From Flavobacteriales bacterium (GTDB taxonomy: Bacteria; Bacteroidota; Bacteroidia; Flavobacteriales_D; Sanyastnellaceae): 40,674 bases of DNA. This document shows, piece after piece, positions 1 to 40,674 of the stretch. The stretch is taken from NCBI GenBank assembly GCA_027491075.1, contig JAIXWX010000028.1, positions 1-40,674 of the forward strand, written 5' to 3'. The first letter of the stretch is position 1. Each line of letters opens with the position of its first letter. The notes under the pieces were generated by a model that ran no database searches, was not told the origin of the DNA, and was given only the letters and a program-made list of their open reading frames with translations. The translations under genes and the position numbers were made by a program.

Positions 1-111
1 CAATCAGCCTTCCAATTTCTCAGTATCTCATTCTTTCATTCTTTTTTCCCTTTTGGGACCGCAAAAAAAATCCCCACCAAAAGTGAGGATGATTTCTTTA
101 TTTCTCTCGAA
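1..111. other. host flank left of attL
   Basis: About 110 bases of AT-rich sequence lie outside the left attachment site. Before integration this should have followed the tRNA-Ser 3' end directly. I see no supported gene in it. A 79-codon open frame on the minus strand (28-267) crosses the attachment site and is not believed. Confidence 0.6.
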
Positions 112-126
112 GCGGAGAGTGAGGGA
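112..126. repeat. attL core (15-bp direct repeat)
   Basis: The sequence GCGGAGAGTGAGGGA is identical to 40556-40570 in the tRNA-Ser gene. It corresponds to the 3' strand of the T stem, the acceptor stem, the discriminator base and one further C. Identity stops on both sides: the base before is A here and G at the tRNA copy, and the base after is C here and T there. An exact 15-mer match of this kind is not expected by chance in 40 kb, and tRNA 3' ends are the usual target of tyrosine integrases. Confidence 0.9.
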
Positions 127-192
127 CTTTCTGGTACGGTTTTTTGGTTCATTCGAATCGTGAATGTGCTGATTGTCAAGCTGATTTGATTC

Positions 193-237
193 TGGGATTT
201 TTGGGATTTGGATATGGTTCGTCCGGATTTCGTCCGG
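193..237. repeat. paired short direct repeats near attL, possible arm sites
   Basis: Two pairs of direct repeats sit between attL and the first gene. TGGGATTT occurs at 193-200 and 202-209, and TTCGTCCGG at 218-226 and 229-237, spaced 9 and 11 bases, about one helical turn. The string TTTCGTCC recurs near the other end at 40491-40498. They could be integrase or excisionase arm-binding sites, but this is inferred from position and spacing only. Confidence 0.3.
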
Positions 238-296
238 GGTGGAATGTCCTCTAAGCTTCTGATTCAATTGATTACATTCGTGTAAAATTAAAAGTC

Positions 297-776
297 ATGT
301 CTAAAACAAGTCTCGAACATCGCCTGAATGAGGACACTGCCAGTTGGAAATATGCCTCAAATGAATTGGATAAGTATATTTTCATAATTAATGCGGGTAT
401 CATCTACGTGATTCTGCAACTCCTGCAGCTTCATTCTTCTGGTGAATTATTTTTGAGTGACAATTTGAAAATCTTTATTTCCTGCATTGGATTTGCTTCC
501 TTGATAACGATCGCTGTGTTTCTTTATACCTTCAAGCTTGCGGTGGCTGTCAATCGAGATTCTATAATCTCCATAGATTGGGCGCTTGAACTCGAAGAAA
601 TCAAAGCTTCTGAAACTGACCTTGAAAAAATCCAACGTTGTAAGGAGAAAGCGGATCACTTTGAAGCGATATCTGACAGAATAAGTCAGCAATTAGCAAA
701 GATGAATAGGCTTGTGTATTGGTTGACCATCGCGCTTTTAATTCTTACGGGCATTGCCATCTTATTGTTGGTATAA
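297..776 (+). CDS. three-TM membrane protein at the left prophage end
   Basis: This 159-residue protein is not assigned to a family. It has a hydrophilic start, hydrophobic segments at about residues 27-45, 57-80 and 138-159, and a charged helical stretch (about 90-135) between the second and third. The first two form a hairpin, with the charged helix probably cytoplasmic. It lies alone between attL and the repressor operon, which it meets end to end: its stop at 774-776 is one base from the stop of the minus-strand gene at 778-918. Genes in this position are often expressed in the lysogen and alter the host, for example by superinfection exclusion. That role is inferred from position and topology only. 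Confidence 0.75.
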   Translation: MSKTSLEHRLNEDTASWKYASNELDKYIFIINAGIIYVILQLLQLHSSGELFLSDNLKIFISCIGFASLITIAVFLYTFKLAVAVNRDSIISIDWALELEEIKASETDLEKIQRCKEKADHFEAISDRISQQLAKMNRLVYWLTIALLILTGIAILLLV

Positions 777-777
777 A

Positions 778-918
778 TTATTTTTTCGGTCTACTTCCTG
801 TGCCTTCTGATCTTTCGCCCGCTCCTGGATCGGGAGTGCTCGGTGTTGTGTTAGGTAAAGTGCTTGGTGAAACTGATGGTGGTGATGGATTGTCTTTGGG
901 GTCTGGTATTGTATTCAT
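778..918 (-). CDS. 46-aa proline-rich small protein in the repressor operon
   Basis: An ATG five bases after the repressor stop codon opens a 46-codon frame ending in TAA at 778-780. The product is rich in Pro, Ser and Thr: about ten prolines, many in P-S-P, T-P or D-P contexts, and a basic end (RPKK). It is predicted to be disordered, with no membrane segment or fold. The tight spacing to the repressor and the end-to-end packing with the convergent gene, one base away, argue that it is a real co-transcribed gene. The function is unknown. A modulator or antirepressor of its neighbour is possible on position alone. Confidence 0.5.
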   Translation of the reverse strand: MNTIPDPKDNPSPPSVSPSTLPNTTPSTPDPGAGERSEGTGSRPKK

Positions 919-923
919 AGGTC

Positions 924-1424
924 CTATTTTTTCTTTGACTTATACTCAGCTCTTTCTTCCATAAGCAGGTTAATCAATTCCTCTTGGCGGCGCGATTTTT
1001 CTAGATCATGCTGTATCCAAGTCTTGACTTGTGCAACGAGTTGGTGAAACTCTTCTTTTAACTCTTCTTGGTCACGCTTTGCATTCAGTAAGACTTCTTT
1101 TACTTCTAATGGTGATAGCTCTAGTTCGATGGATTCAGTAAGTTTTCGTTCTGTGTTTTCAATGATGCTATCTATACTTTCTCCTTTCTCAAGACGACTC
1201 ATTAAATCCATCATGTTGGCACCAAAGTATTCTCCCGTTTGCTTAAGCATTTCTTGTGTCATTGTTCCAATACGTAACCTTTGAGATAGATTGGAATCTG
1301 TGACATTCAAGGCAGCCGCTAAATCTGCCTGATTTAATCTCCTTTGTTTTAAAAGGGCTCTAATGATAACACCTAGGGGTGTTTGTACTTTTTCTTTACT
1401 CACAGTGCAAATTAATGTAGTCAT
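924..1424 (-). CDS. XRE-family HTH repressor with coiled-coil C-terminus
   Basis: This 166-residue protein is the best candidate for the lysogeny repressor. Residues 17-65 look like a lambda-repressor-type helix-turn-helix, with recognition region around LNQADLAAALNVTDSNLSQR. Residues about 85-160 are strongly charged and helical, probably a dimerising coiled coil. There is no S24/LexA-like autocleavage domain, so RecA-stimulated self-cleavage is not the expected induction route. It is transcribed leftward, away from the early operon, with two inverted repeats in the gap, the usual arrangement of a genetic switch. The start at 1424 leaves a 16-residue lead before the HTH. Confidence 0.82.
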   Translation of the reverse strand: MTTLICTVSKEKVQTPLGVIIRALLKQRRLNQADLAAALNVTDSNLSQRLRIGTMTQEMLKQTGEYFGANMMDLMSRLEKGESIDSIIENTERKLTESIELELSPLEVKEVLLNAKRDQEELKEEFHQLVAQVKTWIQHDLEKSRRQEELINLLMEERAEYKSKKK

Positions 1425-1558
1425 AATACATTAATATTTAAGTGATTATACATTGTTATTCATTTTTACTTAAATTATACTTGCATTTTTAAGCGATACT
1501 TCATTTATTTGCTTAAAAATTAATTCGTTTTTAGTACGGGTTAAATAAAAATGATGCC
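1425..1558. promoter_or_regulatory. divergent operator-promoter region of the genetic switch
   Basis: This AT-rich gap between the divergent repressor and Cro-like genes holds four copies of the half-site TTTAAG(C/T), arranged as two dyads. Dyad 1 is ATTTAAGT at 1436-1443 with ACTTAAAT at 1468-1475. Dyad 2 is ATTTTTAAGC at 1485-1494 with GCTTAAAAAT at 1511-1520, ten perfect base pairs. They are likely operators for the repressor, the Cro-like protein, or both. Promoter boxes of the Bacteroidota type (TTTG and TAnnTTTG) are not convincing enough to place. Confidence 0.65.
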
Positions 1559-1822
1559 ATGACAAAAAAAGACCTCGCAAAGCTTCGAAGCAGATTGCCC
1601 CAGAATTACAGAACTCTTATTCAAGAATGCCTGAAAGCCAAAAAAAGCTACAGTGTTGGATTCATCAGTATGGTATTGATGGGAAAAACAACCATCAATA
1701 CCGACATCATTGAGGCTGCGATTTATGTAGCTGAGCAGCATGAAGCTAAAATTCAAGAACTCTCTCAAGCAGCAAGAGGAGAGCAAAAGCTAGACAAACT
1801 AAAGTTTAACCTTCAAAACTGA
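1559..1822 (+). CDS. Cro-like small DNA-binding protein
   Basis: This 87-residue protein is the first gene of the rightward early operon. Residues 10-62 have the layout of a small HTH seen in Bacteroidota phages: an LPQNY lead, then helices around SVGFISMVLMGKTTINTDIIEAA, where the phage-type pattern is S-x-x-x-x-S-x-V-L-x-G-K followed by a helix entering I-I-E-A-A. The C-terminal 25 residues are charged and helical. Being divergent from the repressor across a shared operator region, it is likely the Cro counterpart. The family assignment rests on pattern and position, not on a strong signature. Confidence 0.6.
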   Translation: MTKKDLAKLRSRLPQNYRTLIQECLKAKKSYSVGFISMVLMGKTTINTDIIEAAIYVAEQHEAKIQELSQAARGEQKLDKLKFNLQN

Positions 1823-1828
1823 TAAGCC

Positions 1829-2377
1829 ATGAAAGCCGTAGCCTTTGTTTATGAAAACCAATCCGTCGACTTTGTATCCACAGGGGAAGACAATGTGATG
1901 GTAAATGCCACACAGATGGCAAAAATTTTTGGAAAAAGAATAGACCGTTTTCTAAGATCTGAACACGCAAATGAATTCATTTCTGAACTTGAGCTTACCC
2001 CATTTGGGGGAAGGTCTACCCCTTTAACTAGGGATGAAATTATAAAAACAGTCAACGGAGTGAACACATGGATGCACCGGATTTTAGCATTAAAGTTCGC
2101 TGCATGGTTGGATGTGAAGTTTGAACTATGGGTGTTTTCCACTATTGATCAAGTTATTCTTGGCCATTACAAAGAAGTAAAGCAAGCGACTATAGAAAAG
2201 CTTGTGGCACAAAGGCAACTTGAGGATAAAAAGCTTTCGCTTTTACAGAAGTATCCTGAGTTCAATGAATTCTTGGACTTGCACAGCAAGGTGAGTATGG
2301 CTGAAAAGAAGAAGTCACAAGCACTTAAAGCTTCTGTGGAGCAGTTGAAACTAGGCTTATTCGAAAATCAACTATAA
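1829..2377 (+). CDS. KilA-N domain protein
   Basis: This 182-residue protein carries a KilA-N domain: VNATQMAKIFGKRIDRFLR near residues 25-43 and WMHRILALKFAAWL with FELWVFSTID near 80-107, the conserved core of this phage DNA-binding family. The remaining 70 residues are charged and helical. In place of the usual variable linker between these blocks there is a segment ELTPFGGRSTPL, encoded by a palindromic DNA repeat (1994-2017) that recurs in the next gene. KilA-N proteins are commonly early phage regulators or antirepressors, but the precise role is unknown. It starts seven bases after the Cro-like gene. Confidence 0.85.
   Translation: MKAVAFVYENQSVDFVSTGEDNVMVNATQMAKIFGKRIDRFLRSEHANEFISELELTPFGGRSTPLTRDEIIKTVNGVNTWMHRILALKFAAWLDVKFELWVFSTIDQVILGHYKEVKQATIEKLVAQRQLEDKKLSLLQKYPEFNEFLDLHSKVSMAEKKKSQALKASVEQLKLGLFENQL
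1994..2017 (+). repeat. PFGG-encoding palindromic repeat, copy 1
   Basis: The repeat reads CTTAC, CCCATTTGGG, then GGAAGGTCT. Its core can pair CCCC with GGGG around ATTT. It is in frame in the KilA-N gene and encodes LTPFGGRS. The flanks match copy 3 almost exactly while the stem base pair differs. Confidence 0.75.
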
Positions 2378-2387
2378 AGCTAAAATC

Positions 2388-2657
2388 ATGAAAGCATCTA
2401 TCTCGGACTTGTTAAAACCGCAGAATTGCGGTTTATCATGGAGTGAAATAGCCGGCAAACCATCTATTTCTGTAAAGGACCTACCTCCATTTGGAGGAAG
2501 CTATACAAAAAGCGGGAATTCCCGTTTTTTAATGCAATCTAGGCTTACACCATTTGGTGGAAGGTCTGAAAAAAACGCTGATTCGAGTTTTTCAATGGCG
2601 AATGCTTTTTTCCTAATGGAGATAGATAGCGCGAAGAATCAGGGAGGTGCACAATGA
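2388..2657 (+). CDS. small protein encoded by alternating DNA hairpin modules
   Basis: This 89-codon frame lies between the KilA-N gene and 2654, whose ATG overlaps its stop (ATGA), so it appears to be translated. The DNA is built from two alternating palindromes: an A-type hairpin flanked by A and T runs at 2415-2434, 2507-2530 and 2571-2592, and the B-type CCATTTGG palindrome at 2480-2503 and 2544-2567. In protein the A modules read K-P-Q-N-C-G-L-S-W, K-S-G-N-S-R-F-L-M and K-N-A-D-S-S-F-S-M, and the B modules read LPPFGGSY and LTPFGGRS. No known family is recognised. It may be a peptide, or a structured RNA element that happens to stay open. Confidence 0.55.
   Translation: MKASISDLLKPQNCGLSWSEIAGKPSISVKDLPPFGGSYTKSGNSRFLMQSRLTPFGGRSEKNADSSFSMANAFFLMEIDSAKNQGGAQ
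2480..2503 (+). repeat. PFGG-encoding palindromic repeat, copy 2
   Basis: The core is CCTCCATTTGGAGG, which can form a five-pair stem around ATTT. It is in frame in the ORF at 2388 and encodes LPPFGG. Relative to copies 1 and 3 the second stem pair is T-A instead of C-G or A-T, so both arms changed together. Confidence 0.75.
2507..2530 (+). repeat. A-type hairpin with A and T flanks
   Basis: Five A's lead into GCGGGAATTCCCG and then six T's. The centre CGGGAATTCCCG (2513-2524) is a perfect palindrome, and the flanking A and T runs extend the stem to about ten pairs with one G-T pair. It resembles an intrinsic terminator but lies inside an open frame, between related hairpins at 2415-2434 (AAACCGC with GCGGTTT) and 2571-2592 (AAAAAC with GTTTTT). 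Confidence 0.6.
2544..2567 (+). repeat. PFGG-encoding palindromic repeat, copy 3
   Basis: The core is CACCATTTGGTG. The 24-base unit differs from copy 1 at only two positions, and these are the two partners of one stem pair (A-T here, C-G in copy 1). It encodes LTPFGGRS, the same peptide as copy 1. Confidence 0.75.
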
Positions 2658-2968
2658 GAACGGCATTGATGTATATCGCGGATCCAGCACCAATCAGTTG
2701 TGCAGTGGATGCAAAAGCTTTCTTGCAGAAAATTATCAAGGTCCGTTATCACCTCATTCGGAGCAATACGGGTAATACCGACCCAAGTATGGTTCACGAA
2801 TTTCACCACCTTAAAAGCTGGATGGAATTCTATAATCCGACCAACGCGCAATGCGTGAACTACATCAAGAAGTTTCCCACGCGAATCAAGACTATCATTC
2901 CTGGGAAAGGTTCAGCCTGTCATGAGGCGTTTATCGCAGACTTACAATCAATCCTAAACTTACCATGA
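2654..2968 (+). CDS. early protein of unknown function, 104 aa
   Basis: No family is recognised. The product is a mixed alpha-beta soluble protein with several aromatic and histidine residues around positions 45-60 (HEFHHLKSWMEFY) and no membrane segment. Its ATG overlaps the stop of the preceding hairpin-module ORF, and its own stop overlaps the ATG of the next gene, so the three are probably translationally coupled. The context is the early rightward operon upstream of the primase. Confidence 0.7.
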   Translation: MRTALMYIADPAPISCAVDAKAFLQKIIKVRYHLIRSNTGNTDPSMVHEFHHLKSWMEFYNPTNAQCVNYIKKFPTRIKTIIPGKGSACHEAFIADLQSILNLP

Positions 2969-3216
2969 GCCTTAGCGAATCACCCTTTTTCAGCCACCTA
3001 GTGTCTCCAAGCGCGAGGCATAGAAACTGCGCTAGACAAACGCTAGATCGTTTTTCTACCGAGGATTTAGAAAAGTATGCTCTTGCGCTGCAAGATGTCA
3101 TCAACAAGGCCGCAATTGAAACTAGCATCGGGAAGCAACTTCTTTTTCAGGAAATGATGCTGGAGGAAGCGAAGAGTATCATTCAGAATCGTAAACCCAT
3201 CAATCATGAAAAATAG
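2965..3216 (+). CDS. early protein of unknown function, 83 aa
   Basis: This small, mostly helical soluble protein belongs to no family I recognise. The N-terminal third is rich in Ser, Arg and His, and the rest reads as two amphipathic helices (LEKYALALQDVINKAA and LLFQEMMLEEAKSIIQ). It begins with an ATGA overlap with the upstream gene, and its last ten bases overlap the start of a 36-aa membrane peptide in another frame. Confidence 0.65.
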   Translation: MSLSESPFFSHLVSPSARHRNCARQTLDRFSTEDLEKYALALQDVINKAAIETSIGKQLLFQEMMLEEAKSIIQNRKPINHEK

Positions 3217-3316
3217 AATCGTCACCGGTCTTCAGACCTTCATCAGCACTGCCGTGATTGGCTGTGTTGCCATCAAAGTAACATTTCTAGTAATCGTACA
3301 AAATATAGCCTCATGA
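3206..3316 (+). CDS. 36-aa single-pass membrane peptide
   Basis: An ATG inside the end of the preceding gene opens a 36-codon frame ending in TGA at 3314-3316, where it overlaps the next ATG (ATGA). The product begins MKNRIVTGLQTF and then runs as one hydrophobic helix (about residues 13-33, ISTAVIGCVAIKVTFLVIV). The start overlap, the stop overlap and the positive N-terminus before a membrane segment match the coupled style of the whole operon. The function is unknown. Small inner-membrane peptides in phage early operons often affect host envelope or cell physiology. Confidence 0.55.
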   Translation: MKNRIVTGLQTFISTAVIGCVAIKVTFLVIVQNIAS

Positions 3317-3714
3317 AAACACACGTATTAGTGCTAGGATCAACAAGCACGGAAAAGGAAAGAATTCGGATTCGCCAAGTTCAACATAAACTTGAAGAGA
3401 GCGGAGCAAAGACGGTCTGCTGCCTCGATCTGTGTAATGAAGGGCAAGATGAACCAAATGCTCATCAATATGAACGGCTACTTAATGCTGTGGCTTATGG
3501 TGGAGTTCGTTCTGTAGTATACACATCAGAGAACCCATTTATTCATAACAGAATGAAAGAAGTCTGTAAAGAATCAGGAGTTCAGTGCATCGCCAGTAGA
3601 GATATCGTATTCACAGGTTCTAATCCCTTTCCATTTACTTTTTTGGAGAAGGTTGAACAGCGAATCAGCTCGTTTTTTCAAAATGGTGCCAAATCCATTA
3701 AACAAGCTTTTTAG
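3313..3714 (+). CDS. Rossmann-like early protein of unknown function
   Basis: The 133 residues start with a beta strand and small-residue turn (HVLVLGSTSTEKE), followed by alternating helices and strands ending in VVYTSENPF and CIASRDIVFTG. This is the layout of a small Rossmann-like or nucleotide-handling fold, similar in style to deoxyribosyltransferase-like proteins, but no catalytic signature is seen and I do not assign a reaction. It is coupled to the membrane peptide upstream by an ATGA overlap. Confidence 0.65.
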   Translation: MKTHVLVLGSTSTEKERIRIRQVQHKLEESGAKTVCCLDLCNEGQDEPNAHQYERLLNAVAYGGVRSVVYTSENPFIHNRMKEVCKESGVQCIASRDIVFTGSNPFPFTFLEKVEQRISSFFQNGAKSIKQAF

Positions 3715-3738
3715 AATACATCATAAAACCAATTTAAT

Positions 3739-4005
3739 ATGCCAAGCAAAATCAAGTTATCGCAGGCTACAGCATTGATAGATGTCGCCAAGCATACTAC
3801 CACACACGATTTCATTATTGAAATATGTACAAGTCGCAAAAAATCTCACGCCCCACGGATTGGATTTCGGGTTCGGATAAAGGGCCTGAATGGAGAGATT
3901 GTACTCGCTGGGGAGCATCTGGAGCATAAAAGAAGTGCTAGATTACTTGTGGCTAGCTTTCTGAAAAGTGGACTTCAGGCCAAAGTGAAGGACTTGACTG
4001 AGTAA
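3739..4005 (+). CDS. early protein of unknown function, 88 aa
   Basis: The product is basic, with a beta-rich centre (DFIIEICTSRKKS, IGFRVRIKGLNGEIVLAGE) followed by a helix (ARLLVASFLKSG). Such a small curled beta sheet plus helix could bind nucleic acid, but no family is recognised. It is spaced 24 bases after the previous gene and three bases before the next, within the same early operon. Confidence 0.65.
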   Translation: MPSKIKLSQATALIDVAKHTTTHDFIIEICTSRKKSHAPRIGFRVRIKGLNGEIVLAGEHLEHKRSARLLVASFLKSGLQAKVKDLTE

Positions 4006-4008
4006 CCT

Positions 4009-4269
4009 ATGTCAGAAGCATTTCGCGAGGTTTTTTTAGTGACTTCGATTGGGTATAAGAAGGAGTGGAATTTTCTTTTCGCTCACACCAATACTAAAGT
4101 CCCTACGGACCTGATCAAAGAATATGCAGTTATGAATGTTGGTGAACTGATTTCATTTTCCGTTCACCGAATACAAAACTGGGAAAAAGAAATGCTGATG
4201 AACGGTTACCGGGTGCCGCCAATGAAAATCGTTACTATCAGCGACCTACCATTTAAGAGAACAGCTTAA
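4009..4269 (+). CDS. early protein of unknown function, 86 aa
   Basis: This small soluble protein has strands at REVFLVTSIGY and WNFLFAHTN and a helix at VGELISFSVHRIQNWEKEML. It has no cysteines, membrane segment or known motif. It lies three bases after the previous stop and 12 bases before the next start. Confidence 0.65.
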   Translation: MSEAFREVFLVTSIGYKKEWNFLFAHTNTKVPTDLIKEYAVMNVGELISFSVHRIQNWEKEMLMNGYRVPPMKIVTISDLPFKRTA

Positions 4270-4281
4270 CCATCGACAATT

Positions 4282-4680
4282 ATGGAACTTGAAAAAGCCG
4301 TTGCTATCATGGCCGATGTAGCAACATGGATGGGGTATCACCTCCAACAAAACAAAAACACCGCAAGAATACAAGTAAAGCATTACTTGCTTACAGAGCT
4401 TGTGAACGCTCGAGAGAAGGTAATGGCTCGAAACATTCGCCTTTCAAAAAGAGGCCAAAACTCATTGATGATTCCTGTGCCGAAAGAAGAGCATATTTCA
4501 GCGTATCATCTTGCAAGCACATTTCAAGAGTTGCCTTTAGATCGCACACTACATCTCCTTGGAATCAATGGCGTGAATGTCATTATTGACAGGCCGAATA
4601 AAGCTGAGATTATTGAGGATCCGAATCAGCTCAGAATTGATGAACCACCAGCGCTAATTGTTATCCGTAAGAGTCTATGA
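4282..4680 (+). CDS. early protein of unknown function, 132 aa
   Basis: The 132-residue product is soluble and mixed, with an N-terminal helical half (to about residue 55) and a C-terminal half of short strands ending in PALIVIRKSL. No family is recognised. Its stop overlaps the ATG of the primase-helicase gene (ATGA at 4677-4680), so the two are probably translated together and it may serve replication. Confidence 0.65.
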   Translation: MELEKAVAIMADVATWMGYHLQQNKNTARIQVKHYLLTELVNAREKVMARNIRLSKRGQNSLMIPVPKEEHISAYHLASTFQELPLDRTLHLLGINGVNVIIDRPNKAEIIEDPNQLRIDEPPALIVIRKSL

Positions 4681-7600
4681 TCAATAATGAAGATATCCAG
4701 AGTGTACGCGATCGGATTGACATTGTTGAAGTTGCTCAGAAGCTAGTACCAGGACTAAAACAAGCGGGCGCAAGCTGGAAGGGGAAAAGCCCTTTTATAG
4801 AGGAAAAAAGCCCAAGCTTCTTTGTGGTACCAGCGAAAGGAATTTTCAAATGTTTCAGCACCGGGAAAGGCGGCGATGCATTCACCTTGATTCAAGAGGT
4901 GGAGCGCTGCGAATGGCTCGATGCTGTGAAGTGGGCAGCCGATTTTTACAAGATTGAACTGCGTGAGGTTTCATCGATAAATGCTGAGGAAGCAAAAGAG
5001 AAAGCTACCAAAGCACAGCAAGCGGAAAAGCTGATGAAATCTTGCCTCAATCGCTGGAGAGAATCGGCAGAAAATTCGAGCGATTTTAAAGCTTGGGTTG
5101 CAGAGCGAAAATTCACACAAGACGACATCGCACAATGGGGCATCGCGCATGCACCGAGTGAATGGAGATACCTATCTCCCAAGATTATTGATAGCGGCTA
5201 CTTTGCCATTGCTCAGGAAATTGGACTTGTGAAGTCCAAAGAAGAAAAGGTGTACGACACTTATCGCAATCGAATCATTTTTCCCATTCATGGAAAGAAG
5301 GGAGCTCTGATTGGATTCGCGGGAAGAATCCTTGGAGACAATAAGGAGGAAGCGAAGTACATCAATCCGAGTGAGAGCTTTGTGTATGACAAGAGCGGAG
5401 TGCTTTACGGTTGGCACTTCGCGGAAAGATCAATTCGCCAGTCTAAGACTGTCCATATTGTGGAGGGTTATGTGGATGTGATTGCTATGCACCGTGTGAT
5501 GCTCACCAATACGGTGGCATCATGCGGGACGGCAATCACAAGCCAACAGGCCGTGCACATTGCTCGCAATGCGCAGCGCGTTGTAATACTGATGGACGGA
5601 GACAAAGCGGGTATTAAAGCAGCGAGAAGAGCGATCGAAGTATTTCTTCCAACAGGCATTGAGGTGAAAGTATGTACACTACCTGATGGAAAAGATCCTG
5701 ATGATTTGATTAGATCGGTATCTCCTGAAGTAGGTGAAGACGGATTTCTGAAGCTTTCAGAAGATGAAGCAAAAAGTATTGGACAAATTGTGTCAAAAGA
5801 GATTGAGGAGCATACCAAAGATGCACTCAACTATCTCATTGATCTGCGCGTGGGTGAATTGATGTCACCGAAGGAAAAGGCAGAGTTTAATAAGGAAATT
5901 GGAGCGCTGATAGGATTGATTCCAGATGAAGCGACTCGTGAGGAATATACCAAAGCTTGCGCATCATCCATGGGTATTACTGCCCGGGCACTTTCGAAGA
6001 TCGTGGACAAAAAGGTTCACGATCTGATCCAAGAATCGATGCCCAAAAAGCAAGAGCGAAGAAAGGAAGAAACGGAGTGGGAACTAGAAGAAGGTGAGTG
6101 GTTTCCGGATTGGGCTATTCCGCATGTGAAGCTCATTAAGAAGCAGATGTTTGCCCAGAAAGAGACTTCTGATAAAGGTTGGCCCATAGGAATCTATTTT
6201 CCACCGATTAAAGGAACGGCACCTGTATTCATGGGACTGAATCGCTGTACCAATTTTGTGATTCATCCACTCTTTCAAATTCGCGATGAAAGAAACGGAC
6301 GTTGGCTGGTGAATCTTAAGAATGAAGAAGAAGATAGCTATGTGGAGATTCCTGATGCAGCGCTGGTGGAGCAGAATACATTTTTGAAAGTATTGGTGCC
6401 ACGCAGATGCCATCCCTATCCAGAGTTTGGAAAATTCCACTATCAATACCTCATTGCGATGCTCATGAAAGAAAGTGAGCGATGCTATGAACTCAACACA
6501 CTCGGACATCAGCCAGAAGATTTTTTCGCATTCTCCAACGCTGTGGCGGTGCATGTGGATGGAAAGATAGAAGTGCAGCAATACGATGAACTTGGTGTGG
6601 TGAAAATCAAAAGCACCAACTACATGTCACCGGGTGTGAGTAAGGCACGAATAGAATCACGCGATGACAATAACATGTATGAGAATGATCTTTATCTCAA
6701 GTATGTAGAGTCACCGGTGACATTCTCTGAATGGGCGCGAATCTTCAATACGGTGTATGATGATCATGGAATGTATGGGATCTCATTTGTATTCCTGAGC
6801 ATCTACAAGGACATGATCTACAAGATTGGGGCTAAGTGTCCACTACTCTATCTCTATGGTCCGAAAGGCTCTGGAAAGAGCGCCATGGGTGAATCAATCA
6901 TGTTTCTCTTTTTCTCTGGGAAAAATGCGGAAGGTCGATTGATACAAGCGGTGAATATGTCGCAAGGAATGGTGACAGACTTTGCACTGGCATCCGCGCT
7001 GCAAAGATTCAGAAGTGTGCCCAGGTTATTCAATGAGTACGATCCAAGCATGACCGACATCAAGTATCGCGGATGGTTCAAAGCTGCATTCGACGGTGAA
7101 GGACGTGAGCGCGGTATGGGTGATAGTGGTGGACGCAGAAAGACCGAAGTGATGAAGGTGCAAGGCACGGTGATGATTGCAGGGCAGTACATGGATAGTG
7201 GCGATGACGGAGCGGTGATGACCAGAAGTATCAACCTACAGTTCTCAGAGGAAAAAAATAAGAACCGTACTCAGGAGCAAAAGGATCTGTATGTGAAGCT
7301 GAATGAATTGGAGAGCAAAGGACTTGCTGGCTGCATTACCGAACTTATTGCCATCAGACCTTACATCTGGAGTAAGCTCAAAGAGCGCTACTACGAGGTG
7401 AAGAAGCAAATGAGCATCGACACAAAGAAGATGAAGGGCGGCAGCATGGAAGAGCGACTGCTGAACAACTATGCGCTGTGCTACACCTTCAGCGAGCTCG
7501 TGAATGATAAGATTCCATTGCCTTATAAAATGCTTGATTTTTATCAGAATTGCATCAAGCGCATGGTGGAGCTCAGCTCACTGATCAGCGATGGCTCTGT

Positions 7601-8054
7601 GATGAATCGCTTCTGGGATGTGGTGGAATTCTGCATCGATACCAAGCAAATCAAAACTGGTGTGGACTTCGATACGGTGGTGCGAGAGTATGTGACGCTG
7701 CGCACATCAGAAGGTGTTCATGAAAAGAGATGGCCCACTAGAAAGCGTATCGCTTTCATTCGCCTCGGACAGCTTTACGCAGGATATTCAAAGGAGATGC
7801 GGGCGCGCGGCGGGAAAGGCTATGATGAGAGCACGATTGAGACTTATCTGAAGGATTTGCCCTACTACATCGGTTCGTGTCCAAGGCACTACTTCGCTGA
7901 GGGCAAAGAGACCAGCGCTTATGTGCTCGATGTGGAGATGATGGAGAGCTTGGGCATTCGCGTGTTTTCGATTGTGACTGAAAAACCAAGAGAGGCAGAA
8001 GCGATTCCATCACCTTATGAGGCTGAGAAACCAAACGACGATTTACCATTTTAA
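4677..8054 (+). CDS. primase-helicase fusion with degenerate CHC2 zinc site and SSB-like tail
   Basis: This is the main phage replication protein, 1125 residues. Residues 8-95 align in pattern with the DnaG zinc-binding domain, but the usual C-P-F-H and C-x-x-C positions read S38-P-F-I41 and C59-F-S-T62, so at most one zinc ligand remains. The DnaG-like catalytic core follows (YRNRIIFPIHG, then TOPRIM motifs E263 in VEGYVD, D307 and D309 in MDGDKAG, and LPDGKDPDD). The C-terminal half carries a Walker A motif GPKGSGKS near residue 728 and a DNEY-like acidic segment (LFNEYDP) of an ATPase module. It ends in NDDLPF, like the tip of bacterial SSB. It should prime and unwind at the replication fork. 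Confidence 0.9.
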   Translation: MINNEDIQSVRDRIDIVEVAQKLVPGLKQAGASWKGKSPFIEEKSPSFFVVPAKGIFKCFSTGKGGDAFTLIQEVERCEWLDAVKWAADFYKIELREVSSINAEEAKEKATKAQQAEKLMKSCLNRWRESAENSSDFKAWVAERKFTQDDIAQWGIAHAPSEWRYLSPKIIDSGYFAIAQEIGLVKSKEEKVYDTYRNRIIFPIHGKKGALIGFAGRILGDNKEEAKYINPSESFVYDKSGVLYGWHFAERSIRQSKTVHIVEGYVDVIAMHRVMLTNTVASCGTAITSQQAVHIARNAQRVVILMDGDKAGIKAARRAIEVFLPTGIEVKVCTLPDGKDPDDLIRSVSPEVGEDGFLKLSEDEAKSIGQIVSKEIEEHTKDALNYLIDLRVGELMSPKEKAEFNKEIGALIGLIPDEATREEYTKACASSMGITARALSKIVDKKVHDLIQESMPKKQERRKEETEWELEEGEWFPDWAIPHVKLIKKQMFAQKETSDKGWPIGIYFPPIKGTAPVFMGLNRCTNFVIHPLFQIRDERNGRWLVNLKNEEEDSYVEIPDAALVEQNTFLKVLVPRRCHPYPEFGKFHYQYLIAMLMKESERCYELNTLGHQPEDFFAFSNAVAVHVDGKIEVQQYDELGVVKIKSTNYMSPGVSKARIESRDDNNMYENDLYLKYVESPVTFSEWARIFNTVYDDHGMYGISFVFLSIYKDMIYKIGAKCPLLYLYGPKGSGKSAMGESIMFLFFSGKNAEGRLIQAVNMSQGMVTDFALASALQRFRSVPRLFNEYDPSMTDIKYRGWFKAAFDGEGRERGMGDSGGRRKTEVMKVQGTVMIAGQYMDSGDDGAVMTRSINLQFSEEKNKNRTQEQKDLYVKLNELESKGLAGCITELIAIRPYIWSKLKERYYEVKKQMSIDTKKMKGGSMEERLLNNYALCYTFSELVNDKIPLPYKMLDFYQNCIKRMVELSSLISDGSVMNRFWDVVEFCIDTKQIKTGVDFDTVVREYVTLRTSEGVHEKRWPTRKRIAFIRLGQLYAGYSKEMRARGGKGYDESTIETYLKDLPYYIGSCPRHYFAEGKETSAYVLDVEMMESLGIRVFSIVTEKPREAEAIPSPYEAEKPNDDLPF

Positions 8055-8066
8055 ACCCTTATACCT

Positions 8067-8600
8067 ATGCATGTAGACGAAATCAGAAAAGAGATTTTTC
8101 CAATGCAGGAGTTTTACAGCACCTCATTGAATCTCACTCAGCCAATATTCCCGAAGGACCTTGAGAAGATTAGTATTAATGGTGGCGGATATTTGTTAAA
8201 GCCTAGTGAGAAGAAACCAATTGAGTTATTGGAATTAGATGATGATCAGCACTTTTCTTTTCTATGCGCTGAGCTATGGCACTGTGATATAAACTTTCGA
8301 AACAAGTCCATTACAGCACAATTATCATATAGCCCAGAATTAACCAATGGTCAATGGGCAGACATGGTTAGAATTGATGCTATGCATAAAGGATTTAGTG
8401 ACCTAACTCCTGTATTTCTGATAGATTTTCTATACGTATTTCATTCACAAATTCAACGAAAATTGATTTTAGCTTTTACTGATATAGAATTCTCTATGAG
8501 CAAAGCATTAAACAGGGATTGTTTGTATACAGAGGCTTACGAAAATCAATATGAATCCAGCGATTTTCCTCAACGCAGCGGAGACGATTTACCATTTTAA
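8067..8600 (+). CDS. unknown replication-linked protein ending in SSB-like DDLPF
   Basis: This 177-residue protein lies 12 bases after the primase-helicase. Its body is not recognised: beta-rich in the middle (FSFLCAELWHCDINF, ITAQLSYSPEL) with two helices after residue 115. The last residues, SGDDLPF, match the acidic hydrophobic tip of Bacteroidota single-strand binding proteins and also the end of the neighbouring primase-helicase. In SSBs this tip recruits replication and repair partners. It could be a divergent phage SSB, or another fork protein using the same docking site. No OB-fold signature can be read by eye. Confidence 0.7.
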   Translation: MHVDEIRKEIFPMQEFYSTSLNLTQPIFPKDLEKISINGGGYLLKPSEKKPIELLELDDDQHFSFLCAELWHCDINFRNKSITAQLSYSPELTNGQWADMVRIDAMHKGFSDLTPVFLIDFLYVFHSQIQRKLILAFTDIEFSMSKALNRDCLYTEAYENQYESSDFPQRSGDDLPF

Positions 8601-8612
8601 ACTAGAAAGACG

Positions 8613-9461
8613 ATGTCAGGAAATACAAGCAAATTGATAGCATTCAACTACTTCGGAGGGAAGTTTACCTATGTGGAGCAATTGGAGAAGCTATTCCCAA
8701 AGCATAGACATTTTATTGATGTGTTTTGCGGATCAATGGCAGTGACGCTAAACAAAAAGCCAAGTGAAATTGATACTGCAAATGATATCAATGGAGATGT
8801 GATCAACTTCTTTAAGGTGCTGAGAGAAAGTCCTGATGAATTGATTACTCTGCTCGAACTTACACCTATAGCAAGAGAAGAATACAATCGGGCATTCTAT
8901 CAAAAAGACAATGATTCGCTAAGCGAATTGGAGCGAGCTCGAGCGTTTTATGTAAGAGTAAGACAATCATTCTATGGCCTTGGTGCACAGCGTCAGAATA
9001 AAGGTTGGCATGCGGTTAAAACCAGTAGCAGAGCTCGAAGACCAGAAACGGTAAGCAAGTGGAAAAACGCCATTGAAAAACTAGATCCCGTATTCGAAAG
9101 GCTTTTAAACATTCAAATTGAATCTCGAGATTTTCGCACCATCATTCCAGTGATGGACTTTGAAGAAGCATTCTTCTATTGTGATCCACCCTATCCAACA
9201 GATTGCAGAGGCTCAAAAAATGATTATGCTTTTGATTTTACCAATCAAGATCATGAAGAGCTTGCAGAAATGCTGAATGGAGTGAAAGGAAAGGTGATGC
9301 TTAGCAGTTACGTTTCGCCACTTACAGAAAAGCTTTACAAGGGATGGTATCAAGTACGATTTGAAAAGAAGCTTAATAACATCCGCACTAAGCCAGTGCA
9401 AGAATGTGTATGGCTCAACTATGATCCATCCATGGCCACAGGACAATTATCATTAATCTAA
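8613..9461 (+). CDS. D12-class adenine-N6 DNA methyltransferase (Dam-like), copy 1
   Basis: The 282-residue product has the D12 class signatures: the N-terminal FNYFGGK motif near residue 11, the SAM-binding FCGS near 38-41, and the catalytic DPPY at 191-194, followed by a helical region that contacts DNA. It methylates N6 of adenine in a short target that cannot be deduced here. No restriction enzyme gene is adjacent, so it is an orphan phage enzyme, probably protecting phage DNA or tuning expression. A second, distantly related D12 enzyme lies at 37931-38710. Confidence 0.92.
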   Translation: MSGNTSKLIAFNYFGGKFTYVEQLEKLFPKHRHFIDVFCGSMAVTLNKKPSEIDTANDINGDVINFFKVLRESPDELITLLELTPIAREEYNRAFYQKDNDSLSELERARAFYVRVRQSFYGLGAQRQNKGWHAVKTSSRARRPETVSKWKNAIEKLDPVFERLLNIQIESRDFRTIIPVMDFEEAFFYCDPPYPTDCRGSKNDYAFDFTNQDHEELAEMLNGVKGKVMLSSYVSPLTEKLYKGWYQVRFEKKLNNIRTKPVQECVWLNYDPSMATGQLSLI

Positions 9462-9468
9462 TACCCTT

Positions 9469-9879
9469 ATGAAATTAAAAGTATCATTCGACTATGATGG
9501 CACCTTGACTCGTGATGAGGTGAAGCAGTATGCCATCGAACTATTACAGCGAGGAATCAGCATCGACATTCACAGCAGAAGATCACAGAACGATCACTTT
9601 CCAACGGAGCATGATGACATTCTCCACTTTGGCGGGAGCTTGATGAAGTATTCCAGAAATCAGGCAATGGTGGAAGTGCACCTGTGCGGAATGGATAAGG
9701 TGCGCAAGATTGTGGAAAGCGGATTAATCTGGCACCTTGATGATGAGAAGTGGGAGGTGGATATGATTAATCACAAAAGAGGGCTTCACGGTCCTTACGC
9801 ACTGCACTACAAAGTGGGTACTGACTTTCGAAGTGAGTGCGATCGACTTTTAAAAGTTTACAGCTACTTAGAACTTTAA
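9469..9879 (+). CDS. HAD-superfamily hydrolase-like protein
   Basis: The 136-residue product has the haloacid dehalogenase motif I (D8-Y-D10-G-T-L-T), a plausible motif II Ser at 36 (DIHSRR), lysines near 77-80 and a double aspartate at 91-92 (HLDDEKW). It has no large cap domain. Proteins of this size in phages are often annotated as phosphatases or nucleotidases of unknown substrate. It lies eight bases after the adenine methyltransferase, within the DNA-metabolism block. Confidence 0.75.
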   Translation: MKLKVSFDYDGTLTRDEVKQYAIELLQRGISIDIHSRRSQNDHFPTEHDDILHFGGSLMKYSRNQAMVEVHLCGMDKVRKIVESGLIWHLDDEKWEVDMINHKRGLHGPYALHYKVGTDFRSECDRLLKVYSYLEL

Positions 9880-9883
9880 AAAA

Positions 9884-10600
9884 ATGAAAACCTATCCAAT
9901 ACTATTCAGCACCGAAATGGTGCAAGCGATTCTCGACGGGAGAAAGACGCAGACCAGGAGAGTTATCAAGCCGCAGCCAGCAGAAACAAGGGCAAAAGAT
10001 AAAAATGTAGTTCAGGCTGCTCCCTACTGTACGGGATTTCCTGAAGGTGGAATGGCTTACTACTGGAAACACAACGGAGCATGGAACAGTTCGGAAAGTT
10101 TCAAATGTCCATACGGTAATGTAGGTGACGTGCTTTGGGTGAGGGAGGAACATTTAATCACTTTTTCTGAGGACAGAAAATGGATTACAGTGGAGTTTAA
10201 AGATGGAACCACAGTCAAATACTACTACAAGGACCTTAGCTTGAATCTACTCAAAAGACTGTATAAAAGGAAAACCATTGGTAAATGGCAGCGAGCTCGA
10301 TTTCTTCCAAAAGAACTTGCAAGATTGTTTTTACAAAACGTGCATACCAGAGCGGAGCGATTGAATGATATTGACGAAGAAGATTCGGAGTTGGAAGGTG
10401 TAAAGAAGTTTTTCCATAGTCTTTTTCAAGAGCAGAGATACCGTGACTATTTAGACGCGGAAAGTCAGTGGCGCAGTGCAAAATCTTCATTTGAATCACT
10501 ATGGATTTCCATCAACGGAGCTGAATCGTGGGAGGCAAATCCCTGGGTGTGGGTGATTGAATTTGAGCAGACTGTTAAACCTGAAAACTGGCCTTTATGA
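9884..10600 (+). CDS. ASCH-like phage protein
   Basis: The 238-residue product opens with ILFSTEMVQAILDGRKTQTRRVI and later has GDVLWVREEH, the paired signatures of a phage protein family with an ASCH-like (PUA-related) fold that may bind modified bases or RNA. The central part (about residues 95-185) is charged and helical. Its biochemical role is not established. Position among methyltransferases fits a link with nucleic-acid modification. Its stop overlaps the next ATG (ATGA). Confidence 0.75.
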   Translation: MKTYPILFSTEMVQAILDGRKTQTRRVIKPQPAETRAKDKNVVQAAPYCTGFPEGGMAYYWKHNGAWNSSESFKCPYGNVGDVLWVREEHLITFSEDRKWITVEFKDGTTVKYYYKDLSLNLLKRLYKRKTIGKWQRARFLPKELARLFLQNVHTRAERLNDIDEEDSELEGVKKFFHSLFQEQRYRDYLDAESQWRSAKSSFESLWISINGAESWEANPWVWVIEFEQTVKPENWPL

Positions 10601-10788
10601 GGATGAAAGGAAAAAACTTAGAGTTTCTGTGTCTAATAAAAAGAGACGGATCTGGAACAGAAGTGATACCTAATGATTCTATTAAATCTCTGGAAAGAAA
10701 CGAATTTAGTTTGATAAGGTTAAGCCTTGTCCATGACACATGGATCGCCAGTGAATTCAATTGTTATGTCGTTAAAATCAAAAACTAA
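10597..10788 (+). CDS. unknown protein, 63 aa
   Basis: A small beta-rich soluble protein without a recognised family. Its ATG overlaps the stop of the ASCH-like gene by four bases, and its TAA shares a base with the next ATG (TAATG), so it is coupled on both sides. Confidence 0.6.
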   Translation: MRMKGKNLEFLCLIKRDGSGTEVIPNDSIKSLERNEFSLIRLSLVHDTWIASEFNCYVVKIKN

Positions 10789-11039
10789 TGTCAGTAACTA
10801 CAGCCGACGTATCACGCCTTGACATTACCAAGGGCAGCAAGTGGAAGAGCGTTACCGGTGAAGTGGCGGTGGTGATCAATCGCTATCACGACATTGATTC
10901 GCAGGTGGTATCTTCCTTTGTGCTTTATCTATGGAATAAAGGCAGCTTCATTACAATCGAAGCAGATAGATTCTGCGCACTAATCAAGTCAAATACTTAT
11001 ACACGAATTCAAGTAAATCACTATGAAATTTCATTTTGA
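10788..11039 (+). CDS. unknown protein, 83 aa
   Basis: A small beta-rich protein, with strands at GEVAVVINRY, QVVSSFVLYLWN and SFITIEADRF. The pattern suggests a small SH3-like or OB-like barrel but no family is recognised. It starts within the stop of the previous gene and overlaps the next gene by 17 bases. Confidence 0.6.
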   Translation: MSVTTADVSRLDITKGSKWKSVTGEVAVVINRYHDIDSQVVSSFVLYLWNKGSFITIEADRFCALIKSNTYTRIQVNHYEISF

Positions 11040-11361
11040 CGCAATGCTACGTCTTTACTTAGAGCAAAAGCCCAACAAGACTAAACCAACTTTCAAGGGG
11101 TTAAAGTTCAGGTTAGAACCATCAGAAGTTTTAGATAAAGATATGTACCTGCAGGAAGATGGATTGTTGACTAAGCACGGCACTAGAGCATTAACGCATG
11201 TGCTCGTTCAAGGCTTGATCGGAAATATCCACCAATCGCATCAACGCGGTATAACGGATTCAGCGGAGCATCTCCGGTTTATCATCTCAGAGCTTGAACG
11301 CGGCTTTGTTGCACAGGTAGATTATTCAATTGGGAGGATGAGTGATGAACCTAAAGTGTAA
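11023..11361 (+). CDS. unknown protein, 112 aa
   Basis: A soluble, mostly helical protein. The middle (LTKHGTRALTHVLVQGLIGNIHQSHQRG) and end (AEHLRFIISELERGFVAQVDYS) are amphipathic helices. No family is recognised. It overlaps the previous gene by 17 bases and the following zinc-ribbon mini-gene by another 17, both in different frames. Confidence 0.6.
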   Translation: MKFHFDAMLRLYLEQKPNKTKPTFKGLKFRLEPSEVLDKDMYLQEDGLLTKHGTRALTHVLVQGLIGNIHQSHQRGITDSAEHLRFIISELERGFVAQVDYSIGRMSDEPKV

Positions 11362-11497
11362 ACTCTGCGGGGAAAAAACTCCCAATAAATTCAACATAAA
11401 GCTAAAGGCTGTTCCAGTATGCGAAGGCTGCGCATGCCTGATCTTTATTCAACAAGCTCAATACTTTCATTACAACAGAAACAAAGTTATACCATGA
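11345..11497 (+). CDS. 50-aa zinc-ribbon mini-protein
   Basis: An ATG inside the previous gene opens a 50-codon frame ending in TGA at 11495-11497, overlapping the methyltransferase ATG at 11494. The product has C-K-L-C at residues 5-8 and C-E-G-C at 26-29, a classical four-cysteine zinc ribbon, followed by a short aromatic tail. Overlaps on both ends and the paired CxxC motifs support that it is real. Proteins of this size may bind nucleic acid or a partner. Its coupling to the C5 methyltransferase could mean joint function. Confidence 0.65.
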   Translation: MNLKCKLCGEKTPNKFNIKLKAVPVCEGCACLIFIQQAQYFHYNRNKVIP

Positions 11498-13200
11498 AAT
11501 TTTTGATAGTGGATCTCTTCTGCGGTGCGGGTGGTACCAGTACAGGATTCAGCAATTCAAGGGATGAATACGGTAATCCCATTGCTAAAGTCATCGCGTG
11601 TGTGAATCACGATCCAAAAGCGATTGAATCGCATTGGAAGAATCATCCTGAAGTATTACACTTTGAAGAAGATATTCGCACACTTGACTTAACGGCGCTC
11701 AAAATAGAGGTTGAAAAGCAGCGCAAACTACACCCTGATGCATTTCTGATTCTTTGGGCTTCTCTCGAATGTACCAATTTCAGTAAAGCAAAAGGAGGTC
11801 AGCCCAGAGATGCAGATTCCAGAACTCTTGCAGATCATCTTCACAGATATGTTGAGGCCATCAATCCTGATTTTATTCAGATAGAGAATGTAGTAGAATT
11901 CATGGCGTGGGGACCTTTGGATGAAAAGGGAAAGCCTGTGTCGAAAAGAAACGGTTGTGAGTGGTTGAGATGGAGAAAAGAAATGTGCAATCATGGGTAT
12001 GTCGATCAATGGAAAGAATTGAATTCTGCTGACTATGGCGCTTACACATCTCGCAATAGACTGTTTGGTGTTTTCGCAAAACCTGGTTTACCAATTACAT
12101 GGCCAGAACCTACTCATGCAAAAAATCCTGCGAGTCAATCTATGTTCGCAAGTCTTAAAAAATGGAAAGCTGTCAAGGAAGTATTGGATATTCATGATGA
12201 AGGAACTTCTATTTTTAATCGAAAGAAACCTTTGGTTGATAATACACTTGAGCGCATCTATGCTGGGTTGATCAAATATGTGGCAGGGATGAATCAAAAG
12301 GAGTTTATCACAAAGTATTACTCAGGAAATCCAATGGGAAAAAACATCTCCATTGATGGACCTGCGGGAACTATTAAAACAGTGGATGGACAAGCTCTGG
12401 TGAATGTCAACTTCCTGATGTATTACAACAGCACTGATGCGAAGACAGGCGAAAAGAGAGGAATAAGTGATGTGGAATCTCCTTCGAGGACATTGACTGT
12501 GCAAAGGACTCCAAATTTGGTTTTGTTAAGTTCTTTCCACGGATCAGGTCATAACTTGAAAAGTGTGGATGGACCTTGCGGTACCGTTACTGGTGCGGAC
12601 GTGCTCGCGAAGATTGATGTGAAATGGATTGATAGGCAGTATTCAGGAGCTCACAACATTTCATCTATGGATTCGCCGATTGGGACTATTCTACCAAATC
12701 CAAAGGCCTCAGTCGTTTCTACGCAACCATTCTTGACCAGTACAAACTTTGGCGGGAGCCAGTCTCAAATTGATGAACCTCTGGGAGTAATCACAGCCAA
12801 CAGAAAATTTCATTATCTGATTAATCCGGGTTGGATAAAAGGCAATTGTACAGGCGTGGACCATCCTTGTCCAGTCATCATAGCTAGGCAAGATAAGACG
12901 CCGTTGTATGTTATAGCTATTGATCGTGAAGAGAGTGTCTGCATTCCGGTCTTTGATGATGACAGTGAAATAATGGTCAGAATTAAAGAGTTCATGGTTA
13001 TGTATTCCATTAGCGATATAAAGATGCGTATGCTTAAAGTCAGTGAGCTTTTGGAGATACAGGGATTTCCCAAGGGATATGTATTGGTAGGCAATCAAAA
13101 CGATCAGAAGAAGTTCATTGGAAACTCTGTGGTGCCCGATGTAGTTACAGCATGGATAGAGTCAATGCATCATCGATTAATTAACTATAAAGCAGCATAA
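11494..13200 (+). CDS. cytosine-C5 DNA methyltransferase
   Basis: From the ATG at 11494 the protein has 568 residues and begins directly with motif I (MKFLIVDLFCGAGG). Motif IV reads LECTNFSKAKGG with the nucleophile Cys93, where most C5 enzymes have Pro-Cys. Motif VI is IENV, motif VIII SRNRLFGVF, and motif X, near the end, includes GNSVVPDVV. A long region (about residues 275-480) has six spaced copies of a D-x-P-x-G-T-(I/V/L) pattern, typical of the target-recognition part of phage enzymes. A longer frame starts upstream at 11419, but the zinc-ribbon gene occupies that stretch. No partner restriction enzyme is present. Confidence 0.92.
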   Translation: MKFLIVDLFCGAGGTSTGFSNSRDEYGNPIAKVIACVNHDPKAIESHWKNHPEVLHFEEDIRTLDLTALKIEVEKQRKLHPDAFLILWASLECTNFSKAKGGQPRDADSRTLADHLHRYVEAINPDFIQIENVVEFMAWGPLDEKGKPVSKRNGCEWLRWRKEMCNHGYVDQWKELNSADYGAYTSRNRLFGVFAKPGLPITWPEPTHAKNPASQSMFASLKKWKAVKEVLDIHDEGTSIFNRKKPLVDNTLERIYAGLIKYVAGMNQKEFITKYYSGNPMGKNISIDGPAGTIKTVDGQALVNVNFLMYYNSTDAKTGEKRGISDVESPSRTLTVQRTPNLVLLSSFHGSGHNLKSVDGPCGTVTGADVLAKIDVKWIDRQYSGAHNISSMDSPIGTILPNPKASVVSTQPFLTSTNFGGSQSQIDEPLGVITANRKFHYLINPGWIKGNCTGVDHPCPVIIARQDKTPLYVIAIDREESVCIPVFDDDSEIMVRIKEFMVMYSISDIKMRMLKVSELLEIQGFPKGYVLVGNQNDQKKFIGNSVVPDVVTAWIESMHHRLINYKAA

Positions 13201-13221
13201 CTGAATAAGCGTATAAATCAA

Positions 13222-13506
13222 ATGGTAATGAAAAAAAAAGGGCAACTAACTATTTCTTTTTACAACGACAATAAGCCCCAGATTAAACTAGTATATGCGG
13301 CCTTAAGCATACACGAAAAGATAAACTACAAGGCAAATTCTTGTGGTTTTCAAAGAATAGTCTATTTATCACATTACAATTACTACTGCAGTCCTATTAG
13401 ACATAATGAATCGGATAGTTTAACAAATAGATGGGTATGGCATTACAAAGCAAATTCTGGTGCTGAGAATAGAAGCAATAACAATAAGAAAACACTATTC
13501 TCTTGA
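13222..13506 (+). CDS. uncertain 94-aa ORF with a repeated YKANS motif
   Basis: This AT-rich frame follows the methyltransferase by 21 bases. The product is basic, rich in Tyr, Asn and Lys, and contains the peptide YKANS twice (about residues 36 and 75), reflecting a short imperfect DNA repeat (TACAARGCAAATTCT). No family is recognised. It could be the last gene of the early operon or an open non-coding stretch. Another in-frame ATG lies at 13228. Confidence 0.4.
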   Translation: MVMKKKGQLTISFYNDNKPQIKLVYAALSIHEKINYKANSCGFQRIVYLSHYNYYCSPIRHNESDSLTNRWVWHYKANSGAENRSNNNKKTLFS

Positions 13507-13550
13507 AGAATGAAGGTTTACTTGAAAAACCTGCTATATGTAGCCTTATT

Positions 13551-13871
13551 TCACTCTTCAAACTGAAGATCCACCAGCTCCCAAGTTTCTCCTTGAACAT
13601 GTTTTACTTGACATGTAAAGTTCTGCCGAAGCTTTGCGCCGAATCCATTCGTTGCATCTACGTAACATTGTGTTCTATAGTTAATGGAATCAATCTTCTC
13701 AACTGAACATGTTCCAAAACTGGCATCCGAAGGGTTCTTCAACCGCTTTTCAACGAAATATCGAATCATCACACTAGCGTTAGTTTTAGTGTTGTGATTT
13801 TTTGGACCACAGGCTATAAAAAAAGCTGTTAAAGCAGTTAAAAAAAATGTGCTTGAAATTTTGTTTTTCAT
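13551..13871 (-). CDS. phage-carried lipoprotein, 106 aa
   Basis: The protein starts with a lipoprotein signal peptide (MKNKISSTFFLTALTAFFIAC, lipidated Cys at 21). The mature part resembles a recurrent secreted domain with the pattern V-x-x-x-L-K-x-P-S-x-A-x-F-G followed by Y-V-D-A-x-N-x-F-G-A-x-x-R-x-x-F-x-C. It should sit in the outer or cytoplasmic membrane facing the periplasm. It is transcribed against the surrounding phage genes, 11 bases after another leftward gene, which is typical of a lysogen-expressed moron that changes the host surface. The function is unknown. Confidence 0.8.
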   Translation of the reverse strand: MKNKISSTFFLTALTAFFIACGPKNHNTKTNASVMIRYFVEKRLKNPSDASFGTCSVEKIDSINYRTQCYVDATNGFGAKLRQNFTCQVKHVQGETWELVDLQFEE

Positions 13872-13882
13872 GAGATGAACCT

Positions 13883-14497
13883 TTATTGATTATTGTTTAC
13901 TTTTTCCTGTAAGGAGTGAAGGTGCATGTTAAGGACCAAGTTTACCTTGTCGGAATATTCTTTTCTCAAACGATCTGAATCATCTTCATTGGAATAGAAT
14001 TCAATCTTGTTCCAAGTGTCAAAATCATATTGAATTTCTTGAGCTAGACTTTGTATTGAAAACAGCACAAGGTTTAAATCAAACCTTTCACCTTGACTGG
14101 AATGAATAGCCATTGCTAATGCTCTCATTTCTGCGTGTAAAGAATGACACTTTAGCTTTATATCCTGTTCACGCAACATAAATTCGTGTTGTAATGATTT
14201 ATAATTGTTTTTCTCAATACCATCCGTGAATTTCACCAGAATACCATATGTTTTTATCAGTGAAAAGCATTCTTCTCTTGTAGTCCGAACTAAAAGATAG
14301 TTTTCCGCAGTCGCCAAAAGCTTCAACCTAAAATCTTGATTTTCCTTTTTTGACTGGTCAAGTTTTGATTTCTTATATAACCAATGGTTAGAATAAAGAC
14401 CTAATGCAAATGCAAGAAATGTTGCAGCAAACTGTGGTATAATTTCTTTTAGAATACTGTTTTCTTCAAACCTTACAACAATGTCAAGTAGAATCAT
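13883..14497 (-). CDS. membrane-anchored helical protein, 204 aa
   Basis: One hydrophobic segment near the N-terminus (about residues 17-38, LKEIIPQFAATFLAFALGLYS) is followed by a positively charged stretch and a long helical soluble domain (50-200). The topology predicts a cytoplasmic domain tethered to the inner membrane. No family is recognised. It is the first gene of the leftward two-gene cassette and precedes the lipoprotein by 11 bases. Co-expression in the lysogen is inferred, and superinfection exclusion or an anti-phage role would suit the position. Confidence 0.75.
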   Translation of the reverse strand: MILLDIVVRFEENSILKEIIPQFAATFLAFALGLYSNHWLYKKSKLDQSKKENQDFRLKLLATAENYLLVRTTREECFSLIKTYGILVKFTDGIEKNNYKSLQHEFMLREQDIKLKCHSLHAEMRALAMAIHSSQGERFDLNLVLFSIQSLAQEIQYDFDTWNKIEFYSNEDDSDRLRKEYSDKVNLVLNMHLHSLQEKVNNNQ

Positions 14498-14678
14498 AGA
14501 CTTTCATTTAATTCGGCTAAAATAAAGCATAAAGCATAATGTTATTCTTGGATTCCTATTTTTTCAAAAACGTGTAAACTACACAAATACAATGTGTTGC
14601 GCTGAAAAATGCGGCTTTCAGCTTCCGAAAATGAAAAAAAATTCTCACTTTTCGATTTTTGGCGAAAAAGTGTTTTTT

Positions 14679-14743
14679 TCTGCTCGCACACGGTTTTGAC
14701 ACTTAATATATATGTAAATCAATAAAATAAGTATGCGAGCAGA
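14679..14743. repeat. 10-bp inverted repeat flanking an AT-rich core
   Basis: TCTGCTCGCA at 14679-14688 is the exact reverse complement of TGCGAGCAGA at 14734-14743. The 45 bases between are AT-rich (TTAATATATATGTAAATC within). The right arm runs into the tandem 10-mers. Confidence 0.75.
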
Positions 14744-14770
14744 ACCGAGCAGAACCGTGCCGAACCGAGC
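14737..14770 (+). repeat. tandem 10-mers GAGCAGAACC
   Basis: Two exact units GAGCAGAACC (14737-14746 and 14747-14756) are followed by GTGCCGAACC (14757-14766) and the start of a fourth unit, GAGCA. A ten-base period puts each unit on the same face of the helix, as expected for a cooperative regulator or iteron-binding protein. Confidence 0.75.
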
Positions 14771-14784
14771 ATAAAAAGGGGGGT

Positions 14785-14831
14785 AAAATCAATGTTTTTC
14801 CCAACGGCGAAGAAAATTGATTTTTTTTTTT
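14785..14831 (+). terminator. hairpin with T run upstream of the late operon
   Basis: AAAATCAAT (14785-14793) pairs with ATTGATTTT (14816-14824), and the right arm continues into a run of T's to 14831. The stem is AT-only with a 22-base loop, so it is a weak intrinsic terminator at best. It lies 60 bases before the first late gene, so read-through or antitermination control is conceivable. Confidence 0.35.
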
Positions 14832-14889
14832 CAAAAACGGGCTTCCGGCTGTCCTTTAAATTTGGACTTTCAACGGTGAATTTCGGGTC

Positions 14890-15276
14890 ATGATTCACAC
14901 AGTCGTTCAAGGTCACGATGTTCAGATTGATTTGAGCCTGAAAAACGCGGCAGGGTCGCCCTTAAAGCCGTCTGATACTAGCGGAATACTTTTGTTGCTG
15001 TATTACAAGGTCAGCGGGCAGGTATTGGCCAAATTCAGCCGTAACACTCTACAAGGTTACCTTTCTATTGAGGTCATTAATGATACCGAAGGGAAGATAC
15101 GCGCCACAGTGCCGGCTAGTGTCATGAGATCGGCTCAACTTGGAGATGTACTCTATGAGATCAAGGTGAAGACTCCAGCCGCTGGAGAAGAGAATAACGA
15201 TATTGAACAAGGCAAGAGCGATCAATATGCCTTTACCATCACTAACTCAAGATTGAAAAATGTCACAACCTATTGA
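14890..15276 (+). CDS. baseplate or fibre-associated protein with Ig-like layout
   Basis: The 128-residue product is almost all beta: VVQGHDVQIDLSLKN, GILLLLYYKVSG, YLSIEVINDTEGKIRATVPASV and VLYEIKVKTP. This is the layout of the N-terminal domain of baseplate upper proteins (BppU-like), which hold receptor-binding fibres. It overlaps by 17 bases the large fibre gene that follows, supporting a joint complex. The family link is by pattern only. Confidence 0.6.
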   Translation: MIHTVVQGHDVQIDLSLKNAAGSPLKPSDTSGILLLLYYKVSGQVLAKFSRNTLQGYLSIEVINDTEGKIRATVPASVMRSAQLGDVLYEIKVKTPAAGEENNDIEQGKSDQYAFTITNSRLKNVTTY

Positions 15277-16699
15277 GATAGAAGTTCAACTTGAGCAACT
15301 TGGCATTGAAGCCAATATTCCGGTATTCATTCCAACGGTTGCCATCATGGTTTATGATACAGCTGCTGGCTGGACCGAGAAAAATCCTTTGCTTTTGAAA
15401 GGGCAGATTGGTTATGAGACGAACACGAGCACTCTTCAAGGATCTGTTAGGGTTTTTAAGTGCAAAGTTTTCGATGGGGTTCAAAGATGGAATCAACTAC
15501 CTTACTCCGCCTTTGGTACTGCAGCCGGTGATGGTGGATCGGTACAATGGAATGATGTTCAGGGTAAGCCTTTGACATTTCCTCCCAGTGCACACACACA
15601 TGATTGGACCAGTATAACGGATAAGCCCACTAAATTCAACCCCGAAAACCACGAACACGAGCTGACCGATGTTATTGGTTTAATTGATGAGTTAGTAAAC
15701 AAGGCTGATCGTGATCAGACAGAAACTGCTCTGCAGCAGTTACAAGAGAAGAAAGCGGATTTGATCAACGGTTTAATTCCGACCAGTCAGATACCTGCAT
15801 TGGCTATATCAGAATTTTTAGGCGATGTATCGAGTCAATCTGCAATGCTTGCTCTAGGAGCTCAGCGAACGGACACGTGTTTCCGGACGGATTTACAGCA
15901 GTGGTTTTATGCTATCAGTGACAACACTGCTCACCCAAGTGGCTGGCGACCTATAACCACTCCTGTGAGTGGAGTAATTAGTATCAATGGACAGACGGGT
16001 GTAGTCATTCTCTCGAAGGCAGACCTTGGATTAGGCAATGTGCCCAATACTGATGCTACACAAAGAAGTAATCACCAGGGAACGCAACTATCCAATACCA
16101 TAAGCAATTTCCTAGAATCGGTCAGGGCAACAAATTTGTTTGGTATTTCAGATTTTACCAATCAACAGATAGTTGGGAACGATACCATCCTTGCAGCCTT
16201 TGCTAAGCTCCAAGGTCAACTGAACAACAATAAATACATCATCAATGCCCAAGGGGCAGATGGTACCGCAGTAACAGGTACCTCCAGTGCAGTTACTTAT
16301 GCATTAAACATTCCTGCTAATACAATTATAAGTGGAGATGTATTGCGTCTACGTTTAAGGGTAGGCAAAACAGGAACAGCAGGAACATGTACCATTAGAG
16401 TGCACGTCAATTCTACTCCTGATCTTTCAGGATCGCCGGTACTTCTTGGGCAAGCTCAAGGTACAGCAACACAATTGTATCTGCCTTTTAGAAGAGATTA
16501 CGCTGTTAAGGCAGCAGGAACACAGGCCTTTGCACCTTCTACTAACTCATTTAATGATGATGGAGCTGCTACAGGAAGTATTTCCAATGTATCAATAGAC
16601 TGGACTCAACTACGATTTTTAGTTGTAAGCATTCAACTCTCAGTTGGTACAGATAGCGCAATAGGACAGTACGTGAGCTTTGAACGTTTGAGAACCTGA
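15260..16699 (+). CDS. tail fibre / receptor-binding protein
   Basis: The 479-residue product is a phage fibre. After an N-terminal beta domain (1-95) come collagen-free fibre motifs: WNDVQGKPLTFPP, AHTHDWTSITDKPTKFNPENHEH, a short coiled coil (about 150-172), then VISINGQTGVVILSKADLGLGNVPNTDA, all typical of trimeric tail fibres. The C-terminal 150 residues form a beta-rich tip that probably binds the host receptor. It sits at the start of the late genes rather than after the tail-tip genes, which is unusual. It overlaps the upstream gene by 17 bases. Confidence 0.85.
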   Translation: MSQPIEIEVQLEQLGIEANIPVFIPTVAIMVYDTAAGWTEKNPLLLKGQIGYETNTSTLQGSVRVFKCKVFDGVQRWNQLPYSAFGTAAGDGGSVQWNDVQGKPLTFPPSAHTHDWTSITDKPTKFNPENHEHELTDVIGLIDELVNKADRDQTETALQQLQEKKADLINGLIPTSQIPALAISEFLGDVSSQSAMLALGAQRTDTCFRTDLQQWFYAISDNTAHPSGWRPITTPVSGVISINGQTGVVILSKADLGLGNVPNTDATQRSNHQGTQLSNTISNFLESVRATNLFGISDFTNQQIVGNDTILAAFAKLQGQLNNNKYIINAQGADGTAVTGTSSAVTYALNIPANTIISGDVLRLRLRVGKTGTAGTCTIRVHVNSTPDLSGSPVLLGQAQGTATQLYLPFRRDYAVKAAGTQAFAPSTNSFNDDGAATGSISNVSIDWTQLRFLVVSIQLSVGTDSAIGQYVSFERLRT

Positions 16700-16783
16700 T
16701 GAATATTGTTTATATCCATAACACAATTAAGTTTTTGTTAACGTCGTTCACTGCCAACTTTCTAAAAAGCAACACCCTATTGT

Positions 16784-17233
16784 ATGACTAAACTCATTTT
16801 ATTTTTGGAGCCTGCGGCTGCTAAATTCTTTCGTTACCATCATGATGGCGTTTCTATGCTCAGAGATCCATTCCGGCAGTTAGTTCTTAAACTTTGCGAA
16901 CCACATCCAAGCGGATTGGTTAAAGATGTTGCGGGACTAGAACGGATTGAGACAAACCTTGCATCAGAGAACAAAAGGTATGGTATTGATCATCGCTCAT
17001 GTGCGATTTATATCAATGAGAAAAACATGAAACTTCTTAATGATGCTTTGATTAGCACCCTTGAGCATGAAATTAATACGGTAGTGGAACTGTATATTCT
17101 TTGCGGAAAACAGATCAAGGAGGCCTTTGATTACATCATAGATAAATATGATCTGGATACTACGACAGATTACAGCTATGATCGAATGAAAAAAATGAAT
17201 TATCGCTACAGAGAGAAGCAATTGAAATGCTAA
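16784..17233 (+). CDS. unknown late-region protein, 149 aa
   Basis: The protein is soluble and mostly helical. Residues 90-149 (TVVELYILCGKQIKEAFDYIIDKYDL, then YSYDRMKKMNYRYREK) look like a helical DNA-binding or regulatory tail, a pattern seen in small Bacteroidota proteins of unknown role. It stands apart, with an 84-base gap on each side, so it may have its own promoter. A late-gene regulator is possible but is not shown by any motif. Confidence 0.65.
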   Translation: MTKLILFLEPAAAKFFRYHHDGVSMLRDPFRQLVLKLCEPHPSGLVKDVAGLERIETNLASENKRYGIDHRSCAIYINEKNMKLLNDALISTLEHEINTVVELYILCGKQIKEAFDYIIDKYDLDTTTDYSYDRMKKMNYRYREKQLKC

Positions 17234-17317
17234 TTTTTTTTTGCGGCACTTTGTCCCGCGTGTTTTTGAACAATTAAGTATTTTTTTTGCGTCGAAACGT
17301 CCCAATCTTGAAAAGCC
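17234..17317. promoter_or_regulatory. T-run gap with duplicated TTTTTTTTGCG
   Basis: The gap holds two similar strings of eight T's followed by GCG, at about 17237-17246 and 17281-17291, and a small GCGG to CCGC hairpin between them followed by GTGTTTTTG. It could be a weak terminator for the gene upstream and a promoter region for 17318. Confidence 0.3.
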
Positions 17318-17788
17318 ATGGCATTAGATAAGAATAGAAATAAATCCTTCGGAGGAATTTGTCAAGACTTCATAGAAATTTTACCTATGAGGGATGTTGA
17401 TCCCATTGTTCATTTTGCATCCAAAGTAGAAGGAAACGTCACTTCTGAGGAGGATTTTGAAAAATTCTATTTTATAGAAAAGACTGGAAATTATCAAGAG
17501 AATCCAGTCATAGTAAATGGAGCAGAAATGTTTGAATCGCAGATAACCATGCTTATTAATGGTGACACTCATGATCAGCTTCGCGAGTTAAATCGTATCC
17601 GAAAAAAGAAATGGGTTATTCGATTTTCTGATCAGAATCACAATACCAAAATACTTGGCGGATATGATGGTGCCTACGCAAGTATGCGCATTGTGAAAAG
17701 AGACAATAAGACGATTCGTCCTGAAAGGAATGATATAGAAGTGCAATGGAGATGCGTACATAGATCTCCTGTGATTCAAGATCTGTAG
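17318..17788 (+). CDS. unknown phage structural protein, 156 aa
   Basis: The 156-residue product is beta-rich in its second half (SQITMLINGDTHDQL, KKWVIRFSDQNHNTKILGG, ASMRIVKRDNKT, NDIEVQWRCVHRSP). The pattern fits a virion component such as a head-tail joining or tail protein, but no family is recognised. It precedes the protease gene by 31 bases, in the same direction. Confidence 0.6.
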   Translation: MALDKNRNKSFGGICQDFIEILPMRDVDPIVHFASKVEGNVTSEEDFEKFYFIEKTGNYQENPVIVNGAEMFESQITMLINGDTHDQLRELNRIRKKKWVIRFSDQNHNTKILGGYDGAYASMRIVKRDNKTIRPERNDIEVQWRCVHRSPVIQDL

Positions 17789-17817
17789 TCCTTTGCTTTA
17801 GGGCTTGTCTTGAGAAC

Positions 17818-17847
17818 TTTTGCTCAAAATAGTAGAGTTGAGCAAAA
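17818..17847 (+). promoter_or_regulatory. perfect stem-loop over the protease start codons
   Basis: TTTTGCTCAA (17818-17827) and TTGAGCAAAA (17838-17847) are exact reverse complements around a ten-base loop AATAGTAGAG. Both candidate TTG start codons of the protease (17820 and 17838) lie in the stem, so in mRNA the hairpin would hide the initiation site. There is no T run, so it is not a terminator. Confidence 0.65.
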
Positions 17848-19253
17848 GAAATCTCAAATATTTTATTCGTAACGTATCCAGCGGCATTTGGATGATGGAA
17901 CCTCGCGTAGCTGCGGGTTATCTTCCATTAGTACATGCTATTGGAACTGGTAACGCGAATTTCAAAATGTTTGACGATGAAGAGGATTCTTCTTCTAAAG
18001 AAGTTGAAGACGAGCATACCATAAAATATGCTATCGTAGGATCAAGCGGAGTTGGAATGTTTAGCGCGGCAAGACTGGAGGCGGAAGGTATTGGTCAATC
18101 AACACCTCTTGTTGCTATTATTCCTTATAAGGAGCCTGTTCAGAAATACGGAGACTGGTGCTCGTATGGTACTGAGTGGTTGGCTTCTGTTATTACCGAA
18201 GCGGCAAATAATCCTCAGGTATCAGCCATTGTACTTGATATTGATTCAGGTGGTGGAGCTGCGGACGCAGTTAACGCTCCCTCTGGCGCCATCCTCGAAG
18301 CAAGAAAGAAAAAACCAGTCATTGGTTATGCCGGTAACGGAATGGTCGCAAGTGCGGCCTATTGGATTATGAGTCATACGCAAGAAATCTTTGCAACTTA
18401 TGCTTCTGATGAAATTGGATCTATTGGCACATACGTGACAATGATCAATTATGAGAAGTTTCTTCAAGAATGGTATAAGTCCGATGTACACACTGTTTAT
18501 GCTTCAAGAAGCTCTGAAAAGAACAAAGGTTATAGAGATGTTACTGCCCAAGAATCAAGCAGTGAGTGGCTTCTAACCAAGGAGCTCGATCCATTCAATG
18601 ATGTGTTTATTACCACCGTGAAGAAAAACCGACCTAACATCAATAACGATGTATTCAAGGGTCGTTTATATATGGCTGAAGAAGCTGTAGAACTTGGTCT
18701 TATTGACGGAATGAAATCTCTTGAGGAGACCATCGACTATGCATACGCACTTTCACAAGAATACGAATCAAAAGAAACCACTACCATGTTCGGTAACAAA
18801 TTCAAAAATGTAGCCAAGCTGATTGAAACCGCTGCGGCAGATCGTACACCTGAGATGCTTTCGGCAGCAGAAGCTGAAATCTCAGCGTCTGGACTTCGAT
18901 TGATATCCGCAGAAGAAGTTGATCAGCTGCAAGTAGCAAATACGGATCTTAATTCAAGAGTAGAAACCTTGAATGGCCAGATTGAGCAATTAAACAACGC
19001 TAATGCGGAAATTGCCGCTTCCCTTGGTCTTGGTGTTTCTGAGCAAGGCTTAACCAATGCAGCAGGAGAAGAGACCACTTTGCTTGCGGAGATAAACGCT
19101 CTTGTTGGAGAAGTAAAAACGCTGCGTGCTAAGTCAAGCGGCTTAGATATTTCCGATTCAGGTTCATCTCAGGAAGGTCCAGGAAACGAAGAAAACGAGG
19201 CGGTTGCAGCTATGAATCGTCAAATCGATGAGAAGTTAAATCAAATCATGTAA
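17820..19253 (+). CDS. S49 (SppA/ClpP-like) prohead protease fused to scaffold
   Basis: The 477-residue product is a head-maturation protease with scaffold tail. The S49 core spans about residues 65-315, with LDIDSGGGAADAV, the catalytic serine region GYAGNGMVASAAYW (Ser178) and DEIGSIGTYV. Residues about 355-475 are Glu, Gln, Asn and Ala rich and predicted coiled coil, as in scaffolds. The start is unusual: there is no ATG before residue 25, and TTG at 17820 or TTG at 17838 are the candidates. Family members begin shortly before a GIWMMEP-like motif, which fits 17838. The gene directly precedes the capsid gene. Confidence 0.88.
   Translation: MLKIVELSKRNLKYFIRNVSSGIWMMEPRVAAGYLPLVHAIGTGNANFKMFDDEEDSSSKEVEDEHTIKYAIVGSSGVGMFSAARLEAEGIGQSTPLVAIIPYKEPVQKYGDWCSYGTEWLASVITEAANNPQVSAIVLDIDSGGGAADAVNAPSGAILEARKKKPVIGYAGNGMVASAAYWIMSHTQEIFATYASDEIGSIGTYVTMINYEKFLQEWYKSDVHTVYASRSSEKNKGYRDVTAQESSSEWLLTKELDPFNDVFITTVKKNRPNINNDVFKGRLYMAEEAVELGLIDGMKSLEETIDYAYALSQEYESKETTTMFGNKFKNVAKLIETAAADRTPEMLSAAEAEISASGLRLISAEEVDQLQVANTDLNSRVETLNGQIEQLNNANAEIAASLGLGVSEQGLTNAAGEETTLLAEINALVGEVKTLRAKSSGLDISDSGSSQEGPGNEENEAVAAMNRQIDEKLNQIM
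18786..19253 (+). CDS. possible nested scaffold protein inside the protease gene
   Basis: An in-frame ATG at 18786 follows an A-rich stretch (GAATCAAAAGAAACC) exactly at the junction of protease and scaffold domains. Translation from it would give a 155-residue scaffold beginning MFGNKFKNVAKLIE. In lambda, the protease gene C contains the scaffold Nu3 as just such a nested gene. That this start is used here is inference. Confidence 0.35.
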   Translation: MFGNKFKNVAKLIETAAADRTPEMLSAAEAEISASGLRLISAEEVDQLQVANTDLNSRVETLNGQIEQLNNANAEIAASLGLGVSEQGLTNAAGEETTLLAEINALVGEVKTLRAKSSGLDISDSGSSQEGPGNEENEAVAAMNRQIDEKLNQIM

Positions 19254-19264
19254 CACTTAAAATA

Positions 19265-20218
19265 ATGTCAGCGATTAACATTACCGCCTTGCTTGCACAG
19301 TACGGCGAATTCTACAAGAAAGGCTCTCAGTCAACGAGAGACCTTTACAGAAAGCTCTACAAGGATGCCGAGTTTGATTCATTGTTCACCATGCTTCCTA
19401 CTGAAGACACGGTGATTCGCAATGTTCAAGTTACGAGCAATCCTGTGTTGCAAGCCTTCCAGAAGCAGTTTACTCCTGCGGGCGGAATGGGTTTCTTGCC
19501 ACAACCTATTGATTTGTTCCAGATCAAAGCGGATGACGATGTGTATCCAGATGAGATTGAGAAATCTTACCTTGGATTTCTGGCCAACAGCAACCTAGAC
19601 CGCGAACAGTGGCCTTTAGTTCGTTACTGGATTGAAGAAGTTCTTTTCAAGCAGTTCATCGAAGACATCGACAATGAAGCATTCAAGGCGGTGTTTGTTG
19701 CTCCAACTGCAGGAACAGCAGGAACACCAGCACAGTCAATGAACGGTTTCAAAAAAGTAATTCAAAACCTAGTTGCTGGTGGTCACACCACTCCAATTGC
19801 AACTGGAGCTTTGAACGCTACACCCGCCACTTTTGTGGGACAAATTGAAGCGTTTGTTGAAGGAATTCCAGCTCACATCAGAAGTCGTTTTTCGATGACT
19901 ATTGCCATGAGCGATGTTCTTGCCAACCGATTCCGTAAAGGAATGCGTGAGAAGTACAATATGAACTATCCTCAGACAGAGCTCAATAAGCTTATTGATT
20001 TCCCAAACATCACTGTGAAAGGGTTCAACGCTATGGCTGGATCTAACAAGATCTTCACATCAGCGTCTCCTCTCATTTTGGGAATGAAGCGTCCAACTGA
20101 GCTTGTCCAAATCGGTAAGAAAGACTTACGCTTGATTCAAGCGTCTACCGATCACTGGAGAGGTTACGGTGTTGCGGATCCTCGTTACTTCTACACGAAC
20201 GACTTGGAAAACACATAA
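19265..20218 (+). CDS. major capsid protein
   Basis: The 317-residue product follows the protease-scaffold by 11 bases, the conserved place for the capsid gene. The N-terminal arm leads to beta strands around VIRNVQVTSN, an alpha-rich P domain (about 110-150 and 190-235) and a C-terminal A-domain-like stretch (FPNITVKGFNAMAGSNKIFTS). This is consistent with the HK97 fold. The exact family is not recognised by motif, so the call rests on size, composition and neighbours. Confidence 0.8.
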   Translation: MSAINITALLAQYGEFYKKGSQSTRDLYRKLYKDAEFDSLFTMLPTEDTVIRNVQVTSNPVLQAFQKQFTPAGGMGFLPQPIDLFQIKADDDVYPDEIEKSYLGFLANSNLDREQWPLVRYWIEEVLFKQFIEDIDNEAFKAVFVAPTAGTAGTPAQSMNGFKKVIQNLVAGGHTTPIATGALNATPATFVGQIEAFVEGIPAHIRSRFSMTIAMSDVLANRFRKGMREKYNMNYPQTELNKLIDFPNITVKGFNAMAGSNKIFTSASPLILGMKRPTELVQIGKKDLRLIQASTDHWRGYGVADPRYFYTNDLENT

Positions 20219-20245
20219 TAGAAATAGGGTTGATGGGCGCGCTGA

Positions 20246-20692
20246 ATGAGTAATCTGAAGGCGCGCTCAAAGGCTGAAATAATACGAATCATGACTAAGG
20301 CACAGTTGATCGAGAAAATACAGGAACTAAATGTTCCGGGCATTGTCGTCTCTGAGGAGAACACAAATGCACAATTGGAAAACATCTTACAGATGATTTC
20401 CGCGAAAGAGGAAGTTACAAGCTTAAAAAGTGAGCTTGAATCAGCAACATCCACGATTGAAGAGCTGAGCACATCCTTAGCAAAAGCTGAGGCTGCACCA
20501 GTCATTCAGACTTCGAATCCTGTAGTAGAGTACCAGGATAAGCAGTATGAAATCATGCACGGTGTTACAATAACCACCGAAGGTGAATCCATCACCTTGA
20601 GCAAAGAAGATCTTGCTGAGAAGACTAATATTGATCATGTGGGTCGCTTGATTGAACTTCAGTCAGGCGCTCTTAAAGAAATCGGAGGTTAA
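20246..20692 (+). CDS. head-associated protein with SAP/HeH-like N-terminus and coiled coil
   Basis: Residues 16-50 (MTKAQLIEKIQELNVPG to NAQLENILQM) resemble a HeH or SAP helix-extended-loop-helix domain, which is common in small phage head proteins. A coiled coil follows (about 55-85), then a small beta-containing tail (about 93-148). Two starts are possible, ATG 20246 or the in-frame ATG 20291, which begins directly at the domain and is preceded by an A-rich stretch. It sits after the capsid gene, so a head decoration or fibre role is likely but not proven. Confidence 0.65.
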   Translation: MSNLKARSKAEIIRIMTKAQLIEKIQELNVPGIVVSEENTNAQLENILQMISAKEEVTSLKSELESATSTIEELSTSLAKAEAAPVIQTSNPVVEYQDKQYEIMHGVTITTEGESITLSKEDLAEKTNIDHVGRLIELQSGALKEIGG

Positions 20693-20694
20693 TC

Positions 20695-21225
20695 ATGGAC
20701 TTGAATATCTCAACGAGAAGCAGAAAGAAACCTGGTCTTACCGAGGTTCTCTACGCCATGCGCGAAGACTTGAATGTTATCGCAGAGCCGGCGCCAAACC
20801 CATCAAACCAAGCGGCCAAAGTGACTGTTGCTGGGAATCACACTTTTCAGGTGGGTCAAGGTTGGCGCAAAATGTTTGTAAATCTGGACAAGTCCAACGT
20901 AGGTTTTGAAGGCAGCGGAGATCGTTATTCCAAGACTGGAAAAATGATGATCAAGTGCTTCATTCCTGGGGATAAAAAAGAAGTAGCAGCGATGATCAAA
21001 GATGATCCTGAAATGCTTCTATTGGTTCGCCAGAATCCTTGTCAGACTGGTTCGCTTTGGCAAATTGGAACCAAGTGTGATTTTGCAACCATTGATGGAG
21101 CGAGCACGAAGTGGACCTCTGGTACCATTGACGGCAATACTGTAATGGGATGGGAATTTGATGTGTTCTGTTATCAAGACACCCTCTACTATTATGAAGG
21201 TGAAGTAACACTGCCAACAGCTTAA
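20695..21225 (+). CDS. probable major tail tube protein
   Basis: The 176-residue product is beta-rich with evenly spaced strands (HTFQVGQGWRKMFVNLD, GKMMIKCFIPGDKKE, GSLWQIGTKCDFATI, MGWEFDVFCYQDTLYYYEGEV), the layout of a tail tube subunit. It starts two bases after the previous stop, between head and terminase genes. An alternative is a capsid decoration protein, which has a similar size and composition. Confidence 0.55.
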   Translation: MDLNISTRSRKKPGLTEVLYAMREDLNVIAEPAPNPSNQAAKVTVAGNHTFQVGQGWRKMFVNLDKSNVGFEGSGDRYSKTGKMMIKCFIPGDKKEVAAMIKDDPEMLLLVRQNPCQTGSLWQIGTKCDFATIDGASTKWTSGTIDGNTVMGWEFDVFCYQDTLYYYEGEVTLPTA

Positions 21226-21237
21226 TCACTATCATTC

Positions 21238-21462
21238 ATGGCGAAAACAGAAGAAACAACTCCTGCAGCACCTAAAAAGGCTAATGGAATAGTAAATTCA
21301 GATTGGATCAAGGGCTGGAAACAAGTGCAACCAATGTCACCTCGTTTCCAGTATCGCGGAGATAACTACGAATTCGAAAAGCTTACAGAGCAAGACTTGA
21401 ATCGTATTCTCTCCTACCATAAAAACCCTTGGTTCATTAAGCTTAAAGAGGAGTCGAAGTAA
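21238..21462 (+). CDS. small phage structural-region protein, 74 aa
   Basis: The N-terminal 18 residues are low complexity (Thr, Pro, Ala, Lys), followed by a compact aromatic part with WIKGWKQVQPMSPRFQYRGDNYEFEKL. No family is recognised. It ends the head-gene block directly before a strong terminator, and its co-location with the tube candidate suggests a tail or head accessory role. Confidence 0.6.
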   Translation: MAKTEETTPAAPKKANGIVNSDWIKGWKQVQPMSPRFQYRGDNYEFEKLTEQDLNRILSYHKNPWFIKLKEESK

Positions 21463-21480
21463 CTCCATACGGCATCATTA

Positions 21481-21512
21481 CAAAGGCAAACCTAAAGTTT
21501 GCCTTTGTTTTT
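21481..21512 (+). terminator. intrinsic terminator after the head genes
   Basis: CAAAGGCAAAC (21481-21491) pairs perfectly with GTTTGCCTTTG (21497-21507) around a five-base loop, followed by five T's. It ends the fibre-to-capsid transcription unit 10 bases before the next gene starts, so the terminase block probably relies on read-through. Confidence 0.85.
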
Positions 21513-21522
21513 ACTCAACCCT

Positions 21523-22191
21523 ATGAACGTAAATGCTCATCTAGTCAATCAATGGATTAATTCCGATCAAGATTACAATAAAGGTCTTGATATTCTTGAG
21601 TTAGCACAGTCGCAAGGAATTCAGACCAAGCTCAGAATTGTCAAATCGGCCAAAAACAGTGTTACGCAGAAGATTCTTAAATCAGAGATAGTTAGATTAA
21701 AAGATTGGTGCACGAACAAGGCTGATGAGAAACCAAAGAAGCATTTTGGCTCAATCTCAGAATCCAAACTACCCGAAGATTTACGAGAGCTGCAAAGACA
21801 GACCGTTTCTCATTTAAAAGAAATGGATCAAATCAAGGGGCAGTTACGGTCCATTTATTACGACTCTGTAGGCGGTGCAAGAAGAATGCCTGACAAGACA
21901 GTAGGATCAAAGCTAGTAAAGCGTCTGCATGAACTTTTTCTGTTGAATGGGGAGTACTTTGCTCGGTTAGATTATTATCACGAACACGGCAAGTATTTGC
22001 CCGGTACTGAGCCAGAATTGCATACCATTCCTAGACTTGTTTTCTTACTGAAAAATCAAATTCGTATGTATGAGTACTTGAATAAGGTTAGAAGAAAAAT
22101 AGCCAAGGGCCAAGTCGGATTCCAAATCACCACTTACAATGAATATCTGCTTATGGAGGCAGAAATAAAAAAAATAGTAGATCATGAGTAA
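21523..22191 (+). CDS. unknown protein upstream of terminase, 222 aa
   Basis: From the ATG at 21523 the protein has 222 residues. A longer frame from TTG at 21499 would start inside the terminator stem and is not preferred. The product is basic and helical throughout, with charged stretches at 48-65, 82-110 and 165-195. No family is recognised. It overlaps the small terminase candidate by eight bases, so a role in packaging or head assembly is likely. Confidence 0.7.
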   Translation: MNVNAHLVNQWINSDQDYNKGLDILELAQSQGIQTKLRIVKSAKNSVTQKILKSEIVRLKDWCTNKADEKPKKHFGSISESKLPEDLRELQRQTVSHLKEMDQIKGQLRSIYYDSVGGARRMPDKTVGSKLVKRLHELFLLNGEYFARLDYYHEHGKYLPGTEPELHTIPRLVFLLKNQIRMYEYLNKVRRKIAKGQVGFQITTYNEYLLMEAEIKKIVDHE

Positions 22192-22777
22192 AACATCCGC
22201 GAGGAAAAATCAACCTACCACCAAAATTGGAGTAATTATCAAAGCGGTACACGAGGATAACATTCAAAGCTTATCTGGTGATGAGATTCTTTTAATGGAG
22301 AGGCTATCAGCTGCCGATGATTTCATTCGGCTGTATGGCGTTGGAAAAAAATCACGTCAGATGTTGATGGAAAAGTTCAACGTTACACAGCACATGGCTG
22401 ATGTAATCATGCGCGACGCGCAAATGTTTTACGGATCCACTTCAATCTATGAAAAAAGCTACTGGAAATCCTTTGCAGTCGAGCAGCTCGTAAAAGTGAT
22501 AAATGCAACACAGAAAAGTTTTCTAGATGAGAATGGATCCTTAAAAAAAAATATAACAGGAAGGGAACTGAAAGCATTAGCAGAGCTATTGAAAGAGCTA
22601 CGAAATACCATCGGATACGACAAAGAGGAGACAAATGTGGACTTGGGAGATGATGCCGATGTTCTTATTCTAACTACAGACATTCAAGTGCTCGGTCTTA
22701 AACCCACTGGTTTATCGAGAGAACAGATTTTGGAAAGATTTCACCGATCTGCAACACAAGTGAATGATGGACAATAG
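22184..22777 (+). CDS. probable terminase small subunit
   Basis: The 197-residue product lies directly upstream of, and overlaps by 14 bases, the large terminase. It has a possible helix-turn-helix around residues 57-80 (SRQMLMEKFNVTQHMADVIM) and a helical oligomerisation region at about 90-145, followed by an acidic segment (VDLGDDADV). Small terminases recognise the packaging site and are poorly conserved, so the call is mainly by position and layout. Confidence 0.7.
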   Translation: MSKTSARKNQPTTKIGVIIKAVHEDNIQSLSGDEILLMERLSAADDFIRLYGVGKKSRQMLMEKFNVTQHMADVIMRDAQMFYGSTSIYEKSYWKSFAVEQLVKVINATQKSFLDENGSLKKNITGRELKALAELLKELRNTIGYDKEETNVDLGDDADVLILTTDIQVLGLKPTGLSREQILERFHRSATQVNDGQ

Positions 22778-24422
22778 AGTTGAAAAGCATCAATACCTCA
22801 ATCCTGTGCAAATGCGCAGTTATTTGGCTTATGCCAATCATGAAGTGCTTATTGCAGGTCGCGGTATGGGAAAAAGTGAAGGTATAATCGCGCCGAGGCT
22901 TATTCGTTGGGCCAAGGAGATGCCAAGAGCCACTATCATTAATGAAGCGGCTACATATCAGCAACATTTCAATCGAACGCTTCCTGGTATTTTTCAGGGA
23001 CTCGAAAAGTTTGGTTGGAAAAGAGATCGAGACTTCTTTGTTGGTCATTATGCTCCTGATAGATTCAAAATAGACAAGCCTTATTTCAGACCCATCCGAC
23101 CCGAATACATGATTCACTTCAAGACTGGAGCTTGCATGGTTCTGGTCAGTCATGATAGACCAGGATCGGCCAATGGACTGTCTGCCGCTGCAGTCGTTGG
23201 AGATGAAGCTAAGTATTTGAACTACCAAAAGCACAAGGAAGAAGTGATGCCCGCTATACGCGGCAATGCGCACATATTTGGACATGCTTCTTGCTTTGGT
23301 GGGTTGCTTCTTACCAGTGACATGCCGGTGAGTAATGAAGGGCAGTGGCTGCTGGATTATGGAGATGAAAATGCTAATCCGGATCTGATTAATGCGATCA
23401 TTGAATTACAACTAGATCAGAATAAATTCATCCTTGAGTTAAACAAGCCTAACATCACAGAACAGAGAAAGTCATGGCTCAACAGAGAAATCAAAGATTT
23501 GCAGAAGGCACTAGATCACATGCGTCTGGGTAATCCAGAAAAAGATATACCTCCTTCCTTTTTCTTTCACGAGGCTCCATCAACGGAGAACATAGAGATC
23601 TTGCGTCCAGAATATTTCAAGCGGATGCAAAAAGATTTGAGTGTTCATGAGTATAACACAGCTATTCTCAATAAAAGATTCAAACAGATACCGAATGGAT
23701 TTTATCCATTGCTGAGTGAATCTAGGCATGGATATACCATGTTCAATAATGGATACTTAGACTCTCTTGGTCATGATGTAGCGAAGCACCAGGATATCGA
23801 TTGTAGGCAAGACCTCGATGTAGATCCGAATAGTCCGCTTGATATCTCCTTAGACTATGGAGGTAACTTTAATTGCATGGTAGTAGGTCAATGGCATGGC
23901 AATGAGTACAGGTTACTGCATGGGTTTCATGTTGGATCACCCAAGAAGCTTTCAGATCTATTGACCCTGTTTAAGAGATACTATCGCTATCATCGAGAGA
24001 AGCACATCCGATATTACTTTGATCACACAGCCAAGCAATCCAATTCAGTCACCGACTTTAGGCCTTATGAAGAAGTAATGCATATCTTACGGCAACATGA
24101 TGAGTACGGTAGCTGGTCTGTTGCTGATATGTATATAGGAATCACACCATCTTATCAGTCCAGATACGAGCTTTGGAATAAAGTCTTGCACCCGTCTAAT
24201 GCTGATCGAACATTCAAGTACCATTTGATACATTGTGAAGATTGGTCAACGAGTTGCATGCTTGCTCCTGTTAAACGAACAAACAAGTCATTCGAGAAGG
24301 ACAAGACTTCTGAACGAGATCCAAAGCTTAAAACCAAGCAAGAGAGAGCAACGCATTACAGTGATGCATGTGATACGCTTCTGTTTGCTGTGATGCACAA
24401 TTATTTTCTAATCAATTCCTAG
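22764..24422 (+). CDS. terL: terminase large subunit
   Basis: The 552-residue product is the packaging ATPase and nuclease. The Walker A motif is AGRGMGKS at residues 31-38, the Walker B VVGDE with D147 and E148, the coupling region LLLTSDMP about residue 180, and the nuclease centre begins with DISLDYGG near 360 and continues with YYFDHT and HYSDACDTLLFAV near the end. The length is normal for the family. Two adjacent ATGs (22764 and 22767) are both possible starts. Confidence 0.95.
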   Translation: MMDNRVEKHQYLNPVQMRSYLAYANHEVLIAGRGMGKSEGIIAPRLIRWAKEMPRATIINEAATYQQHFNRTLPGIFQGLEKFGWKRDRDFFVGHYAPDRFKIDKPYFRPIRPEYMIHFKTGACMVLVSHDRPGSANGLSAAAVVGDEAKYLNYQKHKEEVMPAIRGNAHIFGHASCFGGLLLTSDMPVSNEGQWLLDYGDENANPDLINAIIELQLDQNKFILELNKPNITEQRKSWLNREIKDLQKALDHMRLGNPEKDIPPSFFFHEAPSTENIEILRPEYFKRMQKDLSVHEYNTAILNKRFKQIPNGFYPLLSESRHGYTMFNNGYLDSLGHDVAKHQDIDCRQDLDVDPNSPLDISLDYGGNFNCMVVGQWHGNEYRLLHGFHVGSPKKLSDLLTLFKRYYRYHREKHIRYYFDHTAKQSNSVTDFRPYEEVMHILRQHDEYGSWSVADMYIGITPSYQSRYELWNKVLHPSNADRTFKYHLIHCEDWSTSCMLAPVKRTNKSFEKDKTSERDPKLKTKQERATHYSDACDTLLFAVMHNYFLINS

Positions 24423-24667
24423 AACGAAGCTAGATGCTTCATTTCATATATCCTGATTTTAGCTCAGACCCAGCCTGTGGTCGAACACGGCGTGGCGGGT
24501 TTTGCGAGCGAGTAAGAAAAGAAAAATAACTCGTTGGTTTATAACTTAGTATATTCTAAAAGATTGAAAAAAAACGCATTCGATGTGTTGACCTAACTTT
24601 TTTCATTTCGCTGTCTAGGAAAATTCTTGTCCTTTCGATATAAAAGGGTCTTTTCAATTTTTGTCCT
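24423..24667. other. gap after terminase with two hairpins
   Basis: GAAGC pairs with GCTTC at 24426-24440 right after the stop. A longer stem lies at 24470-24495, where CCAGCC and GTG pair with CAC, GGC and TGG around loop GTCGAA, with one bulge on each side. The latter is GC-rich in an AT-rich setting and could be a small RNA or a weak terminator. The remaining bases are AT-rich and may hold a promoter for the portal block. Confidence 0.4.
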
Positions 24668-24931
24668 GTGACTTTGAAAAATGCTCTCAAGATCATACAT
24701 GGCTGCAGCAAAGAATCACGGGATCGATTTGATGTCGAGTTTCTTTCATGCGATGTGAAGCGTAAAAAATATGGCGATTTAAAAGTTTTAACCCGCTGTA
24801 GACTCGCATCATCCAGCCATGACGCTATGAAGCACGGAACTATTAATGTACTTCATAACGGTAGTCTAACGGAGCAGACAATTCACATTCATTTAATTAT
24901 GAAAGTAAATGGCCAGTTTATCATCGGTTGA
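24668..24931 (+). CDS. unknown small protein before portal, 87 aa
   Basis: The frame opens with GTG and encodes a basic protein of helices and strands (FDVEFLSCDVKRKKYGDLKVLTR, LTEQTIHIHLIMKVNGQFIIG). It overlaps the portal gene by 23 bases. The start is uncertain, as no ATG is available before residue 53. Position suggests a small packaging or head protein. Confidence 0.5.
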   Translation: MTLKNALKIIHGCSKESRDRFDVEFLSCDVKRKKYGDLKVLTRCRLASSSHDAMKHGTINVLHNGSLTEQTIHIHLIMKVNGQFIIG

Positions 24932-26267
24932 GCATCCAGACTCATTTTTTGTAGAAACAAGATTCAGTGATGGGAAAACTGTTTTGACTTTTACAAAAAG
25001 TGCAGATATCGTAAGCACTGGGCGCCGAGAAGAGGAGAAAGCTTCCGCAACAGAATGGGTGGCTTCTGGCGCTACCGATAACCACTTGAATGCGATGAAA
25101 ACGTTGGCAGAATCATCTACGGTGATTTTGCCTGGACTACGTTTTAATGCTTCCATGCGATACGGTGGAGGCATTGAATATGGCAAAGAACAGATTATCG
25201 ACGGTGAGAAGCGATTTGTACCGATGATAATTGATGAGGTCGAGAACTTCTTAGAACAGAATAAGATATTTGAACAGGTGTTTATTGCCTTATTAGATAT
25301 TGAAACGTTCGGTTTTTGCGTCTTTCAACACGCCTTGTCCCTTGACAGGAAAAAAATTGTTCAAACCAATAGCAAATTCACACGTGCTTCTTGGGTTCGG
25401 ATGGGTAAGCGTTCGAATGGGAATGTGGACTTCATTCATGTGAATGCTGATTTTGGAACAACGGAGTATAGAAAGGAGAACGTAAAAAAAATAAAGGCAG
25501 CTCCAGAGTTTATTGGTCAAGATTGGATTACAAAAACTCAAAAAGAAGGCAGTTTCAAATCTTTTTGCACTATCCACCAAAATCCTGATTTAGGGCGTCT
25601 ATACTATCCTCTTACAGATTGGTATTCTGCGGTTCTTTCTGGCTGGTATGATGTAGCCAAGTTGATTGCAGAAAGCAAAAAGTTCTTATTTCAGAATCAA
25701 TTTGCTATTAAATACCACATCAAAATCCATCCAGAATATTGGAAGCAGGTATTTGGCGCTGATCAATGGGCAAAGTTCACTCAACAAGAGAAAGCTTCTA
25801 AAAAGCAAGAGGAGCTTCAGAAGATAACTGATTACCTACAAGGTACCGAATCCTATGGAAGTACATTCTTCTCAGAGCGCTGTAGTGATTTTAGCGGTCA
25901 AAAGTTTGAAGATTCCGTTACAATTGAACCAATCACACACGATTTCTCCAAAAGCGGAGAATTCATGAAAGAGAGCAACGAGGCAACCGATCACATGCTT
26001 AGTGCTATGAGTATTCATCCAGACATAATTGGTAATGCTCCTGGTTCATCGCTAGGCTCTGGAAGTGGAAGTGGCAATCGAGTTGCATTCAATCAAAGAG
26101 TAGCACTCTCATTGTTTCACCAGCAGCTGGTACTTGATGCGCTTCGTGTGGTAAGCAGTTACAACGGTTGGGGAGTGAAGTTCCGTATGCGTAATTCACT
26201 TATCACGACACTAGATACTGGAGCAAGTGCCACAAAACCGAATGCAAACATTCCAACAGCATCATGA
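24909..26267 (+). CDS. portal protein
   Basis: The 452-residue product lies between terminase and connector genes. It has a long alpha-beta body with features seen in Bacteroidota phage portals: a stretch of helices and aromatics (VFIALLDIETFGFCVFQHALS), the helical region FTQQEKASKKQEELQKITDYLQG, and a C-terminal loop-helix after MLSAMSIHPDIIGNAPGSSLGS. Portals form the dodecameric channel for DNA entry and tail attachment. The assignment is by size, position and overall pattern. Confidence 0.8.
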   Translation: MASLSSVEHPDSFFVETRFSDGKTVLTFTKSADIVSTGRREEEKASATEWVASGATDNHLNAMKTLAESSTVILPGLRFNASMRYGGGIEYGKEQIIDGEKRFVPMIIDEVENFLEQNKIFEQVFIALLDIETFGFCVFQHALSLDRKKIVQTNSKFTRASWVRMGKRSNGNVDFIHVNADFGTTEYRKENVKKIKAAPEFIGQDWITKTQKEGSFKSFCTIHQNPDLGRLYYPLTDWYSAVLSGWYDVAKLIAESKKFLFQNQFAIKYHIKIHPEYWKQVFGADQWAKFTQQEKASKKQEELQKITDYLQGTESYGSTFFSERCSDFSGQKFEDSVTIEPITHDFSKSGEFMKESNEATDHMLSAMSIHPDIIGNAPGSSLGSGSGSGNRVAFNQRVALSLFHQQLVLDALRVVSSYNGWGVKFRMRNSLITTLDTGASATKPNANIPTAS

Positions 26268-27250
26268 GCGCAATTTTCAGAAACATAGATGAGGTGAACG
26301 TGGCAATACCAGTTCCGCTAAGCCTAAGCTTCAAAACCTTGGAGCCTTCAGTAAAAGTGATTCAAGAGAATTTTTTGCGTCCCTATATTGGAAAAGATCA
26401 GTTAACAACGATTTTAGGTTGGTTATCTGGAACGGATTCACTAACTGGATCACAGCAAGAGCTCGTTAACCTTTGCAGGTACGCAGCGGCCCAAATGTTG
26501 ATCCGAGAGAATGCGGATGTGATGAATTTATCCATCACGCAAGGCGGGTTTACCGTCAATAAAACTGAAACGAAGGATGTGGCCAGCGCCAACAGGATTG
26601 TTCTACTAAAAGAGCAATTGAACATCAACTTCCAACGAGGAATGAATTCCGTGTTGGAGTTCTTAGAGACCAACGCGAATACCTTCACGGCTTACGCCAC
26701 CAGTGATGAGCGGAGAGATCGCAAAAAGTACTTTTTGAATAATCCAGAAGACTTCAACAAAGGTCTTTTGGGTATTAAGATAAACTGGCCCTTGTTTATT
26801 GCCATGCAAGATGTGATGGCCACAATGGAAGCCAAGTACATTCTTCCTGCTCTTGGCGCTTCCTTGTTTCAGGACATGAAAGCTAAGCTTAGTAACTCTC
26901 AGCCTTTGGGTGTGTATGCTCCTCTGCTACCTCTTATTCAAAGAAGTGTTTCAGGTTTTGTATTTGCTCAATGCGTGACATCCTTAAACATCAAGGTGGG
27001 TGATACAGGTGTGTACATGAGTAGCATACGAAACGCCAATGAGCCACAACAAACGACACCAGCAGGCAATACAAATTCATTAGAATATATACACAGGTCA
27101 TACGCGGAGGAGAGATTGAAGGAGTTGAGTGAGCACCTGTTATCGAATGCATCGACCTATCCTTTATTTCAGAGTTCTACTGCATACACCAACAGGGATA
27201 CTAGCAGAATTGAGTCGAATAGAAAAGGAGTTTTTTATGGAACCAACTAA
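26264..27250 (+). CDS. probable head-tail connector protein (DUF6712-like)
   Basis: The 328-residue product overlaps the portal gene by four bases. The pattern (VKVIQENFLRPYIGKDQL, NLCRYAAAQMLIREN, then KKYFLNNPEDFNKG) resembles an uncharacterised Bacteroidota phage structural family, DUF6712, found next to portals. A head-completion or tail-attachment role fits the position. Its last 14 bases overlap the start of the holin candidate. Confidence 0.6.
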   Translation: MSAIFRNIDEVNVAIPVPLSLSFKTLEPSVKVIQENFLRPYIGKDQLTTILGWLSGTDSLTGSQQELVNLCRYAAAQMLIRENADVMNLSITQGGFTVNKTETKDVASANRIVLLKEQLNINFQRGMNSVLEFLETNANTFTAYATSDERRDRKKYFLNNPEDFNKGLLGIKINWPLFIAMQDVMATMEAKYILPALGASLFQDMKAKLSNSQPLGVYAPLLPLIQRSVSGFVFAQCVTSLNIKVGDTGVYMSSIRNANEPQQTTPAGNTNSLEYIHRSYAEERLKELSEHLLSNASTYPLFQSSTAYTNRDTSRIESNRKGVFYGTN

Positions 27251-27491
27251 CGAAACTGATACTGTGGATCACCTCAATTTAAAAAATGAAATCATTACAA
27301 TTCTCACGTTGTTCTGCATTCAGATAGGCAGCTACCTAGTGAATGTCGCAACTGATGAGAAGATCATCAAGCTTTTGACTTTTCTGAGCTTGATCATTAC
27401 GATTGTCTACACTGCGCTTCGCATTTATGCTTGGTTTGCAGACCGAAAGAAAAGTGTAAGAAGAAGAAAAAAAACCAATCTCGATGAGTGA
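27237..27491 (+). CDS. probable holin, 84 aa with two TM segments
   Basis: From ATG 27237 (preceded by AAAGGAG) the protein has 84 residues. Two membrane helices (about 17-36 and 42-66) are separated by a short charged loop, and the C-terminus is strongly basic (RKKSVRRRKK), as in class II holins. A longer upstream frame from 27129 lies inside the previous gene and is not preferred. It is followed by another membrane protein and the endolysin. Confidence 0.7.
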   Translation: MEPTNETDTVDHLNLKNEIITILTLFCIQIGSYLVNVATDEKIIKLLTFLSLIITIVYTALRIYAWFADRKKSVRRRKKTNLDE

Positions 27492-28074
27492 TAAACCCAA
27501 GAAGAAGAAGTTTTCTGAAACAGGTTTTGGAAAATTTGTAATGGAGAACGTTAAGCCGCTTGCAGGTAATGTACTGGAAGTTGTAGGCGACTTAACCGGT
27601 CGAGATAGCATTGAAAAGCTTGGACAGTTTTTGTCCAATAAAGCCAGTGAGGACACAGAGGCAGCTGGACAGTATGAAGCTCTTCGTTATCAATTGGAGG
27701 AAAAACGCATGGAGTTTCAATTGGAGTATTATGAACTTCAACTGGAAGAGCAGCGAATAGAGCTTGATGCTTTCAAAGCGGAAGTAGCGGACAGAAACAG
27801 CGCACGATCTCGAGAGGTGGAATACATGAAAGCTTCTGGCGGAAAACGCGATCCGTTGATGGCTGTGGTAGTAATTGTATCACTGCTGATGTACATAGGC
27901 TCATTTGTATTTCTGGCTTTTGGTCCACCCATCATTACTGAAAAAAGAGATCTCTTTAACATGGCTGTTGGTCAAGTAATGACCTTCGCGGGCATGGCGT
28001 TTAGTTATTACCTAGGCACTACCAGAAGCAGCAGACAAAAAGATGATGCAATCAAACAAGTGTTGAATAAGTGA
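27484..28074 (+). CDS. holin-like or lysis-accessory membrane protein, 196 aa
   Basis: The product has a soluble charged front, a coiled coil (about residues 62-105), then two membrane helices (about 124-147 and 159-178) and a basic tail. The segment ADRNSARSREVEYMKASGGKRDPLM just before the first helix is a recurrent feature of phage lysis-region proteins. It overlaps the holin candidate by eight bases and the endolysin by four. It may be the actual holin, a spanin-like partner, or a regulator. Confidence 0.65.
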   Translation: MSDKPKKKKFSETGFGKFVMENVKPLAGNVLEVVGDLTGRDSIEKLGQFLSNKASEDTEAAGQYEALRYQLEEKRMEFQLEYYELQLEEQRIELDAFKAEVADRNSARSREVEYMKASGGKRDPLMAVVVIVSLLMYIGSFVFLAFGPPIITEKRDLFNMAVGQVMTFAGMAFSYYLGTTRSSRQKDDAIKQVLNK

Positions 28075-28523
28075 GTACTCCAAGGAAGCGCATAAAGGTT
28101 TCGAATAACTTTTTTCTGGATGAGTTCATTCATCCAGAAATCTATGCTGCTCGTGGAGCAAGATCGATTGAACTTATTGATCCGCGCATGATCCTTTTGG
28201 CACAGTTTATTCGGACTGGAATTGGAAAATCCATAACTATCAACAATTGGTTTTCTGGCGGTAAAAGGGTTAACTCAGGACTTCGCACGTTTACTGGAAC
28301 GGTAGGCGCTACATGGAGTCAGCATCGGTATGGAAATGCTATTGATATTCAAGTGGCAGGTATCACTCCTGAAGAAGTTCACGAATTCCTTTTTAAACAT
28401 GAGAAAACGCTAATTGAAAAGGGATGGCTTACAACCCTTGAGCATTTGGATGACACGCCTACATGGAGTCATTTGGACAATCGATATACAGGAAGATCTG
28501 AATTTTGGATTGTCAGAAAATGA
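28071..28523 (+). CDS. M15-family endolysin (peptidase)
   Basis: The 150-residue product has the zinc peptidase signature S-x-H-x-x-G-x-A-x-D (SQHRYGNAID, His85 and Asp92) and the second motif TWSHLD (His134), with Glu124 nearby as a possible catalytic residue. It should cut peptide cross-links in peptidoglycan. There is no signal peptide, so the holin must release it. The start is GTG at 28071, overlapping the previous stop. Confidence 0.9.
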   Translation: MSTPRKRIKVSNNFFLDEFIHPEIYAARGARSIELIDPRMILLAQFIRTGIGKSITINNWFSGGKRVNSGLRTFTGTVGATWSQHRYGNAIDIQVAGITPEEVHEFLFKHEKTLIEKGWLTTLEHLDDTPTWSHLDNRYTGRSEFWIVRK

Positions 28524-29308
28524 TTATCAAGATTGACATATCAGGCAAGTCGGTGGAGCTTGCTCCATTTCCCACTTCTTGGTCAGAAGTGAATAGTAAA
28601 ACATGGCAAACATTACTCATGCTTCGAAGCGCTTGTTCTCTTGTGACACTACCAGAGGAGGAATGGCCCAATCCGTTAGAGGAGAAAAAGAAACTTATCG
28701 CGAGTAACTACTTGCTAGCGAGAAAAGCACTGATCAAGTTATATCCTCAGTATTCTTATGCCTTCTATCCTGAAGTGGTGAATGCGATTTTGGAGGAGTC
28801 AATGTGGCTTGCAGATCTTCCTGGTCATCACAAGTCGTTTCGATCTAGAATTGGTTGGTGGTTTGGACCAAAAGAGAAGCTGTATGACTGGACTTGGTAT
28901 CGATTTGGCTTAGCGGAAGAGAACTTTAAATTGTACATAGAAGCTTTGCAGGATGAAGATCGCCAAGCAGCCAGAAGACAGATGAATAGGCTATTTGCCT
29001 GTCTGTATGGAGTCTTTGGTATATGGAACAATAAAATAGCTGACTGGTATATTCAATTGGCATTTTTTGTTCGACGAAGTAAAAAACACGAGGCTATTGA
29101 GAACTACCGAGGCTTAAGAGAATGGCTGCAGCAAACTTATAAACCTGCATTTTCAGGTGGCAGCTCCGACAGCAATGAAGACTTAATGCGATCTCTAACT
29201 ATTGCCATGGCTGGGCCTAAGTTTGGAAATGTGCCGCAGGTTTTAAAAGCGAACTTGCATGATGTATTAATCTATCAATGTCAGATCATAGAAGAGTCAC
29301 AACGGTGA
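28520..29308 (+). CDS. possible tail assembly chaperone
   Basis: From ATG 28520 (overlapping the endolysin stop) the product has 262 residues. A longer frame starting TTG at 28505 lies in the endolysin and is not preferred. The protein is helical with many aromatic residues and no known motif. The place immediately before the tape measure gene and after the lysis genes is where a tail assembly chaperone is expected, but no frameshift site is evident. Confidence 0.55.
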   Translation: MIIKIDISGKSVELAPFPTSWSEVNSKTWQTLLMLRSACSLVTLPEEEWPNPLEEKKKLIASNYLLARKALIKLYPQYSYAFYPEVVNAILEESMWLADLPGHHKSFRSRIGWWFGPKEKLYDWTWYRFGLAEENFKLYIEALQDEDRQAARRQMNRLFACLYGVFGIWNNKIADWYIQLAFFVRRSKKHEAIENYRGLREWLQQTYKPAFSGGSSDSNEDLMRSLTIAMAGPKFGNVPQVLKANLHDVLIYQCQIIEESQR

Positions 29309-29341
29309 CATAGGTCAATTAATAAGTTAAGGTTTAGTAGC

Positions 29342-29367
29342 AAGGGGGCTTCGGCTCCCTTTTTTTT
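29342..29367 (+). terminator. intrinsic terminator before the tape measure gene
   Basis: AAGGGGGC (29342-29349) pairs with GCTCCCTT (29354-29361) around the stable loop TTCG, with one G-T pair, and a run of eight T's follows (29360-29367). It lies 40 bases before the tape measure start. Confidence 0.85.
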
Positions 29368-29406
29368 GTCCTTTATCCGCCCATTTGTTGCAGCCATTTT
29401 TGAAGC

Positions 29407-31953
29407 ATGGCAGAAGAAAAAGCTAGGATAACCATCTGGGTAAATGGCAAGGAAGTGGAGAATTCTCTGAAAGGAATTTCTGCAGAAATGCGTAAAACCC
29501 GCAGTGAGCTTCGGAATCTAACCATTGGCACCAAAGAGTACAATGAAACGGCTCAACGGCTTCAATCTTTAGACAAGATTTACACGCAGCAGACCCAGGC
29601 AGTTAGAGGACTTTCCAGAGAAAGCACATTCTTGTCTAAGGCCGGTGGAGAAGTTAAGGCTTCATTTATGGATTTGATTTCTCCCGCGACATTAGTGGCT
29701 GGAGGAATTGCTGCAGTAGGAGCTGGATTGATGAGTGGGGTCAATGTGATCAGAGAGACAGACTCAGCTCTTCGAGATCTACAAGCGATTACAGGAGTGA
29801 CCGAGCAGTCACTAGATTTTTTTCGTGAATCCGCAGTGAATATGAGCGCTGCATTTGGTGAAACACCGGCCGCTATTTTAGAAGCTTTTAAACTTGCAGG
29901 TAGTGCTAAGCCAGAGCTCTTAGAGAGTGGTGAGGCGATGACGGAGTTTACAAAGCAAGCGCTGACATTAGCGAAAGCATCGAGGATGGATGTTGCCGAT
30001 GCGATTAGTTCGCTGACTACGATCATGAACGCAAACGGTGCGAGTGCCGAGGATGCAAGTAGATATATAAATGTGCTTGCCGCTGGAGCTCAGAAGGGAG
30101 CAAAAGAAGTGGATTTCTTGGCAGAGGCTTTTCAGAATTTAGGAGCGATCGGTAAAACTTCTGGGTTATCAATTGAAGAGCAAACGGCACTTTTAGAAAC
30201 TCTTGGGGAGAAAGGTTTTAATTCAGCCAGTGTTGCTGGGACCAACTTAAAAGGCGTGATTCTCACGTTGCTTGAAGATACTAGAAACTTAACTGAGGGA
30301 AAGCTAGATCTTAACAAGGTGTTCCAGAATTATAATGCCATCGCAGGAGATGCGGCAGAGCTGACTAACATTTTCGGGCGAGAGAACGTTGCTGCTGCGC
30401 AGGCTGTACTTATGTCCAGCGAACGTGTCAATCAATTGACAGCTGAGGTAACTGGCACCAATAGCGCCAACGAACAGGCAGCTATTCAGATGCAATTATT
30501 GGATGAAAGACTTGCACGTGTTGGCACTTCTTGGGATCGAATGTGGGCATCATGGGCAGGGGGAGAAAGCATTATCGGTTGGTTCATTGACAGTATCTCT
30601 GCGTCTTTTGACGCCATGTCGTCTTTGAGTACTATGATAAGCCACTTCACAGGTAGAGGTTCAAGCTCAAAGCCTGCGGGTAATGATTGGAAGGCTGAAG
30701 CTAAAGCAAGAAACTCTGCAGATGCCCAGAACATTCTCAATCAACAAAACGGCGAAAAGGCTTTGAAGGAGCATATTGATTTGCGAAAGCAAGCCCTTGC
30801 AGAAGTGAACAAAGAGTCTCAAGAATATCAGTGGATACAGCAAGAGATTATTGATAAGAACAATGTGCTGTACGCTAAAGAACAAGAGCGCATCAAGCAG
30901 GAACAATCGCAAAAAGAACATAAGGAAAAGGAGCTTGAACTTGCTAAGAATCTGCAAAAAGCAGAGGAAGCTAGAGTTAAGGCGGCTCAGAACAAAGTAA
31001 AGGCGGATCAGGCTCAATCTGTGTCTGCGAATGCTTCAGAAGGTATTACATCGATGGGCGCATCGGGCATCGACCCAGAGCTCATGAGGACGCAACAGCT
31101 TGAGGACGCTAAGGCGCAAATTGTAATGAATAGTGAAGCATCTATTCAACAGTTCAAAGAAGCAATGCAAGAAGCCTCCTTTGAATCTGAAATCCAGAAA
31201 GCGATGGAGAAAGAAGAGGCTCTTAAATCCATGCGCCTTTCTATTCTTGGAACTCTTGGTAATACAGCTAACGCATTTTTGCAGCGATCTGCTGACAGAC
31301 GATCTGAAAAAGAAAGAAAATCGTTGGAGCAACAGAAAGAGCGTGGTCTTCTCTCTGAAGAGCAATATCAGAAAAAAATGGAAGGCATTGAAAGAGAAGC
31401 GTTCAAAAGGAAGAAAAGAGTTGACATTGCATCAGCATTTATCAATGGGGCTGTTGCCGCTACTAAAGCAGCAGCATTTCTTGGTGGTCCAATAAATCCA
31501 GCTTATTGGCCAACGATGGCCGCCATAGCCGTTGAAACTGGTGCGCAGGTTGCATTTATCGCCACTCAAAAATTCAGAGAAGGAGGTATGGTTTATGGTC
31601 CAAGCCATGAACGCGGAGGTGTTAAGGCTGAGATGGAAGGCGGAGAGTTTGTGATCCGTAAAGACAGCGTTAATCCTATGACGTTACCAGTGCTCGAGGC
31701 AATCAATAAAGGCAAGATTAAATACATGAATCTTCCTGCTGCAGTGAATAACACTAGAGCGGATAATGGAGGAAGTGTAAGATCAAATGTGGCTGCAAGT
31801 TCTGGTGATTACGCGACTAGATCAGAACTGATAGCTGCCTTGTCTGCAATTGATGATTGGAACAAGCAGTTTAAGGTAGTAATGCCACTTCGAGATCTCC
31901 AAGAAGCAGAAGACCGAAAGAAAAGAGTAGAAACCTTATCTAGAGTAGCATGA
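29407..31953 (+). CDS. tape measure protein
   Basis: The 848-residue product sets tail length. Residues 1-60 are charged helix, 90-115 a hydrophobic stretch, and 115-350 match the TP901-type tape measure domain (alternating helices with GVTEQSLDF and AETFG-like motifs). Residues 440-640 are long charged helices, and 670-710 hydrophobic helices. The C-terminus carries the usual FREGGMVYGPSHERGGVKAEMEGGEFVIRKDSV loop-beta motif. If the tail length rule of about 1.5 angstrom per residue applies, the tail would be around 120-130 nm. Confidence 0.93.
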   Translation: MAEEKARITIWVNGKEVENSLKGISAEMRKTRSELRNLTIGTKEYNETAQRLQSLDKIYTQQTQAVRGLSRESTFLSKAGGEVKASFMDLISPATLVAGGIAAVGAGLMSGVNVIRETDSALRDLQAITGVTEQSLDFFRESAVNMSAAFGETPAAILEAFKLAGSAKPELLESGEAMTEFTKQALTLAKASRMDVADAISSLTTIMNANGASAEDASRYINVLAAGAQKGAKEVDFLAEAFQNLGAIGKTSGLSIEEQTALLETLGEKGFNSASVAGTNLKGVILTLLEDTRNLTEGKLDLNKVFQNYNAIAGDAAELTNIFGRENVAAAQAVLMSSERVNQLTAEVTGTNSANEQAAIQMQLLDERLARVGTSWDRMWASWAGGESIIGWFIDSISASFDAMSSLSTMISHFTGRGSSSKPAGNDWKAEAKARNSADAQNILNQQNGEKALKEHIDLRKQALAEVNKESQEYQWIQQEIIDKNNVLYAKEQERIKQEQSQKEHKEKELELAKNLQKAEEARVKAAQNKVKADQAQSVSANASEGITSMGASGIDPELMRTQQLEDAKAQIVMNSEASIQQFKEAMQEASFESEIQKAMEKEEALKSMRLSILGTLGNTANAFLQRSADRRSEKERKSLEQQKERGLLSEEQYQKKMEGIEREAFKRKKRVDIASAFINGAVAATKAAAFLGGPINPAYWPTMAAIAVETGAQVAFIATQKFREGGMVYGPSHERGGVKAEMEGGEFVIRKDSVNPMTLPVLEAINKGKIKYMNLPAAVNNTRADNGGSVRSNVAASSGDYATRSELIAALSAIDDWNKQFKVVMPLRDLQEAEDRKKRVETLSRVA

Positions 31954-32450
31954 CGCACATTGAATTCAAGAATTTTTTTGAGGATTTAGCTAAGAAACAT
32001 AAACGTATTCAGCATTCAGAGGAGAATAAGAGATTCTGCATGTGGTTTGAAATCGACACGATCAACTCTTGGTCAGGTGTTGCTGATGTGTTCTTGGTGT
32101 TAAATGAGGGTACTGGATTCTTTAAAAAAATGGATCTAGAATACCAAGATTCACGCAGATGCGGATTTGAGGTTCATGTGGCCATGGGAGACGATACGGC
32201 AAATTTAGAAAACATGACCAAGGCTATATCAGATGCGGAGTCTATCGGTAAGGACATTATTGCTTATATGATAGCGATAAGCCAAGATTTTTCAAGCGGG
32301 GTCTGCCCAAGATTCATGCAGCAGTTCAAAGCAGATACAGTAATGTATGAGAGCTTCGAGTCTAAGCTGCCCGGTTTTATGACCTGCCTCTTTAGTTTTG
32401 AAATTTCAGATGAAGAGTTTTTAATTCATAATCCAGATCAATGGCTATAA
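31950..32450 (+). CDS. tail protein, 166 aa, unknown family
   Basis: Its ATG overlaps the tape measure stop by four bases. The mixed alpha-beta protein includes RFCMWFEIDTINSW and DIIAYMIAISQDF and ends ISDEEFLIHNPDQWL. Genes in this place usually encode distal tail or tail-completion proteins. No family is recognised. Ten bases overlap the next gene. Confidence 0.7.
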   Translation: MTHIEFKNFFEDLAKKHKRIQHSEENKRFCMWFEIDTINSWSGVADVFLVLNEGTGFFKKMDLEYQDSRRCGFEVHVAMGDDTANLENMTKAISDAESIGKDIIAYMIAISQDFSSGVCPRFMQQFKADTVMYESFESKLPGFMTCLFSFEISDEEFLIHNPDQWL

Positions 32451-34036
32451 CCATATTAACTGACCCGGGTTCTCAAAGCCCTTTGCATGCATGTAAGGAG
32501 GGAATTTTTCTCAAGGTAAGAGGCACGGAATATATGCTTCAGACCCCGACAAAATCTTCGGTGAGTTTTACTTTCACTCAAGATCCTATCGCAGGACAAA
32601 GTTTAGTGCTTTCAATTTTAGGGGGCTCATATCCGATTCCATTCATTGCTTTGAACACTCCTCGTCCTTCAGGAAGTTGTTACGTACGATCTGTAGGTCA
32701 GTCGCTTCGTGATTGGATTATCAACAACCTATTTCTGGCCATGAATGAAATTGCGGTTTTGAATGATTTTGATTTCGCAGTATCGGGGCCGTCTAGTGTT
32801 GTAACTATTACAAGCAACGATTTCAAAAACTACTTTTTAGCGGCTACGGGAACAGGATTTGTAACCACCAACGGATCTATTGGTGGATCTGCTGGAAACC
32901 TAAGAGAAGACTACAATATTCGCATACGAGCGCATATGAATGATACCCAGCAGGGTGTTGTCTTTTCTGTGAAAAGCCAATGGCATTACTTCAAGCCCGT
33001 GATTGAAAATGGAAACGCTGAGCTTACCGTGGATATGGGGGAAATTCTTTCAGAGCTTTTTTCTCAGGAAGACATTCCTGCGGAGAATAATCAGTTGTGG
33101 ACTGTGCTATCCCTGTCCGCAAGAAAAGTGTATTTAAAGGTAAGTGAGCATTATGGTGATGAGCCAGAGAATAATCCTAACGTTGTAACCAATACTTTTC
33201 GCGTAGTTAAAGGTGGCCGAGATCCGATTGAAAGAACAGAGCCGCTGGGCAGCATTGCAAAACCTCAATTCCTCACCAACAGGAGTCAAGTATATACTGA
33301 TGCCCGATTGTATGACTGGCTCTATTTTCACGAACCTCTTGTGGCCGCTGGAAATAAGCTTTTTCTTAGAACCAGGACGCAGTATGTTGGAGGATCTATT
33401 GTTGAAAGATTAACACAGCAGATAATACCTTCAGAGCAAGGAAGGATTGTTCGTGTGCCTTGTGGATTTAATCAACTAGAGTTAAATACTTTTTCTGGAA
33501 CTCCTATTGCTTATTCATGCGATATTGTAGTCACTAACACATCAAATGTGGTCACTGAAGCTTTCATTTCTCCTATATGGTTTAAACTATTGGAGGAAAG
33601 TGATTATCGATCTGGTTTGCAATACTTCAATACTTTTGGCTTCCTTGAAAGCATTGTTCTAGATGGATCCGCAAATGCGGTGATGGAATGGAGCAGAAGA
33701 ATAGAACGTATTGAACAAAGCTCGGTAGTGACAAAGAATACACATCGAGAGATTGGTTACGAAACGCAAAAAGAACTGGTATTAAATGTTACCACAGGTC
33801 CCGTAAATAAAAATACGTGGGGATCGCTTGGAGATCTTTTTCTAAGCAAGAAGCTATTTTTCGTGGAGTTTATTGCTACTAATTGTACTCGATTCGCTTG
33901 TCAACTGGACAAAGGAAAAACCTCGCTTGGAGTGTATAATCCGGACGGAGATGCATTTACTCAGGTGCCCCTTACTTTGAAGTTTACGGCGGAGCAAACC
34001 CACAGTAATCCTGTTAACATTCTAGATTTAAACTAA
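32441..34036 (+). CDS. tail or baseplate protein, 531 aa
   Basis: This large beta-rich protein follows the tape measure block, in the place of distal tail proteins. Strands alternate throughout (FLKVRGTEYML, SVSFTFTQDP, VVTITSNDFKN), and the C-terminal 100 residues contain charged helices and a beta end (LTLKFTAEQTH). It likely forms the distal tail or tail-tip hub together with the next gene. The exact family is not recognised. The following start (ATG at 34036) shares the last base of its stop codon. Confidence 0.7.
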   Translation: MAITILTDPGSQSPLHACKEGIFLKVRGTEYMLQTPTKSSVSFTFTQDPIAGQSLVLSILGGSYPIPFIALNTPRPSGSCYVRSVGQSLRDWIINNLFLAMNEIAVLNDFDFAVSGPSSVVTITSNDFKNYFLAATGTGFVTTNGSIGGSAGNLREDYNIRIRAHMNDTQQGVVFSVKSQWHYFKPVIENGNAELTVDMGEILSELFSQEDIPAENNQLWTVLSLSARKVYLKVSEHYGDEPENNPNVVTNTFRVVKGGRDPIERTEPLGSIAKPQFLTNRSQVYTDARLYDWLYFHEPLVAAGNKLFLRTRTQYVGGSIVERLTQQIIPSEQGRIVRVPCGFNQLELNTFSGTPIAYSCDIVVTNTSNVVTEAFISPIWFKLLEESDYRSGLQYFNTFGFLESIVLDGSANAVMEWSRRIERIEQSSVVTKNTHREIGYETQKELVLNVTTGPVNKNTWGSLGDLFLSKKLFFVEFIATNCTRFACQLDKGKTSLGVYNPDGDAFTQVPLTLKFTAEQTHSNPVNILDLN

Positions 34037-36171
34037 TGCTTAGAATTTCTGTAATAAAAGACGGACAAGAGTTTCCATTGTTTATGGGATCTACCACGGA
34101 AACTTCTATTGACGAGAATGATGCGTTGTTTGATTTGGAATCCGCAGTTCGTTCTGGATATTCGATGAACTTAAGCATCCCTATTGAAGGGAATGAAATC
34201 GCACTACAGCAAGCCCATAGAGTATCAGTACGAGAGGAAATGGATTTGTACCATGTTAGAGTATACGAGCGTAATATTCCTAGCTATGAGGCTACATTAG
34301 GCATAGAAAAGAGTAGCGTGAGCACATCGGAAGGGATGTTGGATTGTAATATAATTTTTAGCACCTTCGGGTCAAGAACGGCGGATGTTCTGTTGAAAGA
34401 TGCGCTAAAGGATGTGGTGTATAGCTTAGGTGAAACGCCAAGCGAGATTATTGATTCGATTAATGCAAATTTGAGCTCTACATGGCCCGCTGCTGTTGTT
34501 CAATTTCCTCCTATGAGAATATTGGCGGAAGATGCAAACGGAATTGAGACTAAGATTATAGCGAATCAATATGACGTTGTAAACAACTCTATTGTATTCT
34601 GCGGCAACAATACTACCAACTTCACCAAACCTTGGATACCTCAGTTTTATTATGTTGAAATTATACAGCAGCTTTTCCAACGATATGGTTACAAGGTAAA
34701 AGGTAGTGCTTTGGAAGATGCTTTTTTCGCAAAGCAACTTTGTGTTAACTATCGTCCAATGCACACGGCTCGCTTGAGCAACGAAAATATTTTTGTTACT
34801 ACAAGTCCTCAAACTATTAACGGATCTTCCTTTATTCAATGGCATTCGATGACATTTAGTTCGAGTGTTATGTCTGATCCACCGATGCCTTCTGATGTGT
34901 TCTACCTACCTCCTGCAGCTGGGCCGTGGTATCAACTCTTGAGATTAAGATTACGTATTAAAGCTGTAAGTGGCGCAAATGTTAAGATGCGGGTTTATGA
35001 TCGCTTAACGAGTCTTAACTTACTGCCTATTCCTTATTTCGAATATGATCCTATTCCTGGTGATGAATTGAACATTATGTTAGCTCCAGCCAACCGGTCC
35101 AATTTCTTGGTTGATTACACGGATAAAATTAGAATTGATGTTATCGGGGGAAGTGTTGAGCTTGATAGTGGATGTGAGATTATTCAAAACATCACTCAAT
35201 CGAATAACTACGGGTTTGATACGCTGCTTTTTTTTAAACCTGAGTTAAAGCTTGGCGATTACTTGCCTCCAGATGTTTCTGTAGGTGAGTTTCTGAATGC
35301 GATCAAATCAGCTTTTCATTTGAAAATTGATATTGACGAGACTAACAAACAGGTGAGCATATCAACAGCAAAGGACTATCTCTCCACTAATGACATTGTT
35401 CAGGCTGAACAAGTGATTGATAGCTACACAAAAGAAAGGATCCAGAATTACCGTTATCAAGTAAGATGGGGTAATGATTTCGAGCCTATTCCAAAGAATA
35501 AACTGATTGGTACTATCTCCACCTTTCAGACGCCTCCTTTTATCGCTCCTCCTGGTTCATTTGTTTATGTTTCTAATGAAAACGCATACTACCTTAAAGA
35601 TGATACGACTTGGGAGTACTACTCCATTAAAAATGAGTACAAGGAAATTGGTAGTACTGGAGATGTTAGGCAGATTAATATTCCAATAAAGCTAGCGGAG
35701 GTTCGGGCCGACGCCACAGGTGAAACTAATGGTTACCTTGTTACCTTTGAAAATCCATATTTGAACCACATATCCTTGCAAGATATGTTGACTGCTTCAA
35801 ATGGAATGTCCGAGGAATCATGGGATCTAACTATTATGACTTATTATGGGTTCCAGCCGAATCGAAACGGAACACAGCCTTTTGTTAGCACGGTAGCCTT
35901 TCTTTATGATGGATCATTTATCAATGATCTATATCTTGTGTTTGATGAAAGGAATGAGAGTGCATTTAAAGTCTACCAAGAACCTTTTCTCAAACTGCTC
36001 TCCAGATACGTCACATTTAAGATTCGTCTAGCGATGAGCTATCGTAAATTTGTTGAACGGCACCGTGGCAAGAAGATCTCATGGAAGAATAATCATTTTC
36101 TTGAGGTGAACAGCAATGGAGTTCTTGGAAAGGACGAAGGAGTTACAGAAATTGAAATTTTAAGACTATGA
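34036..36171 (+). CDS. tail tip / baseplate hub protein, 711 aa
   Basis: The largest tail protein after the tape measure. It starts with a beta strand (LRISVIKDGQEFPL) and a DENDALFDLESA stretch, contains a region with several helices near residues 205-230 (YVEIIQQLFQRYGYKV), then a later motif SVGEFLNAIKSAFHLKIDIDETNKQVSI, a pattern seen in tail hub proteins that fold around the tail axis. No hydrolase or sugar-cleaving domain is visible. Its stop overlaps the next ATG by four bases. Confidence 0.75.
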   Translation: MLRISVIKDGQEFPLFMGSTTETSIDENDALFDLESAVRSGYSMNLSIPIEGNEIALQQAHRVSVREEMDLYHVRVYERNIPSYEATLGIEKSSVSTSEGMLDCNIIFSTFGSRTADVLLKDALKDVVYSLGETPSEIIDSINANLSSTWPAAVVQFPPMRILAEDANGIETKIIANQYDVVNNSIVFCGNNTTNFTKPWIPQFYYVEIIQQLFQRYGYKVKGSALEDAFFAKQLCVNYRPMHTARLSNENIFVTTSPQTINGSSFIQWHSMTFSSSVMSDPPMPSDVFYLPPAAGPWYQLLRLRLRIKAVSGANVKMRVYDRLTSLNLLPIPYFEYDPIPGDELNIMLAPANRSNFLVDYTDKIRIDVIGGSVELDSGCEIIQNITQSNNYGFDTLLFFKPELKLGDYLPPDVSVGEFLNAIKSAFHLKIDIDETNKQVSISTAKDYLSTNDIVQAEQVIDSYTKERIQNYRYQVRWGNDFEPIPKNKLIGTISTFQTPPFIAPPGSFVYVSNENAYYLKDDTTWEYYSIKNEYKEIGSTGDVRQINIPIKLAEVRADATGETNGYLVTFENPYLNHISLQDMLTASNGMSEESWDLTIMTYYGFQPNRNGTQPFVSTVAFLYDGSFINDLYLVFDERNESAFKVYQEPFLKLLSRYVTFKIRLAMSYRKFVERHRGKKISWKNNHFLEVNSNGVLGKDEGVTEIEILRL

Positions 36172-36560
36172 GTGTAATATCGGAAGCATTGGATATTTGT
36201 TTAGAAACGCGTTTCACCGTACGTCCATGGGTTATAAAACTCAAGCAAGTAGAACACAGCTTGAAACGAATCACAGGCTTACTCGTAGTGTGGGCAGTGG
36301 TTTTTACGCTGCTCATTTGGATGTTTGTACATTTAACATTAGCACTTGTATTTCTTGGTGTAGTAATGATTACAATTTGGTCGTTACTTGTGGCCGCAAG
36401 CCGTGGAATCAGGAAATACAATAGGCAGTTGGATGACGTGGTGAGGTTCGTGTCAGATTATTCGCAGATAGAACTGTCTAAAGAAGATATAGAAGCGTCT
36501 TTGATTAGTCTGTATTTGAATAAAAAAGCAATTCACGCAATATCAAAAATCGATGAGTGA
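36168..36560 (+). CDS. two-TM membrane protein in the tail block
   Basis: The 130-residue product has hydrophobic segments at about 36-54 and 56-77, forming a tight hairpin, with a basic N-terminal side and a charged C-terminal half (80-130). It overlaps both neighbours (four and eight bases), so it is part of the tail operon. A membrane protein here is unusual. It may take part in DNA entry through the inner membrane, act as a late holin or antiholin, or change the host envelope. Confidence 0.65.
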   Translation: MSVISEALDICLETRFTVRPWVIKLKQVEHSLKRITGLLVVWAVVFTLLIWMFVHLTLALVFLGVVMITIWSLLVAASRGIRKYNRQLDDVVRFVSDYSQIELSKEDIEASLISLYLNKKAIHAISKIDE

Positions 36561-36930
36561 GATTTTGGATAATGTAAGACTAGGTTCTCTTTTGTTGCGC
36601 CATGGAAACATTATGAGCGCATCTTTGAAGGCTGAGAGCTCTTCAAGATTTCAGAGTCGATCTGGAAAGCTTTCCTCGTCTTTTCAACCGAAAGTGGTAA
36701 TGCAAGGAGGAGATGTGACTGGTATAAGCTTCAATACTTTTCGCTATGCCTATATTCTTAATCATGGAGTGAAAAGCCAAAGCGTTAAAGGCAAGCTCAG
36801 GAGCTACCAAACCAGAGGGTTTACTGGCGATCAGTTCATTGAAAGAGTTAGAGATAAATTTCAGGGCAAGATTGCTCAAGATATCAGCGAAATGTACGGA
36901 AAGCAAGTGGTAGAGAATTTCCGTTTTTAA
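36553..36930 (+). CDS. possible tail-completion protein (HK97 gp10-like)
   Basis: The 125-residue product has the pattern SSRFQSRSGKLSSSFQPKVVMQGGDVTGISFNTFRYAYILNHG, reminiscent of HK97 gp10-type proteins that stabilise the head-tail joint (a basic helix, then beta strands, then Y-x-x-I-L-N-H-G). The C-terminal half is helical. Its place at the end of the tail genes differs from the usual place near the portal, so the assignment is tentative. Confidence 0.5.
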   Translation: MSEILDNVRLGSLLLRHGNIMSASLKAESSSRFQSRSGKLSSSFQPKVVMQGGDVTGISFNTFRYAYILNHGVKSQSVKGKLRSYQTRGFTGDQFIERVRDKFQGKIAQDISEMYGKQVVENFRF

Positions 36931-36952
36931 ATGTCCTTTGCTTTCATCGGAA

Positions 36953-36985
36953 TGATTTGAAAGTTTGAATCCTAATTTCAAATCA
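36953..36985 (+). promoter_or_regulatory. inverted repeat before the late lipoprotein
   Basis: TGATTTGAAA (36953-36962) is the exact reverse complement of TTTCAAATCA (36976-36985), with a 13-base loop. It ends 12 bases before the lipoprotein ATG. It could be an operator or an mRNA hairpin controlling a gene expressed separately from the tail operon. It has no T run. Confidence 0.5.
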
Positions 36986-36997
36986 AAATCATTTATC

Positions 36998-37849
36998 ATG
37001 AAAAACATTTTTGTATTACTACTCGGTGTCTTTGCGGTGAGCGCAATTGCTTGCACCAAGGAAAAGGTGAACGATCCACCATCATACTCTATTCTGAGCC
37101 CACAGGAGAAGGCTGATCAGATTCTATTGAGAATTGATTCTGCTTCTCGAGCTTTTGGCGACGGTATTGAACAGAATGCGATTTTGACCGAAGAGCAATT
37201 CCTTGAGATCTGCGCGGTTGAAGACATGTTCTTGGATATCTGGACAGATTCTGATTTGCGCTATGTCCTACCAGTTGGTACCGCCAATATTCTTCCCTAC
37301 GAAGTGAAGCTTCGCTATTTGCAGGAATCTATTCCAGACAACCTTCGAATAACAGCTAACGAAGGCAGCACGGTTGAAACTTTTCTAGTTAGAAGTAACG
37401 GTCCAGCGAGATTTGATGCGACACCAGATATAGTTGCTCAAGTATTAGCCGCATCGGGGACCACTGTTGGTAGATTTTCATCCTTAAATCTGTGGCGTCC
37501 TACTGTTCCATTTGATACCGGTACAGTTACCGCCTTCGATATCACTAGGGCCATGGCAGGAGTTAATCAATCGGGGTCGTTTGATTTTGCTGCAGAGTAT
37601 ATACCTGAATCAGTAGTCTGGTTGTATGCGTTTAGTGGTGGAAATTGGACTATTGAAGCAGATATCATAGTGTATAACGGCGCTATGATTGCTGACACGA
37701 TACATTACGGCATGGATAGTCCATTCGGAGAATTGATTTGGAATCCAACATTAGATTCTCCTGCACAAGATGATGTTATTCAAGGACCATTACCGGGTGG
37801 AATTCTCAGTATATCCGCCAATGGTCTGACACCACCCTTTTCGGTGTAG
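36998..37849 (+). CDS. large phage-carried lipoprotein, 283 aa
   Basis: From ATG 36998 the protein begins with a lipoprotein signal peptide (MKNIFVLLLGVFAVSAIAC, Cys19), so it is anchored in a membrane with the rest periplasmic or surface exposed. The longer frame from TTG 36965 is not preferred. The mature part has helices to residue 90 and then beta strands. No family is recognised, although two glycine and proline rich segments (about 150-175 and near the end) look like loops of a compact domain. Separate regulation, its own terminator and location at the right end suggest a surface-modifying moron. Confidence 0.75.
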   Translation: MKNIFVLLLGVFAVSAIACTKEKVNDPPSYSILSPQEKADQILLRIDSASRAFGDGIEQNAILTEEQFLEICAVEDMFLDIWTDSDLRYVLPVGTANILPYEVKLRYLQESIPDNLRITANEGSTVETFLVRSNGPARFDATPDIVAQVLAASGTTVGRFSSLNLWRPTVPFDTGTVTAFDITRAMAGVNQSGSFDFAAEYIPESVVWLYAFSGGNWTIEADIIVYNGAMIADTIHYGMDSPFGELIWNPTLDSPAQDDVIQGPLPGGILSISANGLTPPFSV

Positions 37850-37872
37850 TAATTAGGATTAAATAAATTTTG

Positions 37873-37906
37873 TAGTCCCGAGGGTTTGCCTTCGGGACTA
37901 TTTTTT
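37873..37906 (+). terminator. intrinsic terminator after the lipoprotein
   Basis: TAGTCCCGA (37873-37881) pairs with TCGGGACTA (37892-37900), followed directly by six T's (37901-37906). It lies between the lipoprotein and the methyltransferase. Confidence 0.85.
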
Positions 37907-37930
37907 AAAGAGAAAGAAAGAGGAGAAAGC

Positions 37931-38710
37931 ATGAAGGCACCATTTAGTTATTATGGCGGCAAGGCCAATCTTGCATCTAAGATTGTGGAAATGATACCAC
38001 AACATGTCACATACGTTGAGCCATTCTGTGGCGGAGCTGCGGTTCTATGGGCAAAGGAGCCTAGCGGTGTGGAAATAGTTAATGATACGAATAAAGAGCT
38101 GGTTAATTTTTACATTCAATGTAAAACAAACCCTGAGAAGCTGGATAAGTTGATCAAGGGATCCATTCATTCTAGAGATCTACATCGAGATGCGTGGGTG
38201 GTCTATAATCATCCACATTTATTCACAGAAGTCAGGAGAGCATGGGCCGTTTGGGTTTTGGCTGTTATGGGATTCAGCAGCCAATTGAGCGTGAGCTTTG
38301 GCACGAGCGTCTCCAATGACACACAACAGAAGAAGATCATGAATAAGCGAGAGTCCTTTGGTGCAAGCTATGCCCAGAGACTGGCCAAGGTAACCGCTGA
38401 GAGTCGAGATGCTATTGAAGTCATAAGGCAGTATGATTCTCCCGACTCGTTCCATTACTGTGATCCGCCCTACTTTAATAGTGACTGTGCCCATTATAAA
38501 GGCTACTCGATTCAAGAGTTCAAAAGGCTGCTGGATACTTTATCTAGCATTAAGGGAAAATTTCTTCTGAGTAGCTATCCAAGTGATCTGCTACAAGAGT
38601 ATGTGTCAAAATACGGTTGGAAGCATGAGCAGATTCCTGGGAGGGTATCTGTGGCCCGCAAGAAGGAAGTTAAGAAAGCCAAGGTGGAATGTTTGACTTG
38701 GAATTATTGA
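37931..38710 (+). CDS. D12-class adenine-N6 DNA methyltransferase (Dam-like), copy 2
   Basis: From ATG 37931, preceded by AGGAGAAAG, the protein has 259 residues. A longer TTG frame from 37886 starts inside the terminator and is not preferred. It has the D12 motifs SYYGGK near residue 6, PFCGG at 31-35 and the catalytic DPPY at 178-181, followed by GYSIQEFKRLLDTL. It is shorter than, and clearly diverged from, the copy at 8613. It stands as a separate unit behind a terminator, so it may be expressed in the lysogen, whereas the first copy belongs to the replication operon. Confidence 0.9.
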   Translation: MKAPFSYYGGKANLASKIVEMIPQHVTYVEPFCGGAAVLWAKEPSGVEIVNDTNKELVNFYIQCKTNPEKLDKLIKGSIHSRDLHRDAWVVYNHPHLFTEVRRAWAVWVLAVMGFSSQLSVSFGTSVSNDTQQKKIMNKRESFGASYAQRLAKVTAESRDAIEVIRQYDSPDSFHYCDPPYFNSDCAHYKGYSIQEFKRLLDTLSSIKGKFLLSSYPSDLLQEYVSKYGWKHEQIPGRVSVARKKEVKKAKVECLTWNY

Positions 38711-38914
38711 TGTTGTAATGAATAAATCGCTTTTGGATAATGAACTATGTAAAGAATAGCTTATTCAATAATCCTAGAAAGCAATTCCTTTTTATAAAAA
38801 ATCCTTCGGTGTTTTAACTATCCAGAAGGTAAGTTTGTATAAGTTTGTATTGCGAACTTCAATGTGGGAATAAAAAAAGCCCCTTGTAAAAGGGGCTTTC
38901 TTTGGTACAGAAGA
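38711..38914. other. gap with 10-bp tandem repeat
   Basis: No gene is seen. The stretch has an exact tandem repeat AAGTTTGTAT at 38831-38840 and 38841-38850, and at its right end a hairpin that serves the leftward gene at 38915. The rest is plain AT-rich sequence. Confidence 0.5.
38872..38899 (-). terminator. intrinsic terminator of the small leftward gene
   Basis: On the minus strand AAAGCCCCTT (38899-38890) pairs with AAGGGGCTTT (38885-38876) around a four-base loop, and the T run follows (seven T's, from 38878 down to 38872). It lies 16 bases after the stop of the 42-aa gene. Confidence 0.85.
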
Positions 38915-39043
38915 TTATTCTTCTGTTTGGTTATCATCCACTAAAAAGCGAAAAAATTTTCCTTTTTTAGGGTAAACTCTTTTTCCGTTTACAACACGGA
39001 ATCGAGCATAGATAACCTTTTTACCAAGTGGAATATTTTCCAT
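38915..39043 (-). CDS. 42-aa basic protein near the integrase
   Basis: From the ATG at 39043 (minus strand) the product has 42 residues: MENIPLGKKVIYARFRVVNGKR, then VYPKKGKFFRF and a short acidic tail. This is the style of small basic Bacteroidota proteins with one strand and a basic patch (pattern Y-x-x-x-x-V-x-N-G-K-x-x-x-P-K-K). A longer frame to 39133 would include hairpin-forming leader sequence and is not preferred. It is downstream of the integrase in the same direction and ends in a strong terminator. A recombination directionality factor is possible from position and size, but is not shown. Confidence 0.55.
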   Translation of the reverse strand: MENIPLGKKVIYARFRVVNGKRVYPKKGKFFRFLVDDNQTEE

Positions 39044-39060
39044 TGATAGAAAAATTAGAA

Positions 39061-39114
39061 CCCGAAGTCTTATTACCGGTGCTTCGGGACAACCTCTGGT
39101 GGATTTGTCCCACC
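39061..39114 (-). promoter_or_regulatory. overlapping hairpins in the leader of the 42-aa gene
   Basis: On the minus strand three stems share bases: GGTGG with CCACC (39114-39110 with 39102-39098), GGGACAA with TTGTCCC (39111-39105 with 39092-39086), and CCCGAAG with CTTCGGG (39088-39082 with 39067-39061). The last is followed by TTCTAATTTTTC. Because the middle stem shares bases with both others, they are mutually exclusive, as in an attenuator. It is the 5' leader of the small gene, or the tail of the integrase transcript. Confidence 0.45.
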
Positions 39115-39118
39115 TTTT

Positions 39119-39152
39119 ATCCCGATAGGGCAAACTATCGGGATATTTTTTT
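39119..39152 (+). terminator. intrinsic terminator between methyltransferase and integrase
   Basis: ATCCCGATAG (39119-39128) pairs perfectly with CTATCGGGAT (39135-39144) around a six-base loop, with seven T's at 39146-39152. Reading rightward it would stop transcripts from the late region before the integrase. Confidence 0.85.
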
Positions 39153-39329
39153 AATGAGTTACTGTTTTCAATGACAAGAGCTCAGAACTTAGTTGGTTCC
39201 TACACTTTTGATTTTGACAAAGTTATAACCCTTAAATGGATGGCCTCACCAGATAGTATAAACATTGATCGCGCAGTGTTAACAATAAAACGTCTTTTCA
39301 ACAAATGCGGACTTTTAATAAAAAATGAT

Positions 39330-40433
39330 TTACCATTCCTCCTTCATATTCATAATGTTCACATTGGCAACGGGCTTTGCTTTGCGGATGTAGATGGATG
39401 TGGTGTCCAGAGATGAATGTCGAAATTGATCTTTTAATTCGATCGGGGAATCAACATTTTTGGCGAGTGCGAGAGCTCCCGAGTCTTTGAGTGAATACAT
39501 TTGGTAGCTGTCATCCAGCATAAGCGCCTTTCTGATCTTGTTCCACTTTTTGGCCAGCAACCTAGAGTTGCAGCTTTTTAGTCCGGGTTTTAAGTTTAAA
39601 GATGAAAACAGGTAGTGATCACTTCGGCTATTGCCTACATGCTTCACCAGATCATGTAGCACGTGAGTCGGCAAAGAAATGGGTGCGGATTCGTGATCTT
39701 TGGCCTGATGAGCTTCGATGTAGATTAAGCTTAAATCAAATCTTACATTCTCCACTTTGAGGCGGCACAGCTCTGCAGGTCGAATACCACAATAGAAAAT
39801 GAGTTTCATTGGCAGTACCAATTCTGGGAGATAATTATTTGCCCATGATTTGATGTCTCTGAGTATAGGAGTGGGAATGACCTTTCTCTTTTTCTCCTTG
39901 GGCTTTTTCTTGCTTATGCCGCCAAAGGGATTTTCAGAAACATATTGTTGCTCTTTCAGCTTATTGAACACTGTTCTCATCAGCGTGAGATAGTTATTGT
40001 AGGAACGAGCGGTCAGTTTTCTGCTGATATTCATGTCAGCCAAAAATTCCAATGCCTGTTTTTTGGAAAAAAGGGAACAGTCCTTATCAATATAGCTTTT
40101 CTTTTCGCACCAATCGGTGAAAATAGATACAGTGCTTTTGTAGGTGCGGATGGAATCTTCTCTCTCGGGCAGAAAATTCCCGAGATAGAACCTCAACGCT
40201 TTACGCATGGTTTGACCTTCGCTTTGTTCATTAGCGGGTGACCAGCCAGAATAAAGCTGTTCATTGAGGGATTTAGAAAGGGCTAGAGCATATCGCTCTC
40301 GCTCGATTTCATTGGTGATGTGATTGACTCTGATTCGCTTTCGAATCCACTGGTCCTTACACATGTAGTAATACTCTACGCGGGCATCCTTGCCGGGGTA
40401 GTACTGTGCTGGCTTGAAAGATAAATGTGTCAT
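39330..40433 (-). CDS. int: tyrosine integrase
   Basis: From the ATG at 40433 the product has 367 residues (a frame from 40475 adds 14). The N-terminal third carries arm-binding features, then a SAM-like core-binding domain (about 85-175), then the catalytic domain. Arg218 (CGIRPAELCRL), a Lys in HQAKDHES, box II YSLKDSG (Tyr313 and Lys316 where most enzymes have His and Arg), His339 (RHSSLDTT) and the nucleophile Tyr348 (SIYIRK) are visible. Bacteroidota phage integrases commonly have YSFKHTG in this box, so it is a variant of that group. It inserts into the tRNA-Ser gene next to it. Confidence 0.93.
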   Translation of the reverse strand: MTHLSFKPAQYYPGKDARVEYYYMCKDQWIRKRIRVNHITNEIERERYALALSKSLNEQLYSGWSPANEQSEGQTMRKALRFYLGNFLPEREDSIRTYKSTVSIFTDWCEKKSYIDKDCSLFSKKQALEFLADMNISRKLTARSYNNYLTLMRTVFNKLKEQQYVSENPFGGISKKKPKEKKRKVIPTPILRDIKSWANNYLPELVLPMKLIFYCGIRPAELCRLKVENVRFDLSLIYIEAHQAKDHESAPISLPTHVLHDLVKHVGNSRSDHYLFSSLNLKPGLKSCNSRLLAKKWNKIRKALMLDDSYQMYSLKDSGALALAKNVDSPIELKDQFRHSSLDTTSIYIRKAKPVANVNIMNMKEEW

Positions 40434-40531
40434 GATGATTTTTTTTATCATCAGCTTAACCTGGTGAACGAACAAGGGGTGCCGTCCTATTTTCGTCCAC
40501 CTTCAAACACAGAATCTCTTAAACCGTTGCT

Positions 40532-40550
40532 CCGTGTGACTTTCACGCGG
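40532..40550. other. hairpin between tRNA 3' end and integrase
   Basis: CCGTGTGA (40532-40539) pairs with TCACGCGG (40543-40550), with one G-T pair and a three-base loop. It lies three bases downstream of the tRNA CCA end, so it could help end the tRNA transcript or serve as a recombination-site feature. No T run follows. Confidence 0.45.
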
Positions 40551-40553
40551 ATT

Positions 40554-40641
40554 TGGCGGAGAGTGAGGGATTCGAACCCCCGGACCTGTTACAGTCAACA
40601 GTTTTCAAGACTGCCGCAATCGACCACTCTGCCAACTCTCC
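40554..40641 (-). tRNA. tRNA-Ser(UGA)
   Basis: The gene reads on the minus strand from 40641 to 40554. The acceptor stem GGAGAGT pairs with ACTCTCC, the anticodon stem GCAGT with ACTGT encloses loop CTTGAAA with anticodon TGA (40607-40605), there is a long variable arm as in class II tRNAs, and the T arm is GGGGG, TTCGAAT, CCCTC. After discriminator G the gene encodes CCA. It is the integration target. Confidence 0.95.
40556..40570. repeat. attR core inside tRNA-Ser
   Basis: This is the second copy of the 15-bp direct repeat, GCGGAGAGTGAGGGA, lying in the tRNA 3' acceptor and T-stem bases. The phage brings the 3' end, so the tRNA remains intact after integration. Confidence 0.9.
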
Positions 40642-40674
40642 GCGGCAAAAGTAGTCTTTTTTTTTATTTAACAA

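Follow-up and report, generated by a model that had tools for sequence, protein, structure and literature searches.

The locus analysed here raises the question of why a small open reading frame (ORF) next to a phage regulator gene should hold six near-contiguous palindromes, and what these palindromes are for. The ORF (2388-2657, forward strand) lies in a stretch of 40,674 nucleotides from a Flavobacteriales bacterium, referred to here as the window. The contig resembles a tailed phage in its integrated form, because an integrase gene (39330-40475, minus strand) adjoins a tRNA at the contig end (40557-40641; the sole Rfam match in the whole window, using covariance models at the gathering score), and genes for a tail tape measure and a head protease are found elsewhere on the contig. 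Two genes (8613-9461 and 11419-13200) matched phage DNA methyltransferase families. The array ORF runs from an ATG at 2388 to a stop at 2657 and encodes 89 amino acids. It starts ten bases after a KilA-N gene (1829-2377) and overlaps the next forward-strand ORF (2654-2968), for which no family was found, by an ATGA; small ORFs stand between the array and a DNA primase gene of the early region (4677-8054, forward strand). A sequence-only reading had described the ORF as a series of A-type and B-type hairpin modules coupled by ATGA to the next gene, and had offered a structured RNA, a protein-binding array or a repeat peptide as its nature. Both the ORF and its ATGA coupling were present.

The six palindromes were located at 2415-2434, 2445-2470, 2481-2500, 2507-2530, 2544-2563 and 2567-2594. 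In a scan that scores all mismatches alike, the summed palindrome score of the ORF was 107 (z 5.2), whereas 500 synonymous recodings averaged 24.8 ± 15.9 and reached 71 at most, and the same recoding test gave z values of -0.9 to 0.5 for four other genes of the window, including the KilA-N gene. These results indicated that the pairing in the array ORF is far beyond what its peptide needs. The stretch 2388-2660 gave a fold z of -3.55, and none of 200 shuffles was as good. The ORF had no Pfam match and no PHROG match, and it falls outside the KilA-N protein family because it carries no Pfam KilA-N domain. The earlier remark that it matches no known family thus held in both databases, which returned no ordinary protein family for it, and both module types were traced to a single site of KilA-N genes. 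A pattern scan of viral and genome contigs returned no relative of the ORF, tblastn against phages gave one match (E 6), and blastn of the window stretch against phages gave short matches only (E of 3 or more). Among 299 genomes of the order, 15 matched at E ≤ 0.1 with the own genome counted, and the best foreign E was 0.005. These matches were not accepted as relatives. A motif scan of the matching loci detected PFGG close to the match in L006 and L011 only, where stops had to be read through. In these two loci, which come from genomes of the same family, the stop-containing frame at about 1500-1580 reads RIRNSGSRRVKDAPPFGGSF, with an A-like peptide beside a B-like one, and the weakly matching region folds without an array.

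The KilA-N gene preceding the array (forward strand, 182 amino acids, Pfam KilA-N E 9.3e-17) was the sole KilA-N match in the 3.02 Mb own genome (family search, one match at E ≤ 1), and searches at strict cut-offs in sets of 114, 395 and 395 genomes returned the own genome only. It carries a palindrome in its variable segment at 1994-2019 (forward strand, CTTACCCCATTTGGGGGAAG, peptide LTPFGGR), and the same site and geometry were found in L017, L030 and L037, with compensating wobble changes. In the structure predicted by AlphaFold (pLDDT 90.6), the variable segment forms a coil (residues 57-67) preceding the wing strands (72-75 and 79-83), and the palindrome is predicted to lie just 5' of the codons for the wing of a winged helix. 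The predicted structure aligned with Mbp1 (1bm8; VIA Z 8.5, rmsd 2.7, 82 aligned) and with the PCG2-DNA complex (4ux5; VIA Z 7.4, rmsd 3.0, 87 aligned), although VIA Z values of 7-8 may reflect a shared arrangement only. Plain Foldseek with the window KilA-N protein gave nothing at E ≤ 0.001, and a PDB sequence search with the KilA-N profile gave no match. PCG2 is reported to bind DNA through its wing and helix B (PMC4333399).

In 65 KilA-N loci taken from viral contigs, the variable site lies between a helix ending in EFI..L and a strand starting with EII or EDL. At this site, the peptide of many loci is either B-like (LELTPFGG, LEFPPVGV, LKLPPNGG) or A-like (CLKSENSRFLG, CLKPANAGLLG), and others have further types; thus the two modules described earlier, B (TPFGG) and A (ENSRF), are types of one KilA-N site. 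The pairing at the site was evaluated by fixing the peptide and redrawing the codons in 31 nonredundant genes. These came from 34 genes that the search expression could parse among 67 loci; the unparsed loci did not enter the count. The site beat its synonymous shuffles at p < 0.05 in 25 of the 31 genes and at p < 0.01 in 16, with a mean z of 3.66. The next stretch of equal length, used as the control, reached p < 0.05 in 5 of 31 genes (mean z 0.65). Since only 1.5 of 31 were expected, the synonymous test is somewhat lenient. Within its own gene, the site outpaired all other stretches of the same length in 27 of 31 cases. The window KilA-N site (p = 0.083) and the L030 site (p = 0.249) were each non-significant when taken singly.

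In the B type, two wobble bases, one in the T/P codon and the other in the first G codon, formed a Watson-Crick pair (A-T, C-G, T-A) in 24 of 25 sense-strand modules, compared with a mean of 10.3 and a maximum of 19 in 20,000 permutations, the 25 modules being hand-picked from 53 rows (45 of 53 paired) with minus-strand mirrors and rows outside KilA-N genes, arrays and leaders omitted. The genes of L047 and L048, which are 93-95% alike, differ at the site by a matched pair of synonymous changes. Two allele classes of KilA-N in E. coli, represented by five records of 152 with a match, kept the outer arms of the palindrome and changed the inner arms. When ten KilA-N genes of named phages and plasmids were examined, the palindrome stood out at the site in six and was weak or absent in four; E. 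coli phage E212 gave a z of 6.4 and Bacteroides LoVEphage a z of 5.8, both as the best of overlapping windows, uncorrected. In KilA-N genes, the distance from the start codon to the centre of the palindrome had a median of 177 nt (n = 29), and the sequences were unlike one another. Loss of pairing in relatives had been named in advance as evidence against the modules. Among KilA-N relatives the pairing was retained through compensating change, and exact relatives of the array ORF were not found.

Palindromes were also present in Bro-N genes, between DDDEK and NESGLY, where 23 of 51 nonredundant genes reached p < 0.05, compared with 1 of 50 control stretches. The Bro-N sample consisted of the best 80 of 376 relatives among the matches listed, and parsing gave 68 genes, in a few of which the region was over-long. 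The centre of the Bro-N palindrome lay at a median of 166.5 nt after the start codon (n = 26). The axis was even in 28 of 29 KilA-N palindromes and odd in 29 of 29 Bro-N palindromes, as though the dyad were set separately by each protein family; codon phase could be an alternative source of this parity. For P22_AR_N, single clear palindromes were observed in L163 and L152, the latter just below the Pfam cut-off, and the genes of L058 and L069 folded without a clear palindrome. Judged from these comparisons of gene sequences, the KilA-N site is kept palindromic beyond the need of the peptide in most of the KilA-N genes tested, and so is a site of the Bro-N genes in nearly half of those tested.

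The single palindromes of the array were then compared with those of other phages, using A-type and B-type PSSMs built from other phages' modules and a DNA match to foreign KilA-N sites, for which 60 random 40-mers (highest score 13) and three reversed sequences (8-10) served as controls. B2 (2544-2563, CTTACACCATTTGGTGGAAG, peptide LTPFGGR) falls within a stretch of 23 nt that is shared exactly with the KilA-N site of the Prolixibacteraceae contig L030, and B1 (2481-2500, CTACCTCCATTTGGAGGAAG, peptide LPPFGGS) contains a 15-nt run identical to the L040 KilA-N site (reversed control 8, random maximum 13). Folded alone with short flanks, B2 was equalled by none of 200 shuffles and B1 by 5 of 200. 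In the B-type PSSM, B2 ranked second and B1 fifth among 47,562 window positions, the KilA-N gene itself ranking first. A2 (2507-2530, AAAAAGCGGGAATTCCCGTTTTTT), with ten pairs, scored 20 against the L077 KilA-N site (reversed control 9, random maximum 13), and none of 200 shuffles was as good when it was folded alone with short flanks. Its minus strand, which gives the best A-type peptide (ALKNGNSRFL), ranked first and its plus strand second of 47,562 positions in the A-type PSSM. Three of the six array palindromes (B1, A2 and B2) therefore exceeded every control, and they are near-copies of palindromes found at one place in other phages' KilA-N genes.

The other three, A1, S and A3, had no close DNA match among other phages' KilA-N sites. 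A1 (2415-2434, AAACCGCAGAATTGCGGTTT, peptide KPQNCGL) has eight pairs and is A-type by pattern only; it ranked 89 of 47,562 in the A-type PSSM and was equalled by 5 of 200 shuffles when folded alone with short flanks. A3 (2567-2594, TGAAAAAAACGCTGATTCGAGTTTTTCA), which the sequence-only reading had placed at 2571-2592, is imperfect (score 15), ranked 57 of 47,562 in the same PSSM and folded weakly alone with short flanks (30 of 200 shuffles as good). S (2445-2470, GAAATAGCCGGCAAACCATCTATTTC) had been overlooked. Of the hairpins described earlier, A1, A2, B1 and B2 were sound and A3 was weak. The statement that both types recur at the peptide level was correct, but the peptide likeness tracks the DNA palindrome: across the window, it was the minus strand of A2 that read best as A-type. 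Elsewhere in the window, a palindrome at 1411-1435 (ATTAATGTAGTCATAATACATTAAT) stands at the start of a repressor-like gene (924-1424, minus strand) as a candidate operator, and a loose A-type-like palindrome at 38941-38970 (CTAAAAAGCGAAAAAATTTTCCTTTTTTAG) is one among several hairpins at 38872-38970.

Larger arrays of this kind were also observed in two other phages. Hairpin density was surveyed over 1.37 Mb, made up of the window, phage Leef_1 and the greater part of 40 phage records from viral contigs. The two 400-nt segments densest in hairpins belonged to L045 and L041, and both were directly 3' of KilA-N. The L041 array has 13 palindromes in one ORF (z 6.6) and lies between KilA-N and primase, with primase following directly; the window array likewise lies between the two genes. 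When six L041 modules were picked for their A or B likeness, five matched other phages' KilA-N sites with scores of 14-21 (reversed controls 9-12), and the sixth had no match to KilA-N sites. One of the five matched the window KilA-N site with one difference in 22. No origin was found for most L045 modules, and blastn of the L041 array against phages gave short matches only (E of 3 or more). A module type with an odd axis around GCTNAGC (peptide ST..LS..V) was seen in L045 (3642-3986) and L041 (3770-4245). A scan with the C-type pattern of these two arrays matched L045 alone, and a Bro-N origin of the C-type modules is a guess.

Within 500 nt 3' of KilA-N, 6 of 62 loci were above the 99th background percentile, the window being fourth, compared with 1 of 59 upstream. 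L064, L071 and L090 were above this percentile but were rejected as arrays, as inspection revealed no clear modules. Clear module arrays were thus found within this distance in 3 of 62 loci, inspection covering the loci above the 99th percentile. Strong palindromes were seen 5' of KilA-N start codons in L060 (2598-2631), L072 (2678-2701) and L048 (about 2895-2920); that of L048 lies about 100 nt before the start codon and resembles the gene's own site.

Of the three natures proposed for the array, the repeat peptide is disfavoured, since the palindromes exceed synonymous recodings, one L041 module is read in a different frame, and in L045 no single open frame spans the array. A small repeat protein of the ordinary kind, with codons that pair by chance, would agree with the open frame, the ATGA overlap and a coding score of 0.146 bits per codon, which is within the range of the neighbours (0.085-0.251). 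Given the excess over recodings, the frames of L045 and the lack of a protein family, we consider it highly improbable. A structured RNA would make the array a part of the transcript, acting as an attenuator, as an antisense to foreign KilA-N messages, or as terminators met by antitermination. The strong fold is in line with this explanation, the A hairpins with their A and T runs resemble bidirectional terminators, and palindromes are self-antisense; antisense control of phage antirepressors is known from P22 sar and P1 c4. However, selection on a sense-strand RNA hairpin would be expected to tolerate G-U more than A-C, and the stems had no such excess, with 6 G.T and 6 A.C mismatches in KilA-N and 2 G.T and 6 A.C in Bro-N. 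A crude consensus scan for intrinsic terminators found four sites in 1400-4700, none of them an array hairpin, and the array had no match to the structured RNAs described in Rfam. The axis parity, too, differed between KilA-N and Bro-N. RNA hairpins are thus an unlikely explanation. For two L041 modules, one of them taken with its flanking bases, the minus strand gave the best fit to foreign sites, but an argument from module orientation is weak, as the orientation of a palindrome is ambiguous by nature. Because G.T was no commoner than A.C and the L045 array lacks an open frame, selection at the DNA level rather than at the RNA or peptide level is favoured. The protein-binding array was the best supported of the three proposals, and the array is best read as a cluster of KilA-N-type DNA palindromes that proteins would bind, serving as operators, decoys or spare cassettes.

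In the form that we tentatively prefer, with somewhat less than even confidence, the palindromes would be dyad sites for KilA-N-type proteins, and the array would add such sites to the early operon. A KilA-N-type protein, or a partner of it, would bind each palindrome as a dyad, and the KilA-N gene would carry its own target within the codons of the recognition loop. The array would place further sites of this kind between KilA-N and primase. The B-type sites B1 and B2 would be near-cognate and might bind the phage's own KilA-N protein. The A-type sites lack a matching KilA-N gene here, the own KilA-N being the sole one found in the genome, and might therefore titrate or answer the KilA-N proteins of other phages. 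The open frame might be a by-product, or it might keep translation running through. A general operator model is weakened by the finding that the phages' own motifs show no enrichment in the rest of their records (mean rank 0.48, n = 35); most phages thus seem to hold the intragenic site only. It is possible, though doubtful, that KilA-N, Bro-N and perhaps P22_AR_N proteins are self-targeting, such that the swap of a cassette of about 30 bp would change both lock and key, and that the arrays would hold or present the keys of other phages, as decoys or immunity sites against these competitors.

The nearest rival to the operator reading is a cassette store, in which the array and the intragenic palindrome are substrates of recombination; loop cassettes would be swapped into KilA-N and so alter its specificity, and the palindrome would be a recombination or cruciform site. 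Exchange of the variable block was seen in 2 of 14 comparable gene pairs, both with L046: identities of the first flank, the variable block and the second flank were 0.96, 0.62 and 0.95 for L046 and L048, and 0.95, 0.62 and 0.92 for L046 and L047. The two E. coli allele classes (the same five records of 152) differ in the 5' part, which includes the palindrome, and closely agree in the 3' part. KilA-N genes with two tandem modules at the variable site were observed in L052, L082 and L102, and the arrays hold modules of foreign types, which would also suit a store. However, such a store is present in few phages (3 of 62), and the synonymous changes that compensate each other imply that the palindrome as such is maintained, beyond exchange. 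We consider the cassette store rather unlikely. A selfish palindromic coding element that lands in tolerant loops, comparable to Rickettsia palindromic elements or PARCELs, would agree with palindromes that are mostly in frame, in a predicted KilA-N loop and in mobile DNA, and with modules seen singly near other genes. Such an element is improbable here, as the A pattern occurs in the own genome (3.02 Mb) only at 2508-2529 and the B pattern at three phage sites and two others, and the KilA-N palindromes share one place, yet their sequences are unlike. The B pattern at the DNA level was also considered as a dispersed element and rejected: it was found at 15 genome loci and 2 viral loci, two of these 17 were KilA-N genes by their translation (L030 and L034, the latter on the same contig as L017), and the rest were treated as chance.

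Several described systems share single properties with these palindromes. Rickettsia palindromic elements are sequence families scattered over many genes of a genome. They resemble the present palindromes in being palindromic, in frame and within codons of tolerant loops, whereas here unlike palindromes occupy one place of a regulator gene and local arrays, and a scattered sequence family of the Rickettsia type was not found in the 3.02 Mb own genome. PARCELs are likewise described as coding repeats in tandem that show dyad symmetry, are in part associated with mobile elements and have been proposed as variant reservoirs; they differ in forming one family of 25-residue amphipathic repeats, whereas the palindromes here are of about 7-9 codons, are of several types and mirror the variable site of KilA-N. 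In Nematomorpha mitochondria, perfect palindromic repeats reaching 284 bp are reported from conserved coding regions (PMC6649704). Palindromes are thus maintained within coding sequence there as well, but the present ones differ in being short and located in a hypervariable segment of phage regulators. The module types derive from the KilA-N/APSES winged-helix family (PF04383; Mbp1 1bm8; PCG2-DNA 4ux5), to which the neighbouring gene is tied by its Pfam KilA-N match and its APSES-like fold; the array ORF lacks the KilA-N domain, and the intragenic palindrome lies outside the family definition. Operators with multiple repressor sites (mycobacteriophage stoperators) and the antisense RNAs of phage antirepressors (P1 c4) likewise offer more than one site for regulators within a control region of the early genes, whereas the sites here are mutually unlike and copy codons of the regulator gene.

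A search of the literature, judged by titles and the openings of abstracts, found no published account of such palindromes in KilA-N or Bro-N genes, and no explanation appears to be known for phages carrying palindromes at this spot of the regulator gene. The palindromes are set apart from Rickettsia elements and PARCELs, which by their descriptions are dispersed or single-family. The feature itself is well supported, and its function is what we infer.

KilA-N and Bro-N genes are common in phages, and to our knowledge no DNA targets of their proteins have been established. If the palindrome is the target, the target of each protein would be readable from its own gene, and superinfection relations could be predictable from sequence. 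Whatever the function, the maintenance of a palindrome through compensating synonymous changes at a single site in unlike regulator families represents a strong and unexplained constraint on these genes.
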